Source: Caldicellulosiruptor kronotskyensis 2002 | GTDB taxonomy: Bacteria; Bacillota; Thermoanaerobacteria; Caldicellulosiruptorales; Caldicellulosiruptoraceae | Length of the DNA: 64,000 nt | Reading direction: 5' to 3' | Assembly: GCF_000166775.1 (NCBI RefSeq) | Contig: NC_014720.1 | Span: 2,574,001 to 2,638,000 of the forward strand | Part shown: piece by piece, positions 1-64,000 of the stretch | How positions within the stretch are numbered: position 1 is the first letter of the stretch | Layout: every line of letters starts with the position of its first letter | The notes under the pieces: generated by a model | What the model was told of the DNA's origin: nothing | The model's input: only the letters and a program-made list of their open reading frames with translations | Database searches by the model: none | Translations under genes and position numbers: made by a program

Positions 1-100
1 GTTCTGGTTTTGTAACAATATTTGCAATCAAAAGCACAACAAGAGCAATCAGCATCAAAGTTTTGTCAAGCCAAAAGAAATTATACCTTCTTTTACTCAC
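1..100 (-). CDS. N-terminus of an unidentified membrane protein (partial)
   Basis: A reading frame on the minus strand begins at a GTG at 100-98 and runs out of the window at base 1. It overlaps the last bases of spoIIE, which suggests translational coupling. The visible 33 residues are a short basic and aromatic start (VSKRRYNFFWLDK) followed by one strongly hydrophobic stretch (LMLIALVVLLIANIV), so it is probably anchored in the membrane by its N-terminus. The family cannot be named from this fragment. The GTG start is inferred from the GAGG-containing sequence just upstream and from the overlap. Confidence 0.5.
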   Translation of the reverse strand, partial: MSKRRYNFFWLDKTLMLIALVVLLIANIVTKPE

Positions 101-2387
101 CTCTTTTTTCAAGTCCACCTCCAACTTTCAAGACAATTATGGTTACATCATCTTTTATCAAAAACGAATTAGAAATTGCCCACTCAAAAATCTGTTTGGC
201 ACTGCTCTGGGTTGAGACAAACTGGTTTTTGGCAATGAACTCTTTCAAAATCCTATCACCATCCTCACCCAAGAGCTCAAAAAGCCCGTCAGAGAACATA
301 AATATCATATCACCCTTTTGAAGCTTACAGGTTGAAAAGTCAAACTGGTTTTCAGCTTCTATTCCAACCGGAAGAGAGTTTGACTCAACCGTCAAAACCT
401 CACTTCCTCTTTTGATAAAGGTTGGCATTGCCCCAGCTTTTAAAAACTCACACGTAAGAGTAAACCTGTCTATACACACAATGTCAACAGATGCGAATTC
501 TTCAGCGTTTTTTATACTAAGAAGTGAGTTTATAAACCTGATTGCGATTTTTCTGTCAAACCCAAGTGATGAGAATTTTTTGAGAGCATCTATAACAATA
601 AAGCTGTTTTCTGAAGCAGTTTTACCTGTACCCATACCGTCTGATATGCAGGCTAAAAATTTTCCGTTTTTGAGCTGCAAAAAGCACACCCTGTCACCGT
701 TTATGTTTTCTTTGCTCTTTGAATATATAGAATAATCTATATGCACGTTTGGTTTTTTGATAATGGAAACTATATATCCCCCTGAGATTTTTGGCACCTC
801 TGATATAATTTCTACACTGCAACCTACAACTCCTTTCACAATCTCTTCTATCTCTGCTTTCTTTGGTGCTTTGAAACCGTCTTTTAGATCTATATCTATT
901 TGAAAATAATTATCATATGAAACATATTCAACTTTTTCAACCTCATACCCAAACCGCGCAAGTTCAAGTTCAATCTCTCTTGATGTTCCCATGTCTTTTT
1001 TTGCTTCATTTTCAGCCATCCTTGCAGCATCAATTACAATATCTTTTAAAATTTCTATATGTGTTTTGAACATGTTTTCTTTGGAACTTGATCCCTCTTG
1101 AACAAGCTTTGAATATTTCAAAGATTCCAAAAAACCATTTATAATTATTTCAAACTCTTTTGCTTTTTCACACAAAAATCTAAATTCTTTTAAATCTTCT
1201 TGAGAAAGCTTCCCCTTCTTCAATATTATATTTTTTATCTCGTTCAAACTATGATTTGTCCTATGATAATCTATATTCCAGCACACATTTGAATTTCCGC
1301 AATCTAAACAAAGTTTTTGACACGCACTTTGAACAATATTCTTTGCTTCATCCTTGCAAATCAAAACTGCTGGTTTGTTGCAAACATTCTGTTGTATATT
1401 TTCAATTATAGATGCAACTCCAAAAATCTTTTCTTTTATCATTCTCTGTACCTCCCTCTCATCAGTATTTTGTAGCTTTACAATTTTTTCTAATGGAAAC
1501 AGACAGAAAAGTACAGCTGCTACCAAAATTTCACGAATTCTTATTGTTGGATTTGACGATATGTAAAACATGGATATAATATACCCACAAAATCCACCAA
1601 GAGAAACTCCGATTTTCCCAAACCCTTTAAAAAGCCCTGCAATGAGGCTTGAGAATGCAAATGCACACGAAATCTCTAAACTTGCTGCTTCATTAATACT
1701 CTCTAAAAGTCCAACAACAAATCCCATTGCAGTTGCTATTGTCATTCCATAGAAAAGCGATATCGAATAAATTAGAATGAAAAATAGCACATATCTTACA
1801 GCAAGCACTGAATCAAAGCCATTTGAAAGCCCCAAAAAACTCAAACTCAGAACTACAACCACATTTACTGTCTGGTCAGTCGAATATACTTTTTTAGAAA
1901 AAACCGCATCAAAAAACCTCTCAAACAAAATCACTGCCCAAAAACACCCAACCATCTCAAGTACAAGATACAAAAACTCTATTGGTGCTTTGGAAAACAG
2001 AAAAATAGAAATGCTACCACTGCTTCCTACACTCAAAGCGCAGAGCAGCGCCTTTGAATAAAGGTTTAGGTCAAAAAAATGGTTGATTGTAGTTATCAAA
2101 AGAATGGAAAGCACATATTTTAATATTGAGCTTTTATCTGAGCACGAAATTATACCGAAGATAGAAAAAAGCGAGGCTAAATAGTACATGTAATCCCTTT
2201 TTTTGAAACTTGCAACATACGCAGATGAAAAAAAGCTTCTTGAAAACAGGCTGCATCTTCCAAGCAAAAAGGCTAAAATCAGAATAAACAACTCCTGTGC
2301 ACTAAAAACCAAAAATCGGTCTGATATAGTATTCTTTGGTCTTTCTGTCTGCTGTCTTTTAAACTGCAGAACCTCAAGTCTTTCCAA
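93..2387 (-). CDS. spoIIE: Stage II sporulation protein E, membrane PP2C-type phosphatase
   Basis: SpoIIE dephosphorylates the anti-anti-sigma factor SpoIIAA and so activates sigma-F in the forespore; it also sits at the polar septum. The N-terminal ~300 residues contain about ten hydrophobic segments. A central linker carries a cysteine-containing patch (CQKLCLDCGNSNVC). The last ~220 residues are a PP2C-like phosphatase with the acidic metal motifs SDGMGTGKTA and FSDGLFE. At 764 residues it is close to the Bacillus protein (about 830). The start is a TTG with AAAGGAG about 11 bases upstream; the nearby ATG ATG is in another frame. It marks the organism as a spore former or a recent descendant of one. 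A 0A-box-like site lies about 125 bases upstream. Confidence 0.95.
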   Translation of the reverse strand: MERLEVLQFKRQQTERPKNTISDRFLVFSAQELFILILAFLLGRCSLFSRSFFSSAYVASFKKRDYMYYLASLFSIFGIISCSDKSSILKYVLSILLITTINHFFDLNLYSKALLCALSVGSSGSISIFLFSKAPIEFLYLVLEMVGCFWAVILFERFFDAVFSKKVYSTDQTVNVVVVLSLSFLGLSNGFDSVLAVRYVLFFILIYSISLFYGMTIATAMGFVVGLLESINEAASLEISCAFAFSSLIAGLFKGFGKIGVSLGGFCGYIISMFYISSNPTIRIREILVAAVLFCLFPLEKIVKLQNTDEREVQRMIKEKIFGVASIIENIQQNVCNKPAVLICKDEAKNIVQSACQKLCLDCGNSNVCWNIDYHRTNHSLNEIKNIILKKGKLSQEDLKEFRFLCEKAKEFEIIINGFLESLKYSKLVQEGSSSKENMFKTHIEILKDIVIDAARMAENEAKKDMGTSREIELELARFGYEVEKVEYVSYDNYFQIDIDLKDGFKAPKKAEIEEIVKGVVGCSVEIISEVPKISGGYIVSIIKKPNVHIDYSIYSKSKENINGDRVCFLQLKNGKFLACISDGMGTGKTASENSFIVIDALKKFSSLGFDRKIAIRFINSLLSIKNAEEFASVDIVCIDRFTLTCEFLKAGAMPTFIKRGSEVLTVESNSLPVGIEAENQFDFSTCKLQKGDMIFMFSDGLFELLGEDGDRILKEFIAKNQFVSTQSSAKQIFEWAISNSFLIKDDVTIIVLKVGGGLEKRGE

Positions 2388-2511
2388 GGTAGCATCATCT
2401 CCTTTTGTATAATTTTTTAAAATCTTTTGTAAACCAATTACCTGTACAATTTATTCTACTTGTCCACTTGAGCATTTTTTGTTGTAAATGGTAAGATACC
2501 TAAAAAATTTT

Positions 2512-2521
2512 TTACGACAAA
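2512..2521 (-). promoter_or_regulatory. Candidate Spo0A (0A) box upstream of spoIIE
   Basis: On the minus strand these bases read TTTGTCGTAA, one mismatch from the Bacillus 0A-box consensus TTTGTCGAAA. The site lies 125-134 bases before the spoIIE start. In Bacillus subtilis spoIIE is activated by phosphorylated Spo0A. The site overlaps the U-rich tail of the pspA terminator, so chance similarity in AT-rich DNA is possible. I could not define a convincing -35/-10 pair between it and the gene. Confidence 0.4.
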
Positions 2522-2531
2522 AAATAAAAAA

Positions 2532-2565
2532 GGGTGCAAAAAGGTCCAAAATCCTTTTTGCACCC
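2532..2565 (-). terminator. Intrinsic terminator after pspA
   Basis: A perfect 13-bp inverted repeat (GGGTGCAAAAAGG / CCTTTTTGCACCC, 8-base loop) is followed on the minus strand by TTTTTTATTTTTT. It lies 38 bases past the pspA stop and closes the long minus-strand run that starts at murA. Confidence 0.9.
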
Positions 2566-2603
2566 AATATAAAAAGGTTGCTTGCACGAAAAATCTATTC
2601 TTT

Positions 2604-3272
2604 TTACTTACCCATTTTCTCTTTTAGTTTTTGAAGCTCATCCAAAATGTCTTCATCACTATATTCGAGTTCTTTAAATCTGTCTTCAAGTGTTTTTGAA
2701 GCATTTAAAAGCTCTTCATGTGCCTGAGCTCTTGCCTCTTTCTGTTCAATCTTCTGCGCAAACTTTTCAAACGACTCAAACGCAGATGCGTCTGTTAACT
2801 TGCTCATTGTCTGTGTGATTGTAACCTGAGCGTCAGCCCTTTTTGACTTGGCAATGAGCAGGTCTCTTCTTCTCTTTGCCTCTTCAATCTTGTCTTCCAG
2901 CATCTTAAGCCCACTTTTTAGCTTTTCAACAGCCTCGTGCTGTGCCTCATATTGTTTTTGATATTCATTAGCAAGTCTTTCGAATTCTCTTTTACGTTTG
3001 AGCGCTTCTACCGCAAGTTCATCCTCGCCTTTTGATATGGCAAGCTCAGCCTTTTTCTGCCACTCTTCAGCAGCCTTTTTGTTTTCTTCAACCTTCTTTT
3101 GCAAAATCTTTTCATCTGCAAGAGCGTTTGTAACCTCAGCCCTTGCTTTTTGCAGCTGGTCTTCCATGTCTTCAATCAGCTGATTGAGCATCTTTTCAGG
3201 GTCGGCTGCTTTTTCAATAAGGTCGTTTATGTTCGCCTTGAGAAGCTGGACAATCTTTTGAAATACCCCCAT
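2604..3272 (-). CDS. pspA: PspA/IM30 family membrane-stress protein
   Basis: The 222-residue product is almost entirely alpha-helical coiled coil with the family's N-terminal amphipathic segment (MGVFQKIVQLLKANINDLIEKAADPEKMLNQLI). That segment is highly characteristic of PspA/LiaH/Vipp1 proteins, which polymerise on damaged membranes. Length matches the family. The ATG has GGGAGG 11 bases upstream. It is the last gene of the minus-strand run, 38 bases after a gene for an anchored coiled-coil protein, which may be its membrane partner. No PspF or Lia-type regulator is nearby. Confidence 0.9.
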   Translation of the reverse strand: MGVFQKIVQLLKANINDLIEKAADPEKMLNQLIEDMEDQLQKARAEVTNALADEKILQKKVEENKKAAEEWQKKAELAISKGEDELAVEALKRKREFERLANEYQKQYEAQHEAVEKLKSGLKMLEDKIEEAKRRRDLLIAKSKRADAQVTITQTMSKLTDASAFESFEKFAQKIEQKEARAQAHEELLNASKTLEDRFKELEYSDEDILDELQKLKEKMGK

Positions 3273-3310
3273 AGCAATAAAACCTCCCGAAAATGTAATA
3301 TTTTTTTTTA

Positions 3311-4645
3311 TTACCCAAAAAACTCATCAAAAAGGTCTTTTATGACCTTTTTAATTGTATCGCTTGAACCAGTTGAAAATGAAGTCGACTTTAAAAGCGC
3401 ATCTGAGATATCGTTCTGGTATTCTATATAGCGTTTTTTGAACTCGTCAAAGTTACATTCATATAAAAGCTCTTTCAAGTTTTTATAATATGAGTCAAAA
3501 AGGTTAGATGATGAGCCTACTTTTAGCCTATTTTTTGCCTCTTTTAAAAATCTCTCGAAATTTTCAAGAAGCTTTTTGCACTCTGAAAACTCCCGTGTAA
3601 AGGTCAAAATGGCACTTTCTAACTCAGATATCTCTTTTTCTAACTTTTCATTATCAGCACAGCTTTCAAGCAAGTTTTTTACTCGTTCAATCTCAAGATC
3701 TATTTTATAGAATTTAAAGCCAACCTTGTCGTAAACTGACACAATTTTTTCAAACTTGTCGACAAGATCTTTTTTAGATCTCATCTTTTTTTGAAAATCC
3801 TGTGCTAATTCATTTTCAACCTGTATAAGTTCATCTAAAAAGTCTTCTGCTAGGACAATCTTTTCAGAGTCGCTTGACACCTGAAGTTTTAAAAGCAAAT
3901 CGTCAAACTTCTTTTGAAGCTGCAAAGCCAAAGAAGAAGACTTTGAAAGAATCAGCGGATACTTTTCTTCAAACCTCTTTGTTAAAAGCTGTATCATTGT
4001 ATTTATATATTCGTTTTTCTTGTCATCACCAAGGCTCTTAAAATATTCTATTTTCTCATCAATTCTTTTTATACCCTCAACCGCCTTTTTCAAATCATCA
4101 TCTGAAACTCTTTTTGCAAAAAGTTCATCTATCTTTTTCTTTAAAACCTCATTATTTTTAATCCCATCTACAGCTTTTTTTACCTTTTCAATGTACTCTA
4201 ATTCTTCTTGAAGTGTCTTTTCAGAATCTTTTAAAACCTTTTCCAGAAAATCTAAATCACTTTTGAGTATGTTGTAGATTGTCAAAAAGGTTTTAAACTC
4301 ACCATCTGAATAGCTCTTTTTTATTCCTTCATAATATTCTTTTAGGTTTTTGAAATTTATTGTAACCTCTTCAAACTTGTTCTCAAGGTTTTGTCCATCA
4401 TTAAGTAACCTTAAAAACTTTGCCTTATCATCTAAGTTCAAAATTCTGTTTGAAATTTCTTCAAAATACTCTTCCACCCTCTGCAAGTTTTTAAGCTTTC
4501 TCAACTTCTCAGCTTTTTTTCTCTTGATAGTAAAAGCTACCACAACCAGAACAATTATAAATAAAAACCCCAGCAAATACCTCAAAAGCTGTGCCCACAA
4601 CAATTTTGAAAAGTCTATGTCAATCTCGTAAAACTCACCCCACAT
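3311..4645 (-). CDS. Membrane-anchored coiled-coil protein, unknown function
   Basis: The 444-residue product has one N-terminal transmembrane helix (about residues 15-40, LLGFLFIIVLVVVAF) followed by a basic stop-transfer stretch (KRKKAEKLRK). About 380 lysine- and glutamate-rich residues with heptad-like coiled coil follow and should face the cytoplasm. The layout resembles EzrA-like division regulators, but I see no motif that proves this. It lies 38 bases upstream of pspA and is probably co-transcribed with it, so an envelope-stress or septum-associated role is inferred from context only. Confidence 0.7.
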   Translation of the reverse strand: MWGEFYEIDIDFSKLLWAQLLRYLLGFLFIIVLVVVAFTIKRKKAEKLRKLKNLQRVEEYFEEISNRILNLDDKAKFLRLLNDGQNLENKFEEVTINFKNLKEYYEGIKKSYSDGEFKTFLTIYNILKSDLDFLEKVLKDSEKTLQEELEYIEKVKKAVDGIKNNEVLKKKIDELFAKRVSDDDLKKAVEGIKRIDEKIEYFKSLGDDKKNEYINTMIQLLTKRFEEKYPLILSKSSSLALQLQKKFDDLLLKLQVSSDSEKIVLAEDFLDELIQVENELAQDFQKKMRSKKDLVDKFEKIVSVYDKVGFKFYKIDLEIERVKNLLESCADNEKLEKEISELESAILTFTREFSECKKLLENFERFLKEAKNRLKVGSSSNLFDSYYKNLKELLYECNFDEFKKRYIEYQNDISDALLKSTSFSTGSSDTIKKVIKDLFDEFFG

Positions 4646-4671
4646 ATTTTAAAGCCTCTCTTTTTTATTTT

Positions 4672-5229
4672 TTAGAAATTGAACACATTCTCTATGTCAA
4701 ATTCTAAGTTCTCAAATACAGCTGATTTTACAACCCCTTTTTGAGACAGTGCAGCATATTCTATATATACTCCATTATCTAAAACGAAAACCTGGACAGA
4801 TTTGTTACGCGGATTTACAATCCAGTACTCACAAACACCAAAGTAACTGTAAAGCTGCATCTTTTTTATATAGTCAACAGAAGCACTTGATGGTGAGAGC
4901 ACCTCAACAATCAGTTTTGGCACACCTTTGTATCCTTTTTCTGTGATGAATTTTTTATTGCAAATTACCACGATGTCCGGCTGGACAACGTGAATGTCTC
5001 CTGTCTTTTCATCTTCAAAAATCACATCAAACGGTGAGATTACAGGGATGCACTCTTTCCCCTCAAAATATCTCATAAATTCAAGGTTCAGCTTCGATAT
5101 TGTCATCTGGTGCTCAAACGAAGGCGACGCTAAAAGATAGATACTTCCATCTATAAACTCTGCTCTTTTTTCCTGCGAAATTTTTAAAAACTCCTCATAT
5201 GTTGCTCTTTTCTTTTCAGGAATCATCAC
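4672..5229 (-). CDS. Uma2 family (DUF820) putative endonuclease
   Basis: The 185-residue product has the Uma2/DUF820 pattern: an N-terminal TYEEFLKI segment, a central VVQPDIVVICN strand, PKLIVEVLSPSSAS and YSYFGVCEYWIVNPRNKSV. The PD and EV...K residues match the PD-(D/E)XK nuclease core predicted for this family, which is common in cyanobacteria and thermophilic Firmicutes and has no settled role. The start may be the GTG at 5229 or the ATG three bases later. It lies between the SDR gene and the coiled-coil gene with gaps of about 26 bases, so co-transcription is likely. Confidence 0.85.
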   Translation of the reverse strand: MMIPEKKRATYEEFLKISQEKRAEFIDGSIYLLASPSFEHQMTISKLNLEFMRYFEGKECIPVISPFDVIFEDEKTGDIHVVQPDIVVICNKKFITEKGYKGVPKLIVEVLSPSSASVDYIKKMQLYSYFGVCEYWIVNPRNKSVQVFVLDNGVYIEYAALSQKGVVKSAVFENLEFDIENVFNF

Positions 5230-5254
5230 TGTTTACCTACCTTTTTAATATTTT

Positions 5255-6049
5255 TTACTCCTCATAAATCATCTTAACTGTCATACCACCGTCAACAATT
5301 AGATTTGTGCCTGTGATAAATGAGCTTTTCTCAGATGACAAAAACAAAATGGCGTTTGCAATGTCTTCGGGCATACCCACCCTTCCTGCCGGATGTTGAA
5401 GATGGTCAATTTCTCGAAGCTGTGGTTCTTTTCGGTATTTTCTTTTTTTGTACCTTGAAGTTTCAATCCACCCCGGACTTATGGCATTTACCCTAATTTT
5501 CTTTGAAGATAGCGACAGAGCTAAAGAGTGTGTAAGTGCAAGTATACCACCTTTTGACGCTGAATACGGTTCTGTGTTTGGCTCTGACATCAAAGCTCTT
5601 GTTGATGCTATGTTGACAATAGATGCGCCCTCTTTTAAGTACGGCAGGAGAAATTTTACCATCAAGTATGGTGCTCTCAAGTTAACATTTATCACTTCAT
5701 CCCACTCATCAACACTTCTTTCTTCAATCCACTTTGTTGAAGATATAGCTGCATTGTTGACAAGAACGTCTATTTTCCCAGCTTTTTCACCAATCTTATG
5801 GCAGACAAGCTCAATCTCTTTTGCGCTTGCTAAGTCACACTCAAAAAAGGTTATTCTATCTTTGAACTTATTAAAAAAGTCGAAAGTAGCATCTTCAATT
5901 GCTTCTCTGTCATTGTCAATGGCAAAAACGGTTGCACCATTTTCAAGAAAAGAGATTGCTGTGACAAGACCAATTCCCTGGGCAGCACCAGTTATAACCA
6001 CATTTTTGCCTTCAAACTCAGGCATGATGAAAAAAGAATTGTTTTGCAT
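5255..6049 (-). CDS. Short-chain dehydrogenase/reductase (SDR)
   Basis: A classical SDR of 264 residues with the nucleotide-binding motif TGAAQGIG, the NNAA motif, a catalytic serine in NIAST, and YSASK carrying the catalytic tyrosine and lysine. The C-terminus has the usual SSFITGTNLIVDGGMT. It should be a cytosolic NAD(P)-dependent oxidoreductase; the substrate cannot be read from sequence. It begins 6 bases after folK, with AAGGA upstream of the ATG. The position beside folK and folP raises a role as a pteridine reductase, but the sequence does not show this. Confidence 0.9.
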   Translation of the reverse strand: MQNNSFFIMPEFEGKNVVITGAAQGIGLVTAISFLENGATVFAIDNDREAIEDATFDFFNKFKDRITFFECDLASAKEIELVCHKIGEKAGKIDVLVNNAAISSTKWIEERSVDEWDEVINVNLRAPYLMVKFLLPYLKEGASIVNIASTRALMSEPNTEPYSASKGGILALTHSLALSLSSKKIRVNAISPGWIETSRYKKRKYRKEPQLREIDHLQHPAGRVGMPEDIANAILFLSSEKSSFITGTNLIVDGGMTVKMIYEE

Positions 6050-6055
6050 TTCGTA

Positions 6056-6529
6056 TCATTCCTTTCTTGGAGATGTAAGCTGGGTGTAAAGTTCATACAC
6101 ACTTTTTTTCAGCACAGGATGTACAAAATCTTTTTCAATCTCGCAAAGAGGTTCAAGTACAAATAGTCTTTTGTGAAGTTCTGGATGGGGGATTTTAAGA
6201 TTTACTGTGTCTATAACACAGTCATCATAAAAAAGAATGTCAATATCGATGTTCCTTGGCCCCCATTTAAAAATCCTTTTTCTACCCATTTTATTTTCTA
6301 TCTCAAGTACAAACTCAAGAAGTTCAAACGGCAAAAGCATGGTTGTGCCTTTCAAAACACAGTTTAAAAACTTTGGCTGGTCAACAAATCCATAAGGCTG
6401 GGTTTCAATTATGCTTGAAATCTTTTCAACTATTATCTTTTCTTTTAAATGTTCAATTGCTTTTTGTATATTCTCATGTCTGTTACCAAGATTACTTCCA
6501 AGCCCTAAAAAAACAATATGTTTATCCAT
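6056..6529 (-). CDS. folK: 2-amino-4-hydroxy-6-hydroxymethyldihydropteridine diphosphokinase
   Basis: FolK transfers pyrophosphate from ATP to 6-hydroxymethyl-7,8-dihydropterin, the step before FolP in folate synthesis. The 157-residue protein has the family start GLGSNLGNR, the central QPKFLNCVLKG, and the signature RKRIFKWGPRNIDIDILFYDD. Length is typical. Its start lies 4 bases past the DUF3006 stop, and it is in one run with folP. I see no folB or folE in the window. Confidence 0.96.
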   Translation of the reverse strand: MDKHIVFLGLGSNLGNRHENIQKAIEHLKEKIIVEKISSIIETQPYGFVDQPKFLNCVLKGTTMLLPFELLEFVLEIENKMGRKRIFKWGPRNIDIDILFYDDCVIDTVNLKIPHPELHKRLFVLEPLCEIEKDFVHPVLKKSVYELYTQLTSPRKE

Positions 6530-6533
6530 TTTT

Positions 6534-6749
6534 TTACTTTCCGCCTTCCTCTCTTAAGCTCTCAAAAAGATTTTTAATTCTTTGTTCCCTCTCTTGAGTA
6601 CTCTGCACATCTATTGATATTACCAGAACATCACCCTCTTTTGCATCTTCTGGTACAATTTCTATGGGAACTGCTACCATTTTTCTACCCTCAAGCTCAA
6701 CTATTGCAAAGTTACCTTCAAACCTGTCGATGAGTACTTTTTTTACCAT
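6534..6749 (-). CDS. DUF3006 family small protein
   Basis: The 71-residue protein begins KKVLIDRFEGNFAIVELEGR and continues to VPIEIVPEDAKEGDVL, the pattern of DUF3006, a small beta-rich domain found in many Firmicutes. Function is unknown. It sits between folP (26-base gap) and folK (4-base gap) in the folate/biotin run. The charged C-terminal third (QEREQRIKNLFESLREE) is probably helical. Confidence 0.85.
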   Translation of the reverse strand: MVKKVLIDRFEGNFAIVELEGRKMVAVPIEIVPEDAKEGDVLVISIDVQSTQEREQRIKNLFESLREEGGK

Positions 6750-6775
6750 AAAGTGTACACCTCTTTTTTAAAAGT

Positions 6776-7906
6776 TTAAACTCCATCGAAGATAGCCTGT
6801 GTCATCAAGATGGCTCTTTTGTTTTCTTTTACATCATGCACCCTTACAAATTCAATCTTTTTCTGAGCACATATTACAGAGATTGCCAAAGTTCCTTCAA
6901 GCCTTTCCTCAGGGGGAAGATTACTCAGCACATGGCCAATCACCGATTTTCTTGATGCCCCAATCAAAATGGGTCTTCCTAAAACCCTGAACTCTTCACA
7001 CCTTCGCAGTATCTCCAAGTTATCCTCTGGTCTTTTCCCAAAGCCAATGCCAGGGTCTAAGATGATGTTTTCAAGTTTTACACCGGCTTTCAGAGCCTGT
7101 TCAATCCTCAGTTCAAAAAACTGCAAAATCTCTTCTATAACATCTTCATAGTAAGGGTTTTTTTGCATATCCTTAGGCGTACCCTTGATGTGCATGATTA
7201 TGATAGGAACATTGTAGTGCGCTGCCACGTAAAACATGTCTTTGTCAAACGTTCCGCCACTGATATCATTTATAATGTCAGCACCGGCCTCTATTGCTTT
7301 TTGAGCTACTCTGCTTTTATATGTATCAATTGAAATTGGGATACTTTTATCCATATCTCTTATCGCTTCAATTGCAGGAATTACTCTTTTTAGCTCTTCC
7401 TCTTCCTCAACTGGTTCTGAAAAAGGTCTTGTGGACTCACCGCCAATGTCCAGAACATCTGCACCATCTTGAATCATCTGGAGTGCTCTTTGGGTTACCT
7501 TTTCAACTTGAACTCTTGAGCCCTCATAAAACGAGTCTGGTGTGACATTTATAATCCCCATCACGTTTGTCTTCAAAAGGCTCAATTTTTTATCTTTTGC
7601 AAGCAAATACCTTTGTGAAATGGTAAAATCTGCATCAAAATTACACTCTATCCCTTCCTCTGTCAAAACGCATCTTGTCTTTTCAAAGTTGTAAAGTGAT
7701 GTTGTTGCAAAGCATATATTTTCGTTTGAAATTGTAAAATAACCAAGATTTGAAAGAAACTGAATAAATTCTGAAGGATTTTTTATGTTATCAAATCTCA
7801 AAATTATTGAGTTTGCCTTTTTTTCAAATTCCAAAATTTCTTTCTCATCAAAACCTTTTTGATACAAAATCTTCTTTATATTCGCATCTTTTGATATCAG
7901 TCTCAA
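6776..7906 (-). CDS. folP: Dihydropteroate synthase with N-terminal extension
   Basis: FolP joins p-aminobenzoate to hydroxymethyldihydropterin diphosphate. The catalytic TIM barrel begins near residue 113 with MGIINVTPDSFYEGSR, followed by DGADVLDIGGESTRP, ISIDTYKS, INDISGG, ILDPGIGFGK and LIGASRKS, all classical. The protein is 376 residues against about 280 for Escherichia coli FolP because of ~110 N-terminal residues of unknown role, a form common in Clostridia. The start is a TTG with AGGAGATGG nine bases upstream. It lies 17 bases after birA. Confidence 0.95.
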   Translation of the reverse strand: MRLISKDANIKKILYQKGFDEKEILEFEKKANSIILRFDNIKNPSEFIQFLSNLGYFTISNENICFATTSLYNFEKTRCVLTEEGIECNFDADFTISQRYLLAKDKKLSLLKTNVMGIINVTPDSFYEGSRVQVEKVTQRALQMIQDGADVLDIGGESTRPFSEPVEEEEELKRVIPAIEAIRDMDKSIPISIDTYKSRVAQKAIEAGADIINDISGGTFDKDMFYVAAHYNVPIIIMHIKGTPKDMQKNPYYEDVIEEILQFFELRIEQALKAGVKLENIILDPGIGFGKRPEDNLEILRRCEEFRVLGRPILIGASRKSVIGHVLSNLPPEERLEGTLAISVICAQKKIEFVRVHDVKENKRAILMTQAIFDGV

Positions 7907-7923
7907 GCTTTACCATCTCCTTT

Positions 7924-8868
7924 TTAAAACCTCATTAGTACCTCACCACTTGAAATTTCTATTATTTCTCCATCCTTTTCACATACAAGCTCCCCATTTT
8001 CGCCAATATCTCTGCAAAGCATCCTCTCACCATTTATCAAAATCTCTTTTCCAAAATTTAAACAAAAGCTTTTATATTCATCCCTGAAATATGAAAAACC
8101 ATAATTATCAAAGTTGGGAAGCTCTCTTTCAAATTCACTTAAAATGTCAATAATTAGCCTTGTCCTGTCAAAATCTTGCGATGTTTCAGTTTTCAAGGTT
8201 GTTGCGATGTCTTTTATATCCTCTGGAACGCTTTCTGCATTGACATTTATTCCTATACCTATTATAATACTGCCAAGACCTTCAACCTCACCTGACAGTT
8301 CTGACAAAATTCCACAAACCTTTTTGCCATTTAAGTATATGTCATTTGACCATTTTATAAAAGAGTTAACTCCATATTTTCTTAAAACCCTGTTTATAAT
8401 AAGTCCTGTGAAAAGTGTAAGCGGTACAATCTTTTCTAAATCAAACAAAATAAGTTTCAATAATATTGACATCTTTATACCCTTTTCAATGTCTACCCAC
8501 TTGCGTAAAAGTCTTCCTCTTCCTTGAGTTTGCCTCTCAGTATATACAACTGTTGCGTTTTCAAGATGTTGTTGGTTCTGTTTTACATATGTATTTGTTG
8601 AGTCTATTTCATCAAGGTATATAAACTCTTTAAAAAGGTTTGAGGATTGGATGTAGTCTTTTATTTCCCACACTCTTATTATATCCTTGTCAACAAGCTC
8701 ATATCCTTTTTTCCTTGCAGACTCTATTTTATAGCCCAAAGCTTTTAGCGACTTTATTCTCTTGTTTATTGCCATTCGGCTGATATTCAAAAAAGAGGCA
8801 AGCTCTTCACCAGAGATATACTCATTTTCATACAGCTTTCTCAATATGAAGATGTCCTTTTCATCCAT
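7924..8868 (-). CDS. birA: Biotin-protein ligase / biotin repressor (BirA)
   Basis: A group II biotin ligase. An N-terminal winged helix (EEL ASFLNISRMAINKRIKSLK type) should bind biotin operators. The catalytic domain carries QGRGRLLRKW for biotinyl-AMP formation, then KWSNDIYLNGKKVCGILSE, and there is a small C-terminal SH3-like domain. It attaches biotin to carboxyl-carrier proteins. I place the start at the ATG at 8868, overlapping the DUF1284 stop by 8 bases, with AAGGAC upstream; an in-frame upstream ATG at 8928 would lie wholly inside the DUF1284 gene. Length from this start is 314 residues, normal for the family. Confidence 0.93.
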   Translation of the reverse strand: MDEKDIFILRKLYENEYISGEELASFLNISRMAINKRIKSLKALGYKIESARKKGYELVDKDIIRVWEIKDYIQSSNLFKEFIYLDEIDSTNTYVKQNQQHLENATVVYTERQTQGRGRLLRKWVDIEKGIKMSILLKLILFDLEKIVPLTLFTGLIINRVLRKYGVNSFIKWSNDIYLNGKKVCGILSELSGEVEGLGSIIIGIGINVNAESVPEDIKDIATTLKTETSQDFDRTRLIIDILSEFERELPNFDNYGFSYFRDEYKSFCLNFGKEILINGERMLCRDIGENGELVCEKDGEIIEISSGEVLMRF

Positions 8869-9289
8869 TTTTCCACAAGTCCTTTCTTTGAAAGCTTTCT
8901 CTGCAAAAACCAAGGGCAAACCATTCACATGTTCGGCAGATACTCTCCAGCTGCTGTGGCAAAGCCTTTTTCAAAACATTATAAGCTTCATATGGCAACA
9001 CATCTTCTAAATCAGAAAGCCCATATAGCTTTAAAAGCTCAACTACTTTTTCATCATACTTTTTGACCTTTCCTTCAAACCTGCACTCTGTAGCAGCCAA
9101 ATTTGGGCAACATCTACAAATTTCATCTGGAAAAGATACAATTGTTATAGGCGCATTTTCAAGGTAAACACTTTTATAAACCCTCTCAAAATTTTCAACA
9201 AACTCTTTGCTATATCCTGCTCCTTTAAAGCCTAAAAAACACAAAAGATGATGTGCTCTGAGTATAATTGGCATTTTTGTTCTGTTCAT
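8861..9289 (-). CDS. DUF1284 domain protein
   Basis: The 142-residue protein has the DUF1284 start LRAHHLLCFLGFKG.GYS and clustered cysteines (CRCCPNLAATEC, CRTCEWFALGFC) that could bind a metal or Fe-S cluster. Function is unknown. The start is either the ATG at 9289 or the ATG five codons later (MPIILRAHHLL); neither has a strong ribosome binding site. It overlaps birA by 8 bases. A promoter-like TGGTATAAT lies about 30 bases upstream, so it may head its own transcript. Confidence 0.85.
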   Translation of the reverse strand: MNRTKMPIILRAHHLLCFLGFKGAGYSKEFVENFERVYKSVYLENAPITIVSFPDEICRCCPNLAATECRFEGKVKKYDEKVVELLKLYGLSDLEDVLPYEAYNVLKKALPQQLESICRTCEWFALGFCRESFQRKDLWKNG

Positions 9290-9319
9290 TTCTTTTCGGC
9301 AAACAAACTTTTTAATTTA

Positions 9320-9325
9320 ATTATA
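9320..9325 (-). promoter_or_regulatory. Extended -10 promoter upstream of the DUF1284 gene
   Basis: On the minus strand the sequence TGG TATAAT forms an extended -10 element about 30 bases before the DUF1284 start. No good -35 hexamer is present at 17 bases. It could drive the DUF1284-birA-folP-folK run separately from murA. Confidence 0.4.
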
Positions 9326-9358
9326 CCACAATTTTTCATCAAGGAAGACAAAATCCCT

Positions 9359-10603
9359 TTAAACTCTCTTTATCTTACCCCCAAGACTTGTAATGTTTTT
9401 CTCAAATTCAAAATACCCCCTGTCAACGTGAGATGCACCTTCAATCTCGCTTACACCTTCTGCACAGAGCGCTGCCAAAACAAGTGCAGCACCACCGCGC
9501 AAGTCTTTTGCTTCAACCTTTGCACCTTTGAGCTTTTTAACACCTTCAACCACTGCTACTCTTCCTTCCACTTTTATATTCGCACCCATTTTGACAAGCT
9601 CTCCAACGTGCAAAAATCTGTTTTCAAATATTGTCTCAATGATAACGCTTGTGCCTTTTGCTATACTTAGCATACTCATCATGGGTGCCTGCATATCAGT
9701 CGGAAAACCAGGGTAAGGCAGGGTTTTTATGTCTGTTGCCAAAATCCTGTCGGGTGCTTCAACGCGCACAGCATTTTCCCCTTCATAGACCTTCACACCA
9801 CTTTCTTTGAACTTGGCAATAATAGACCTTATATGCTCACAAATCACATTTGTAAGTTCAAGCTCTCCACCACACATTGCAGCCATTGCCATGTACGTTC
9901 CTGCTTCAATCCTGTCTGGAATTGGAACAAATGAGCAGCCAAAAAGCTTTTTCACACCCAAAACCCTGATGGTATCAGTGCCGGCACCCATTACTTTTGC
10001 GCCCATTGAGTTTAAAAAATTTGCAAGACACACAACCTCTGGCTCTGTCGCAGCGTTTTCTATTATGGTCTCCCCCTCTGCTAAAACGGCTGCTATCATG
10101 ATATTTTCAGTTGCACCCACGGACGGAAAGTCTAAATATACCTTAGCACCTTTTAGCTTTTTAACCTTTGCTTCAATGTACCCTTGATTGAGTTTAATCT
10201 CTGCACCAAGCTGGGAAAGCCCTTTTATGTGAAGGTCAATGGGTCGTGTGCCAATGTTACACCCGCCCGGCATACCCAGCACAACCTTTTTCCCACGCGC
10301 AAGAAGGCTTCCTAAAAGAAGTATTGAAGCTCTGAGTTTGTTTACCCCATCTACGTTTATATCACCGTTTTTGATATCAGGAGTGATTTGCAGTTTGCCG
10401 TCCTCAATTTTTACATCGCACCCACAATGTGAAAGAAGCTGCAAAAGCACCTTGATGTCTTCCAAAAGCGGCACATCCAGAATTTCAACCATATCATACG
10501 ACAGCAAAGATGCTGTCAAAAGTGGTAAAATCGCATTTTTCGAGCTGTGAATCTTTATTGAGCCAGAAATCTTATTTGCACCTTCTATTATAAATTTCGA
10601 CAT
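9359..10603 (-). CDS. murA: UDP-N-acetylglucosamine 1-carboxyvinyltransferase
   Basis: MurA transfers enolpyruvate from PEP to UDP-GlcNAc, the first committed step of peptidoglycan synthesis. The 414-residue sequence has two EPSP-synthase-like halves. The catalytic cysteine loop is present as MPGGCNIGTRPID, so fosfomycin sensitivity is expected. Other matches are the SKNAILPLL start, FPTDMQAPMMS, and LRGGAALVLAAL near the C-terminus. The ATG has CGAGGAG upstream. Firmicutes often have a second murA paralogue; none is in this window. Confidence 0.96.
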   Translation of the reverse strand: MSKFIIEGANKISGSIKIHSSKNAILPLLTASLLSYDMVEILDVPLLEDIKVLLQLLSHCGCDVKIEDGKLQITPDIKNGDINVDGVNKLRASILLLGSLLARGKKVVLGMPGGCNIGTRPIDLHIKGLSQLGAEIKLNQGYIEAKVKKLKGAKVYLDFPSVGATENIMIAAVLAEGETIIENAATEPEVVCLANFLNSMGAKVMGAGTDTIRVLGVKKLFGCSFVPIPDRIEAGTYMAMAAMCGGELELTNVICEHIRSIIAKFKESGVKVYEGENAVRVEAPDRILATDIKTLPYPGFPTDMQAPMMSMLSIAKGTSVIIETIFENRFLHVGELVKMGANIKVEGRVAVVEGVKKLKGAKVEAKDLRGGAALVLAALCAEGVSEIEGASHVDRGYFEFEKNITSLGGKIKRV

Positions 10604-10788
10604 TTATTTTTCTCCTCGTCTTAAAGTTTTGTTTATTATAGTAGTATTGAAATCTTTTTATGGTTTTAGACAAAAAGTTTTATATAATTTTTAGATACTA
10701 TTTTAAAAAGAAATATTAGCAAAAAGGTCACATCTTGTATTATAATAGAAGTAACAAAAGAAATTTTTGGGTTAAAGGAGTGAACTAA
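10604..10788. promoter_or_regulatory. Divergent promoter region between murA and the MCP gene
   Basis: This 185-base gap separates two divergent genes. A TATAAT -10 for murA lies on the minus strand at 10640-10635. A TATAAT for the MCP gene lies on the plus strand at 10741-10746, about 43 bases before its ATG, with AAAGGAG as ribosome binding site. Neither has a good -35 at 16-18 bases. I see no sigma-D (flagellar) promoter pattern for the MCP gene. Confidence 0.4.
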
Positions 10789-12066
10789 ATGCCACCAAAA
10801 AATGAGCAAAATGGCGCTGTCAAAAAAGGAGTTATAAGTCTTACATATGTTGCTTTAGCTTTTATTATTGTACTTGACATCATACTTGGCATTATAATGC
10901 CAACAGCCAAATTAAAACTCTATTCTATCGTAGTTGCAACAGTTACATTTTTACTGACACTTTCACTGACTGCTTTTATGATTCGTTATGAGATGAACAA
11001 AATGATTTTAAAGCTTGAAGATGTTCTTGAAAAAATCAAAAACGGGGATTACAGCAAACTGATTTCGTCAAAAGAGTTCGGCAACATCCAGAGAGTAGCA
11101 TCGAGCGTAAACATTGTTCTTTCGGATATAAAGACGCTTATTGAAAGCTTTTTTGACCTGTCAAACGCAATTGTCGGTGCGTCCAAAAAGGTTACAAAGA
11201 CATCTGAAGAAGCAGCCGCTGCAATTGAAGAGATTGCAAAGACAGTTGAAGAAATTGCAAAAGGTGCATCCCAGCAAGCTGAAGAAGCACAGCATGGTGT
11301 TTTGCTTGTAAATAACCTTTCTGAACAGATAAATGCTGTGTCTGAAAGCTACAACGGTGTGATTGAAGAGGCAAACAAGATTGATGTCCTCAATAAAGAT
11401 GGAATTGAGAAGATGAGTATACTTAGGGAAAAGAGCGAAATTGCCGTGTCAACAGCTGAAAAGGTAATCGACACTATCCTGTCTTTTATAGAGAGAATCA
11501 AAAATATCTCCAACTTTGTTGAGGTTATCAACACAATTGCTGAGCAGACAAACCTCTTGGCCTTGAATGCTGCAATTGAGGCAGCAAGAGCAGGTGAAGC
11601 AGGAAGAGGGTTTGCAGTTGTTGCAGACGAGGTCAGAAAACTTGCCGACCAGAGCAAAAAGGCAGCAGATGAGATAAATTCTATTGTTGATGTGATTTTG
11701 GGTGAGACAGAAAATACAATAAAAATAATAGATGAGATAAAAGAGGCAGCGCTCGGTCAGAAAGATGCAGTGGTTGAATCACAGCAGTCTTTTTCAAAAA
11801 TCTCTGATGAGATAAACGCAATTGTAGAAAAGACATATGTTGTAAAAGAAGCACTCAGTAGAATGGAAGAGGCAAGAAATGCAGTTATTCGCGCAATAGA
11901 GAGCATATCTTCTGTGTCTGAAGAGACGGCTGCGGCTTCACAAGAGGTTGCGGCAACTGTTGAAAATCAGTTAAACTCAATAAACGAAATGAAATACTCT
12001 GCACAGTCGTTGCAAAAGCTTGTTGATGAGCTTGAAAAGAGACTTAAGAAGTATAAGATACGATAA
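10789..12066 (+). CDS. Methyl-accepting chemotaxis protein without an extracellular sensor domain
   Basis: The 425-residue protein has two adjacent transmembrane helices (about residues 15-35 and 40-62) with almost nothing between them, so there is no periplasmic ligand-binding domain. A HAMP-like linker (about 63-115) leads to a long cytoplasmic signalling coiled coil. The conserved hairpin tip is present as [26 protein letters not shown], followed by [15 protein letters not shown]. It should control CheA and sense a membrane or cytoplasmic cue. It is transcribed alone and ends at a strong terminator. No other chemotaxis gene is adjacent. Confidence 0.93.
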
Positions 12067-12137
12067 AAAATGGAATTATTCACTTAATTTTCGGAAAAAC
12101 TATTTTTTATTAATTAACTCTTCTAAAAACATCTAAA

Positions 12138-12170
12138 ATGCCCTGGGATAGCAATACCTCCCCAGGGCAT
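12138..12170. terminator. Bidirectional-type terminator between the MCP and ABC exporter genes
   Basis: The inverted repeat ATGCCCTGGG / CCCAGGGCAT (10 bp, 13-base loop) lies between convergent genes. On the plus strand it is followed by ATATCTTTTTT and on the minus strand by TTTAGATG, so it best serves the MCP gene. Confidence 0.8.
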
Positions 12171-12193
12171 ATATCTTTTTTGTTTAAAATTTT

Positions 12194-14080
12194 TCATCCT
12201 GCAAGCTCTTCTTCCTTTTCGAATTGACTGTAGTAAAGCTGAGCGTAAAAACCGCCTTTTTGTAAAAGTTCTTTGTGTGTGCCCTGCTCAACGATATCTC
12301 CATGGTCCATAACCAAAATCAAATCTGCATTTCGTATTGTTGATAGTCTGTGGGCTATTATGAAAGATGTCCTTCCTTTCATGAGATTGTCCATTGCCTT
12401 TTGTATCTGCAGTTCAGTCAATGTATCAACAGAGCTTGTTGCTTCATCAAGAATCAAAATCTTCGGGTCTTTTAAGATTGCTCTTGCAATGGTAAGAAGC
12501 TGTTTTTGTCCTTGAGAGATATTTGTTGTCTCTTCATTGAGCACTGTATCATAACCCTGTGGCAGTGTTCTTATAAAATGGTCTGCATGCGCAAGCTTTG
12601 CCGCTCTTATCACCTCATCATCTGTCGCATCAGGTTTCCCGTAGCGAATATTATCTTTTATTGTACCATTGTACAGCCATGTGTCCTGCAATACCATTCC
12701 AAAAAGCGACCTCAAATCTTCACGTTTGAACTCTCTTATATCATGCCCATCTATCAAAATCGCACCATCATTCACATCGTAATACCTCATCAAAAGCTTT
12801 ACAATAGTGGTTTTACCTGCACCTGTCGGACCAACAATTGCAATCTTCTGCCCAGCTTTGATTTTTGCTGAAAAGTTATTTATAACAACTTTGTCTGGCT
12901 TGTAGCCAAACTTGACGTTTCTAAACTCTACATCGCCTTTTATGCTGTCAAGTTCAATCTGTGGATTTGGTGTATCTGGCACCTCTTCCTCTTCTTCTAA
13001 AAACTCAAAAACTCTTTCGCTACAAGCAGCTGTTTGCTGAAGGATGTTTGAAATATTTGCAATCTGGGCAATTGGCTGTGTGAACGACCTTATATACTGT
13101 ACAAACGCCTGAATGTCGCCAATCTCAATTGTACCTTTTATTGTAAGGTAACTACCAAGTACTGTCACAACAACATACCCAAGATTACCTATGATATTCA
13201 TAAGCGGCATCATAACGCCTGTCAAAAACTGTGATTTCCAAGCAGCATCATAAAGTTTGTTGTTGAAAAAGTTAAACTTCTCTATTGTCTTTTTCTCAGC
13301 ATTAAATGCTTTTATAACAACATGCCCGCCGTATGCTTCTTCAATATGACCGTTTACATGCCCTAAATATTCTTGCTGTTGCATGAAAAACTTTTGCGAT
13401 TTTCCAATAATTAACGCAACAACAGAAAAAGAAATTGGAATTATTAGCAGTGCAACCAATGTCATCAAGACATTTATACTCAGCATCATTACAAGTGCGC
13501 CGATAACCATGGTTGTTGAGGTTATTATCTGTGTCAGGCTCTGATTTAAAGTCTGTGTGAGTGTGTCAACATCGTTTGTGATTCTTGAAAGTATCTCCCC
13601 TTGGTTTGTGCTCTCAAAGTACTTCAAGGGGAGTCTATTTATCTTTTGTGAAATTTCTTTTCTGAGCCTGTATGTTAGCTTCATTGAAACGCCAGACATT
13701 ATCCAGCCCTGAATGTAGCCAAAAAGAGCACTTACAATATACAGCCCCAGCAAAATTAAAACGATTTTACCAACATACTCAAAGTCAATGCCATTTCCTG
13801 TGCCTGTTATTCTATTCATGATGCCTTCGAATATCTTTGTAATTGCCTTGCTGAGGATTTTAGGTCCTGCAATTGAAAATGCAGCAGACAGCATTGCAAG
13901 AACAATCACTGCAATAATTGAAAACTTGTAAGCAGATAGATACTTTATGAGCTTTTTCATAGCAGTCTTAAAATCCTTTGGCTTTTCACCTACAAATGTT
14001 GGACCCATAGGCCCACCAGGCCCACGTCTTCTTGGTCTTTGTATATGAGGTCTGTACGATGTTGTCTGTTTTTCGCTCAT
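12194..14080 (-). CDS. ABC exporter half-transporter, subunit with intact ATPase motifs
   Basis: A type IV (ABCB-like) exporter half of 628 residues: six transmembrane helices (about 55-350) and a C-terminal ATPase. Walker A is GPTGAGKTT, the signature is the variant NISQGQKQ, Walker B and catalytic Glu are ILDEATSSVD, and the H-loop histidine is present in IAHRLSTI. A proline/arginine/glycine-rich N-terminal tail (RPRRRGPGGPMGP) precedes the first helix. Its ATG overlaps the stop of the partner gene by four bases (ATGA), the classic layout of heterodimeric exporters such as BmrC/BmrD. The substrate is probably a drug or lipid. Confidence 0.93.
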   Translation of the reverse strand: MSEKQTTSYRPHIQRPRRRGPGGPMGPTFVGEKPKDFKTAMKKLIKYLSAYKFSIIAVIVLAMLSAAFSIAGPKILSKAITKIFEGIMNRITGTGNGIDFEYVGKIVLILLGLYIVSALFGYIQGWIMSGVSMKLTYRLRKEISQKINRLPLKYFESTNQGEILSRITNDVDTLTQTLNQSLTQIITSTTMVIGALVMMLSINVLMTLVALLIIPISFSVVALIIGKSQKFFMQQQEYLGHVNGHIEEAYGGHVVIKAFNAEKKTIEKFNFFNNKLYDAAWKSQFLTGVMMPLMNIIGNLGYVVVTVLGSYLTIKGTIEIGDIQAFVQYIRSFTQPIAQIANISNILQQTAACSERVFEFLEEEEEVPDTPNPQIELDSIKGDVEFRNVKFGYKPDKVVINNFSAKIKAGQKIAIVGPTGAGKTTIVKLLMRYYDVNDGAILIDGHDIREFKREDLRSLFGMVLQDTWLYNGTIKDNIRYGKPDATDDEVIRAAKLAHADHFIRTLPQGYDTVLNEETTNISQGQKQLLTIARAILKDPKILILDEATSSVDTLTELQIQKAMDNLMKGRTSFIIAHRLSTIRNADLILVMDHGDIVEQGTHKELLQKGGFYAQLYYSQFEKEEELAG

Positions 14081-16338
14081 GCCAGTAATTCCTCCTCTGG
14101 AAGCTGTGAAATAGCAATATCGCGATATGTCTCACAGCTTTTTAAAAGTTCTTCATGCCTGCCAATACCAGCAATTTTCCCATCTTCAAGAACTATTATC
14201 TGGTCTGCATGAATTAATGTTGCTATCCTCTGTGATACTATTATCACTGTTTTGTCCTTTAGCTTTTCTTTTAAAGCTCTTCTGAGCTTCAGTTCAGTTC
14301 TGAAATCAAGTGCTGAAAAGCTCTCATCAAATATATAAATATCAGGATTTTTTACAAGCGCTCTTGCAATTGAAAGTCTTTGTTTTTGCCCACCTGAGAC
14401 GTTGCTTCCACCTTGTGCAATCTCAGTATCAAACTTTTGCGGCTTTTCTTCTATGAACTCAAGCGCCTGGGCAATCTCAGCAGCCAGCCTTAAATCCTCA
14501 TCTGTTGCATTGTCGTTGCCAATCTTGAGGTTTGATTTGATAGTGCCACTAAAAAGCCAGCTCTTTTGAGGAACATATCCTATTTTTGCCCTCAAATCTT
14601 CAAGATTTACTTTTTTCACATCAACACCATTTACCAAAACCTGACCTTCTGTTGCATCATAAAATCTCATAATAAGATTTACAAGAGTGCTTTTACCACT
14701 TCCTGTTCTACCAATTATTCCAACCGTCTGACCAGGCAAGATTTTAAAATTTATATTTTGCAGAACATACTCTTCTGCGCCTGGGTATTTGAATGATACA
14801 TTTCTAAACTCTACCATACCCTTCATATCTTCTCTGAACTTTTCAGGTTTTTCAGGATTCTTAATTGTAGGCTCTGTTGAAAGAACCTCTTCAATACGTC
14901 TTGCAGAAACAGCAGCTCTTGGAACAAGAATAAAGAGCATTGAAAGCATCAAGAACGAAAAGATTATCTGTATAGAATACTGCATAAACGCAAGCATATC
15001 GCCAACCTGCATACTTGAATTTTCAATATAATGTGCTCCAACCCATACAATCAAAAGGGTTGTGCCGTTCATTATAAACATCATGGACGGGAAAAGCACT
15101 GCCATTGCCCTGTTGATAAAAAGTCCTACTTTTGTAAGGTCTTTGTTTGCCTCATCAAATCGTTCTTCTTCAAATTTTTGAGCATTGAATGCACGAACAA
15201 CCATAATTCCAGACAGGTTCTCTTTTGCAACAAGGTTAAGCCTGTCTATCAGCTTTTGCATTAGCATAAATTTGGGCATTGCAATAGCGTACAAAATCAT
15301 TATAAGTCCCAGAAGAACAATCACAGCAAGCGCAATAATCCACGACATTGAATGGCTCTTTGAAAGAGCTTTGAACACACCGCCAACTCCCATCACAGGT
15401 GCAAAGAATATCATTCTTATTCCAATTACAAAAAGCATCTGAATTTGCATGATATCGTTTGTCGTTCTTGTGATGAGTGATGCTGTCGAAAACTTATCAA
15501 ACTCCTCAATAGAAAAGCTTTCAACCTTGGAAAATACATCTTTTCTCAAATCTCTTGCAACACCAGCTGCAGACCTTGCTGCAAAAAATGCAACTAAAAT
15601 GGTTGAGATAGCTGACACTAATGTCAAAAGAAGCATAAAAAGACCCATCCTGATAATATACATTGTCTGCTTTTTGCCTATATCTATACCAATTTTTTTA
15701 TACTCATCTTTTATTGCAGAGGCTGCGGCCTGAACTATCATACTGTCACCAAGCGATGAAAACTTTTTATTTATCTCCTCTTGAATCTGGTCTACCTGCT
15801 GCTGCGGAAGCTGTTTTAATAGGGCAAAAAGGTCAATATTTGCAGGTATTTGCCTGCCGTTAAAGTTAATAACTCCATTTTTCGCCTCTTTTTTCATCTT
15901 CTCTATTCCTGCAACAGCCAAAATTGCCTTGCCCATGTCAACATTAATTTTATCAATTTTTTCTTTATCTTTTGTTTTTAGTACATAAATATCTTCATTC
16001 GATAATATTGGATATTTCTTTTTATAACTTTCATAGTCAGAAGAAGTTTTTGTCACAAGTTCGTACATAGAAAGAATCTCATCTTTTTTGCTCTGTGGAA
16101 TAAACAAGAGAACCTTTTCCATAGTAGAACTCGATATTGCCTCTGGTGTTGCATCTTCAATACCACTTTGCTGAATTCCGATATTCACTATCTTTGACAT
16201 ATAATCTGGTAATGTAAGTTCGCTCATGGCTTGAATAAATACGAACAAAATTGCTGCTAATACAAGCAAAGTATAAGGTTTTAGGTATTTTAGTACTCTT
16301 TTCAACTTGCTATCACCCTTTTTGTTAAAATTTTTCAA
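14077..16338 (-). CDS. ABC exporter half-transporter, subunit with degenerate H-loop and long external loop
   Basis: The partner half, 753 residues. Walker A is GRTGSGKST, the signature is VSGGQKQR and Walker B is IFDESFSALD, but the H-loop histidine is replaced by glutamine (SQRIATL), as expected for the degenerate site of an asymmetric exporter. Between the first two membrane helices (about residues 45-225) there is an unusual ~180-residue hydrophilic, lysine-rich segment that should lie outside the cell. It overlaps the 3' end of the MarR gene by 14 bases, so regulator and exporter form one transcript. Confidence 0.92.
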   Translation of the reverse strand: MKNFNKKGDSKLKRVLKYLKPYTLLVLAAILFVFIQAMSELTLPDYMSKIVNIGIQQSGIEDATPEAISSSTMEKVLLFIPQSKKDEILSMYELVTKTSSDYESYKKKYPILSNEDIYVLKTKDKEKIDKINVDMGKAILAVAGIEKMKKEAKNGVINFNGRQIPANIDLFALLKQLPQQQVDQIQEEINKKFSSLGDSMIVQAAASAIKDEYKKIGIDIGKKQTMYIIRMGLFMLLLTLVSAISTILVAFFAARSAAGVARDLRKDVFSKVESFSIEEFDKFSTASLITRTTNDIMQIQMLFVIGIRMIFFAPVMGVGGVFKALSKSHSMSWIIALAVIVLLGLIMILYAIAMPKFMLMQKLIDRLNLVAKENLSGIMVVRAFNAQKFEEERFDEANKDLTKVGLFINRAMAVLFPSMMFIMNGTTLLIVWVGAHYIENSSMQVGDMLAFMQYSIQIIFSFLMLSMLFILVPRAAVSARRIEEVLSTEPTIKNPEKPEKFREDMKGMVEFRNVSFKYPGAEEYVLQNINFKILPGQTVGIIGRTGSGKSTLVNLIMRFYDATEGQVLVNGVDVKKVNLEDLRAKIGYVPQKSWLFSGTIKSNLKIGNDNATDEDLRLAAEIAQALEFIEEKPQKFDTEIAQGGSNVSGGQKQRLSIARALVKNPDIYIFDESFSALDFRTELKLRRALKEKLKDKTVIIVSQRIATLIHADQIIVLEDGKIAGIGRHEELLKSCETYRDIAISQLPEEELLA

Positions 16339-16774
16339 GCTGTTCTCGGTCTAAAATATTTTTAAGAGTTTCAAAACCTTCGATAATTTTATCTATTTCC
16401 TGTTCTGTTGCCTTGCTGAGTAAATTTTCAAACTGTTTTTCAGCTTCTTTAAAATGCTTTTTTAAACTATCTTTAAATTTTTGAGTTGTTCTAACCCACA
16501 CAACTCTTCTATCTTCTGTACTTCTGGATCTTTCAATATATCCAAGTTTTTCTAATTTATCTAAAATTCCCGAAACTGTTGAGTTGGAAAGCCCTAAAAC
16601 ATTGCTCAAATCTCCAACTTTCATCTCACCATTTTTGTCAAGAACACTCATAATCATCCAATGAGAAGCAGGTATCTCAACATCATCACCTCTGTATTTA
16701 AGTGCATCCCGAACTTTTATTGATACCTCTTTCAGCAGCTTCAAAAGTTTAATCTTTTTTTCTCTTAATTCCAT
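16325..16774 (-). CDS. MarR family repressor of the ABC exporter operon
   Basis: A winged-helix regulator of about 149 residues: KVGDLSNVLGLSNSTVSGILDKLEKLGYIERSRSTEDRRVVWVR is the MarR recognition helix and wing, written here only to show the DR.. V pattern. It is first in the operon with the two exporter genes and probably represses them. I choose the ATG at 16774, which follows GGTGGTG, rather than the GTG codons just upstream. A strong promoter and two direct repeats that could be its operators lie immediately upstream. Confidence 0.9.
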   Translation of the reverse strand: MELREKKIKLLKLLKEVSIKVRDALKYRGDDVEIPASHWMIMSVLDKNGEMKVGDLSNVLGLSNSTVSGILDKLEKLGYIERSRSTEDRRVVWVRTTQKFKDSLKKHFKEAEKQFENLLSKATEQEIDKIIEGFETLKNILDREQLEKF

Positions 16775-16796
16775 TAACACCACCACGTAACATATT

Positions 16797-16872
16797 ATTT
16801 TGAACCGAATATTTCGAATAAAAATAATTTGGAAACGAATTATATTTTACTCTTTGAATAGAAAGTTGTCAA
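16797..16872 (-). promoter_or_regulatory. Promoter and paired operators for the MarR-exporter operon
   Basis: On the minus strand TTGACA (16872-16867), a 17-base spacer and TAAAAT (16849-16844) form a near-consensus promoter. Just downstream are two 14-base direct repeats, ATTCGTTTCCAAAT (16840-16827) and ATTCGGTTCAAAAT (16810-16797), which match at 12 of 14 positions and start 30 bases apart, about three helical turns. Between them is another ATTCGAAAT. The layout suits autorepression by the MarR protein. Confidence 0.65.
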
Positions 16873-16917
16873 TATGTTAAAATTAATGCAGATTTCAAAA
16901 AAGGGTGAAGATATCAA

Positions 16918-17595
16918 TTGTCAGATTTATACATTAAAAGCGAAAATCCTTTTAAATTCAACGTAGTTGAAAAGTTTGTGAGCATTGAAGGAGAAGGTAT
17001 AAGAAGTGGATATCCTGCAGTATTTGTGCGGTTTGCAGGATGCAACCTTAGATGTTCTTGGTGTGATACAAAGTATGCAAATGAAAATCCAGAATACGAA
17101 GAAATTGATATTGATAATCTCATGAACTTTATCACTTCAACAGGGATTAAAAGAGTTACACTCACAGGCGGAGAGCCTCTTATCCAGCCTTACATTTACT
17201 TATTGATAGACAGGTTAATCAGCGAAGGATTTGAGGTCAACATCGAAACAAATGGTTCTGTCAGCATAAAGCATGTGCCGAGAGATGCCATTATCACCAT
17301 GGACTACAAGTGCCCATCAAGCGGCATGGAACACAGGATGATTGTTAATAATATACATTTACTTGGTGAGAAAGATGTGATCAAGTTTGTTGTTGCTACG
17401 TATGAGGATTTAAAGACTGCTGAAAGAATTATAAAGACATTCAAACCAAGATGTAACATCTATTTTAGCCCTGTTTTTGGAAAGATAGAACCAAGGGAGA
17501 TTGTAAAGTTTGTACTTGAAAATGGGCTTTTTGAGGCAAGGGTTCAGCTTCAACTTCACAAGATAATCTGGTCAGAGAATAGCAGAGGGGTATGA
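16918..17595 (+). CDS. queE: 7-carboxy-7-deazaguanine synthase (radical SAM)
   Basis: QueE converts 6-carboxytetrahydropterin to 7-carboxy-7-deazaguanine in queuosine synthesis. The 225-residue protein starts with FVSIEGEG, has the radical-SAM cluster motif CNLRCSWCDT, and TLTGGEPL. The start is a TTG with AAGGGTGAAG upstream. queC, which acts next in the pathway, is 2.1 kb downstream on the same strand, but the two are separated by a terminator and by the oppositely oriented ttuA-ttuB pair. I see no queD or queF. Confidence 0.95.
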   Translation: MSDLYIKSENPFKFNVVEKFVSIEGEGIRSGYPAVFVRFAGCNLRCSWCDTKYANENPEYEEIDIDNLMNFITSTGIKRVTLTGGEPLIQPYIYLLIDRLISEGFEVNIETNGSVSIKHVPRDAIITMDYKCPSSGMEHRMIVNNIHLLGEKDVIKFVVATYEDLKTAERIIKTFKPRCNIYFSPVFGKIEPREIVKFVLENGLFEARVQLQLHKIIWSENSRGV

Positions 17596-17604
17596 AAAAT
17601 CAAA

Positions 17605-17651
17605 GGGTTGCCAAAAGTTTTTACTTGAGTTTTAATTAGTTTTGGCAACCC
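17605..17651. terminator. Terminator between queE and ttuA
   Basis: A perfect 12-bp inverted repeat (GGGTTGCCAAAA / TTTTGGCAACCC) is followed on the plus strand by GTTTTATTTTA. It lies between convergent genes; the minus-strand flank is also T-rich, so it may act in both directions. Confidence 0.85.
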
Positions 17652-17659
17652 GTTTTATT

Positions 17660-18565
17660 TTATGCATCCTGCTTTGAAATCTGAACAAATCTGCAAAATG
17701 AGCAAATTTCTGTTGTTGTAACCTGACCGCAGCTAATGCACTCTTTCAGTTCAACCTTTTCATAAATATCCTGAAAATGTCTTCTGCCCTTTTCCAAAAA
17801 GCTTGTTATAAAACGCTGTTTTGTCCCTGGACTTTCTTCCTCAAGCCTGTTCAAAACCTCTTTGTACAAAATTGACATAGCACCGATTGCGTGCGGACAT
17901 TCATCGTGCAAAAATTCTATCTTGTTGATTAAAACATAAAACAGATTCTCACGCTCAGTGAGAGTATAAAGCGGCTTTGCTTTTTTTACAAGCTTTGGAT
18001 GGGTGGACTCAAGCACAGGCGATTGTCTTGCGAGATACCCTTCTTCCCATGAAAGAACGTTGCCCAGAAGCGTTGCCGCCTCATCATCAAGGTTGTGTCC
18101 TGTTGCAACAGCAAAAAACCCACCGTCATACGCTACTTTGTTAAAGAGGTATCTTTTTATTGAGCCGCAAATGGAACATGTGCTTCTTTTTAAAAGCTTT
18201 GAAAGTTTGTATATGTCAAGTCCATACTCTTTTTTAATATCCTTTACAATTAGCTCAAGACCGTTTTTTTGTGCAAAGTTTTCCACAACCTGCTGTGACT
18301 TATCCGAATACTCACCAATTCCAAGGTTTATATACATCCCTGTGGCATTGTAGCCTTCACTGCTCAATACATGCCACAGAGCCATGCTGTCTTTCCCGCC
18401 GGAGATTACCACTAAAATCTTATCTTTTTTGTCAAACATCTTATGCCTCTTTATGTTCCTCTTTACTTGATTCTTGTAGTAATAAAGAAAACAATCCTGA
18501 CAAAATGCAGCGTTGTGTCTCTTGAGGTAAATAACGCCCTTGTTTTTACATCTTACACACTTCAA
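17660..18565 (-). CDS. ttuA: TtuA/NcsA-type tRNA thiolation enzyme
   Basis: The 301-residue protein is a PP-loop ATP pyrophosphatase (SGGKDSM) flanked by zinc-finger pairs (CVRC...CQDC at the N-terminus and CISC...CSFC at the C-terminus), with internal cysteines (CSIC) that bind an Fe-S cluster in this family, and GHNLDDEAA. This is the TtuA/Ncs6 arrangement. TtuA makes 2-thiothymidine at tRNA position 54, which raises melting temperature in thermophiles. The start is TTG; the first CxxC requires it. A TtuB-like carrier gene lies 28 bases upstream in the same run. Confidence 0.85.
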   Translation of the reverse strand: MKCVRCKNKGVIYLKRHNAAFCQDCFLYYYKNQVKRNIKRHKMFDKKDKILVVISGGKDSMALWHVLSSEGYNATGMYINLGIGEYSDKSQQVVENFAQKNGLELIVKDIKKEYGLDIYKLSKLLKRSTCSICGSIKRYLFNKVAYDGGFFAVATGHNLDDEAATLLGNVLSWEEGYLARQSPVLESTHPKLVKKAKPLYTLTERENLFYVLINKIEFLHDECPHAIGAMSILYKEVLNRLEEESPGTKQRFITSFLEKGRRHFQDIYEKVELKECISCGQVTTTEICSFCRFVQISKQDA

Positions 18566-18593
18566 TCTTCTTGTTCAGCTCCTTTCAAAATCT

Positions 18594-18788
18594 TTAGCCA
18601 CCAGAAACAGCAGAGATAATCTCAACTGTATCGCTATCATTCAAAACATCGTCAGGTGCAACTATTTCTCCGTTTTTTATAAAAACATTAGACTCCAAAT
18701 TTATATTAAGTTCTTTAGCAAGATTTATAACTGTCTTTGGTCCTTTTACCTCAACCTCTTTATTTTTACCCACAAATATTATTTTCAC
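18594..18788 (-). CDS. ttuB: Ubiquitin-like sulfur carrier (ThiS/MoaD family), TtuB-like
   Basis: The 64-residue protein has the ThiS/MoaD beta-grasp pattern and ends in a di-glycine (SAVSGG), the residue that is adenylated and thiocarboxylated. I place the start at a GTG (18788) behind AGGAGGG; longer forms add residues that read through the ribosome binding site. The size matches Thermus TtuB (about 65 residues). Its place directly before ttuA suggests it donates sulfur to that enzyme. The E1-like activator (TtuC/MoeB type) is not in the window. Confidence 0.85.
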   Translation of the reverse strand: MKIIFVGKNKEVEVKGPKTVINLAKELNINLESNVFIKNGEIVAPDDVLNDSDTVEIISAVSGG

Positions 18789-18929
18789 CTCTGCATTCGC
18801 CCTCCTCACACATCTTAATGTGCACTTTACAAGCTGCAATAAAATTATATCACAAATCTTTAAAATCAAAACCTAAAATGATAAAATACAAAAAGAACAA
18901 TGATTTTTGAGGAGCAGGATTAACTTACG

Positions 18930-19331
18930 ATGTTTTTTATAGGTATATTTGGCATTGAAGAGAAAGCAAAAGCTATACGGCAAATAGATGTAACAATTTG
19001 TCCTTTTTGTTCAAGAAAGGGAAGTTATACTTTGCTAAAAGTTTATAGCTATTTTCATTTTTTCTTTATTCCACTTTTTAGATGGAATGTCAGATATTTT
19101 TTGCAAACAAGCTGTTGCAATCGAATTTATATTATTACAAATCAGCAACTTGCCAAAGACCTTGAACGTGGAATTGATACTCCAATTACCCTTGCTGATG
19201 TTGAGCTCTTTAGAAAATTCGAAAATGAATATGGTTTTGATGATGAAAGGTCTGATTTTTGTCCAAATTGTCAAAGAAGAGTTTCAAAGACTTTTTTGTA
19301 CTGTCCTTATTGCGGCAGCAAGCTTGAATAA
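18930..19331 (+). CDS. Zinc-ribbon protein
   Basis: A 133-residue protein with an N-terminal CPFC and a C-terminal CPNC...CPYCGSKL pair, typical of zinc-ribbon proteins. Between them is an aromatic stretch (YFHFFFIPLFRW) that may associate with the membrane. Function is unknown. It starts the plus-strand run with ridA and queC, with 24 bases to ridA. Confidence 0.75.
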   Translation: MFFIGIFGIEEKAKAIRQIDVTICPFCSRKGSYTLLKVYSYFHFFFIPLFRWNVRYFLQTSCCNRIYIITNQQLAKDLERGIDTPITLADVELFRKFENEYGFDDERSDFCPNCQRRVSKTFLYCPYCGSKLE

Positions 19332-19355
19332 ACTTTCAAGGAGAGTGATATTAAA

Positions 19356-19733
19356 ATGAAAAAATGTATTGTTTCAAATGACGCTCCAAAACCAGTTGGA
19401 CCGTATTCGCATGCTGTGCAGGTTGGAAATCTTCTTTTTGTCTCAGGACAGCTTGCCATAAACCCAATGTCTGGGAAAATAGAAGGTGATGATATAAAAG
19501 CTCAAACACAGCTTGTCTTCAAGAATATCGAAGCTATTTTGAAAGAAGCAGGATTTTCTTTTGAAGATGTTGTTAAAGTAAATGTATACTTGTCTTCACT
19601 TGAGGATTTTGCAAAGTTCAATGAAGTTTACTCTACAATCTTTACGCAGAATTTCCCTGCAAGAACAACCATTGAAGCAAAGCTTTTACCAGGTGCTCTT
19701 ATAGAAGTTGATGTTATTTGTGCAAAGGAGTGA
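19356..19733 (+). CDS. ridA: RidA family reactive enamine/imine deaminase
   Basis: The 125-residue protein has the Rid family pattern: PVGPYSHAVQVGNLLFVSGQ, the EDVVKVNVYL strand, and the conserved arginine in PARTTIEAKLLPGALIEVDVI. RidA hydrolyses 2-aminoacrylate and related enamines released by PLP enzymes. The ATG follows AAGGAG. It is 12 bases from queC and probably co-transcribed with it. Confidence 0.94.
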   Translation: MKKCIVSNDAPKPVGPYSHAVQVGNLLFVSGQLAINPMSGKIEGDDIKAQTQLVFKNIEAILKEAGFSFEDVVKVNVYLSSLEDFAKFNEVYSTIFTQNFPARTTIEAKLLPGALIEVDVICAKE

Positions 19734-19745
19734 AAAGCTTGAAGA

Positions 19746-20411
19746 ATGAAAGCTGTTGTTGTTTTATCTGGTGGTATGGACTCAACAACACTTCTTTATG
19801 ATGTTAAAAGTCAGGGTTATGAAGTTTTTGCAATAAGTTTTTTGTACGGACAAAAACATTCAAAAGAGCTTGAGTTTGCAAAAAAGACATGCAGTCTTTT
19901 ATCCATCCCTCACAAGATTGTTGACATCTCATTTTTTGCAGAGCTTGCACCATCTGCACTCACAGCGCTTGACTGGAACGTACCAGAAGGATATTACACC
20001 GACAGCACCATGAAACAGACTGTTGTTCCAAACAGGAACATGGTTTTGCTTTCTATTTCTGCAGCATATGCTATATCGCTTGGGGCAAAAAAACTCTTTT
20101 ACGGTGCACATGCAGGCGACCATCCAATATATCCAGACTGCAGAAAAGAGTTCGTTGAAGCAATGAAAAATGCACTATATCTTGCCGACTATATCGGTCT
20201 TGAACTTGATGCACCTTATGTTGATATGAAAAAAGAGGATATTCTCAAAAGAGGACTTGAACTTGGAGTAGATTACAGTTTAACCTGGTCATGTTACAAA
20301 GGAGGTCAAAAAGCCTGTGGCAGATGCGGAACATGCACAGAGCGAATTGAAGCTTTCAAAAAAGTAGGTGTAAAAGACCCTATTGAATATGAAATTGAAA
20401 TTGACTGGTAA
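19746..20411 (+). CDS. queC: 7-cyano-7-deazaguanine synthase
   Basis: QueC turns 7-carboxy-7-deazaguanine into preQ0 using ATP and ammonia. The 221-residue sequence has the PP-loop VLSGGMDSTTLLYD, the VPNRNMVLLSI segment, GAHAGDHPIYPDCR and a C-terminal zinc site (CGRCGTC) with the earlier WSCY cysteine. It complements queE upstream. Confidence 0.96.
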   Translation: MKAVVVLSGGMDSTTLLYDVKSQGYEVFAISFLYGQKHSKELEFAKKTCSLLSIPHKIVDISFFAELAPSALTALDWNVPEGYYTDSTMKQTVVPNRNMVLLSISAAYAISLGAKKLFYGAHAGDHPIYPDCRKEFVEAMKNALYLADYIGLELDAPYVDMKKEDILKRGLELGVDYSLTWSCYKGGQKACGRCGTCTERIEAFKKVGVKDPIEYEIEIDW

Positions 20412-20416
20412 AAACA

Positions 20417-20458
20417 AAAGGCTGGTTTGTGGCTTTTTTGAAGCATCAACCAGCCTTT
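20417..20458. terminator. Terminator between queC and the M23 gene
   Basis: The inverted repeat AAAGGCTGGTT / AACCAGCCTTT (11 bp) is followed by TTTTTT on the plus strand and TTGTTTTT on the minus strand, so it can stop both convergent transcripts. Confidence 0.9.
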
Positions 20459-20486
20459 TTTTATACTTGTACTTGAAATTCCTTTA

Positions 20487-22289
20487 TTAGTGCAGATACG
20501 CAAGCGGATTTTGTGGTACGCCATTTTTCCTCACCTCAAAATGAAGATGAGGACCTGTACTTCTACCGGTTGACCCGCTTTTGGCAATAAGTTGTCCTTT
20601 TGCAACCTTCTGTCCTGGACTTACCAAAAATCTGCTAAGATGACCGTAGTATGTCTTATATCCATTTTGATGATTTATTATAATCAGCTTGCCATAGCCA
20701 CCAAGCCATCCAACAAACTCAACCACACCACCATCTGCTGCATACACATTTGAACCCCATGGAACAGCAATGTCTATCCCCTCATGAAATTCTCTTCCTC
20801 TATAGCCAAATCGTGAAGTCAGCACACCCCACGTTGGGAATGAAAATCTACCTGTTGCAAAATATCTCGGCGGCTTTTTAGTCCCAATAACCACAATTCT
20901 CTCCACAGGTTTTTCCAGCACCTGCTGGGAAATTACCTGTCTGTCATACTCAAGTCCATTTAAATAAACAATCTTAGCTTTTATCTTTGCTTTACCGTCT
21001 TTACCTTCCTGCTTTACTATAGTTTGTGTAGTGTAGTATTTATCTGATTTTATTGTTTTCACTTCTTTTGGCAGAGTATCTACAAACTCCACTTCTTTTT
21101 CAAGAACAACATTTACAAGCGGTGTCATCTGTGAAAGTTTTATCTTCTGTCCTGGCATTATCTTTTCAGTAAGTCCTGGGTTTGATGCAAAAATATCATC
21201 AACAGAAATATTGTATTTTCTTGCCAAATCCCAGAGGGTATCCCCTTCTTTGATTGTATATTCCACTATTTCATCTTTGCCGAACATTATTTTATTTAAT
21301 GCCTGGTCCTCTGTTGCAACCTTAATATCTGGTTTAACGTAAACAGGTTTTATCTCCACTTTTTCCAAAAACCTTGCATACTTTGCATCATTTTTGTAGT
21401 AAATAGTCTTAAGTTTATTTAAAATATTTTTGGGAACGTCTGGATTGTCAAAAATTAAATAAGCTTTTGAATTTACAAAAAGGGCATACTTCTTTACAAG
21501 CACAACACCTTTTTCTATTATGGTGTTTTTAAGACTATCTAAACTTGTACTTTTGTACTGACCGGGCGGAATTTCCTTTAGCTTAGGCTTGTTTTGAAAA
21601 ACAAACTCATCTGTTCCATGTTTTAATGAGACTTCTTCTTTCAAACTGCCAAAAAGCTTTTGCGCTTCCATTTTGTCTTTTACATACCCTACAACACTTC
21701 CGTTGAGTATGACTGCATAAGCTTTCTGATAAGTTGTCGGCATTTTGTTAATTGTAAATACCATAAGAAACATCAAAGCTAAGGTCGAAAATATTTTAAG
21801 TTTCAGTATACTTTCTTTTGAATGTCTGATATTGCTAATGTATTTAAGTCCAATAATCAATCTTACTATCTCTTCAAAAATCTCTTTTAATGGACTTTTT
21901 CTATACTTGTAAGATAAAAAGATAAACTCATCTTGAACATTGGATTTTAAAGGTTTCTGACTTTTTTGAGCAGATTTATATATTTTTGAGCGTAGATTAT
22001 CTTTTATCACTTCTAATTTCTGTGCAAATCTTGATTTGATTTGTTTAATTAAACCAACAATTGATCTATGTAAACCTTGATTGTTTTTTTCAACTTTAAT
22101 AGTCTTTTTCTCTTTAGTTTTTGCTTTATCTGCCAGTCCAACTTTTTTATTAGCTCCTTTGTTTTTTTGGTAAACTTTCTGTTTACTGTTCAAATTTTCT
22201 TCTATTGTCTTTGGGACAAACTGGGCCTTTTTCTGGTCCAAAACGGTGGCTGTGGCAGATGTCTTTGATTTTGACGCATGCTTTGCCAC
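20487..22289 (-). CDS. LysM-G5-M23 peptidoglycan endopeptidase
   Basis: A 600-residue envelope protein. Residues 1-160 are lysine-rich and probably cytoplasmic, followed by one transmembrane segment (about 168-182, LKIFSTLALMFLMVF). Outside are a LysM domain (YTIKEGDTLWDLARKYNIS), a G5-like domain, and a C-terminal M23 metallopeptidase with HEGIDIAVPWG and HLHFEVRKNG, which supply the zinc ligands. It should cut peptide cross-links in the wall. The long basic N-terminal tail is unusual. The start is a GTG with AAGGGGGTG upstream. Confidence 0.9.
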   Translation of the reverse strand: MAKHASKSKTSATATVLDQKKAQFVPKTIEENLNSKQKVYQKNKGANKKVGLADKAKTKEKKTIKVEKNNQGLHRSIVGLIKQIKSRFAQKLEVIKDNLRSKIYKSAQKSQKPLKSNVQDEFIFLSYKYRKSPLKEIFEEIVRLIIGLKYISNIRHSKESILKLKIFSTLALMFLMVFTINKMPTTYQKAYAVILNGSVVGYVKDKMEAQKLFGSLKEEVSLKHGTDEFVFQNKPKLKEIPPGQYKSTSLDSLKNTIIEKGVVLVKKYALFVNSKAYLIFDNPDVPKNILNKLKTIYYKNDAKYARFLEKVEIKPVYVKPDIKVATEDQALNKIMFGKDEIVEYTIKEGDTLWDLARKYNISVDDIFASNPGLTEKIMPGQKIKLSQMTPLVNVVLEKEVEFVDTLPKEVKTIKSDKYYTTQTIVKQEGKDGKAKIKAKIVYLNGLEYDRQVISQQVLEKPVERIVVIGTKKPPRYFATGRFSFPTWGVLTSRFGYRGREFHEGIDIAVPWGSNVYAADGGVVEFVGWLGGYGKLIIINHQNGYKTYYGHLSRFLVSPGQKVAKGQLIAKSGSTGRSTGPHLHFEVRKNGVPQNPLAYLH

Positions 22290-22318
22290 AAGTGCACCCC
22301 CTTGATAAAAAAAATAAA

Positions 22319-22339
22319 AAGGGTATTAAAATTACCCTT
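22319..22339 (-). terminator. Terminator at the end of the xylan locus, in the leader of the M23 gene
   Basis: A 7-bp hairpin (AAGGGTA / TACCCTT) is followed on the minus strand by TTTATTTTTTTT. It lies between the last xylan gene and the M23 gene, with its T-tract 20 bases before the M23 ribosome binding site. It probably ends the xylan transcript. If the M23 promoter is upstream of it, it would also act as an attenuator. Confidence 0.65.
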
Positions 22340-22477
22340 CTATATAATTTATACTATGTTGAATATGCAAAATACTATACTTTTATTTTAATTGATATTG
22401 TTTGAAATGTCAAAACCAAAAATTGATTGAAAACCGACTTAAATCACATAATAACTATTACTTTTGAAGTTGCTGTT

Positions 22478-23926
22478 CTATTCTATTTTAATAGAAACTC
22501 CTATAACTGAGTGGGGTAAAATGTTTATCTCAAAGGTAACTTGATTCTCACCTGTTACTCTCCATAATATCTCTTCTTTCTTCGTTTTTGATGATTTGAT
22601 CAGTTCTTCAATTTGTTCATTATTCAGATATTCTGGGCTGCCCATTTCAACCCACTTTCTTTTGGGATTTGCATTGTATTCATCTATACGCTCTGCATAA
22701 ATTTCTTTGCATTCTCTAATACCATTTATTGTAACAGTTATTTTTTCATTGTTTATGGGAGATAGTGGAACATTATGGTTTGAAATAACAAGTACTAACT
22801 CATTGCCATTTACAGCTGCTATACAGTCTACAGTTGGACTTCTCTCCTCAACTTTAAGTTCTACCTTTTCACCATCTAATTTATTCAATATCTGAAATGC
22901 TCTGTATGATGGTTTTGGTATACCGTGAATATTTAAAAGTCCAAATCCTCCATGGAAAGGCAATGAACTTAGCCCACACTCTTCAAATATATCTGTAAAT
23001 GTCCAGTATGAATAACATCCAAGCGGCAAATCAATAATGTCTATTATAGTCTTCACAATAAATGCTGCATCATATGGAATGTCGTGGTACGGGTCTCGCG
23101 GACTCGGTGAGTTGTTCCACTCTGTATAGTACAAAGGCAAAGGTTCTGCTTCACTCAAAGCTTTTTTTACTCTTTTAGCAAGCTCACCTCTTTTTGCTTT
23201 TGCCATGGCTTCTTCCATATTAGAACTTGTACTAAACGCTAAATCTGTTGGATACTGGTGTGTTGATATAAAGTCTATTGGTACTCCATTTCTCTGACAA
23301 TACTCTTTCAGCTCCAAAATCCACGCATCTACTGCTGATGCAGGTCCTCCTACTTTCAGTTCAGAGTCAACTTTCTTGATTGCAAACGCTGCATGCTTAT
23401 AAAGCTCAAAATACTCCTCCATTGTCCCTGCCCAGAAAAAGTCCTTCAAATTCGGCTCGTTCCATACCTCAAAAAACCACTCTCTTACCTCATTTTTACC
23501 ATATCTTTTTACAAGATGTCTTGTAAGTTCTTCAACAAGTTGTCCCCACTCTTCATAGGATTTTGGGGGAGTTATATTGCCCTTATAATGAAAAACTGTC
23601 TTTGTACCAGATGCTAAAGCTTCAGGCATAAAGCTCAGTTCTATAAAAGGTTTCATTCCAATATCCAATAAAAAGTCAATAATAGAATCAATGTTGAAAA
23701 ATGAAAACCAAAGTTTGCCTTCATCATTTCTGAAGCAAACACTCATATCATCGTTAAGCCAACCATGAAATCTGACATATTTAAACCCAAGTTCTTGCCT
23801 GCACTTTTTCAGCTGCTTTCTCCAATCCTCCCTCAGGGCAGTTGCTGCATGACAGCTGCCTACACACTTTGTCCAGAATTTATTTATCTTGCCTAACTTA
23901 ATTTCTGGATAGATATTTATTTTCAT
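22478..23926 (-). CDS. GH39 beta-xylosidase (second copy)
   Basis: A 482-residue glycoside hydrolase family 39 enzyme. The acid/base glutamate is in EVWNEPN and the nucleophile in YYTEWN; the GH39 start (VRFHGWLNDDM) and the HGGFGLLN segment are present. No signal peptide is seen, so it should act in the cytoplasm on imported xylooligosaccharides. I start it at the ATG at 23926 behind AAAGGAG; an ATG seven codons upstream precedes that site. It is clearly divergent from the other GH39 at 25895-27400, so a different substrate preference is possible. Confidence 0.93.
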   Translation of the reverse strand: MKINIYPEIKLGKINKFWTKCVGSCHAATALREDWRKQLKKCRQELGFKYVRFHGWLNDDMSVCFRNDEGKLWFSFFNIDSIIDFLLDIGMKPFIELSFMPEALASGTKTVFHYKGNITPPKSYEEWGQLVEELTRHLVKRYGKNEVREWFFEVWNEPNLKDFFWAGTMEEYFELYKHAAFAIKKVDSELKVGGPASAVDAWILELKEYCQRNGVPIDFISTHQYPTDLAFSTSSNMEEAMAKAKRGELAKRVKKALSEAEPLPLYYTEWNNSPSPRDPYHDIPYDAAFIVKTIIDIIDLPLGCYSYWTFTDIFEECGLSSLPFHGGFGLLNIHGIPKPSYRAFQILNKLDGEKVELKVEERSPTVDCIAAVNGNELVLVISNHNVPLSPINNEKITVTINGIRECKEIYAERIDEYNANPKRKWVEMGSPEYLNNEQIEELIKSSKTKKEEILWRVTGENQVTFEINILPHSVIGVSIKIE

Positions 23927-23968
23927 GTGTGTTTTCTCTCCTTTCATACATTATTTTTTTTAAAAAAA

Positions 23969-24002
23969 GGAAAAGAGAGGAGGCGTAAAATCTCCCTTTT
24001 CC
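23969..24002 (-). terminator. Terminator-like hairpin between the esterase and second GH39 genes
   Basis: On the minus strand GGAAAAGGGAG pairs with CTCTCTTTTCC (one mismatch) and is followed by TTTTTTT. It lies inside the xylan cluster and should lower expression of the last gene by partial termination. Confidence 0.65.
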
Positions 24003-24016
24003 TAAAAAAAGCTATT

Positions 24017-24814
24017 TTAAAAGACCTTTTCTACCCATTCAAAAGCCTTAAAAATATACCTGTTCCAGAACTGCCAATCATGAGTACCTTCATCTTCCTC
24101 ATACGTTACATTTAAACCTTCTTTCTTAAGAAAATTGTAAAGGTCTCTGTTCTCCTGAACAAGGAAATCATCTTTGCCACATGCCATATAAATTTTGGGA
24201 ATGTCTACACCATCTTTTTTCAGCTTTTTGGCAAGAGCATTTATATCTTTGTCACTGCCAATCAAAGAGGACAGGTCGCCAAATACATGTCTGTAATATT
24301 TGTAGCTTGCAATACCATCCTTATAATCTGGTGTTATTCCAGCTATTTTATGGATTATTAAAGCTGAAGATAGCGCAATTATCCCACCAAATATCTTGTG
24401 GTATTTTAATCCATTTCTTAGCGCGCCATAGCCACCCATAGAGAACCCACCAATAAACGTTTTTTCTCTATCTTCAGGTATTGGAAATACATTTCTTGTA
24501 AACTCGATAAGTTCATTTCCTATATACTCACTATAATATGCTTCTCTATCCTCATCATCCAAATAGAAACTATTTTCGCCACATGGCATAAATATTGCTA
24601 CATTATATTTTAAAGACAATTCAACAATTTGCGCACCATACAACCAATCCATGTGATTGCCCGCATATCCGTGTAACAAATAAAGTACTCTCAAATTATC
24701 AACATCATGTTTTTTCGAAAAACTCCTGTCTAACCTATCAACTGGCAAAACTGCCATGAGGGTTGTGCTTCGTTTGAGCATCTTTGAATAAAAATTTATT
24801 TCCATTATAGCCAT
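24017..24814 (-). CDS. xynC: Acetyl-xylan esterase type alpha/beta hydrolase
   Basis: The 265-residue protein is an esterase-D/CE1-like hydrolase: LYLLHGYAGNHMDW supplies the oxyanion region, GGFSMGGYGALRNG the nucleophile elbow, and GTHDWQFW the catalytic histidine; the aspartate is probably in GKDDFLV. Size and position next to a ~40-kDa GH10 xylanase match XynC of Caldocellum (Caldicellulosiruptor) saccharolyticum, an acetyl esterase. There is no signal peptide, so it should deacetylate oligosaccharides inside the cell. The ATG follows AAGGAG. Confidence 0.88.
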   Translation of the reverse strand: MAIMEINFYSKMLKRSTTLMAVLPVDRLDRSFSKKHDVDNLRVLYLLHGYAGNHMDWLYGAQIVELSLKYNVAIFMPCGENSFYLDDEDREAYYSEYIGNELIEFTRNVFPIPEDREKTFIGGFSMGGYGALRNGLKYHKIFGGIIALSSALIIHKIAGITPDYKDGIASYKYYRHVFGDLSSLIGSDKDINALAKKLKKDGVDIPKIYMACGKDDFLVQENRDLYNFLKKEGLNVTYEEDEGTHDWQFWNRYIFKAFEWVEKVF

Positions 24815-24861
24815 TTAAATCTATCTCCTTCTTGACCATTATTTTTTTAAAGTTCATTAAT

Positions 24862-25872
24862 TCAAAAGTCAATTATTCTAAAAAATGCCTTTTTTGGCTT
24901 TCCATCAATGTCAAACAGCAATGGCCAGTCTTTTCTGCCGATTACCGGAAAATTGTCTTTCCATGTATGTCCATCGCTAATCCCCCATAATGTAACTGAA
25001 GTTATAACATCTCTATACTCCCTAAATACTCTAAACACATCATTATAAACCTTAGCTTGCAACTCCACCATCTCTTCAGTGGGCTCTAATAGGTCAGTTC
25101 TTCTGTCCTCAAATTCAAATACTGATATATCAAGCTCTGTTATTTGTATTTCAAGCCCCAAGGATGCATATATTTCGATAGCTCTCTTAAGGTTGTCTAT
25201 TAAATTCTTATCCCAAATATTCCAGTGTGCTTGTATGCCAACACCATCAATCGGAGTTCCCTCTTCTAAAAGACTTTTTAAGACCTTGTATGTCTTTTCT
25301 AATTTGTATGGCATTTCATTGTTATAGTCGTTATAAAATAGTTTCCCATTTCCTGTATACTTTTTAGCTATTTCAAAGGCAATCTTAATATAATCATCAC
25401 CAATGATTCTTCTCCACTTTGAATCTCTGAGCAGAGCATCTGTTTTATCCTCAACAGCTTCATTCACAACATCCCACGCATAAACCACATCACGGTATCT
25501 TGTACAAACTGTCTTTATGTGTTCCCTCAGTCTTTCTATTACAAGCTCTTTTGGTGCTTCTTTGTCATTGTCACAAAAAACCCATTCAGGTGTTTGGTTG
25601 TGCCATACAAGTGTATGTCCTCTCAGTTGCATATTATGTTTAAGTGCAAAATTTTTAATCTTATCAGCAGCTTCAAAGTTGTAAAAATCTTCTTTCGGAT
25701 GAATTCGTTCAAATTTCATATCATTCTCAGGTGTTAAACTGTTAAAATGCTTTGTAAGAATTCTTCCGTGTATTCCTTCAAAATCTTTCACTGTAACAGC
25801 TGCACCAACTTTAAAGAAGTCTTTATATTTTTCCGCAAGTGATACAGTAGATTTTTCATAATAATCTTCGCT
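24862..25872 (-). CDS. xynA: Intracellular GH10 endo-1,4-beta-xylanase
   Basis: A single-domain GH10 enzyme of 336 residues. The acid/base glutamate is in DVVNEAV and the nucleophile in [19 protein letters not shown] and TLWGISDGHTW are also canonical. It lacks a signal peptide and any CBM, so it probably cuts imported xylooligosaccharides. The start is set at the ATG at 25872 behind GGAGG; a frame extending to 25923 would overlap the upstream gene and read through this ribosome binding site. It resembles XynA of Caldocellum saccharolyticum in size and setting. Confidence 0.94.
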   Translation of the reverse strand, partial: SEDYYEKSTVSLAEKYKDFFKVGAAVTVKDFEGIHGRILTKHFNSLTPENDMKFERIHPKEDFYNFEAADKIKNFALKHNMQLRGHTLVWHNQTPEWVFCDNDKEAPKELVIERLREHIKTVCTRYRDVVYAWDVVNEAVEDKTDALLRDSKWRRIIGDDYIKIAFEIAKKYTGNGKLFYNDYNNEMPYKLEKTYKVLKSLLEEGTPIDGVGIQAHWNIWDKNLIDNLKRAIEIYASLGLEIQITELDISVFEFEDRRTDLLEPTEEMVELQAKVYNDVFRVFREYRDVITSVTLWGISDGHTWKDNFPVIGRKDWPLLFDIDGKPKKAFFRIIDF

Positions 25873-25894
25873 CATTATACAATATCCTCCTTTT

Positions 25895-27400
25895 TCAATA
25901 ACCTGGAATTTTACTATCATCAAGCCCTATATATGTATGCGTCTCGTCATTAACTTTGTTGAGCTCATAAAGCACAACTGCATTCTTACCTAACTTGATA
26001 TTAAGTGTTACATATCCCTCTCTTGCTCTCATTCTGCAAGTGCTAACATGCGGTTTTGCAATTTCCTTCAAAGTTTTTATCTGTTCTTTTGACGGATACC
26101 TTGGTCTTCCCATCTCAATCCATACACGCCATGGATTTGCATGTTCTTCGTTAATTAATTTTTGCTTTACAAAAATATCCTCAAAGTCAATAGGAATTTC
26201 CAGCTTGTATTCTCTTTCAATCTCTTGTTCTTTACTTATAACTTCATTCCATGCCACAATCGCAACTGAACCATCTGCTCTTTTTGTTACCAAGATATGG
26301 TCATCTCTATACAAAATATCTCTTCCCATTGCATTGAAAAATGTAAACATGTGGAACACAGGTTTTGGAATATTATTGAAAGCTACAAGGCCAAACCCAC
26401 CATGAAACAGAGACCTTGGTACATCTGCTTCTTCAAATACATCACTGAATGTCCAATAAGAAAACGAATCTACATAATATCCTCCTTCGCTTAATATCCT
26501 TGCAAGATATGCCGCATTAAACGGCGTGTCGTGAACAGGGCAAAGCGGATGGTATGAACTGTTGTACTCAGTAATATGTATCGGCAAATTTGGAAACGGT
26601 GAATTTTTTATCTGCTCTCGTACCATTTTAAATTCGTTTAACATGTAATCAATTGGATGTAAATCGTGATAAACAAAATGTGGCGTATAAGTAGGAGGTT
26701 TTGCTGTATACGCATGTCGTGTAACAAAATCAACAGGAACATTATTTTTGTAACAAAAATTTAAAAAATCATCTATCCAGTGGTCTGCCCCGCCACATAT
26801 TGCAGGTCCACCAACCTTTATATTCTCATTTACATCTTTTATAGCCTTTGCTGTCACTTCATATAGTTTAAAATATTCATTTTGATCAGCATCTTTCCAA
26901 AATACATTTAAATTTGGTTCGTTCCATATTTCAAACGGCCAGTTTTCAACCTCTTTTTCGCCATATCTGTCTATGAAGTGTTTAACAACTGCTTTAATTA
27001 ACTTCTCCCACTTTCCATAATCACTGGGAGGGGTAACATTACCCCTCCAGTAAAATACTGTTTGTGTTCCAGATGCAAGTTTTGACGGCATAAATCCTAT
27101 CTCAACAAAAGGCCGTATTCCAAGCTCCAAAAATGAATCATATATCCTATCAATATAAGTAAAATTGTAAAACGGCTGCTTCATATCCCCAACATTATCT
27201 TCGCGGTAGATTCCAACATCGTCATGGAGCAAACCATGAGCTCTTAAATATTTAAAATCAATATGCTTTTTTACATATTCTAATGCTTCCATATACTCCT
27301 TTTGAAGAGCAAGCCCTATACGACCGCTACCAACACAAAATTTCCAATTATCTGGAAACACGTCAAATATCTTTCCTCGTTCAATTTTTACATATGTCAT
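25895..27400 (-). CDS. xynB: GH39 beta-xylosidase
   Basis: The 501-residue enzyme closely follows the Thermoanaerobacterium XynB pattern, including the C-terminal [10 protein letters not shown] and [11 protein letters not shown] end. The acid/base is in IWNEPN and the nucleophile in HITEYN. It removes xylose from non-reducing ends with retention of configuration and has no signal peptide. The ATG follows TTGGAGG. It lies between the secreted GH10 and the intracellular GH10 with short gaps, in one run. Confidence 0.95.
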
Positions 27401-27442
27401 TATCTATTCCTCCAATATCAAGTAATGTCAAACGATAAAATA

Positions 27443-29536
27443 TTATTTTTTAGCCTTTACTTTTGGAATAGCAGGTGGTGTAGGCAAATTGGCATTTTGT
27501 GGTAATATTGAATAATCTATCAATGCCCAGAAAGCAGGTTTGCCATCATAATGTTCATCAAATAAAAGCGGAAAATCTGGTTTGTTAAAAACTCCTCTCA
27601 GCCAAGAGTTGTCATCCTTAAGCCCCCAGAATGTAACGCTCTTTATGACATTTTTGTACTTCTTAAATAGGTTAAATAACTCATAGTATTTCTTTGCCTG
27701 TTTTAATAACATTTCTCTTGATGGCTCTGCGTAATAAACAGAAGAACCCCATTGATAAAAGCTCATGTCAAGCTCAGTAATTTGAATCTCAAGCCCTGGA
27801 ATTGTGCTAAATAGCTTTATCGTCTCCTCTATATCTTCAACAGAAGGATTGTCAATATTTATGTGACATTGAAGACCTATACCATGTATTGGAACACCTT
27901 TTGCTTTCAAATTTTTAATCATGTTATATATAAACATTCTCTTTTGTGGAATTTCTGTATTGTAATCATTGTAAAATAGCTTTGCTTGTGGATCTGCCTC
28001 ATGTGCCCAAATAAACGCTTTTTCTATATATTCGGGGCCACAAATATTGTACCAGTTTGACCTTCTGTATCCATCAGGTTGTGTTTCATCAATAGCTTCA
28101 TTGACAACATCCCAAGCATATATTTTGCCTTTATACCGGCTAACAACTGTGTATATATGATTTTTTAACCTTTTCAAAAGTTCATCCTTCTTTAAAAAAT
28201 TGCCATTCTCATCTTTGAAGAACCAATCAGGTGTCTGGTTGTGCCAGACAAGAGTATGTCCACGTATACCCATTTTATTTTTTGTTGCAAAATCCACAAA
28301 TGCATCCGCTATTGTAAAGTCATAGTTGTTTGGTCCTTTTAGCACGCTTTCGGGTTTCATCTCGTTGCCTGGTGTTATACTGTTAAAATGTTTTTTGATA
28401 AATTGTGTGTCTATATCACTAATAAGTTCACCATATCCAATAGCTACACCAACTTTAAAATCTTCTTTATATTTTTCTTTTAAAGACGGCAAATTATAAT
28501 TAGGTTCCTGTAACTTAAACGGATCAGATATTGTAACATCATCTACCCAAAATGCTAATGTTGGATTCCACGAAGAAATACAAAATACAAGTTCTTCTAT
28601 TTTGCCATCCTTTGGTACATAATAATTACCACTTATCTCAACCCAGCCATCACCTTCAATCTGGCTTCCAGTTATCCAGTCATATTTATATTGATCATCG
28701 TTTGCCATCTTTCTTTGAATGGTAAGACCAAAACCTTGCTTGTCAATTGATTGATGATACAACCATACGCTAAATTTGTATATCTTCCCAGCAACAAGAT
28801 ATTTTGTTACAGGAATTTGAACTCCATGCCAGAATGCCGAACGATCTGATACATAAAGACTCTTATTTCCATTATGTGATTTTGTATTATCTATTTTTAG
28901 TTGTACAGTATCACCTCTTGGCTGCCAGTTTGTCAAATTTGATTCAAATGTATCTTTAAAAACAACAGCTTGTGATTGATAAACTTCTTCTGTCATTATT
29001 TGAATATTGTCCACATTATATGCAGTTGTTTTATCAACTGTTGGATGAATTGCAATAATCAAGTCTATCGGGTTTTTTAACGTTGGTTTCCACTTAGCAA
29101 CAATTTTGTCCCATTTGTTTGGTATGACAATTTTCTCACCAAGCTGAAGGTACTTTAACCCCCTGCCGTCGTTATAAATAGCTGTTATTGAAAATTCTAT
29201 CGGCTTTTTCCCTTGATGTTTTACATAGGCTGATATTACCCATGTTTTTCCTCTTTGTAAAACATCTTTTACATCTATCCCCATGCTATCCCATACACTT
29301 TTCCTGTCTGTAACTTTTATACTCTTTTTCCCTTCTTGGGCTGTGTTTTGGTCTGTTGTTATTTTAGCTTTGCCATATGCAAAAAATGTTATCTTGTCTT
29401 TTCCTTCAAAGTTTATGTTTGTTGATGTTGTCTGTGCCGCCTTAAAAAATGATGGAAAAACTATTGATATAATAAATGATATAGAAAGTACCATAATTAA
29501 AAATAAATATAATATTTTGAATTTCCCTTTTTTCAT
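27443..29536 (-). CDS. Secreted CBM22-CBM22-GH10 xylanase
   Basis: The 697-residue protein has a signal peptide ([26 protein letters not shown]), two CBM22-like beta-sandwich modules (about 40-185 and 190-345; NIQIMTEE and VDDVTISDP end them), and a GH10 catalytic domain from about 355 with DVVNEAID (acid/base) and ITELDMS (nucleophile). CBM22 binds xylan and stabilises thermophilic xylanases. No S-layer or cohesin-type anchor is seen at the C-terminus. It is 17 bases from the GH43 gene. Confidence 0.95.
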
Positions 29537-29552
29537 CTCCCAGTTACTCCTT

Positions 29553-32500
29553 TCACTTCATAAATCTCCAATAATCCATATCAAACAATTTATTTTGCTT
29601 TTTACCTCTGAAAACAAAATACAAATCATGCACTCCTGTTACTTTTTCAACCTTTGTTTCTACCTTTGTCCACTTGGATGAAAATTCTTGCTGATGTTTG
29701 ACTTCCACAACTGCGATGGTTCTCCCATCTAAAGAATCAAGCTTTATCTCTATTAAGCTTTCACCATTTGCATTATTCACAATCGCTTCAAACTTTTTTG
29801 CTCCAGCATTCCCAAAATCTACTTTTGAAAGGGCTATCCAATCACCATCATCAATATCAGTAAGACACATGTTGTTACTTGCATCTGCTTTCTTTGTGGA
29901 CACACCTGCACACCATGCAAATGTCTCAGCTTCAACCAGCCTGTACGGATCAAACAGCTTTACTTGATTGACACCCTTATAATCTGCAATAACCTCTCTG
30001 ATTTTATCACCCTCAATAACAACCTCGTTTATGTGCGGTGACCTATATCCTTTAGCTGCACCCATATCTTTTGCAAGAGTTTGTGCATGATATGTAATAT
30101 ACCATTTACCTTTAAACATAAAAATCTGGTGATGATTATTGCCACCGACTCCAAAGAAATATCCTGGATTATTGAGTATTACACCTTTATATTGCCATGG
30201 CCCCATAGGATTTTTACTAATCATATAAGCTATTACACCAGTGGGAGGACTTCCCTGTGGTCTTGGTCCACCATAAAAGTTTGTGCAGTAGGAATAATAG
30301 TAAATTCCATTTATCTTGTTAATACCAGAATCTTCAAACATAAATGGTGCTGGAATTGTCTTTGCACTTCCTACAACACTTATCATATCATTTCCAAGCT
30401 GCATAACTCGAGCAGTGTTTGGCATTTCGGCCTGTCCTTGCGGAACTCCACCACCAAAGTAAATGTATGCCTTCCCATCATCGTCTACCAAAACTGCAGG
30501 GTCGAATAGCCAAACAACACCTTCAACTCCTGGTGTAAATCTTGAAATTAGTGGTCTTCCAAGAGGATCCTCCCATGGACCTATTGGACTGTCGCTTGTC
30601 AATACACCTATACCGCTTGCGTTGTTTGCAAAGTACAAGAAGAATTTATCTTTGCCATTTATCTTTTTATATGCTATACTTGGTGCCCATGACTGTGTTG
30701 CCCATTTAGCAACTCCATTTGGTCCTGCAACTTCAATTTCTCCATGGTCTGTCCAATTGACAAGGTCTTCAGAAGAAATAACAGTAATTTTATTTATCTT
30801 ACTATAGGTATTGTCCACAATATTTCCGTCTGCGTCATACTCTAAAATGTCGTTTGTAAGATAAACATATACCCTATCATTATAAACAAGAACAGCGGGG
30901 TCAGCACCAAACTTGTGTGAAATTAGAGGATTTGCATTAGGTGGAATTTTACCTATTGGTACCTTAGGTGCAGTGTATTCTATCTTTGTCACTGCAGCGT
31001 CACTCCCGTAACTAATTTTTTCTTTCTCTGTTTGTAAAACAAATGATTTAATTGATATTTCACCTTTATTTGACTCTGATGGTTTTATTTTTCGTTTTAA
31101 TTGAATACTTACTATTTTCTGCCATTTATTATCTTTGTCTATAAGCTCTTTTTTTATATTAGAAATTGAAATTGTTGTATGATTTGCTTCTCTTTTTACT
31201 ACTTTTACAATTGCATTTTCAAGCAGTTTATTTTCTTTTTTTATGCCGGCAACATCAATCCATTCAGGATGGTTCAACAAAAGTTCAACTTGTTTTATTT
31301 TTTTATTCTTAGGCAGAGAATTTACATAAATAGATACTTGATATTTTTTTTCAGAAGAATTATCAAGAAAAATTTCAGTTTGATCCAAATATACCTTCAA
31401 ATAATTTTCGGTTTTTGTGCCTGTTAATTTATTCTCAAACTTAAAGAAATCTATATCAACATATCCGCCTGGCTTTTTTGTCGCAAAGTTGAATATTGCA
31501 AATCTGTATCCCATAAAATGCTGGGGCAAAGTATACTTCATTTCAAGTTCAGAACCAAGTTTTGTCCAACTAATTCCATCATAGCTGTAGTAAAAATATG
31601 CTCTGTCAACTTCAAAATCAAAATCAATCTTCAAATATACCATCATTTGTAAAAGATTTTCTTTTGCAATTTCCTTACCTTTGTCAACCATTATTATGTA
31701 GTATTTGTTCTTTTGCTTTGAAACACCGATAAACCCATACTCTTTTTGAAATGCAGCAAGCCCAGCAACATCCCCATCATTCATATTACTTACATCCATA
31801 AGTATCCATCCTGAACATTTTGGCCCTATGGTTCGCTGAGTCAGCGTATTTCTTGCCTGTTGTATATCATTTACAACATCACAAGTCCTCAATCTAAGAA
31901 AGCCTTTTCTTTCAACCAAAGACCATTTAGTATTATCTGGATTATGATTCCACTGCCACGTCAAGCCTAATACCGAACCATTAGGTGCTGCTTGTTCTGG
32001 TTCTTTATTTGTAAAAAGCACTTCTTTTACAGAGAAAAAGTCCACATAAAAGTCAGTTACTTTCTCTTGTTTATTTCCAATAAATAAAACTTTTACTATC
32101 AATGATATTGTATCAAAATTCTGGTCAATTTCAAATATACCAGATATTGTTGTCCATTCATTTTTTTGCACTAATCCCCTTACAAGCTCTTTGTAAATCT
32201 CATTATTTCCATTTGACAGTCTTGCACATAAGACAAATTCTACAGTTTCAGCACCTTTTGTGTATTTAACTCTAAAAGTAGATTTATATTTTTTCCCTTT
32301 CATAATTTTACCAGTAAAGTTTTGTTGCATTCCTGTACCTTGGTCTGAAATAGAATAGACATGAAGAATATTTCTGTTTTTTTCTTTCACAACTTCCACC
32401 TTTGAATCATCTTTGCCTTTCCAGCCAACTTTTCCCCTTTTAAAATCGCTGTTTACTGCAAGCTCTTCTTGTGCAGTAATTTCCAAATTTCTCTCAACTT

Positions 32501-33569
32501 CAAATCTTCTGAAATTTGTTTCTATTTTTTCTTGGTAAAACTCATCGCTTTTCACAATTTCAGTTTCAAAACTGCACCTGCCCGGCTTTACAAATCTTAT
32601 CGGAACTTTACCATTCTCATCTCCAAAGACTGGCCATCCATTTTCCCACCTGACAGGCACAAGAACTGGAACACGCCCAACTGCGTCATGGTCTTGAAAA
32701 AGCATTGAAAACCATTTTCCATCCGGTGTATCGATAAGTCCTCCCTGTGCAACACCGTTATTCTTGTATCCCATGGTATCACTGAGTACAACTTTCCCTT
32801 CATATGGCCCATCAATTCTATCTGATCTGTATATACATTCTTCTCTTATTTTTCCTTTTTCCCACCGAATTGTTGTTATGTAGTACCTACCGTTTATTTT
32901 GTAAGCATGTGAACCTTCCTCAAGTCCTTCAATTTTAGATTTAATAATTACCTTGTTCAGTCCCAGTGGATTAAAAGCTTTTAAATCTGGAGTTAATTCT
33001 CTAATTCTTATTTCTTTATTACCGTATATAATGTAGACTTTCCCATCATCATCAAATAAAAGTGTTGGATCATGGAGATATTCGTGAAATTCCACCCTCT
33101 CCCATGCTCCCGTGATTTTCGCTGAGCTAAACAAGTAAGTCTTGCCAGAATCTAATGAAGCAAATATTACATAAAATTTACCATTATGGTATCTTATACA
33201 TGGTGCCCATTGCCCTTTTCCGTAAACGTTTTGACCATTTTTTAAATTATGTGCATCATTTTCTTCTAACCTGTCATAAACATAGCCAATTATCCTCCAG
33301 TTCACAAGATCTGTTGAATGCATAATTGGAACACCTGGTGTCATATGCATTGTGGTGCTGACCATGTAATAGTCTTTTCCAACTCTAACAATGTCAGGAT
33401 CAGGAATATCAGCAAGAATTATCGGATTTGTTGCAGCTGTTCCCCCTCTCAATGCTTCTCCTCCTATGGCAGAAATAAAGCTTGCATTATAACTAAAAAA
33501 AACCCATAGTATCATACTCAAAATGATTGTTTCTATAATTAAATTTTTAAACATCCTCAAAATCTTCAT
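29553..33569 (-). CDS. xynF: Secreted multidomain GH43-CBM-GH43-CBM6 hemicellulase
   Basis: About 1338 residues. After a signal/anchor segment come: a GH43 propeller ([22 protein letters not shown] with the base Asp, [24 protein letters not shown] with the acid Glu); a CBM22/4-like sandwich; a GH43-associated C-terminal beta-sandwich (SWTKLGSE); a cohesin/Ig-like region; a second GH43 ([47 protein letters not shown]); and a CBM6 ([10 protein letters not shown] to DMDYWRFMK). It should remove arabinose/xylose side groups and cut xylan. The layout resembles XynF of C. saccharolyticum. I start it at the ATG at 33569; longer frames translate an upstream RNA hairpin. Confidence 0.92.
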
Positions 33570-33613
33570 ATGATTCACTACCTTCATTACTTTATATACA
33601 CCAGAAATATTAG

Positions 33614-33658
33614 TTATTACAGGGCATACTCTTATTTTATGAGTATGCCCTGTAATAA
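33614..33658 (-). other. Perfect 18-bp stem-loop between binding-protein and GH43 genes
   Basis: TTATTACAGGGCATACTC pairs perfectly with its complement 9 bases on. On the coding strand no T-tract follows directly, so it looks more like a 3'-end stabiliser or partial terminator for the binding-protein message than a full terminator. It lies 17 bases past the binding-protein stop. Confidence 0.85.
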
Positions 33659-33674
33659 GTTTCACATTTTATAA

Positions 33675-35462
33675 TTATTCAAGTTCTACAACCTTAATAT
33701 TATCAATTACAAAGTCTACTCCTTCTTGAACGCCAATTCTCAAGCACATCTTGTCAGAGTTATCTGGAATATTTGTAATATTACCTTCTACATGGTAGAC
33801 AGTCTGACCTTTATCAATTGTCTTTGTAATGCTGCCATAAGATGTTGCATTTGGTTTTGTATCATTGAGGATTGAACATACAACTGTCGTCTTGCCAGCT
33901 TTTGGTGCTTTCAAGACTTTGACATCAAAGCTTACAGTATAGTCATGCCACCCGTATATCTTAACCTTTTCTGGTGCTGTTACTACATAAATCTCGCCAC
34001 CGTCTTTTCCTTGGTCCCAAGTTACCTTCAAGGATTTTCCTTTTATAGCTTCTTTACCTGAAGCAATTGAAAGTTTAACTGTCTTCTTTGATGTATCTAA
34101 AACTTTGAATGTATCTAATTTTCCATCCTCAAAGTTAATTGTAAATGGCTTGAATGGTTTGTAAACTGCATTAATAGCACCAGCTGAAGCTTCTTTGACG
34201 TTCTTTTCAACTTGAGGTCTCAAACTTGACAATGCAGCTGCAACAGAGTCAGAACTGTCAACTCTTCCGAATATATCCCAGTGTGGCATACCAAGCATTG
34301 ACTCTCCTAAGCCTGGATAGAAAGATTTTTCTGCAAGCTTATTAACAAAATCTACTAAGTATTTTGGTCTATTTTTTGCATTGACATCATCATGATTCTT
34401 TTGGACGCTTTCTAATAACAGGTTAATAAACTTTCCAGCACCAACTGGATTCTTTGAACCCTTCATAATGCCATACCCGTCTGCATCGAATGGATAAAGC
34501 CCTGACTTGTTGTCTGGTCCAAGTGGCAATGGAGCAGCTTCAAGCTCATCTTCAACCTCTCTCTTGTCCTGATCAAATTTATATTGTGGTGCAACAAGCA
34601 TTACAGTCTGTCTCTTCTTCAAACCAGAAACTGTTATATCCCAGTCTCTAGCAAGCCAGCCTTCTTTTGCACCCTTTTTGTAGAAGTTCAATGCTCTCTG
34701 AAGCGCTGGATTATCAAAGTTTACCTTGCCTTTACCAGATGAATCAACCTTAACAAACTGTGTGCCGTTTGCGTATACAATAGCTGTTGCTGCCCAGAAG
34801 TTTACACCATACCTATCAATCTTTCCATCTTTATTTGTATCAGCTGTCAGCTTCTTAGCAAGTGCGGCAAATGTATCCCAGTTCCATCTTCCCTTCTTAT
34901 AAAGAGCAAGTGGCATTTCTTCTTCATCAATACCTTCTTCTAACATTAAGTCTTTGTTATATATAACCAGCCATGGAACATTCGAACCTTTCTGGCTTGC
35001 TAAATAGTAGTGACCATTGTACTTGAATGCATAGTCCATTGCTCTTTTGTTTATATATGGAGCTTTCAAATCAACATACTTATCAAGTGGTTGTACAAGC
35101 CCTCTGTTGTAAAATGCCGGAAATGTCCCGGTTCCTCCAAAAATAACATCAATTGGATCACCTGCAGCCATCCTTGCAATTATCTTTGTTTGCCAGTTGT
35201 TCCAGTCAGAATATACTATGTTTACTTTTCCACCATATTTTTTCTGATAGTCTTCAATTGCCTTTGCAACTGCTTTGTTGAAAATGTCAGTACTTTTTAA
35301 ACTCTCTTTAGAAAAACCAGGTCTTAAGAATGAAATGTCACCAAGTTTTGATGACGCTTGAACTCTTTGTGGAGACTTGCCCACAATCAAAGCAACTGAA
35401 GCAAGCATACAAATAGCTACTAAAACCGAAATAATTCTTTTAACAATCTTTGGTCTTACCAT
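33675..35462 (-). CDS. CUT1 sugar-binding protein fused to a C-terminal CBM-like domain
   Basis: The ~595-residue protein has a signal peptide (about 1-38, no clear lipobox), a type 1 extracellular solute-binding domain (about 40-430; AGDPIDVIFGGTGTFPAFYNRGLVQPLDKYVD) and a C-terminal ~150-residue beta-sandwich beginning FEDGKLDTFKVLD and ending VDFVIDNIKVVELE, which resembles CBM4/9/22 jelly rolls. It should capture xylooligosaccharides for the permeases encoded just upstream. The start is the ATG at 35462 behind AGGAGG. Stem-loops flank the gene on both sides. Confidence 0.88.
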   Translation of the reverse strand: MVRPKIVKRIISVLVAICMLASVALIVGKSPQRVQASSKLGDISFLRPGFSKESLKSTDIFNKAVAKAIEDYQKKYGGKVNIVYSDWNNWQTKIIARMAAGDPIDVIFGGTGTFPAFYNRGLVQPLDKYVDLKAPYINKRAMDYAFKYNGHYYLASQKGSNVPWLVIYNKDLMLEEGIDEEEMPLALYKKGRWNWDTFAALAKKLTADTNKDGKIDRYGVNFWAATAIVYANGTQFVKVDSSGKGKVNFDNPALQRALNFYKKGAKEGWLARDWDITVSGLKKRQTVMLVAPQYKFDQDKREVEDELEAAPLPLGPDNKSGLYPFDADGYGIMKGSKNPVGAGKFINLLLESVQKNHDDVNAKNRPKYLVDFVNKLAEKSFYPGLGESMLGMPHWDIFGRVDSSDSVAAALSSLRPQVEKNVKEASAGAINAVYKPFKPFTINFEDGKLDTFKVLDTSKKTVKLSIASGKEAIKGKSLKVTWDQGKDGGEIYVVTAPEKVKIYGWHDYTVSFDVKVLKAPKAGKTTVVCSILNDTKPNATSYGSITKTIDKGQTVYHVEGNITNIPDNSDKMCLRIGVQEGVDFVIDNIKVVELE

Positions 35463-35494
35463 AATCTCAAACCTCCTCATTCATGTTTTTTATT

Positions 35495-35526
35495 TTTAAT
35501 CCCCTACTGTTTTTATGGGGATTAAA
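35495..35526 (-). other. Stem-loop upstream of the binding-protein gene
   Basis: A 10-bp inverted repeat (TTTAATCCCC / GGGGATTAAA, 12-base loop) lies 10 bases past the upstream permease stop. Coding-strand sequence after it is A-rich, not T-rich, so it is not a normal terminator in the direction of the operon. It could be a processing or 5'-stabilising site. Confidence 0.75.
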
Positions 35527-35536
35527 GCCCAATTTT

Positions 35537-36556
35537 TTAACCAACTATACCTGTACGTTCAATACTTTCAGTAAAATATCTCTGTCCAATGATATACACA
35601 ATAATCAGTGGTAAAATTACCATCAAACACCCTGCTTCAAGTACATTAGAACCAATCAGGTAAATATCATCTGATGAAAAACCATATGCATCCTGAATCA
35701 TGCTCATCCTGTTGTTGAGTGCGGTTAACATTACTGATACAGGCAGATTCTCATTACAGAACATAGCCGAAACATAATAGTCGTTCCAGTGCCATACTAT
35801 TGTAAAGAGCAAAATTGTTATTATTGCTCCTGTCGCGTTAGGAACCATTATTCTCAAAAATGTTGAAAATGGTCCGCATCCGTCAATCTTTGCTGCTTCT
35901 TCCAATTCAACTGGCATATTTCTAAAGAATTGCCTGAAAACAAAGATGTACAAACTTGACCTTATTCCCATCCCGAAAAAATTCAGTATATAAAATGGCC
36001 AAGGTGTATCAAGTAAATTTATTGTCATTGGTTTGCCAGTAAAAATTCCTATAAGTTTGCCAATGTAAAGAAAATCAAAATATCTAAATTTCATATAAAG
36101 TGGGACTATTATTGTTTGCATTGGAACAATAATTGTAAAAAGCAATATCCCGAATAATAACTCTCTTTCTGCAAATCTAAACCTAGCAAAACCATACCCG
36201 ACCATCATGCATATGAATGTCTGAATAATAACCGATGGAATTAGGATAATTAACGTATTTTTTATTGCCAATGGGTATGATAAAAGCATATTGGCATATT
36301 CAAAATTTTTAAAAGTTATATGCTTCGGTATCCAAATAACGCTTGGGTCAAACAAATCCTCTTTTGCCCTTAGTGCATTACTTATTAGAAATAGTATTGG
36401 ATACAATAGTATATAGCTCATGCATATTATGAATGTGTACAGAAATAGCTTCTTTAAAACTATAAATAGATTTTTTTTGAATACTAGCTTTGAAACATCT
36501 GTAATTCTAAACTTTTCAAAGGTATAGTTGATCTTAATTGCTCTTGCAACTTTCAT
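35537..36556 (-). CDS. Carbohydrate ABC transporter permease (CUT1, MalG-like), system 1
   Basis: A 339-residue membrane protein with six predicted helices and the inner-membrane ABC transporter loop EEAAKIDGCGPFSTFLRIMVPN, the EAA motif that contacts the ATPase. The long N-terminal cytoplasmic stretch (about 40 residues) precedes the first helix. It pairs with the next permease upstream and the binding protein downstream. No ATPase gene is nearby, so a shared MsmX/UgpC-type ATPase elsewhere is likely. Confidence 0.93.
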   Translation of the reverse strand: MKVARAIKINYTFEKFRITDVSKLVFKKNLFIVLKKLFLYTFIICMSYILLYPILFLISNALRAKEDLFDPSVIWIPKHITFKNFEYANMLLSYPLAIKNTLIILIPSVIIQTFICMMVGYGFARFRFAERELLFGILLFTIIVPMQTIIVPLYMKFRYFDFLYIGKLIGIFTGKPMTINLLDTPWPFYILNFFGMGIRSSLYIFVFRQFFRNMPVELEEAAKIDGCGPFSTFLRIMVPNATGAIITILLFTIVWHWNDYYVSAMFCNENLPVSVMLTALNNRMSMIQDAYGFSSDDIYLIGSNVLEAGCLMVILPLIIVYIIGQRYFTESIERTGIVG

Positions 36557-36585
36557 TTAATCTCGCCTCTCTTTTTAAATCAAAT

Positions 36586-37506
36586 TTAAGTTAAGTAAAC
36601 AACCCTTTTACCAATTATTCTGTTTACAATTAAAATTATTATCATAACCACTAAGAAATAGGTTATCGCTAAAGTTGTACTATATTCAAACTTCCCGTTA
36701 TTAGCCTGATTTACAACCATTCTCATTACTTGGTTGCCATAGTCAGTAAAATAATCAATTATTGAATATATGACTGCAACAAGTATTGTGGGCGAAATCA
36801 TTGGAAAAGTTATCTTCCAGAACTTCTCCCATTCTGTCGCACCTTCAATTATTGCAACTTCATAAAAACTTTTTGGAATGTTGTGTAGCGCTGCAAGTAT
36901 CAAAAGTATCTGAACCCCAGACCTCCATGTCAGGTCAAATATCTTATTTACTATGTCGACAATATACATACTGAACCATCTTGGTACACCTGCGTTTATC
37001 ATAACCGCTCTCAAATTCTCAGCCTTAAAAATTGTTGTAGATGAAGCAACCATACTTGATGTGTTGCTTCCAAGGACATTTTCTTTCAATACCGTTATAA
37101 CAACCCCTGATGCTATAATTACCGGAAAGAAAAATATAGTTCTGGCAAAGGTTCTTCCCTTGAAATCATCTTTTAACAAATATGCAACAAAAACACTGAA
37201 AATTATTACTATAGGAACTTCATACAGCATATTTGTTATAGACGATGTCAAATTTTTTAAATAATCGGGATCCTTTGTAAACGCATATATATAATTTTCC
37301 CATCCAATAAATTCAAACTCCAAACCACTGTCGCCTAATCTTATTTTGTGAAATGTGTAATATATGGAATTTATAAAAGGAATTATAAAGAATATAACAA
37401 GTCCAATTAGCCATGGCAGGATAAATAATCTGCCGTATAACGCTTCTTTTTGCCTAAGAGTAAGTTTTCTTTTTGGAAATATTTTAAATAAATTAGTTCT
37501 TTGCAT
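36586..37506 (-). CDS. Carbohydrate ABC transporter permease (CUT1, MalF-like), system 1
   Basis: A 306-residue membrane permease beginning with a cytoplasmic basic tail and LFILPWLIGLVIFFIIPF, with the EAA-like loop EVAIIEGATEWEKFWKITFPM. It forms the heterodimeric channel with the permease at 35537-36556. The ATG follows AAGAGGTG and the gene is 29 bases from its partner. Confidence 0.92.
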   Translation of the reverse strand: MQRTNLFKIFPKRKLTLRQKEALYGRLFILPWLIGLVIFFIIPFINSIYYTFHKIRLGDSGLEFEFIGWENYIYAFTKDPDYLKNLTSSITNMLYEVPIVIIFSVFVAYLLKDDFKGRTFARTIFFFPVIIASGVVITVLKENVLGSNTSSMVASSTTIFKAENLRAVMINAGVPRWFSMYIVDIVNKIFDLTWRSGVQILLILAALHNIPKSFYEVAIIEGATEWEKFWKITFPMISPTILVAVIYSIIDYFTDYGNQVMRMVVNQANNGKFEYSTTLAITYFLVVMIIILIVNRIIGKRVVYLT

Positions 37507-37513
37507 TAAATAT

Positions 37514-39715
37514 TCACCTCTTAATAACTTTAAAATCTCTTGCTTTTACAACAGTATTTCCAACCTTTTGGTCAGATGAAGTATAATTTAACAATATCTC
37601 CACTCCACCATCAAACTTAACATACACAAGTCCCGCCTTTAATACCTTATGCTCTAAGAATTTTTTATTATTTATTTGTTGCAATACAGGATAAATTTTT
37701 CTATACATACTCTTTACATCATTTAACCACATCCTATAATTTGATGAGTAGAGAAAATCACACATTGTTTCCTTCAATTCATCCTCATTTCTCGCGGTCC
37801 ATGTAAACTTTAAGAATGATCCTGTTTCCAATGTTTTCAATAACACCATCCAATCATTAGTATAATCGTTTATTGCTGGTGTAGAATAAGGAATATATCC
37901 TCTTAGCACCATCTGGTAAAATGGTATTTCATAGTCCTCAATTGCAAATTTGCTGCTTGAAATAGGTACATCAATTATTTCATTTCCCTTAGGTATTAAA
38001 TAGCCGTTTGGACTTGTTAATAAAACATTATACTGCTTTGTCACCTTCTCTACCAAATTAGTAAAAATCTCTTCTGTTTTTAACCTGTTTATTTGTTTTG
38101 AACCAAAGTCTGAATATAACATTTTAGAAATTGTTGAGATAGATATATTTTTTATCTCTGCATGTTTGGAGCCAATAAATTTGTCAACAAACTTGGTCAC
38201 GTATGAAGGAGATACCATAAATAGTAGAGGATAATCATCATCTGCATAGCATGTAGCTGGTGAATATCTAATAAGTTTTGCTGGCATTTTTCTCAAAGAC
38301 TTTGTTGCAACAACATTCAGAGGATAAAACAATGAACCTTTTCTAAATGTTACAAAATCTACATCAAAATATGCTTTTATGTTATTTCTATTGAAGTAAT
38401 CTATCATTTTTCTAAACCCTGTCCACCCACCCAGAACTTTCTCGGGTTTTGGTGAAATGGGAAGATTATAATACACTCCATTTTCATACCATCCTGTATA
38501 CTTCACAACTATGTCTTTAATACCTATATTTTTCAATCTCTTTGAAATTTCAATAGCATCATCAAATGTAGTTAATGGTATTGTTACATTCCTTGGTAGC
38601 CCAACAATATATTTTGTTTTCTTCATTCCACCGTATAATTCAATATATAAAGGTAATTTCTGCTGGTCTTCTTTTTTAAGACCTTTTTCCTTTATTAGAT
38701 ATTCTCTATACTTTTCAGCCATCGCAATATAGTCTGATTTATTCTTGTCAAGGAAATAATATCTGATAGAGTACTTTGTTTGATTTGGAATGTTCTCTTC
38801 AAATATATTAAACGTCTTTTCATTCCACTGCTTTTCTCTAAATGTGACACTGTCTTGTTCTCTTATGATAAATTCGCTGAAAACTTGATTAAAATTTGTT
38901 CTAACGCCACTAGTATAGGCATTTATTATTGCTTTTGAGTCTCCATTCGTTACAACCGCCAAAAACCCCGAATCATTCTTATTCATTCCAAATACAGGTA
39001 ACCTTGCATACTGCGTAACATACGTGTTGGGCTCTCTAATTAAGGCATAATCAGGACCATATACTCGCTGTGAATACTCTTCTTCCCCTTTTTTATTGTT
39101 GAAATTTATCACAGCTCCACAACCGTCTGGTACAACAATATAACCCTTATCGCTTTTACTTGCCGCTCCAAAAAATGGCAAGAGCATAATGGAAACAAGC
39201 CGGTACTTTTCTTTTTTAAGTTCTTTAATTTGATTGACTAACACTTCAATATTCAGATAGTCGTTCGAGATTGTTACTGCAACAGGTATCACAAAACCCT
39301 CTTTTTTGAATGAATACGTGGCTATATATCCATTTTTTATTGGCTTTATTTTCAAACCTCTTTTCATTGCAGAGCTTACATAGCTGTTTGACGTTTGAAT
39401 TGCATATGACTCCATAAAAGCATATTTTAATACAAGTTGAGATGCAAGCTGTGTTTTCATACTTCCTGCTGCAACAGTGTCTTCTTTCCAATTTTCTGGA
39501 TTGCTCAACCATACAATATTTGTTTTCTTGTCTAAAACTTTGAAATAACCATATTTTTTATTCACATACAATTCTAACCTATCATTGGTGGCAATCTTCT
39601 GAAAACTTATTTCAGAGTCAGCATAAATCTTTTGAAAACTTAATATCTGTGTAATGATTATTGCAAATATTATTCCAATTATTCTGATTAGTTTATACTT
39701 TTTTAAATCAAACAA
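37514..39715 (-). CDS. DUF5696 protein, secreted, glycosidase-like architecture
   Basis: The 733-residue protein has an N-terminal hydrophobic signal/anchor (LIRIIGIIFAIIITQILS), a beta-rich N-terminal domain (RLELYVNKKYGYFKVLDKKT), a central region that looks like a TIM barrel (IKDIVVKYTGWYENG, IKAYFDVDFVTF, LYSDFGSKQ), and a small C-terminal beta domain (VYVKFDGGVEILLNYTS). This order is seen in large glycoside hydrolases, and DUF5696 genes often sit with sugar ABC transporters, so a glycosidase-like or sugar-binding role is my inference; no catalytic residue is proven. The start is a TTG behind AAAGGAGG. Confidence 0.75.
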   Translation of the reverse strand: MFDLKKYKLIRIIGIIFAIIITQILSFQKIYADSEISFQKIATNDRLELYVNKKYGYFKVLDKKTNIVWLSNPENWKEDTVAAGSMKTQLASQLVLKYAFMESYAIQTSNSYVSSAMKRGLKIKPIKNGYIATYSFKKEGFVIPVAVTISNDYLNIEVLVNQIKELKKEKYRLVSIMLLPFFGAASKSDKGYIVVPDGCGAVINFNNKKGEEEYSQRVYGPDYALIREPNTYVTQYARLPVFGMNKNDSGFLAVVTNGDSKAIINAYTSGVRTNFNQVFSEFIIREQDSVTFREKQWNEKTFNIFEENIPNQTKYSIRYYFLDKNKSDYIAMAEKYREYLIKEKGLKKEDQQKLPLYIELYGGMKKTKYIVGLPRNVTIPLTTFDDAIEISKRLKNIGIKDIVVKYTGWYENGVYYNLPISPKPEKVLGGWTGFRKMIDYFNRNNIKAYFDVDFVTFRKGSLFYPLNVVATKSLRKMPAKLIRYSPATCYADDDYPLLFMVSPSYVTKFVDKFIGSKHAEIKNISISTISKMLYSDFGSKQINRLKTEEIFTNLVEKVTKQYNVLLTSPNGYLIPKGNEIIDVPISSSKFAIEDYEIPFYQMVLRGYIPYSTPAINDYTNDWMVLLKTLETGSFLKFTWTARNEDELKETMCDFLYSSNYRMWLNDVKSMYRKIYPVLQQINNKKFLEHKVLKAGLVYVKFDGGVEILLNYTSSDQKVGNTVVKARDFKVIKR

Positions 39716-39742
39716 TTTATATGCCTCCTTTTAAAAGGTTAG

Positions 39743-41872
39743 CTACATCCTGAGGAGTATCTCGCTGTACACATTATTGATAAAGTCTATTAACTGTCCA
39801 AACAGTGTAAGCATTAATACAATTATGAAAAGAATTATTCCTACTCCCAAAACGCTCAAAGCTATTGTGCCTATAGTTTTACTAGCAGTATACTGATGAA
39901 CAGATTTTATTGCATTAAATATACATATTACAAGCCATAAGGTGCCAACAAGTCTTACAAAGTTTATAAACATTGCTTCTTCTGCAATCATGAATTGACT
40001 CATAACAACTGCTAAAAGAGTACAAATAATATATGGTGTCAGAGAATATGCCGAAAATACCCATATTTCTCCAAACTTGCCTTCACCCTCAGTAAGAGTG
40101 GATACCATCCAGTTAGAAAGTACCCAGAAGAAAAATATACCAATTGTACTTGAGAATATTGACAATATGTTAATTTTATCTTGTCTATACGGATTAAAGA
40201 TAAATCCTGTGTATTGTCTATTTATGACCATAGTTACAAAGAATATAAACACAATAAATGTTGCAATTATAACAGAACCTTTCCTCTCTTCTTTTAATTC
40301 TTCAAAGCCTCTGAATGGATGTAGCATTACATGTAAAGGATATTTATACTTGTCGATCTTTTTAGTATAAATGTCTTGAGCTGTAGGTGGCTTTCTAAAG
40401 CGTTTTATTAATACATATAAAAGTACTATTATAGCAATTACAGTTGTTGCTATAACCCCAAAATTTCTTTTTAAAAATTCATTTCTTAAAACTTCTTTTG
40501 CCTCTGAATAACCATCTTTATCATTTGCAAGCCTGAAATAATACATCGCATCTGAATATTTATCCATCCTCAAAAGTGCTTTGCCAAGACCTACATGTGC
40601 AAGTGAAAAATTGAAATCCATTTTGTGAACTTGTTCCCACAAATGCCTTGCATCATCGTACTTACCTTCATTATATAGCAGTGTTGCTTTATGTACTAAG
40701 CTTCCTAATTTTGTTTCTTTAAAAACTGTGATTGTTCCTTTTAGCTTATCAAGAACAACTAAATCATTTGCTATACTATCTATAGCCACTGGATCTTTAA
40801 ATGTGCCTACCTGATCACCTTTCCCACCACATATGAATAGCAAATTCGCATTTTGATCATACTGAAAAATTCGTCCTCGTTCATAATCAAGTACATTGAT
40901 AAATCCATCATCAGTCACGTCAATATCTATAAAATATGAATCTTCCAACTCCTTCCCCTGATATTTTGAAATATCACCATAGTCTCTTGTTCTGCCTTGC
41001 TTTTTATACCAAAGTATGTTTTCGCCTAAATAGTTTAATTTTCTTACTTCACCTTCGCTTACATCAGTGTAATTTGAACAGGTATATATAAATCCATCCT
41101 TAGCTATGTCGATGCTGGTACATTCTGTTGGTAAATATCTTACCATAGAACTTTTCTGTTCTTTTGTTAAAATACTCTTCCAAAACCTGTCAATCAATAA
41201 CTGCCATGTAACAACTACTTTGTTGCTCCCGTAAAACCCCAAAAAATTCCCATTTTGGTCAAACATATAAGCACCTTCAAAACTTCCCAAAGAAAGAACA
41301 TAAATAATCCCTGCATTATCAACAACAACTTTAAATGGAATAAAATCTTTTTTAGCAGCTTTCAGGTCTGATACAGGCTTTTCTATGGTTCTTATTAATT
41401 TGCCATCTTGGTTGAATATCCAGACCAGTTTAGAACCCTTGTCACATATGTAAATTAAACCACCTTTATCAACAAATATTCCATCTGGTTCAGTAAGTTG
41501 AATAGTTCCATTAGAATCGAAAAATTTATCTATAATTTTCTTAAGTTTGAAGTCTTTATCGCAGACTACTACTCGCTTGTTACCACTGTCCATAATATAG
41601 ATAGTATTATTGTTATCAACATATAGATCTGTTGGATTTTTAAAACTGCCTGAACCGATATATTCACCTCTTACGGTTTTTTCTGGATAATAACCAGCAG
41701 CGCTTGGTATTTCATGCTGATATACATCATAATTGTATTGATAATATGGAACTTCACGCATATCTTCAATTATATATGCGTACACTTTTGTAGTACTTAT
41801 TATTTGGAATATTAGGCTTATGGCAAAAATGAGTACTATACTTCTCTTTATACTTTTTAATTCAACTTTCAC
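39743..41872 (-). CDS. NHL beta-propeller / Yip1-domain membrane protein
   Basis: About 709 residues. After a signal/anchor helix, an external NHL-type propeller has repeated blades (KNPTDLYVDNNNTIYIMDSGNKRVVV, LTEPDGIFVDKGGLIYICDKG, shown in part). A TPR-like pair (YNEGKYDDARHLWEQ, GKALLRMDKYSDAMYYF) and one transmembrane helix follow, then a Yip1-type domain with about five helices. The start is probably the GTG at 41872 behind AAGGTGAGG; an ATG at 41893 has no ribosome binding site. It lies between the two transporter sets. A role as sensor or accessory of sugar uptake is a guess from position. Confidence 0.75.
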   Translation of the reverse strand: MKVELKSIKRSIVLIFAISLIFQIISTTKVYAYIIEDMREVPYYQYNYDVYQHEIPSAAGYYPEKTVRGEYIGSGSFKNPTDLYVDNNNTIYIMDSGNKRVVVCDKDFKLKKIIDKFFDSNGTIQLTEPDGIFVDKGGLIYICDKGSKLVWIFNQDGKLIRTIEKPVSDLKAAKKDFIPFKVVVDNAGIIYVLSLGSFEGAYMFDQNGNFLGFYGSNKVVVTWQLLIDRFWKSILTKEQKSSMVRYLPTECTSIDIAKDGFIYTCSNYTDVSEGEVRKLNYLGENILWYKKQGRTRDYGDISKYQGKELEDSYFIDIDVTDDGFINVLDYERGRIFQYDQNANLLFICGGKGDQVGTFKDPVAIDSIANDLVVLDKLKGTITVFKETKLGSLVHKATLLYNEGKYDDARHLWEQVHKMDFNFSLAHVGLGKALLRMDKYSDAMYYFRLANDKDGYSEAKEVLRNEFLKRNFGVIATTVIAIIVLLYVLIKRFRKPPTAQDIYTKKIDKYKYPLHVMLHPFRGFEELKEERKGSVIIATFIVFIFFVTMVINRQYTGFIFNPYRQDKINILSIFSSTIGIFFFWVLSNWMVSTLTEGEGKFGEIWVFSAYSLTPYIICTLLAVVMSQFMIAEEAMFINFVRLVGTLWLVICIFNAIKSVHQYTASKTIGTIALSVLGVGIILFIIVLMLTLFGQLIDFINNVYSEILLRM

Positions 41873-41922
41873 TGTCCTCACCTTTACTTTCATAGTTTAA
41901 GAAATTGTTACATAACTATTTA

Positions 41923-42786
41923 CTATTTAATTCCTGCATTTACCATTGTTTCCATAACACTACTTTGCGATATTATAAAAAGTACAATTGGTGGAATCAT
42001 TAGCACAAGCGCAACAGCAGCACCAACTCCAGCACGAGCAATACCCGCTGCTGCTATTTGTGACATAAGAGTAGGCAGTGGCTTTAAACTTTCACTGAAT
42101 ATGAACGAACCACCTGTCTGGTTCCAAAGCTGCTGAAATGATAAAATCATAAGCGTCAGCCACGCAGGCTTAACATTTGGCATAACTATACGCCACCATG
42201 TCAAAAATTCATTTGCACCATCAATTTTAGCAGCTTCTAAAAGTGCATCTGGAATCTGGGTCATGAACTGTCTCATTAGAAATAGCCCCAGAGTCATTTG
42301 CCAAGCCGGAAAAATCAGTGCTCCATAAGTATCAATAAGCTTTAAGTTAGACATAATTATATAAAGAGGAATATATGTAACCTGCGGTGTAAAAAGCAGT
42401 GCAAGAACTATTATCTCATTTATAATCCTCTTTGCCGCAAATTGATGCTTGGCAAGCGGATAAGCAGCAAGCGATGCAATGAAAATATGACCAACTGTGC
42501 CAACAATGCATATAAATAAGCTGTTGAAAACATATCTTGAAAAAGGTACCCACATGTTTGTTGCAAGTTGAAACAGTAAGACAAAGTTATCAAGTGTAGG
42601 ACGCCGTACATATAGCCGTGGGGGGAAAATAAAGATTTCATCAAATGGCTTAAATGCGTTGACTATCGTATAAACAAGCGGTAATGCCATAAATATACCC
42701 AGTACCGCTAAGATAATGAATATTACTATATTCCCTCCAAGGCTTCTGTTTTGTTTTCTCCACACCAACATTGCTTTTCTGTTCAA
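41923..42786 (-). CDS. Carbohydrate ABC transporter permease (CUT1, MalG-like), system 2
   Basis: A 287-residue permease with six helices and the EAA loop LEAAKIDGANEFLTWWRIVMPN. The start is a TTG behind AGGTGAG. It pairs with the permease at 42826-43719 and the large binding protein upstream. Similarity to the system 1 permease is general family similarity, not that of a recent duplicate. Confidence 0.93.
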   Translation of the reverse strand: MNRKAMLVWRKQNRSLGGNIVIFIILAVLGIFMALPLVYTIVNAFKPFDEIFIFPPRLYVRRPTLDNFVLLFQLATNMWVPFSRYVFNSLFICIVGTVGHIFIASLAAYPLAKHQFAAKRIINEIIVLALLFTPQVTYIPLYIIMSNLKLIDTYGALIFPAWQMTLGLFLMRQFMTQIPDALLEAAKIDGANEFLTWWRIVMPNVKPAWLTLMILSFQQLWNQTGGSFIFSESLKPLPTLMSQIAAAGIARAGVGAAVALVLMIPPIVLFIISQSSVMETMVNAGIK

Positions 42787-42825
42787 CTAAACTCACCTAC
42801 TCTTTGTAAATTTAGAATACATATA

Positions 42826-43719
42826 CTAATCAAATGAATATCTTCTCAAAACTGACGTAATAACCTTGTTAGTCAAAAGCATAGCAATAAAAAGCACAAC
42901 TGCAATTGCTGAAGCATAGCCCATTTCAAATCTGACTGTCCCATAGTCAATAAGATAAGTCACAACAGTGTCTGCACTGTACTCCCTTGTTGGCAGTCCC
43001 CCAAGTGCCATAACAACTGTGCTAACACCAAATGATGCACCTATTTGCATCACAGCCCCAAACAAAAGCTGTGGTGCCATCTGCGGAATTGTGATGTACC
43101 AAAGTTCTTGAAATCTGTTTTTTATGCCGTCAATTGCTCCTGCTTCAAATAGTTCTCTATCAAGATTCTGAAAACCTGCAACAAATGCCAAAAATCCAGC
43201 CCCCATACTAAGCCAAAGCTGAACTATTATAATTACCCATAAAATGTAATTCGGGTCCTGAAGCCAGTTAATAGGCTCATCTATAATCCCAAGTTTCATC
43301 GCCCATCCATTTATAAGTCCATAAACATCGCCACTGAATATAAACGACCATATGAAAAACACATTTCCAGCAAGTGAAGGTGAATAAAATACAAGTGTTA
43401 AAAATGCTCTCAACTTCGGATTGAACTCACTTATAAACCATGCAAGGAAAAAAGACATAAAATAGCTAAGCGGTCCTGTCAAAAATGCAAATATTAGAGT
43501 ATTCCTGAGCACCTTTAAAAATATTTTATCATTTAGAAACAATCTTATATAATTTGACCATCCAACCCATTTAGGTGGCTGAAGCATATTGTAATTTGTA
43601 AAACTTAAAAATATAGAGCTTATAACTGGAATTAATGTGAATATCGTAAATAATAACATATATGGAGCTATCATTAAATAACTTGCCTTATTCTTTTTTA
43701 TGTCTTCAATTAGGCTCAT
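42826..43719 (-). CDS. Carbohydrate ABC transporter permease (CUT1, MalF-like), system 2
   Basis: A 297-residue permease starting KNKASYLMIAPYMLLFTIFTLIPV, with the EAA-like loop ELFEAGAIDGIKNRFQELWYITIPQ. The ATG follows GAAGGGAG. It is 39 bases from the partner permease and 52 bases from the binding-protein gene, in the same run. Confidence 0.93.
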   Translation of the reverse strand: MSLIEDIKKNKASYLMIAPYMLLFTIFTLIPVISSIFLSFTNYNMLQPPKWVGWSNYIRLFLNDKIFLKVLRNTLIFAFLTGPLSYFMSFFLAWFISEFNPKLRAFLTLVFYSPSLAGNVFFIWSFIFSGDVYGLINGWAMKLGIIDEPINWLQDPNYILWVIIIVQLWLSMGAGFLAFVAGFQNLDRELFEAGAIDGIKNRFQELWYITIPQMAPQLLFGAVMQIGASFGVSTVVMALGGLPTREYSADTVVTYLIDYGTVRFEMGYASAIAVVLFIAMLLTNKVITSVLRRYSFD

Positions 43720-43771
43720 CTATAAAATCTCCCTTCATGGAATTATGAAAATCTTTTTAAATATTTTTCAA

Positions 43772-46627
43772 TTATTTATTCAAACTAAGCTCTATCCTCT
43801 TTCTTTCAAGCTCATCGTTGATTTCTTTTGAATATTTCCACATACTTTCTCTTGGATTTATCCCCTGATAAACAACAGCTGAAAATGCACTGTCTATACT
43901 TCTTGTAATGTAATAACTTCCTGGTACTTCCTCTATTTCTTTTACATATTTCCACTGTGTCTCTAAATTTTCTATCTCCTCTTTGTTCCATGGAAGTCTT
44001 TGAAAAGCTCTCAAATTTGCTGTATTGTATCTTGCAGCAGTACCCATCAGCATCTCAAGCTCTTTCCCAAACTGTGTTTGAATTTCATCAGATGTCCACC
44101 ATTTCAAAAACTCCCAGCATGCTTTTTTATTTCTGCTTTTCTTTAATATTATACATGCTGTACCTGACCCACCTGTAGAACGGTCTATTTCACCGTTTGG
44201 CTTTTTTACCCCAGGTATTGGTGCCATTCCCCATTCATTTCGAATTTCAGGTGCAGCTGTCGATAACAGGTTATACGTGGTATATGGTGCTATTCCAAGT
44301 GGCATCTCACCTGTTCTGAATCTGTTGTAAAAGTCATATATCAAAGGAAGATTGTACTTTGTGTAAAAATCTGTCCAAGTCTTAAATGCAGCTACAGCTT
44401 CTGGTCTATCCAATAGTGTTCGTGTTTTTGTTTTGTCATAAAAGCTTCCACCAAACTGAAGCAATAATGTAGGAAAGAGATTTCTTGCACCAAGCCCCGC
44501 ATCAATTGCTTCAAGAGCGTCAATCCTTTGATATGGAAGACCAACCTGAAGATTATATCTCTGAAGCTTTGCTATGACTTTGTACATATCATCCCATGTT
44601 CGTGGCAATTCAATATTTAGCTCTTTTAAGATATCTTTTCTGTAAAACATCATATAAAAATCCTGAGTAACTGGAAGCCCATATACACCGCCATTATACG
44701 TATATGGAACTAAAGCAGTTTTAGCAAACCTTTTTTTAACTTCATTAAAATCTTTAAATTTGCTCAAATCAACAAGTGCACCACGTGCGGCTAAATTAAC
44801 TGGTTGTGCCCTTGAAACTGTTAAAACTATATCTGGACCTTTTCCTGCAAGTATTGCTTCAATTAATCCTGCTTGAACCAGGCTAACATTTACTTTAATT
44901 CCTGTCTGTGGTGTAAATGAATCATTGATTAGATCTCTTATAATCTGCGCCTGATCGCGACCACCGCCAACCCAAACTTTAATAACCTTTTGTCCCTGAT
45001 ATACTTCACCTACGTTATTGTAATCTTCAACAAAGGAATACAAAAATGCTTTTATTGAATTAACAATCTTATTACCAATAGAAGCTGTCGGCGAGGGCAG
45101 CTTTTCCTCAGGTGATGTAATCAATATATAATCTATCTCTAATGGCTGATCTCTTCTATATGCAAGCCACGAAGATAATCCACTCAAATTGTCTCTAAAA
45201 CTTGTTAATCTTCCAGGTATTGTATCAGTATCTTCAGCCATACTCCTGAGTTGAAGAGCAACTCTTCTTAAAAACTCAGCTTCTCCGCCTTTTTGCCCTG
45301 CAAGTTTTTCAAACATAGCAGCTTCTTCTTCCAGCTCATTGCTTAATCTTTTTAATGTACTGACAAGCCCTGGTATTTGCTCTTCAAGGAAATAGTCACG
45401 ATACAAGTCAGGTGATGTGCCTGTAATCATTATTATTTTTCTATACAAATTGTTTAAATCTATTGTGGTACTTTCAACTCTACTCAAAATCTCTGAAAAA
45501 GCACCCAGGGTTGATTCCAACCTTAATTCATGAACACCTTTTTTCAAATATATTAGATATGGTTGATTTTTCTTGCCTATTGTTTTCATATACCAGCTAA
45601 TACTATATGGAAATTCAATATCCTCAGCTTCTTTGAAAGGAATTTTTCCGTCAATATATAACTTTCTGTGAACAGATAACCCTCGGACAAAATTCTGTCT
45701 TGCTTTTATTGCAATTTTATAACATCCATCCTTCGGAACTTCAAAAATCCAACTTATCCACATCCCCGGATAACGCCAATTCCACTGACCTATTGTGTTA
45801 AGTCTTATTTTAGAAACATGATAAGGCTCTGTTGCAGGGTCGGTTCTATCATAAGTAGGATATAGTATTGGATCAGATTTTAGATATGTATTCTCACCTT
45901 GAATTTTTATAAACACATTTTTTGAAATTTTTTCACGACTTTTTGATATGTATTCCTCATAGGTTGGTAATTTCTCACTGTTATATATAATCAACTGCTT
46001 CAATGCGATAGGCTCTCTAATACTTATAAGTCTAATTTTATGTTCGCCTTTCGTAAAATAGAACGGTAAAGCTTTGTTATAGAAACCCTCAGTATCTATA
46101 AAATCAATTTTTTGCCATTGCGGTTGTTCATCACATTTTGGTCTCAAATCATTACCTTTTTTATCTTTCCTAATTCCTGTTGTATCCTTCCATACTCTTG
46201 GAAATGTAACTTTTTGGGCTTCTTTATAAGGAATTTTTCCATCAATAAATACGCTAAATTCTATACCCAGCCCTTTACCTGGCAAAGGATAATAGAGAAG
46301 AGCCATATTATAAAATCCATCTTCCGGAATATTTACACTCCACTCTAACCATCCACCTTCTTTTTCCCATAAAAGCACATCTTTTTGCCCATAGAATTGT
46401 GATAATTTTCTGACACTTGCATTACTTGAACTTGTGTAATTAATTGCCTCAATTATAATATATCTTTTTGGTCTTTCAACATTTCCCACTTTTTTTAGGT
46501 AATCTTGAAGGGTAGGTACTTCGTTTGAAGCAAATGCTGAGATTTTACAGAGCAATATGAGTAATATGACTAGTAAATATACAATGACAAATTTTGTCCT
46601 TTTCAGAATTGTTAAAAAACCAGACAA
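43772..46627 (-). CDS. Giant sugar-binding protein with two N-terminal carbohydrate-binding-like domains
   Basis: About 951 residues, roughly twice the usual CUT1 binding protein. After a signal peptide (cleavage near AFA-S, no clean lipobox) come two similar beta-sandwich modules (about 55-230, with GGWLEWSVNIPEDGFYNMAL; and 245-380, with MWISWIFEVPKDGCYKIAI), each containing an IDGKIP-K-A repeat. A helical linker (about 385-490) follows, then a type 1 solute-binding domain (about 555-950). I prefer a TTG start at 46627, nine bases after AAGGAG; the ATG at 46636 touches that site. It is the first gene of the xylan locus. Confidence 0.85.
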   Translation of the reverse strand: MSGFLTILKRTKFVIVYLLVILLILLCKISAFASNEVPTLQDYLKKVGNVERPKRYIIIEAINYTSSSNASVRKLSQFYGQKDVLLWEKEGGWLEWSVNIPEDGFYNMALLYYPLPGKGLGIEFSVFIDGKIPYKEAQKVTFPRVWKDTTGIRKDKKGNDLRPKCDEQPQWQKIDFIDTEGFYNKALPFYFTKGEHKIRLISIREPIALKQLIIYNSEKLPTYEEYISKSREKISKNVFIKIQGENTYLKSDPILYPTYDRTDPATEPYHVSKIRLNTIGQWNWRYPGMWISWIFEVPKDGCYKIAIKARQNFVRGLSVHRKLYIDGKIPFKEAEDIEFPYSISWYMKTIGKKNQPYLIYLKKGVHELRLESTLGAFSEILSRVESTTIDLNNLYRKIIMITGTSPDLYRDYFLEEQIPGLVSTLKRLSNELEEEAAMFEKLAGQKGGEAEFLRRVALQLRSMAEDTDTIPGRLTSFRDNLSGLSSWLAYRRDQPLEIDYILITSPEEKLPSPTASIGNKIVNSIKAFLYSFVEDYNNVGEVYQGQKVIKVWVGGGRDQAQIIRDLINDSFTPQTGIKVNVSLVQAGLIEAILAGKGPDIVLTVSRAQPVNLAARGALVDLSKFKDFNEVKKRFAKTALVPYTYNGGVYGLPVTQDFYMMFYRKDILKELNIELPRTWDDMYKVIAKLQRYNLQVGLPYQRIDALEAIDAGLGARNLFPTLLLQFGGSFYDKTKTRTLLDRPEAVAAFKTWTDFYTKYNLPLIYDFYNRFRTGEMPLGIAPYTTYNLLSTAAPEIRNEWGMAPIPGVKKPNGEIDRSTGGSGTACIILKKSRNKKACWEFLKWWTSDEIQTQFGKELEMLMGTAARYNTANLRAFQRLPWNKEEIENLETQWKYVKEIEEVPGSYYITRSIDSAFSAVVYQGINPRESMWKYSKEINDELERKRIELSLNK

Positions 46628-46780
46628 ATCTATCATCTCCTTCGATACATTTATCCGTAATTTTGCCCAAACTATATTTGTTAAGAAATTAGGCAGTTTA
46701 ACCTATAAACTCTTTATACAAATTTTTTTGTAACCTTTTTCAAAATTGAATATATCAAAAATCAACTTTCTTTTGTTTAT

Positions 46781-46809
46781 ATAATATATCGTAAGCGTTT
46801 ACTAGTCAA
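46781..46809 (-). promoter_or_regulatory. Xylan-locus promoter with an operator inside the spacer
   Basis: On the minus strand TTGACT (46809-46804), exactly 17 bases, and TATTAT (46786-46781) form a strong promoter. The spacer holds GTAAACGCTTAC (46802-46791), a near-palindrome of the LacI/GalR or CcpA (cre) type. A repressor there would block RNA polymerase directly. The predicted 5' leader to the first gene is about 145 bases. Confidence 0.75.
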
Positions 46810-46911
46810 TATTTTTTGTGTGTATTTTATTAAAAACTTGTATGTGAACAAGTAGATCCTAAGATTTAATATTATAATTACTTATTTCAATATTTGATAC
46901 TATTTCTAATC

Positions 46912-46929
46912 CGTCGAATCGTGTCGAAA
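46912..46929 (+). promoter_or_regulatory. Tandem GTCGAA sites, possible Spo0A boxes
   Basis: CGTCGAAT (46912-46919) and TGTCGAAA (46922-46929) repeat the 0A-box core GTCGAA exactly 10 bases apart, in the gap between the xylan promoter and abrB. A third copy lies in the abrB leader at 47179-47186. Which gene they serve is unclear; the rest of the 46637-47211 gap shows only the two promoters listed. Confidence 0.4.
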
Positions 46930-47133
46930 ATTTATTAATGTTCATTTAAAACGTTATTCCCAGTCTATATTTTCTTGTTCTTTATTAATCTGTATTATAC
47001 AATAAATATTGATTTAATCGAATTTTTTTGAAAAAAACTGAAAACAAGCAGCGTACCTTTTCTGAACACATAAACCCTACAAAAGCTATTGTTTGCTTGA
47101 ATAAAATTTATTGTAAAAAGATTTAAAAAATCC

Positions 47134-47186
47134 TTGACATAAAATTGTAACGATGGTATAATAGCATTGTAAGAAAAATGTCGAAA
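47134..47186 (+). promoter_or_regulatory. abrB promoter with a 0A-box in the initial transcribed region
   Basis: TTGACA (47134-47139), a 17-base spacer and TATAAT (47157-47162) form a consensus promoter. TGTCGAAA at 47179-47186 lies about 10 bases past the expected transcription start. In Bacillus subtilis phosphorylated Spo0A represses abrB by binding TGTCGAA boxes just downstream of the start, so this arrangement matches. Confidence 0.75.
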
Positions 47187-47211
47187 TTTGTTGAAAGGAG
47201 GAAAATTTGAA

Positions 47212-47454
47212 ATGAAATCAACAGGCGTTGTAAGAAAGGTTGACGAGCTTGGCAGAATAGTTCTTCCTATCGAGCTCAGAAGAACACTTGACATTGCTGA
47301 GAAGGATGCTCTTGAAATCTTTGTTGATGGTGACAAGATTATTTTGAGAAAATATGAACCAGCTTGCATTTTCTGCGGTAATGCAAAGGATGTTATCTAC
47401 TACAAGGGCAAAAACATCTGCAAAGACTGCATGGAAGAACTCAAAAAGAGCTAA
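47212..47454 (+). CDS. abrB: AbrB-type transition-state regulator with C-terminal zinc ribbon
   Basis: The 80-residue protein begins MKSTGVVRKVDELGRIVLPIE, the swapped-hairpin AbrB DNA-binding domain, and ends with two CxxC pairs (CIFC...CKDC) likely to bind zinc. AbrB dimers or tetramers repress post-exponential genes. The start is the ATG at 47212 behind AAAGGAGG. It is transcribed alone, with its own promoter and terminator. Confidence 0.92.
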   Translation: MKSTGVVRKVDELGRIVLPIELRRTLDIAEKDALEIFVDGDKIILRKYEPACIFCGNAKDVIYYKGKNICKDCMEELKKS

Positions 47455-47480
47455 TTGAGCAAAAGAAGCCAGACACCACA

Positions 47481-47520
47481 AGAATAGAGGGCAGAAAAAA
47501 TTCATTCTGCCCTCTATTCT
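47481..47520. terminator. Terminator between abrB and rsmI
   Basis: A perfect 16-bp inverted repeat (AGAATAGAGGGCAGAA and its complement, 8-base loop) is followed by TTTTC on the plus strand and by TTGTGGTG on the minus strand. It mainly ends abrB and lies 4 bases from the rsmI stop. Confidence 0.9.
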
Positions 47521-47523
47521 TTT

Positions 47524-48372
47524 TCATTTAAATTCATTACTTTCCACCATAATCTTGTACACCTTGTTCTTAGGTAGCTTTAGCTCATCTGCAACCATTC
47601 TTGCTGCCTCTTTTTTGGAAAATCCCTGCAAGAGTTTTTCATTTAATTTTTCTCTTATTAACTCAATATTGTTTTCCTGTTCTTTTTCTTTAGCATCTTC
47701 ATAGCCTCTCACAACAAGCACATATTCACCTTTCGGAGGATTTTGTTTAAAAAACTCTATTGCTTTTGAAAGATTTGTTAACATAACACTTTCATGCACT
47801 TTTGTTATCTCTTTGACAATGCTTATTTCTCTTTCTTCTCCAAAAATCTCAGCCATCTGAGAAAGAGTATCTAAAAGTTTGTGAGGAGCTTCATAAAATA
47901 TGAGTGTCCTTTTTTCATATTTTAAGCTTTCAAGTTTTTCTCTCTTAGCTCTCTTATTTTTGGGTAAAAACCCTTCAAACACAAAACTGTAAGTGTTCTG
48001 ACCAGAGAGCACTAAAGCACATACAAAAGCAGAAGGCCCTGGAACCACTGTAACATCTATACCTTCTTCTATGCACCTTCGAACAAGCTCATACCCAGGG
48101 TCTGAAATAAGAGGCATTCCCGCATCAGACACAAGCGCAATCTTCTTGCCGCTTTTCAGCTCATGTATAATTTTCTCTTCTTTTTCTTTTGGGCTGAACT
48201 CATGAAAAGAAACAAGTTTCTTTTTTATTCCAAAATGGTTCAAAAGCTTTATGGTGACCCGTGTATCTTCACATGCAATAAAGTCTACCGAATTTAAAGT
48301 GTCTATAGCACGTTTTGAGATGTCATCTAAATTTCCAATCGGTGTTCCAACAATAAATAGCTTTCCACTCAT
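47524..48372 (-). CDS. rsmI: 16S rRNA (cytidine(1402)-2'-O)-methyltransferase
   Basis: RsmI methylates the 2'-hydroxyl of C1402 in the 30S decoding centre. The 282-residue tetrapyrrole-methylase-fold protein has the family start LFIVGTPIGNLDDIS, then EDTRVTIKLLNHF, ALVSDAGMPLISDPGYELV and VPGPSAFVCALVLSG. Its ATG overlaps the stop of the upstream methyltransferase gene by four bases. Confidence 0.96.
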   Translation of the reverse strand: MSGKLFIVGTPIGNLDDISKRAIDTLNSVDFIACEDTRVTIKLLNHFGIKKKLVSFHEFSPKEKEEKIIHELKSGKKIALVSDAGMPLISDPGYELVRRCIEEGIDVTVVPGPSAFVCALVLSGQNTYSFVFEGFLPKNKRAKREKLESLKYEKRTLIFYEAPHKLLDTLSQMAEIFGEEREISIVKEITKVHESVMLTNLSKAIEFFKQNPPKGEYVLVVRGYEDAKEKEQENNIELIREKLNEKLLQGFSKKEAARMVADELKLPKNKVYKIMVESNEFK

Positions 48373-49091
48373 TTTGTTTCATCCTCATTATCATTTTGCG
48401 TCTCAAGGTAATATTCCATTTCATCAATAAACAGGGGCTTGTCAACCACCAATGAACACTGTTTACCTTTTTTGGCCTCTATCAGCACAAGTGAAGACTC
48501 TTTTTCCTTGTTCTGGTGAACAAATCGTATAAGGCTTGGTTCTAACTTATAAAGTCGCAGATAGTATAGAGCATCTGTAAGCCTGTCACTTCTGTAAACC
48601 ATATAAAAACGCCCACCAAATTTTAAAATCTGCATTGCGCTTTTGACAACATCTTCAATTGTACACATAATTTCATGCCTTGCAATGGCTTTTTTAATAT
48701 TGGGATTTATAGTACCACTGTTTACTTTTCTGTAAGGCGGATTTGTAAATACTACATTTGCAAACTCAGAACCAAAAATTTTGAGAGCATCTTTTAAATC
48801 AGCATTAATCACTTCAATCCTATCCTGAAGATTATTGATATTCCTGTTTAACACAGCAAGGTCACAAACCTCTTTTTGAATCTCAAGTGCATAAAGCTTT
48901 TTGAACTTTTTACCTTTTGCCCAAAGTAAAATTGGAATTATAAGATTACCAGTGCCAAATTCAACTACAACGTCATTTTTCTTTATCTGGATAAAATCGC
49001 TTAACACAACAGCATCTGTACCGTATAGAAAATAATCTGTATCTTGGTATATACAATAGTTTCCTATCTTCAAATTTTCCTTCCTGAGCAT
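48369..49091 (-). CDS. trmN6: tRNA1(Val) (adenine(37)-N6)-methyltransferase-like protein
   Basis: A 240-residue class I SAM-dependent methyltransferase with VVEFGTGNLIIPILL (SAM-binding motif I variant) and FTNPPYRK, the NPPY motif of N6-adenine methylases. It matches the TrmN6/YabB family, which in Firmicutes is regularly next to rsmI, as here. The exact RNA target is inferred. Confidence 0.88.
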   Translation of the reverse strand: MLRKENLKIGNYCIYQDTDYFLYGTDAVVLSDFIQIKKNDVVVEFGTGNLIIPILLWAKGKKFKKLYALEIQKEVCDLAVLNRNINNLQDRIEVINADLKDALKIFGSEFANVVFTNPPYRKVNSGTINPNIKKAIARHEIMCTIEDVVKSAMQILKFGGRFYMVYRSDRLTDALYYLRLYKLEPSLIRFVHQNKEKESSLVLIEAKKGKQCSLVVDKPLFIDEMEYYLETQNDNEDETK

Positions 49092-49168
49092 AGCTCTACC
49101 TCTTTACCTGCAAAATTTATAATATGACAAAGTCATTATTCAGATGAAAAAATTTTATTCAATTAGTG

Positions 49169-49196
49169 TTGTTTTTTTCAGCAAAAGCATTATAAT
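49169..49196 (+). promoter_or_regulatory. Promoter of the CheY-like gene
   Basis: TTGTTT (49169-49174), a 16-base spacer and TATAAT (49191-49196) lie about 54 bases before the ATG, which has AGAGGAG upstream. Confidence 0.55.
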
Positions 49197-49249
49197 ATAT
49201 TATAGTGCCCTTGAAAATATTTGACAATCTCTAAAAGAGGAGATTTATT

Positions 49250-49636
49250 ATGAAGGTTTGTATTGTAGACGACGCTCAATTTATACGCCAAATTTTAAAA
49301 GAGATATTCACTTCACTTGGGCATCACGTTATTGCAGAATTTTCATCTGCATCACAGCTCATTGAAGAAATCGAAGATTTAAAGCCTGATATTATAACAC
49401 TTGACATAACAATGCCAGACATTGACGGACTTACTGCAACAAGAATTATAAAGAATATTTTACCAAATACATATATCATAATAATTTCGGCAATCTCTCA
49501 GCCAGATATTGAAAAAGAAGCAAAAAGATGTGGTGCATTTGAATTCATCAAAAAGCCATTTTCAAAATTAGCAATTGAACATGTTTTGAGCCAAATCAAA
49601 CAAGAACAGAGCAGTAAAAATGGGGCTATACATTAG
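49250..49636 (+). CDS. Stand-alone CheY-like response regulator receiver
   Basis: A 128-residue receiver domain without an output domain. The acidic pocket is IVDDA, the phosphoacceptor aspartate is in ITLDITMPDIDG, and the lysine is in FIKKPFS. It resembles CheY, but Ile/Ser variation around the switch (IIIISAISQ) is compatible with either a motor-binding or a phosphorelay role. It stands alone between its own promoter and terminator, with no kinase or chemotaxis gene beside it. Confidence 0.9.
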   Translation: MKVCIVDDAQFIRQILKEIFTSLGHHVIAEFSSASQLIEEIEDLKPDIITLDITMPDIDGLTATRIIKNILPNTYIIIISAISQPDIEKEAKRCGAFEFIKKPFSKLAIEHVLSQIKQEQSSKNGAIH

Positions 49637-49646
49637 CCCCATTTTT
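49616..49646. terminator. Terminator overlapping the CheY-like stop codon
   Basis: AAAAATGGGGCTA pairs perfectly with TAGCCCCATTTTT (13 bp, 5-base loop). The stop codon TAG (49634-49636) is the first three bases of the right arm, so a terminating ribosome would compete with hairpin formation. It lies 9 bases from the convergent hydG stop and can serve both genes. Confidence 0.88.
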
Positions 49647-49654
49647 GATTAGTA

Positions 49655-51088
49655 TCAGAAATATAAATCTCTTACACCCTGTCTTATCATCTCAAGCCTC
49701 TTTTCAGTTTCTTTGCGCATTTTTTCATCTTTTATCTGATTCAAGCTCTCATATATAATTTTTCGCCCAACCTCTTTTGTCTTTTCAGAACCATAATCCT
49801 CTAAATACTCCATAAAAGTCAAAAGCGCATTTGGTGTACAGAAGTCTTGAATGTCACCTGTCTTGGCATACTGCATAAATAAATCCCCAGTTCTTCCTCT
49901 TCTGTAACAAGCTGTACAGTAGCTTGGAATATAACCCTCCTCGCAAAGCGTTCTTATGACCTCATCTGGACTTCTTTTGTCTTCAACCTCAAACTGTGCA
50001 AGGTCTTCATCTAAATTACCCGTGGATTTTTCTTCATACTCAAGAGTATAGCCACCAACACCCGTGCAGGACCCAGCGCTTATCTGCGATATTCCAAGGT
50101 CAATTACCTCTTCTCTAAAACCTGGTCTTTCACGGGTAGATAAAATCATTCCAGTGTAGGGCACAGCAAGTCTTATTATTGCAACAATCTTTTTAAACTC
50201 ATCATCAGAAACAAGGTAAGGATATCTTTCTTTTGTCACCTCAACACCCTCGGCAGGTCTAATCCTTGGCACAGAGATTGTGTGTGGTCCTACTCCAAAT
50301 CTTTCCTCAAGATGCTTTGCATGTAAAATCAGTCCAACAACCTCAAATTTATAGTCATAAAGCCCAAATAGTACTCCAAGCCCAACATCATCAATTCCAC
50401 CTTGCATTGCTCTGTCCATTGCCATCGTATGCCAGTCGTAATCTGATTTTGGCCCTTCGGGGTGCATGTATTCATAGGTTGGTCTGTGGTATGTTTCCTG
50501 GAAAAGTACATAAGTGCCTATTTTTGCTTCTTTCAGCATCCTATATTCTTCAATTGTTGTTGCTGCAATGTTTACATTTACTCTTCTTATATTTCCTTTT
50601 TCCTTGTAAACAGAATATATGGTTTTTATGGCATCTATGACATACTCAATTGGCGCTTCTTTTGGATCTTCGCCAAGCTCAAGAGCAATTCTTTTGTGCC
50701 CAAGAGATTCAATTATTTCAACCTCTTTTCGTATCTCATCCATCGTAAGTTTTCTTCTTTTCATTTTGGTATTTGACCTGTGATAACCACAGTAGCGGCA
50801 GTTGTTTACACAAAAGTTACTGATGTAAAGAGGTGCAAAAAGCACAATTCTCTTGCCATAAATCCTTTCTTTTACCTGTCTTGCCGCCTTAAAAAGTTTT
50901 TCTAAAAGATCCTTGTCCTCTATATAAAGAAGGGTTGCAACCTCCTGAGGCTCAAGTCCATTTAACTGCAAAGCTTTTTCAATTATTTCTTCTGCTCTGT
51001 CAACATTTTTTCTACCTTCTTCAAGAATATCATAGACCATCTGGTCATTTATAAACTCAGTTCTTTCCCATTCATCTTTTCTAAACAT
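49655..51088 (-). CDS. hydG: [FeFe]-hydrogenase H-cluster maturase HydG
   Basis: HydG is a radical-SAM tyrosine lyase that makes CO and cyanide ligands for the hydrogenase H-cluster. The SAM cluster motif CVNNCRYC, the ISAGSCTGVGGY segment and the C-terminal second-cluster motif CTACYRRGRTGD are all present. I start it at the ATG at 51088, about 477 residues; a GTG six codons upstream lacks a ribosome binding site. It follows the TM1266-type gene by 21 bases. hydE, hydF and the hydrogenase itself are not in the window. Confidence 0.95.
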   Translation of the reverse strand: MFRKDEWERTEFINDQMVYDILEEGRKNVDRAEEIIEKALQLNGLEPQEVATLLYIEDKDLLEKLFKAARQVKERIYGKRIVLFAPLYISNFCVNNCRYCGYHRSNTKMKRRKLTMDEIRKEVEIIESLGHKRIALELGEDPKEAPIEYVIDAIKTIYSVYKEKGNIRRVNVNIAATTIEEYRMLKEAKIGTYVLFQETYHRPTYEYMHPEGPKSDYDWHTMAMDRAMQGGIDDVGLGVLFGLYDYKFEVVGLILHAKHLEERFGVGPHTISVPRIRPAEGVEVTKERYPYLVSDDEFKKIVAIIRLAVPYTGMILSTRERPGFREEVIDLGISQISAGSCTGVGGYTLEYEEKSTGNLDEDLAQFEVEDKRSPDEVIRTLCEEGYIPSYCTACYRRGRTGDLFMQYAKTGDIQDFCTPNALLTFMEYLEDYGSEKTKEVGRKIIYESLNQIKDEKMRKETEKRLEMIRQGVRDLYF

Positions 51089-51109
51089 CTCAAAATCACA
51101 CTCCACTTT

Positions 51110-51355
51110 TTATTTAGTAAGAGCACTTTTTACTTTAACACCTGGCAAGCTACCAAGCTTTCCTGTGAGCGCGCCAATCTCATCAGTTGTTCCATCAACT
51201 ATGAGCGAGATTACACAAAGCCCTCTTTCTTTATATGGTATACCCATCCTGCCAACAATAATTTCACCATGATCGCTTAAGACTTTGTTGAGCTTGTCTG
51301 ATACCTCTTTTCTGTTTTCAATCACAATTCCAATAACGCCAATTCTCCTTTCCAA
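51110..51355 (-). CDS. TM1266-type putative regulator of iron-only hydrogenase
   Basis: The 81-residue protein (ERRIGVIGIVIENRKEV, GRMGIPYKERGLCVISLIVDGTTDEIGALTGKLG) belongs to the TM1266 family, small ferredoxin-fold ACT-like proteins encoded with hydrogenase maturases. A regulatory role is the family label and has not been proved. The start is a TTG with only a weak GGTGAAG upstream, and the message has a structured ~160-base leader. Confidence 0.88.
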   Translation of the reverse strand: MERRIGVIGIVIENRKEVSDKLNKVLSDHGEIIVGRMGIPYKERGLCVISLIVDGTTDEIGALTGKLGSLPGVKVKSALTK

Positions 51356-51391
51356 TTCACTTCACCATTCCCTTTTTTAGGTAAAATAAAA

Positions 51392-51530
51392 CCACCTCTC
51401 CTGACTTTTTAACCTTTTCAGCCAAAAGAGGTGGATTTATGTCTTATTATTGACATCATCCCATTCCCCTCCTTATCAGGCCATGATACCCTCTAAGTCA
51501 GGATCAAATATTTTGTTTGTTAATATTATA
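51392..51530 (-). promoter_or_regulatory. Structured leader (attenuator or riboswitch candidate) upstream of the TM1266-type gene and hydG
   Basis: A TATAAT -10 (51530-51525) starts a leader. Near its 5' end TCCTGACTT (51503-51495) is perfectly complementary to AAGTCAGGA (51407-51399), and the adjoining AGAGG (51494-51490) to CCTCT (51431-51427). In conflict, CCACCTCT (51434-51427) pairs with AGAGGTGG (51399-51392), followed by TTTTATTT, a terminator. Inner hairpins TATCA/TGATA (51488-51474) and ATGTC/GACAT (51456-51439) lie between. A 13-codon ORF (MMSIIRHKSTSFG, 51459-51418) with AGGAGGGG upstream ends inside the terminator loop. I do not recognise a known riboswitch class. Confidence 0.6.
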
Positions 51531-51592
51531 ACATAGTTTTTGAGATTTTGAAAGTATTCTAATAGAAATGCTTTTATTTATCCATACGTGAA

Positions 51593-51775
51593 CTACCATT
51601 CATCTGCACCAACCAGTAACTTGCATTGCTCTTTATATTCTTTACCATTCCAACTGAATTTAACTTTTATATTTTCGTTCCCAACTATCATTGATGATTT
51701 ATAAATTGAATTTGTAAGAACATCAATCTGTGAAGGAATACTTCAAATTAACCACTTATCAAATTCTTCTCTATC
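51593..51775 (-). pseudogene. Decayed coding remnant, unidentified
   Basis: On the minus strand one frame reads LDREEFDKWLI, then a TGA stop, then about 47 protein-like residues that include KVKFSWNGKEYKEQC and end LLVGADEW at a TAG (51595-51593). There is no start codon with a ribosome binding site, and the frame is closed upstream by TAA. It looks like the broken C-terminus of an old gene. The family is unknown. The window 51356-52107 has no intact gene besides the leader above. Confidence 0.35.
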
Positions 51776-51825
51776 CAATATTTATGTAATGCCTCTGATA
51801 ATACCTCTCTATAGAGTTATTAAAA

Positions 51826-51969
51826 TCAATAGTTCTTACAAGCAAACAATTGAGGAGTTTGCAAAACTTCTTTTGGAACACCCAAGCCAAACTTTGCAAG
51901 CATCAACTGTGCGTCAGGTGCAATAAGACCTCCATAGCACTTTGTCCTAATATTATCTCTATAGCACAT
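51826..51969 (-). pseudogene. Second decayed coding remnant
   Basis: A minus-strand frame encodes about 47 protein-like residues (CYGGLIAPDAQLMLAKFGLG, VPKEVLQTPQLF) ending at 51826. Farther upstream the frame continues only as AT-rich sequence antisense to the next gene's promoter, so I trust only this part. It may come from the same lost gene as the remnant at 51593-51775. No family is recognised. Confidence 0.3.
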
Positions 51970-51972
51970 CAA

Positions 51973-51995
51973 AAATTCAAGTATTACTTGAATTT
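51973..51995. repeat. Perfect 11-bp palindrome around one base
   Basis: AAATTCAAGTA-T-TACTTGAATTT is a perfect inverted repeat in the gap before the glycosyltransferase promoter. With a one-base centre it cannot make a normal RNA hairpin without opening two pairs, and could instead be a dimer-binding operator about 52 bases upstream of the -10 at 52047. Confidence 0.5.
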
Positions 51996-52046
51996 GGTAA
52001 AAATTTTTTGAATATATGTTGCATTCAAATAATAGCACAAATAATG

Positions 52047-52052
52047 TATAAT
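52047..52052 (+). promoter_or_regulatory. -10 element for the glycosyltransferase gene
   Basis: TATAAT lies 56 bases before the ATG at 52108, with a weak TTCAAA 17 bases upstream as -35. Confidence 0.4.
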
Positions 52053-52107
52053 ATAGTAAATATGATTGGCTAACATTCTGCATTTTCAAAAAGGAGCTGA
52101 TTTTTTT

Positions 52108-53211
52108 ATGATACTTTTTGTTCTTTTCATTCTGGGTATAGCTTCAGGATTTCTTCTTTTCTCAAAAATTTTTCTTTCAGACACTAAAGGCGATTTTTTT
52201 GAATTAAATCAAAAGATTTCTGTTATAATCCCTGCTCGAAACGAAGAGAAGAACTTGCCTCACCTTCTTAAAAGTCTATTAAACCAAACAATAGTTCCTG
52301 ATGAAATAATAGTGGTAGATGATTTTTCTGAAGATGGGACTTGCAAAATCGCTGAAAAATTTGGTGTGAAACTAATTAAAAATCCACCTTTGCCTCCAGG
52401 CTGGACAGGTAAAAATTGGGCTCTTTGGAATGGGTATTTAAACTCAACAGGTGATATACTGATATTTTTAGATGCTGATGTGAGACTATCTGAAAATGGT
52501 ATAGAAAGAATTATAAAGACACTCTTTTCAACAAATGGTGCAATTTCAGTTATACCATATCATACAACGCAGCAGCTTTATGAAAAATTGTGTTTAATTG
52601 TAAATATCCTTGGTGTATTTGCGTTTATGTCACCTTATGAAAGAAAGAGCAAGAACAAAGGAATGTATGGTTCATGTATAGCAGTTTTTAGAAAAGACTA
52701 CGAAAAGGTTGGCGGGCACAAACGTATATGTAACAGAGTAACAGACGATTTGAGCCTTGGCAAGCTTTTTTGCAAAAATGGCATTAGAGTTGAAAATTTT
52801 TTAGGATACGGTGCTGTTACATTTAGAATGTACCCAAATGGAATGAAAAGCCAGCTTGAAGGAATTGCAAAAAGTGCAGCTTTAAGCATGCAGCTTTTAA
52901 ATACAAAAACAGTCATTTTAATTGCTCTGTGGACTTTTGGGCTTGTCTTAACAGGTTTCTTAACACCGATTTTGCTGTACATTCATCATCCTTTAGCAAC
53001 TAAATTTTTAATAGGCTATATTCTTTATGTCATTCAGATATTATATCTCCAAATATATATAGGTGATTTTGGTTTTCTACTTCCTATACTGTACTTTATT
53101 CCTACTGCATATTTTTTACTAATGATTTTGTATTCTTTTTATCAAGTAAAATTTATTAAAAGTATCTACTGGAAAGGAAGACAAATTAAAGTAGGAGGTC
53201 ACAACAGTTGA
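52108..53211 (+). CDS. Membrane glycosyltransferase family 2 (CrtQ-like)
   Basis: A 367-residue protein with an N-terminal helix (LFVLFILGIASGFLLFS), a GT-A catalytic domain (SVIIPARNEEKNLPHLLKSL, DEIIVVDDFSEDG, FLDADVRLS, and GGHKRICNRVTDDLSLG) and three or four C-terminal helices. It matches the CrtQ-like group that glycosylates carotenoid acids or other lipids. The start is the ATG at 52108 behind AAGGAGC. The next native gene on this strand is a PlsY-like acyltransferase, now separated by an insertion element. That pairing resembles CrtQ/CrtO, but no carotenoid genes are present to confirm it. Confidence 0.88.
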   Translation: MILFVLFILGIASGFLLFSKIFLSDTKGDFFELNQKISVIIPARNEEKNLPHLLKSLLNQTIVPDEIIVVDDFSEDGTCKIAEKFGVKLIKNPPLPPGWTGKNWALWNGYLNSTGDILIFLDADVRLSENGIERIIKTLFSTNGAISVIPYHTTQQLYEKLCLIVNILGVFAFMSPYERKSKNKGMYGSCIAVFRKDYEKVGGHKRICNRVTDDLSLGKLFCKNGIRVENFLGYGAVTFRMYPNGMKSQLEGIAKSAALSMQLLNTKTVILIALWTFGLVLTGFLTPILLYIHHPLATKFLIGYILYVIQILYLQIYIGDFGFLLPILYFIPTAYFLLMILYSFYQVKFIKSIYWKGRQIKVGGHNS

Positions 53212-53258
53212 AAATAACAATGCAAAAAGGTATAATTTTGACTAGGTGATGTTAAATA

Positions 53259-53864
53259 TTGCTAAGTGTGCAAAAAGTTAAAGAGATATATGCTATCTGC
53301 CGAAGAACACTAATAAACTGGGAGAAGGAAGGGTTAATAACACCTCTCAGGACACCGAAGGGAAGGAGAAGGTATAAAAAAGAAGACATAGAAAAGCTAC
53401 TTGGTATGATAGAGGAAAAACCAAAACCAACCGTTGTTTTGTATGCAAGAGTCTCCACTAAAAAGCAAGAAGAGTACCTTAAAAACCAAATTAGAAGACT
53501 TGAAGAATATGCCAAGTCTCAAGGTTGGCAGTATGAAATTATATCTGAAATAGCCAGCGGAGTGAATGAAAACAGGAGAGGACTATTAAGACTTTTGAAC
53601 AAAATCAAAAGAGGAGAAGTTGCAAAAGTTGTAATAAAGTATCCCGACAGACTTGCAAGGTTTGGATTTGAATATCTTAAGTTTTTCATGGAGAGTTTTG
53701 GAGTAGAACTTATAGTGTTAAATGGCAGAGAAAATGAAGAAGATATTAACAGAGAACTGGCAGAGGACTTAATAGCGATAGTAACATCTTTTGCAGCAAG
53801 GATTTATGGACAAAGAGGTGCTAAAAGACATGGTAACAGTTCAGGCGAAGTTAGTGTTCGATAG
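53259..53864 (+). CDS. tnpA: IS607-type serine recombinase TnpA
   Basis: The 201-residue protein has an N-terminal MerR-like helix-turn-helix (CRRTLINWEKEGLITPLRTPKGRRRYKKED, in part) and a small serine recombinase domain whose catalytic serine is in LYARVSTKKQ. Other matches are LLRLLNKIKRGEVAKVVIKYPDRLARFG and VTSFAAR. It should catalyse excision and insertion. The start is a TTG behind AGGTGATG. It overlaps the tnpB start by about 35 bases and appears intact. Confidence 0.92.
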   Translation: MLSVQKVKEIYAICRRTLINWEKEGLITPLRTPKGRRRYKKEDIEKLLGMIEEKPKPTVVLYARVSTKKQEEYLKNQIRRLEEYAKSQGWQYEIISEIASGVNENRRGLLRLLNKIKRGEVAKVVIKYPDRLARFGFEYLKFFMESFGVELIVLNGRENEEDINRELAEDLIAIVTSFAARIYGQRGAKRHGNSSGEVSVR

Positions 53865-55294
53865 AGAGGAAGACAAAAAGGCAGTATTAGATCTTATGAG
53901 AAGATGGTCCTCTTGTATGAGGTATGCATACAAGAGGTTACTTGAAGGTCACAAAAGGAATGAACTCAAAAGGCAACTGCAAGGAATTTTTAATCTTAAT
54001 TCCCGATACGTTGATGATGCAATAATGAAAGCAAACAGTGTTTTAAACTCATGCAAAGAAAGAGGAGAAAATCCTGAAAAGGTCATTTTTGGTGGTAGGC
54101 AACTTTTTGAAAAACTAAAGAGGCGGCACATAAACGGCAAAGCAAATAGGAAACTTCAACTTAAGTGGCAGGAGAAAAGGAAGGGGAGTCTGTACTCAAG
54201 AGGAGACAGGAGCAAAAAGGGAAATCTCAATACAAGGATTGAGATAGACGGAAACTTCACAAAACTCAGGATTAACGTAGGAGAAAGAGAGTACGTATAT
54301 GCGACGATACAAGCTGGATGGAAGATGAAAGGTAAGACATACATGGATAGGAACCTACTGCTACAAGCGATAAGCAGCTCAAGTGAACCTTATTCTGTAG
54401 AACTGAAACTCAAAAACGGTGTAGTATATAGCCTACTTCACCGTTGAAGAAGTTTTCCCACAGCCTGCGATAATGAGAGCAAATGGAGTTATAGGGATAG
54501 ACACTAACGCATATCCAAAGAATGTTGCATGGGCAGAAACAGATGAGTACGGACAGTTTCTGGGATATGGCAGAATACCACTTGAGAAGCTTGAGAGTGG
54601 AAGCTCAAGCAAGAGAGAGTATTACAGGTGGCAGTATGCACACATGATAGTACAAATGGCGAAAGAGAAGAAAAAAGCGATAGTGATTGAGAACCTTAGC
54701 ATACAGGACAGGGGCAGAAGAGGCGACTTTTCAGGTAGAAAATCAAGACGGATAAGGCACTATTTTGGGTACAGGTCACTTTTGGAAAAGGTAAAACTTC
54801 TGGCAAAACGGGAAGGAGTAGAGGTTATAGAAGTAGACCCTGCGTATACTTCGGTAATAGGGATGTTGAAGTATGCACCGCAGTTTATGGTGAGCAAGGA
54901 TATTGCGGCAGCGTATGTAATAGCGCGAAGAGGACTTGGCTTGAGAGAAAGGATACCGCACAATTATATGCTGCTTCTTAGTAGTCTTGATACAAACAGC
55001 ATGGAAGAACTAAAAGAATACGTAAAGAAGGTAGTTAAGAACCCGAACGTTAGGAGAAAACAACTCAAAGCGATAGATAGGGTGATAGGGATTTTACAAA
55101 GCTCTGGGAGTGAGCCAGGGAGGCTATCCGTGCCTCTGGATGGAACAAGTGCGGGTAGTCGTGGCAAAAAACACAATCCCTGGCGAGTTCTTAGGGTAGC
55201 GGTGGTAACGCCACTCTCTCCTGACAGAGTCCTGCGTGATATGTCTGTCTTGAAATCGCTTTTGATTTCAGGGCAAGTGGGGAGACCCGGCTAA
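53830..55294 (+). pseudogene. tnpB: TnpB (Cas12-like RNA-guided nuclease) broken by one frameshift
   Basis: Frame 1 runs from an ATG (53830, or 53806) to a TGA at 54445; the rest of the protein is in frame 2 to 55294. The frames join at the TATATA tract near 54425-54430 (VVY then AYFTVEEVF), so one inserted base explains the break. The RuvC-like residues remain: the Asp in GVIGIDTN, the Glu in VIENLSIQ and the Asp in SKDIAAAYVIARRGLG. The usual CxxC zinc finger is absent, as in a TnpB subgroup of thermophilic Firmicutes. It is inactive unless the frameshift is programmed. Confidence 0.85.
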
Positions 55295-55333
55295 AAAGGG
55301 CGTAAGTTCCTGTTTCTTGGGGCAGGGGCAATG

Positions 55334-55427
55334 GCTTTCCCAAATACCGCCTGCTGGGGCTGGGAAAGCTTTGATGGGCGGACTACAAATACCCCAGCCG
55401 CCAAACATGTGCTAATGTGCACAGTTT
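55334..55427 (+). ncRNA. Candidate omega (guide) RNA scaffold at the right end of the IS607 element
   Basis: GCTTTCCCA (55334-55342) pairs perfectly with TGGGAAAGC (55361-55369). The loop of that hairpin contains GCTGGGG (55353-55359), complementary to CCCCAGC (55392-55398), which would form a pseudoknot. GGCGG (55377-55381) can pair with CCGCC (55398-55402), and a terminal hairpin AAAC-A-TGTGC / GCACA-GTTT spans 55403-55427. TnpB guide RNAs come from the 3' end of tnpB and the element's right end, often with a pseudoknot, and take the guide from the flanking DNA. Confidence 0.65.
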
Positions 55428-55449
55428 GGTTGACCAGGGTAAATTAAAG

Positions 55450-56076
55450 ATGCTTGTTGCAATCACTCTTTTGGAATTTTTCTGTGGATCGTTGATGTTC
55501 TCCTACTGGCTTGGAAAGCTTGTCAAAAAGGATATAACAGCTGTTGGAGACGGAAATCCAGGAGCTTTTAATCTGATTCAGGCAGCTGGAGTTAAAATTG
55601 GACTTTTGGGAGTATTTCTTGATTTTGCAAAAGGTTATTTTCCCCTTGTGTATTTTGTTGAACAGGGATACCTGCCAAAGTCATATATTATTCCCGCTGC
55701 AATCGCACCAATCTTAGGACATGCATTTTCACCTTTTTTGAGATTTAAAGGAGGAAAATCCATTGCAACTACATTTGGAGTGTGGAGTGCTACAACTCGC
55801 TTTAGAGTTTCTCTCTTCTATGCGGTTGTACTTGCTCTGCTGTTTTTAATAGCGAAAAAACTAAAGCATGGCAGTCGTACAACAACACAAGAGGATGCTT
55901 TTATGGTAGTGCTTGGCTTTACAATTGTGGGTGCATATCTCTATTTGAATAACTTTTCGGTTTATCTTTTGGCCTTGTGGTTTTTAAACTTAATTATAAT
56001 GATATATAAAAACAAGGAAAAACTTGCTACTTTTTATATTTCGCTCACTGATAAACAACATGAGATAAAAAAATAA
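55450..56076 (+). CDS. PlsY-like glycerol-3-phosphate acyltransferase
   Basis: A 208-residue polytopic membrane protein of the PlsY family: the N-terminal LLEFFCGSLMFSYWLGKL helix, the GDGNPGAFNLIQAAG motif in place of the usual GSGNxGATN, and GHAFSPFLRFKGGKSIAT with the FKGGK loop. PlsY transfers acyl groups from acyl-phosphate. The variant first motif suggests a paralogue with another acceptor. The ATG at 55450 has only AGGG upstream, and the IS607 right end is 12 bases away, so expression may have changed after the insertion. Confidence 0.85.
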   Translation: MLVAITLLEFFCGSLMFSYWLGKLVKKDITAVGDGNPGAFNLIQAAGVKIGLLGVFLDFAKGYFPLVYFVEQGYLPKSYIIPAAIAPILGHAFSPFLRFKGGKSIATTFGVWSATTRFRVSLFYAVVLALLFLIAKKLKHGSRTTTQEDAFMVVLGFTIVGAYLYLNNFSVYLLALWFLNLIIMIYKNKEKLATFYISLTDKQHEIKK

Positions 56077-56168
56077 ATTCTTTTTCCTCAAAAGCATGTT
56101 TTAGTATATTTTGTACTGATAATGTTTTGTATAGCAAGTAATACATAGTGCTTTTGTTAAATTTATGT

Positions 56169-56174
56169 TATAAT
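56169..56174 (+). promoter_or_regulatory. Extended -10 promoter of the alpha-glucosidase gene
   Basis: TGT TATAAT is an extended -10, 38 bases before the ATG, with AAAGGAGC as the ribosome binding site. No good -35 is seen. Confidence 0.5.
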
Positions 56175-56211
56175 ATCTCACAGAGTACATTATTGTAGGA
56201 AAGGAGCAGAG

Positions 56212-57885
56212 ATGGACTTGCACAAAAAGTGGTGGAAGGAAGCTGTTGTATATCAAATCTATCCTCGAAGTTTTTATGACTCAAACGGTGATGGAATTGG
56301 AGATTTGCCAGGAATAATAGAAAAACTTGATTATCTACAAGAACTTGGAGTGGATGTTATTTGGCTAAATCCTATTTACAAATCTCCAAATGCAGACAAC
56401 GGTTATGACATCAGCGATTACTATGATATCATGGACGAGTTTGGTACAATGGAAGACTTTGATAGGCTCTTGAATGAAGCTCACAAAAGAGGAATTAAAA
56501 TTGTAATGGACCTTGTTGTGAACCACACATCTGATGAACACAAATGGTTTTTGGAGTCCAGAAAATCAAAAGACAATCCTTACAGAGATTTTTATTTTTG
56601 GCGCCCTGGTAAAAATGGAGGACCTCCTAATAACTGGACATCTTTTTTCAGCGGCCCTGCATGGAAATACGATGAGTTGACAGGAGAATATTACCTTCAC
56701 CTTTTTGCTGTAAAGCAACCAGACCTCAACTGGAACAATCCTCAGGTCCGTCAAGAAATTTACAAAATGATGAAGTGGTGGCTTGACAAAGGCATAGATG
56801 GATTTAGAATGGATGTAATAAATCTCATTTCAAAAGTTGAGGGGCTACCAGATGACCCAGATGAAAATCAAGGAGGCTTGATTGGTTTTAAATACTATGC
56901 CAACGGTCCAAGGGTGCATGAATATCTTCAGGAAATGAACAGAGAAGTGCTTTCAAAATACGACATCATGACAGTAGGTGAGACTCCATTTGTAACTCCT
57001 GAGATTGCAAAGCTATATGTAGAGTATGATAGAAATGAGCTTAATATGATATTTCATTTTGAGCACATGGATATGGACTGCAGCGGCAGCAAGTGGAATA
57101 TAAAACCTTGGAAACTCACTGATTTGAAAAAGATAATGTTCAAGTGGTATTTGGCTTTAAAAGACAAGGGCTGGAATTCGCTTTATCTTAACAACCATGA
57201 CCAGCCAAGGATGGTCTCACGCTTTGGAAACGACAAAGAGTACAGAGTTGAGTCTGCAAAGCTTTTAGCAACCCTGCTTCACACATGGCAGGGAACTCCT
57301 TATATCTACCAAGGTGAAGAGATTGGTATGACAAACTGCAAGTTTGAAAGTTTTGATGAGTTCAGGGACATTGAAACACTCAACTGGTACAAAGAGATGA
57401 AAAAGCTTGGAAAATCAGATGAAGAGCTTTTAGAAATCTTAAACAAAAGAAGTAGAGACCATGCACGAACACCTATGCAGTGGGATGATTCTAAAAATGC
57501 AGGATTTACAAAAGGCACCCCATGGATAAAGGTAAATCCAAATTATAAGGAAATAAATGTTAAAAAAGCTTTAGAAGATAAAAATTCAGTGTTTTATTAC
57601 TATAAGAAATTGATTGAACTTAGAAAAAAGCATCCTGTCATTGTATATGGGGATGTTCAAATGCTTTATGAGGACGATGAAAAGATCTTTGCATATACAA
57701 GAAGCTATGAAGATGAAAGGCTTCTTGTTGTAATGAACTTTTCTGAAGAAGAAAGCGAGTTTTTAGCACCAAATGAAATATTTACCCAAAAACCTGAACT
57801 TCTGATAAGTAACTATGAAATTGACGACAATATCCAAGAAAAAATTGTTTTAAAACCTTATGAATCGAGGGTATATAAAATATAA
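56212..57885 (+). CDS. GH13 alpha-glucosidase / oligo-1,6-glucosidase
   Basis: A 557-residue cytosolic GH13 enzyme. It starts WWKEAVVYQIYPRSF, then DLVVNHTSDEH, GFRMDVIN (nucleophile Asp), VGETPFV (acid/base Glu) and LNNHDQPRMVSRFG (third acid), with DHARTPMQWD near the end of the barrel and a C-terminal beta domain. This fits the oligo-1,6-glucosidase/alpha-glucosidase subfamily that acts on imported malto- or isomalto-oligosaccharides. It is a single gene with its own promoter and terminator. Confidence 0.94.
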   Translation: MDLHKKWWKEAVVYQIYPRSFYDSNGDGIGDLPGIIEKLDYLQELGVDVIWLNPIYKSPNADNGYDISDYYDIMDEFGTMEDFDRLLNEAHKRGIKIVMDLVVNHTSDEHKWFLESRKSKDNPYRDFYFWRPGKNGGPPNNWTSFFSGPAWKYDELTGEYYLHLFAVKQPDLNWNNPQVRQEIYKMMKWWLDKGIDGFRMDVINLISKVEGLPDDPDENQGGLIGFKYYANGPRVHEYLQEMNREVLSKYDIMTVGETPFVTPEIAKLYVEYDRNELNMIFHFEHMDMDCSGSKWNIKPWKLTDLKKIMFKWYLALKDKGWNSLYLNNHDQPRMVSRFGNDKEYRVESAKLLATLLHTWQGTPYIYQGEEIGMTNCKFESFDEFRDIETLNWYKEMKKLGKSDEELLEILNKRSRDHARTPMQWDDSKNAGFTKGTPWIKVNPNYKEINVKKALEDKNSVFYYYKKLIELRKKHPVIVYGDVQMLYEDDEKIFAYTRSYEDERLLVVMNFSEEESEFLAPNEIFTQKPELLISNYEIDDNIQEKIVLKPYESRVYKI

Positions 57886-57892
57886 GAAACTA

Positions 57893-57929
57893 AAAAGGGC
57901 TGTAAATATATGGCAAATACGGCCCTTTT
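57893..57929 (+). terminator. Terminator after the alpha-glucosidase gene
   Basis: AAAAGGGCTGT pairs with ACGGCCCTTTT (one G-T pair) and is followed by GTTTTTAAT. Confidence 0.85.
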
Positions 57930-57964
57930 GTTTTTAATAAACTAAATCGATTTTTAAAATCCTA

Positions 57965-57995
57965 TTGACAAAATCAAAAGTTGTAATTATAATAA
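57965..57995 (+). promoter_or_regulatory. perR-rubrerythrin promoter with overlapping PerR box
   Basis: TTGACA (57965-57970), 17 bases, and TATAAT (57988-57993) give a consensus promoter. TTGTAATTATAATAA (57981-57995) overlaps the -10 and matches 12 of the 14 defined positions of the PerR box TTATAATnATTATAA. This predicts peroxide-responsive autorepression. Confidence 0.75.
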
Positions 57996-58043
57996 AATTG
58001 TAATCAGTTTAATTTTAAATCAATTTTATAGGGGGCGGCTAAG

Positions 58044-58466
58044 ATTAATGATATAAATCTTTTAAAAGAGGATCTTGAAAAAAGAGGTATAAAACCATCA
58101 CTGATTAGGATTAAAGTTTATGAGTATTTGAAAAAACACAGAACACATCCCACAGCTGAAGAGGTATATTTAAATCTTTCAAAAGAGATTCCAACACTTT
58201 CTAAAACATCAGTATACAATACTTTAAGTCTTTTTGTTGAAAAAGGACTTGTTCAGATGTTGACAATCGAAGAAAATATAGCAAGGTTTGACGCTGACAC
58301 CTCTGTTCACGGTCATTTTCAGTGCAAGGTGTGTTGCAAGATTTACGACTTTTTAGTTGAAAAAGAGTCCATTCAATCTTATTTAGACAAAAACTTTGAC
58401 GTTGAGGAAATTTATGTCTACTATAAGGGTGTATGCCCTTATTGTAAAAATAAAAGTTTATCTTAA
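58044..58466 (+). CDS. perR: PerR/Fur family regulator, probable ATT start
   Basis: The 140-residue protein has the Fur-family winged helix (LEKRGIKPSLIRIKVYEYLKKHRTHPTAEEVY, in part; then TLSKTSVYNTLSLFVEKGLV), the metal site DADTSVHGHFQC, and two CxxC pairs (CKVC, CPYC) for structural zinc. The essential first helix lies upstream of any ATG, GTG or TTG: the frame is open from 58032 after a TAG, and the only start-like codon with good spacing is ATT at 58044, eight bases after GGGGG. The TTG at 58128 would remove the first helix. It probably represses itself and rubrerythrin. Confidence 0.85.
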   Translation: MNDINLLKEDLEKRGIKPSLIRIKVYEYLKKHRTHPTAEEVYLNLSKEIPTLSKTSVYNTLSLFVEKGLVQMLTIEENIARFDADTSVHGHFQCKVCCKIYDFLVEKESIQSYLDKNFDVEEIYVYYKGVCPYCKNKSLS

Positions 58467-58490
58467 TTTTATGGGAGGTTGAGTTTTGAA

Positions 58491-59027
58491 ATGAAAGATT
58501 TGAAAGGAACACAGACAGAAAAGAACTTGTGGGCAGCGTTTGCTGGCGAGTCTCAGGCAAGAAACAAATATACTTATTTTGCATCACAGGCAAGAAAAGA
58601 AGGCTACGAGCAAATTGCAGCAATCTTTGAAGAGACAGCTGAAAATGAAAAGGAACATGCAAAGCTATTTTTCAAGTTCTTAAACGGAATTGGTAACACT
58701 CAAGAAAACCTCAAAGCTGCTGCAGAAGGCGAACATTACGAGTGGGCTGAAATGTACAAAGAGTTTGCAAGGGTTGCAAGAGAAGAAGGATTTGAAGAGA
58801 TAGCTATTGCTTTTGAGTTTGTTGCGAAGGTTGAGGAAAAACATGAAGAAAGATACAGAAAACTCCTTGAAAATGTTGAAAACGGCAAGGTATTTGTAAA
58901 AGATGATGTTGTCGTTTGGAAGTGCAGAAACTGCGGCTATGTGCATGTTGGCAAAGAAGCTCCAAAGGTATGTCCAACCTGCAAACATCCACAGTCATTC
59001 TTTGAGATTAGAGCTGAGAATTATTAA
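58491..59027 (+). CDS. rbr: Rubrerythrin
   Basis: The 178-residue protein has a four-helix di-iron domain ([51 protein letters not shown]) and a C-terminal rubredoxin-like Fe(Cys)4 site (CRNCGY...CPTCKH). It reduces hydrogen peroxide in anaerobes. It follows perR by 24 bases and shares its promoter. I prefer the ATG at 58491, ten bases after GGGAGG, to the TTG at 58479. Confidence 0.96.
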
Positions 59028-59050
59028 TTTCAAATTTATAAAGAAAGACG

Positions 59051-59090
59051 TAAGGCTGCTACTAATGTTTTTCAATGTGTAGCAGCCTTA
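59051..59090 (+). terminator. Terminator after rubrerythrin
   Basis: TAAGGCTGCTAC pairs perfectly with GTAGCAGCCTTA (12 bp, 16-base loop), followed by ATTTTTT. Confidence 0.92.
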
Positions 59091-59133
59091 ATTTTTTGCA
59101 GTAAAACAGCTTAAATAATTGATTATTTAGTGT

Positions 59134-59139
59134 TATAAT
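59134..59139 (+). promoter_or_regulatory. Extended -10 promoter of the methyltransferase gene
   Basis: TGT TATAAT forms an extended -10 about 56 bases before the ATG at 59195, which has AAAGGAGC upstream. No good -35. Confidence 0.45.
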
Positions 59140-59194
59140 AGGTTGTGAAAAAAAGAATGTTCATAGCTGAAAAGGGAAAGGAGCTTACAAAAAA

Positions 59195-60433
59195 ATGAAT
59201 TGGGGAAAAATAATTATAGGAGATAGCAGAAATATGTCTGAAATAGATAATGAAACAATTGATTTGATAATAACATCACCGCCTTATTGGCATTTAAAAG
59301 ACTACGGTGTAGCTAACCAAATAGGATATGGTCAAACACTTCATGAGTACTTAAAAGATTTGTATCGGGTATGGCAAGAATGTTTTAGAGTTCTTAAAGA
59401 AGGGCGGCGTTTGTGTATCAATATTGGTGACCAATTTGCACGCTCTATAGTTTATGGCAGATATAAAATAATTCCATTACACTCTGAGATAATTGCTCAA
59501 TGTGAAGATATAGGATTTGATTATATGGGAGCAATAATTTGGCAGAAAAAAACCACAATGAATACAAGTGGTGGAGCAAATGTTATGGGTTCTTACCCAT
59601 ATCCACCAAATGGCATGATAGAAATCGATTATGAATTTATACTTATATTCAAAAAGCATGGAAAATCCCCAAAGGTGTCTCCTGAAATTAAAGAAAAATC
59701 AGTCTTGACAAAGGAAGAGTGGAAAGAATACTTTAGTGGGCACTGGTACTTCAAAGGTGAAAAACAAACTGAACACGAAGCCATGTTCCCTGATGAACTT
59801 CCATATAGATTAATCAAAATGTTTTCATTTGTTGGAGACACAGTATTGGATCCATTCTTAGGTAGCGGAACAACCTTAAAAGTTGCCTTAGAACTTGAAA
59901 GAAATGGAATAGGGTATGAAATCAATCCAGATTTTTTAGAAGTAATAAATAAAAAGTTAAATACAATTAATAACTCGTTCCTTTATAAGATTGAGACTAT
60001 TAAAAAAGAAACCGAAACTCCTGAGATAAAAGCTGTAAAATATGAACCACGTATCAAAGATGCATCACCTATAATAGATCCTAAGATAATTGAACCGAAA
60101 AAAAATCAATATTTTAAAGTTTCCGAAATAGTTTCTGCTGATACAGTTAAACTTAACAGTGGTCTAGAAGTAAAACTATTAGGTGTAAAAATAAAAAAAG
60201 AAAAAGAAAAAGAAGCTGTAGAATACTTAAAAAATTATGTGTTAAATAAAGAAGTTTTTTTGCGCTACGATAGTAACTCTACTGTAAAAAACAATAATGT
60301 AAATGCTTATTTGTACCTTAAAAACAAAATCTTTATCAATGCTTACTTAATAAAAAGTGGACTTGCTTTAGCCGATAAAGATAGTTTCTACACTTACAAA
60401 AATAAATTTAAAAAATTAGAAATGGTTGACTAA
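59195..60433 (+). CDS. Beta-class DNA methyltransferase (probably N4-cytosine) with SNase-like C-terminal domain
   Basis: The 412-residue protein has TSPPYW (catalytic, about residue 29) before DPFLGSGTT (SAM-binding, about 217), the beta-class order; SPPY indicates N4-cytosine methylation. Residues ~300-412 resemble the staphylococcal-nuclease/thermonuclease beta-barrel (VSEIVSADTVKLNSGLEVKLLGV) but lack the catalytic Arg and DTPE, so this part is probably a binding domain. A broken MjaI-type endonuclease gene begins two bases downstream, which suggests CTAG as target by analogy with the MjaI and MthZI systems. Confidence 0.88.
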   Translation: MNWGKIIIGDSRNMSEIDNETIDLIITSPPYWHLKDYGVANQIGYGQTLHEYLKDLYRVWQECFRVLKEGRRLCINIGDQFARSIVYGRYKIIPLHSEIIAQCEDIGFDYMGAIIWQKKTTMNTSGGANVMGSYPYPPNGMIEIDYEFILIFKKHGKSPKVSPEIKEKSVLTKEEWKEYFSGHWYFKGEKQTEHEAMFPDELPYRLIKMFSFVGDTVLDPFLGSGTTLKVALELERNGIGYEINPDFLEVINKKLNTINNSFLYKIETIKKETETPEIKAVKYEPRIKDASPIIDPKIIEPKKNQYFKVSEIVSADTVKLNSGLEVKLLGVKIKKEKEKEAVEYLKNYVLNKEVFLRYDSNSTVKNNNVNAYLYLKNKIFINAYLIKSGLALADKDSFYTYKNKFKKLEMVD

Positions 60434-60435
60434 CA

Positions 60436-61118
60436 ATGGCAAAAGAATGGATCTTAAACATGGCAACTAATAGATGGGGATTAAACAAAAAAGATAAAGT
60501 AGGTCCTGTTGCTAAATGGATTAGAGAAACAGCGCCTAAAAATCTCGAAGAGTAGGAAAAGGCTTATCTAAGGCTTGTAGAAGAAAACATCTTAAAACCC
60601 CAAAATTTAGAATTTTCTGATGCTGAAGAATATCTTAAAGAGCTTGGTAGAAAACTGTATGTTAAAATAACTGAAGTTATTCAGGCTGAAATTGACGATG
60701 TCACTGAAGAAGACTGCATAAAATAAATTATATAAAGCAATTAGTAATAAACCGCACTTTTCAAGGGTATATCACTGAAAAAGAAACCATCTACGGGAAA
60801 ATAGAAAGATTGCTGAATTTAAAAATTCACCCTGCTCCAGATGAATGGGATAGATTATATAATGTAGACTTTTATATTCAGATAAACAACAAGTACATTG
60901 GAATACAAATAAAACCCATTACTTATGAACATATGCCTCAAATACATAATTGGATAAAATGGCTTTCGCAAACACACAAAAAGTTTTCAGAAGAATTTGG
61001 TGGAAAAGTATTTGTTATATTTTCTATCACAAATAAAGACGGCAAAAAAGAGATATACAATGAAAATGAAATAATAGAGCAAATTAAGCAAGAAATAGAA
61101 AGATTAAAACAAACATAA
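60436..61118 (+). pseudogene. MjaI-type restriction endonuclease, inactivated
   Basis: From the ATG at 60436 the frame encodes 39 residues (MAKEWILNMATNRWGLNKKD...) and stops at TAG 60553-60555. The same frame then continues to LGRKLYVKITEVIQAEID and DCIK before TAA at about 60724. The rest follows in another frame (IKQLVINRTFQGYITEKETI, then PAPDEWDRLYNVDFYIQI and IGIQIKPITYE) to 61118. Joined, this fits the MjaI endonuclease family (target CTAG). One nonsense mutation and one frameshift indicate loss of cutting activity while the methyltransferase stays intact. Confidence 0.82.
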
Positions 61119-61126
61119 AAAACCGA

Positions 61127-61161
61127 AGAGGCTGTCTAAAAAAAATGAAGTAACAGCCTCT
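61127..61161. terminator. Terminator after the broken restriction gene
   Basis: AGAGGCTGT pairs with ACAGCCTCT (9 bp, 17-base loop), followed by TTTTTATTT on the plus strand. It lies 20 bases from the convergent SHOCT gene. Confidence 0.85.
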
Positions 61162-61180
61162 TTTTTATTTATCTTTCCAC

Positions 61181-61456
61181 TTAATTATTTAACAACAGTT
61201 TTTTCTTTCTCTCATACTCTTCTTCGGATATCTCACCATTTGCAAATCGCATATTTAAAATCTTAAGCGCTTCGTCTTCTGGCGAAAAAGATTGCAAACC
61301 ATTTTTCTTTGTTTCCATATACAACTGGCTAAATTTGTTAATAGCATAAATTATTATAACCACTAATACTATCAAAAATAAAATACCCACAATAAAACCT
61401 CCTATCATATGAAGTCCCCAAAGACCATCAAAGTGATTATAAAAATATCTCATCAT
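61181..61456 (-). CDS. SHOCT-domain small membrane protein
   Basis: A 91-residue protein with one transmembrane helix (about 17-43, MIGGFIVGILFLIVLVVIIIYAI) and a C-terminal SHOCT motif (EALKILNMRFANGEISEEEYERKKKLL), a short oligomerisation or binding module. It resembles the small SHOCT proteins found beside metal or stress genes. The ATG has AAAGGAG upstream. Function is unknown. Confidence 0.85.
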   Translation of the reverse strand: MMRYFYNHFDGLWGLHMIGGFIVGILFLIVLVVIIIYAINKFSQLYMETKKNGLQSFSPEDEALKILNMRFANGEISEEEYERKKKLLLNN

Positions 61457-61608
61457 TGTTATTCACATCTCCTTTCAATTAACTTTTGATTACATTATCT
61501 ATAATAACCCTTTAGTGTGAAGAAAGTATGATTAAATTGTAAAGAATGTGTAAAATCAAGTGATTAGTATTTTTCTTTGGCGTATTAATCTGTTATTTCA
61601 AAAAATTA

Positions 61609-61637
61609 TTGACAGTATAAGATTTTTTAGATATACT
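61609..61637 (+). promoter_or_regulatory. Promoter of the secreted-protein gene
   Basis: TTGACA (61609-61614), 17 bases and TATACT (61632-61637) precede the gene by about 45 bases. Confidence 0.75.
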
Positions 61638-61681
61638 TAGCATATATTCAATTTCTAAAAATGCGCGAGGGGGTAATTTTT

Positions 61682-62854
61682 TTGAAACTAAAAAGGTCAA
61701 TAAAGCTGCTCATCACATTTTTAGCTGTTTTAAGTTTTGCGTTTTCTTCTGTTGCATATTCTCAGACAAATTCTGCGCTCATTTTCAAAGCTGGAATTGC
61801 TTACCTGCAGGCACAAAACGCAAAAACGGTTGATGAAGAGATAAGAATTGACTTAAGACTTTCTGCAGGCAAAAATGCAACAGCAGAAGATAAGAAATTG
61901 GAAGAATTTTTGAAGAAAACGTATATAAAAGCAAGAGTTGTAGCTGATGTTTATAACTATGAATCTAATATGTTACTGAGTTTGTATTACAACAATAAAC
62001 AAGTCCTTAGTGGTTCTGTTTACGTCAACAAAGACTTGGCTGTTTATAATTTTCCACAAATTTATTCAAAACCATTATATGTAAAATTCAGTGATACTTA
62101 CAAGAATATGCCCATTCAGATTGATGTCGAGAAATATACAAAGTTGTTTGATGTCAGATCTAATAAACAGCTTCAAGAACTGGTGGCAAGCTATGCTGCG
62201 GTTTTGATGCCTCAACTTGCAGCTGCTATTAAGTCTTCTGACAAAAAAGTGGAAATTGTCTTTAGCGATGGAAAAAAACAGAGCTGTAGCGAAATCATTT
62301 TTGAATTTAACAAAAACTCAAGCTTAGAAATTGTAAAAGCGATTTTAACAAAAGCAGCAAATGACACTAAAACAAAAGAGTTTATACTTCAAGTTTTAAA
62401 ACTAATACTTGAGGATTCAAAAGCAATTCTTCAGACTCAGATGCTACCTGAAGGAGAAGGACTAAACGCTGAGGATTTAGATGTAGGTGAAATCTTAAAT
62501 CAGGTAAACCAAAACTACACTCAAGCTGTTAACAGTGCTGTTTATGCCATTGATGAAGTAAAGCCGCAGATTCCACCTTTTACTCTTCAGTACAGAATGA
62601 TGATAGACGATAAGAATAACTTAAAAGGTGAAAGATTATACTTTTATTTGAAAGACTCCAATGATTTTAAAATTATGTTTGACATAAAAGGTGTTATAAA
62701 TTCTTTAAATGCAAATATTAAGGTGCCCAAAATCGATATATCAAAAGGCGCTGATATGTCAAAGCTGACTAATAAAGATTTTGAAACTATGCAGAAGAAT
62801 TTAGAAAATATATTTAAAAAGCTGGGCTTGCCAGTAGAAGGAATGAAGATGTAA
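61682..62854 (+). CDS. Secreted protein of unknown function
   Basis: The 390-residue protein has a clear signal peptide (KLKRSIKLLITFLAVLSFAFSSVAYS, cleavage near AYS-Q, no lipobox). The mature part is alpha/beta with lysine-rich strands (ARVVADVYNYESNMLLSLYYNNKQVLSG, in part) and no cysteine pairs. I recognise no family. The start is a TTG at 61682 with GAGGGGG upstream; the ATG seven codons earlier precedes that site. It has its own promoter and terminator, so it is monocistronic. Confidence 0.75.
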   Translation: MKLKRSIKLLITFLAVLSFAFSSVAYSQTNSALIFKAGIAYLQAQNAKTVDEEIRIDLRLSAGKNATAEDKKLEEFLKKTYIKARVVADVYNYESNMLLSLYYNNKQVLSGSVYVNKDLAVYNFPQIYSKPLYVKFSDTYKNMPIQIDVEKYTKLFDVRSNKQLQELVASYAAVLMPQLAAAIKSSDKKVEIVFSDGKKQSCSEIIFEFNKNSSLEIVKAILTKAANDTKTKEFILQVLKLILEDSKAILQTQMLPEGEGLNAEDLDVGEILNQVNQNYTQAVNSAVYAIDEVKPQIPPFTLQYRMMIDDKNNLKGERLYFYLKDSNDFKIMFDIKGVINSLNANIKVPKIDISKGADMSKLTNKDFETMQKNLENIFKKLGLPVEGMKM

Positions 62855-62885
62855 CGCAATTCAATATATTTTTATAGAAAAATTT

Positions 62886-62919
62886 AAGGAGCTGCCAAAG
62901 TTTTGAAAAACAGCTCCTT
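62886..62919 (+). terminator. Terminator after the secreted-protein gene
   Basis: AAGGAGCTG pairs with CAGCTCCTT (9 bp, 16-base loop), followed by TTTTTTG. Confidence 0.9.
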
Positions 62920-62964
62920 TTTTTGTTTATTTTTTTTGGCTAGACTTTTGACTTTTAAAGCTTA

Positions 62965-63183
62965 TTATAATCTTTTATATGGTTGTCTTATAACATTATT
63001 ACCTAAATCACTAGCAACATTTGACATTTCAAATCTTAAGAGCCATAAAACTATATCAAGCAGCACAGAACCTGCCAAAAGAATAGGTTTATATTCTTTT
63101 GGTAACAAGGCGTGAACAAATTCTAATCCAATACCAATTGCAATATACATCAAATATTTTGAGCCAGAGCCTTTTTTATCCAT
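62965..63183 (-). CDS. Small hydrophobic protein, unknown
   Basis: A 72-residue protein with two hydrophobic stretches (YLMYIAIGIGLEFVHALL and ILLAGSVLLDIVLWLL) separated by a short basic turn, so probably a membrane hairpin. The ATG at 63183 has AAGGAAAA upstream. It follows the TnpB zinc-ribbon relic. No family recognised. Confidence 0.5.
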   Translation of the reverse strand: MDKKGSGSKYLMYIAIGIGLEFVHALLPKEYKPILLAGSVLLDIVLWLLRFEMSNVASDLGNNVIRQPYKRL

Positions 63184-63202
63184 CCATTTTTCCTTAATGT
63201 CA

Positions 63203-63367
63203 TTAGTATAATCCTCTGTATTTCCTGTTGCTTTTCCTTACTATTCCACATCTGCTACATGTCTGTGAGGTATAGCTCTCATCCACTTCTACATACTCTA
63301 TACCACAGTTACTGCACTTTGTTCCAAGTTTCATCTTGAACTTCTCAAATGTTTTAACTATTATCAT
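63203..63367 (-). pseudogene. TnpB C-terminal zinc-ribbon relic
   Basis: A 54-codon minus-strand frame encodes KCSNCGIEYVEVDESYTSQT then CSRCGIVRKSNRKYRG and stops. This is the OrfB/TnpB zinc-ribbon (two of the usual CxxC knuckles, and the DESYTSQTCSRCG signature), cut before the final Asp of the RuvC site and missing everything upstream. It is the remains of an old IS200/IS605 or IS607 element, distinct from the tnpB at 53830-55294, which lacks a zinc finger. Confidence 0.75.
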
Positions 63368-63407
63368 TCTCTTCACTCAAATAGTTCAGTTATAAAAGAA
63401 TATTAAG

Positions 63408-63445
63408 AAGAGGTTATCTAAAATGTGTTTGTTAGATAGCCTCTT
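63408..63445 (-). terminator. Terminator after the partial membrane-protein gene
   Basis: AAGAGGTTATCTAA pairs with TTAGATAGCCTCTT (14 bp, one G-T pair) and is followed on the minus strand by the T-rich CTTAATATTCTTTT. It lies 31 bases after the gene stop. Confidence 0.7.
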
Positions 63446-63475
63446 AGCTGAATAAAACAATAATATTTTTCATGT

Positions 63476-64000
63476 TTAACCTATTACATACTCATCAGTG
63501 TTGTAAATTTGACCATCTTGATGGTTCACACCCTTATTATAGCTATTTATAAAATTATATGGTAGATATTGCAACACTATAAAGTAAGGCACTGCTATAA
63601 GGTAAAAAACAAATCCTATCAAACTTAAAATAATAAATAATACACTCTCTTGAGATGTTTCTGTTTTAAATAATGTATCAACAATATAAACTGGTATTTG
63701 GAAAACTATTGATACCAAAATACTATAAATATAAGCTGCTATTACAAATCCCATTTTCCCCTTTGTAAGCTTTAAGCTCTCTTTAACACTTTCTATAACT
63801 CCTATATTTTTATCCACCAATGCTGCATTTGCAAACATTAATCTTAATAACAGGTAAACACCTAATACTATACCAACAATACCAATTATAATCAGAGCAA
63901 AGCGTGCTAAATTATCGACAGCATCGGTACTAAAAGCTATACCTATAATACCTATAAAAAGTATTGACCCAACTATAAGTGTTAATAAAAATCCCAGTCC
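63476..64000 (-). CDS. Polytopic membrane protein (partial, continues beyond the window)
   Basis: The frame is open from base 64000 to the stop at 63476, 174 residues, so the start is outside the window. It has at least four hydrophobic segments (LLTLIVGSILFIGIIGI; ALIIIGIVGIVLGVYLLL; GFVIAAYIYSILVSIVF; LFIILSLIGFVFYLIAV) and the pattern LRLMFANAALVDKNIGVIES..SLKLTKG, typical of glycerophosphodiester-phosphodiesterase membrane-domain-like or DUF975-like proteins. Function is unknown. The ATG at 63838 is internal. Confidence 0.7.
   Translation of the reverse strand, partial: GLGFLLTLIVGSILFIGIIGIAFSTDAVDNLARFALIIIGIVGIVLGVYLLLRLMFANAALVDKNIGVIESVKESLKLTKGKMGFVIAAYIYSILVSIVFQIPVYIVDTLFKTETSQESVLFIILSLIGFVFYLIAVPYFIVLQYLPYNFINSYNKGVNHQDGQIYNTDEYVIG

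Follow-up and report, generated by a model that had tools for sequence, protein, structure and literature searches.

The window, i.e. the whole stretch of 64,000 nucleotides that was analysed, carries on its minus strand an operon whose first gene belongs to the TM1266 family and which continues with hydG. Upstream of the operon lies a leader in which competing folds are present. The features referred to below are:

51552–51525, minus strand: promoter-like site TTCAAA-16-TATAAT with an extended −10 TG, predicted from the sequence
about 51518–51356, minus strand: leader of the TM1266-hydG operon
51504–51465, minus strand: putative switch hairpin (anti-antiterminator) of 40 nt, matched by covariance model R1
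51502–51500/51469–51467, minus strand: stem P1 of the hairpin
51497–51494/51475–51472, minus strand: stem P2 of the hairpin, CUUA/UAAG
51491–51489/51480–51478, minus strand: stem P3 of the hairpin
51499–51498/51471–51470 and 51493–51492/51477–51476, minus strand: the two purine internal loops of the hairpin (GA/GA)
51474–51466, minus strand: 3′ strand of the hairpin, AAGGAGGGG, which serves the leader ORF as Shine-Dalgarno sequence and is also the putative antiterminator strand
51503–51495, minus strand: TCCTGACTT, 5′ partner of a long-range helix, with AAGTCAGGA (51407–51399) as its 3′ partner
51459–51418, minus strand: leader ORF of 13 codons, MMSIIRHKSTSFG and stop, between hairpin and terminator, the stop lying in the terminator loop
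51434–51420, minus strand: 5′ arm of the terminator, CCACCTCTTTTGGCT, from the minimum free energy (MFE) fold
51406–51392, minus strand: 3′ arm of the terminator, AGTCAGGAGAGGTGG, from the MFE fold
51391–51383, minus strand: T-run of the terminator, TTTTATTTT, read in the sequence
51355–51110, minus strand: TM1266-family gene, first gene of the operon and proposed effector (TIGR03959, 118.7 bits; cut-off 60.8)
51106–49655, minus strand: hydG, radical SAM maturase of the H-cluster (TIGR03955, 660.5 bits)

At 53259–55294 the window also holds ORFs that, from a reading of their translations, resemble an IS607-type serine recombinase and a TnpB-like protein, the latter split across two ORFs (53791–54447 and 54473–55294).

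In the promoter-like site ATGTTATAATATTAACAAA is nearly invariant in the genus (12 of 12 species), and on sequence grounds transcription is predicted to start at about 51518, i.e. upstream of 51407. The first-pass annotation had described a riboswitch- or attenuator-type leader with mutually exclusive folds, which the sequence and its relatives bear out. All pairings named in it are present on the minus strand: TCCTGACTT is complementary to AAGTCAGGA, and the extension AGAGG (51494–51490) to CCTCT (51431–51427). The terminator was also rightly located (CCACCTCT...AGAGGTGG followed by TTTTATTTT), its stem having 15 bp, however, rather than the 8 bp given. Besides this longer stem, the leader contains two features beyond that description, a compact 5′ hairpin with two GA/GA internal loops and the 13-codon ORF. 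Taken alone, the 9-bp long-range complement is mildly unusual, being reached in 14 of 300 dinucleotide shuffles, and the case must therefore rest on comparison and not on a single sequence. The 140-nt leader folds with −44.5 kcal/mol (z = −4.76 relative to shuffles, 0 of 200 as good), and its MFE state is the 40-nt hairpin with the two GA/GA internal loops, followed by the 15-bp terminator.

All 12 species of the genus have the leader; among them the hairpin is nearly invariant and folds alike in all, CCACCTCTTTTG in the 5′ arm of the terminator is invariant, the loop sequence of the hairpin varies and the region between hairpin and terminator differs in length. Recognisable versions with different terminators were found in another family (L044, L053) and, with tandem hairpins, in a third (L050, L056). 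Two partial DNA matches elsewhere in the organism's own genome were discarded, since they comprise merely terminator/RBS and promoter fragments. In the same genome a stretch of 49 nt (358642–358690; L002:1500–1550), 78% identical to the terminator end of the leader and the start region, sits 3′ of a tRNA-like sequence and is without an intact gene; it is perhaps a remnant.

Covariance model R1, built on a seed of 21 sequences, matched the hairpin with 41.9 bits (E = 5.8e-9), which was its sole match in the window; R2 is a refinement on 104 sequences. Both strands of the hairpin share the consensus CCUGA-N4-RAGGG, which yields two equivalent purine internal loops (in percent, 5′ strand: C 92, C 100, U 98, G 82, A 71, N4, R, A 97, G 96, G 100, G 76; 3′ strand: C 74, C 100, U 99, G 97, A 87, N4, R, A 84, G 92, G 100, G 96). 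The unpaired purines of the internal loops are near-invariant (G 97%, A 97%). Covariation among relatives, which the first-pass annotation had named as the check, was scored on 112 distinct sequences (alignment A7), and the paired positions do covary, those of the middle stem P2 strongly: the share of pair cells that form is 94.8%, covariation scores 0.463 compared with 0.125 for shuffled alignments (0 of 500 as high) and at most 0.111 for slid strands, and double changes occupy 225 cells where 77 are expected from shuffles.

Since the choice of the seed had partly required P2 to pair and since alignments made with a covariance model favour their own structure, a non-circular test was added. 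A pattern silent on P2 (CCTG/RAGGG/CCTGA/AGGGG) was scanned over 85,000 species, and the pairing of P2 was then scored allowing an offset of 1 nt. Of 95 matches, 31 precede hyd or associated transporter genes at a distance of at most 900 nt; in this group P2 pairs in 19 of the 31, versus 10 of the 64 elsewhere (p = 1e-5). The hyd-upstream matches include members of the Omnitrophota, Chitinispirillum, Syntrophaceae, Kiritimatiellae and Thermotogae as well as Moorella thermoacetica, Caldicoprobacter and Thermosediminibacter. In 124 regions upstream of TM1266, sampled across the phylum, a pattern that demands no pairing matched 29 loci (1 in the antisense and reversed controls), and a stricter, paired pattern gave 16 matches and 0 in the same controls; the element is specific to the RNA strand. 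The hairpin is a conserved, covarying RNA structure tied to one pathway. The first-pass annotation had recognised no known class in the leader, and likewise no family of Rfam 15 matched the window at the gathering threshold; relaxed E-values gave, for the window and its relatives, chance or unrelated matches only. In the open-licence literature, to which the search extended, no description of an RNA switch of hydG, the H-cluster or TM1266 was found.

An intrinsic terminator follows the hairpin in 72 of 100 leaders as compared with 8 of 500 shuffles. The duplex of the 3′ strand of the hairpin with the 5′ arm of the terminator amounts to −10.0 kcal/mol within a leader, to −9.0 kcal/mol when leaders are cross-mated (p = 0.027) and to −8.0 kcal/mol when they are shuffled (p = 8e-7), and the remaining three combinations of strand and arm showed no significant complementarity. 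For 26 leaders of the Thermotogota group the means for this duplex are −23.9 (own), −17.8 (cross-mated) and −12.3 kcal/mol (shuffled), with p = 5e-5 and 3e-8, respectively. The pairing of hairpin strand and terminator arm, which is mutually exclusive with the hairpin, thus exceeds cross-mated and shuffled controls. As judged from these sequences, the leaders show the anatomy of an attenuator.

The long-range helix, which the first-pass annotation had taken for the key element, does not have this role; the conserved element is the local 40-nt hairpin instead. The pairing of the 5′ strand with the 3′ arm of the terminator was rejected as a general antiterminator, for outside the genus its complementarity is not in excess of that after cross-mating. 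Within the 12 species GTCAGG of its 5′ partner does not vary, not even where the opposing terminator arm changes. The helix appears to be a genus-specific addition at best. In the leader of the window (L012) the duplex of 3′ strand and 5′ arm has −12.8 kcal/mol and the long-range helix −14.2 kcal/mol, and both may operate there.

Upstream of TM1266, hydG, hydE or hydF the covariance model finds the element in all 12 species of the genus, more widely in the same phylum, in 49 of the 103 Thermotogota-group genomes (R2) and in several further phyla. The first recognised gene behind 100 leaders is TM1266 in 64, hydG in 16, hydE in 14, hydF in 3 and an ECF transporter gene in 3. Of the Thermotogota group 29 leaders were read, and in these the element stands before TM1266-hydG, hydG or hydF; one genome (G525) has a copy about 63 nt before its TM1266 match and a second before hydF. 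Tandem hairpins, which may give a cooperative response, occur at 12 of the 100 loci; at eight loci (L050, L056, L067, L096, L135, L142, L161 and L177) two hairpins about 8–15 nt apart were seen with a single terminator downstream. Weak R1 matches at L222, L242–L244, L247, L253 and L254 were rejected as false because of their context or low score.

We incline to the view that the genes for [FeFe]-hydrogenase maturation are under transcription attenuation by this leader, the hairpin being stabilised by TM1266 in feedback repression. RNA polymerase would first make the 40-nt hairpin with its two equivalent purine internal loops. In the closed hairpin the 3′ strand would be unavailable, the downstream terminator would form and transcription would stop; in the open one the 3′ strand would pair with the 5′ arm of the terminator to give the antiterminator, and the maturase genes would be transcribed. 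We infer the effector, its ligand and the direction of control, the last from the geometry of pairing: antiterminator and hairpin share the 3′ strand and hairpin and terminator are compatible, so that a closed hairpin should mean termination. In the transporter leaders, which are without a terminator (L210, L218, L318), and in certain leaders of hydG (L225, L237) the Shine-Dalgarno sequence of the gene is formed by the 3′ strand itself, and OFF is therefore predicted here too when the hairpin is closed, which would hide this strand and block translation. A factor that stabilises the hairpin would repress the operon by feedback; it would be the TM1266 protein, probably as a two-fold-symmetric oligomer that reads both equivalent loops. 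A second layer of control may come, in the genus of the window, from translation of the leader ORF and from the long-range helix. Hairpin plus terminator of the window (−43.8 kcal/mol) are already more stable than the antiterminator of the first-pass annotation (−36.6 kcal/mol), for which reason an activator instead of a repressor is possible.

The choice of TM1266 as effector comes from its distribution. In 398 genomes of the same phylum, typed for HydG and TM1266 and searched with R2, matches at E ≤ 0.01 were found in 98 of the 180 genomes that have both proteins, in 1 of the 32 that have HydG without TM1266, in 5 of the 22 that have TM1266 without HydG and in 10 of the 164 that lack both, and at E ≤ 1e-4 in 77, 0, 0 and 0, respectively, these being counts that ignore phylogeny. 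The single HydG-only match (G130) and three inspected matches in genomes with neither (G229, G263, G301) lie inside ORFs; on this ground the inspected matches in genomes without TM1266 (L364, L366, L367, L376) were rejected as due to chance. All 49 positives of the Thermotogota group are among its 65 genomes with both proteins, and its five HydG-only genomes (G481–G485) have none. In the two samples together, 0 of 37 HydG-containing genomes without TM1266 carry a match adjacent to hyd genes, which makes TM1266, usually the first gene, the likeliest effector. In the genomes reached via the pattern scan TM1266 scored above cut-off in 14 of 15, a proportion that by itself is near the base rate; many of these 14 have the hairpin before hydE or hydG. 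Many genomes with TM1266 are without a detected hairpin, and one metagenome-assembled genome (G423; L301), which may be incomplete, has the hairpin and only a weak TM1266 paralogue.

The main alternative is a small-molecule riboswitch, which in our estimation is rather unlikely. Here the hairpin, as one copy or as a tandem pair, would bind a metal or metabolite linked to the assembly of the H-cluster (candidates are SAM, tyrosine, iron and a maturation intermediate) and close without a protein, the OFF logic being retained. Anatomy and regulon are equally compatible with it, and it could account for the near-invariant purines in the internal loops and for the tandem copies; the control of an ECF transporter alongside biosynthesis is riboswitch-like as well. 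However, the hairpin is short, has variable loops and shows neither a junction nor a pseudoknot, and the motif follows TM1266, not HydG alone, an association that speaks in favour of a partner protein. With the distribution, direct sensing of a ligand agrees less well than does TM1266 as protein effector, which is our leading reading of the sequence comparisons.

TM1266, a protein of about 80 residues, belongs to family TIGR03959/PF21699, is annotated as putative regulator of the iron-only hydrogenase system and has a solved structure (PDB 2nzc); no target had been assigned to it in the material searched. It is weakly similar to the C-terminal part of NikR. NikR carries an N-terminal DNA-binding domain, which is absent from TM1266, and no other recognised DNA-binding domain is present in the protein. 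Nor does TM1266 have a recognised RNA-binding signature; three basic residues are invariant in the alignment (R15, R36 and K76, alignment numbering), which is suggestive at most. More tentatively, and as a proposal that we hold to be plausible without calling it probable, TM1266 could found a class of RNA-binding regulators that sense the assembly state of the H-cluster, clamp the pseudo-symmetric hairpin as a two-fold-symmetric oligomer and shut off the maturases. If so, the sensed state could be iron, an amino acid or a maturation intermediate, the RNA-level regulon would extend over Thermotogota, Bacillota and four or more further phyla, and a protein long known from structural genomics as a putative regulator would have found its target. 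Every genome of the genus of the window (L017–L029) encodes a second, divergent TM1266-like protein (27–34 bits with TIGR03959), which possibly belongs to the CPF_0552 family.

That translation of MMSIIRHKSTSFG governs the terminator, the hairpin merely gating the Shine-Dalgarno sequence of this ORF, appears improbable to us. All 12 species of the genus have the ORF, its start codon 8–14 nt after GGAGG in spacers of 24–35 nt (the AAGGAGGGG of the hairpin reads GGGAGGGG in one species), and it crosses the 5′ arm of the terminator in one frame to end in ...STSF(G/D/V)-stop; some leaders of the Moorella type also have short ORFs directly 3′ of the hairpin. This conservation within the genus is suggestive; but a shuffled spacer yields an ORF of this kind with a probability of 0.12–0.42 per species, and the species are related. 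Moreover, the ORF contains no run of regulatory codons, its STSF part is set by the terminator arm, and no comparable ORF is apparent in L044 and several leaders of the Thermotogota group.

Very improbable is a leader that is unregulated or regulated differently, in which the hairpin is simply stable and the terminator efficient in part, both only lowering expression: the MFE state of the window leader would agree with this, whereas the conservation of an internal-loop hairpin across several phyla, its covariation and a leader-specific complementarity of hairpin and terminator are unexpected without switching. A DNA operator for a transcription factor, brought to mind by the partly repeated halves CCTGA/AGGGG, can practically be dismissed, since matches occur on the sense strand only, P2 shows compensatory changes and the element is situated either at the Shine-Dalgarno sequence or a short way before the terminator.

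In the PyrR attenuators of the Bacillus pyr operons the leader contains anti-antiterminator, antiterminator and terminator, and there are several such leaders per genome. The present element would work by analogy with PyrR attenuation and is not classed as a member. It shares the three-part leader, a proposed effector that is the operon's own first gene, and the occurrence of several leaders per genome. It differs in that neither sequence nor Rfam matches, the first gene is of the TM1266 family and not pyrR, the hairpin has two equivalent purine internal loops, and the pathway is H-cluster assembly rather than nucleotide metabolism; also, effector and ligand are putative. The RAT elements of the antiterminators LicT and SacY (BglG family) overlap the terminator, and protein binding turns the genes ON. 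Like these, the hairpin is small and has two similar internal loops, which would suit a symmetric protein dimer. Unlike them, it lies upstream of the terminator (4–128 nt from the end of the hairpin to the start of the terminator, without the RAT-type overlap with the 5′ arm) and is compatible with it, its closing is expected to mean OFF, and the system is not one of the BglG family. With riboswitch classes of Rfam 15 such as guanidine-II it has in common the OFF layout, via a terminator or masking of the Shine-Dalgarno sequence, and the sometimes tandem arrangement; its conserved positions, however, are in internal and not in terminal loops, and no Rfam family matches.

[FeFe]-hydrogenases are major H2-producing enzymes of anaerobes. 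By its position before genes for TM1266, hydE, hydF and hydG in several phyla, one RNA element delimits a regulon of the maturases and predicts the target of an orphan regulator. It is a concrete handle for H2-producing thermophiles, e.g. Caldicellulosiruptor and Thermotoga, and adds genes to the pathway, namely those of an ECF/ABC transporter and of aspartate ammonia-lyase.

At L210:1501–2037, L214, L218:2520–3053, L219 and L318 the hairpin is located directly on the RBS of a gene for an ECF substrate component (PF12822), followed by genes for a Peripla_BP_6 binding protein and a branched-chain-type permease; the transporter possibly imports a precursor of the H-cluster. At L223:301–3145 and L365 hydF is in an operon with aspartate ammonia-lyase behind the hairpin, which suggests a role of ammonia supply in H-cluster assembly. 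Weak R1 matches lie at an ORF with a Molybdopterin domain (L246) and at a TRAP transporter (L373). At L377 (G184:C16) a good hairpin and a clean terminator precede an ORF of 185 amino acids without Pfam match, downstream of which there are a MutS-like gene and then a histidine kinase gene.
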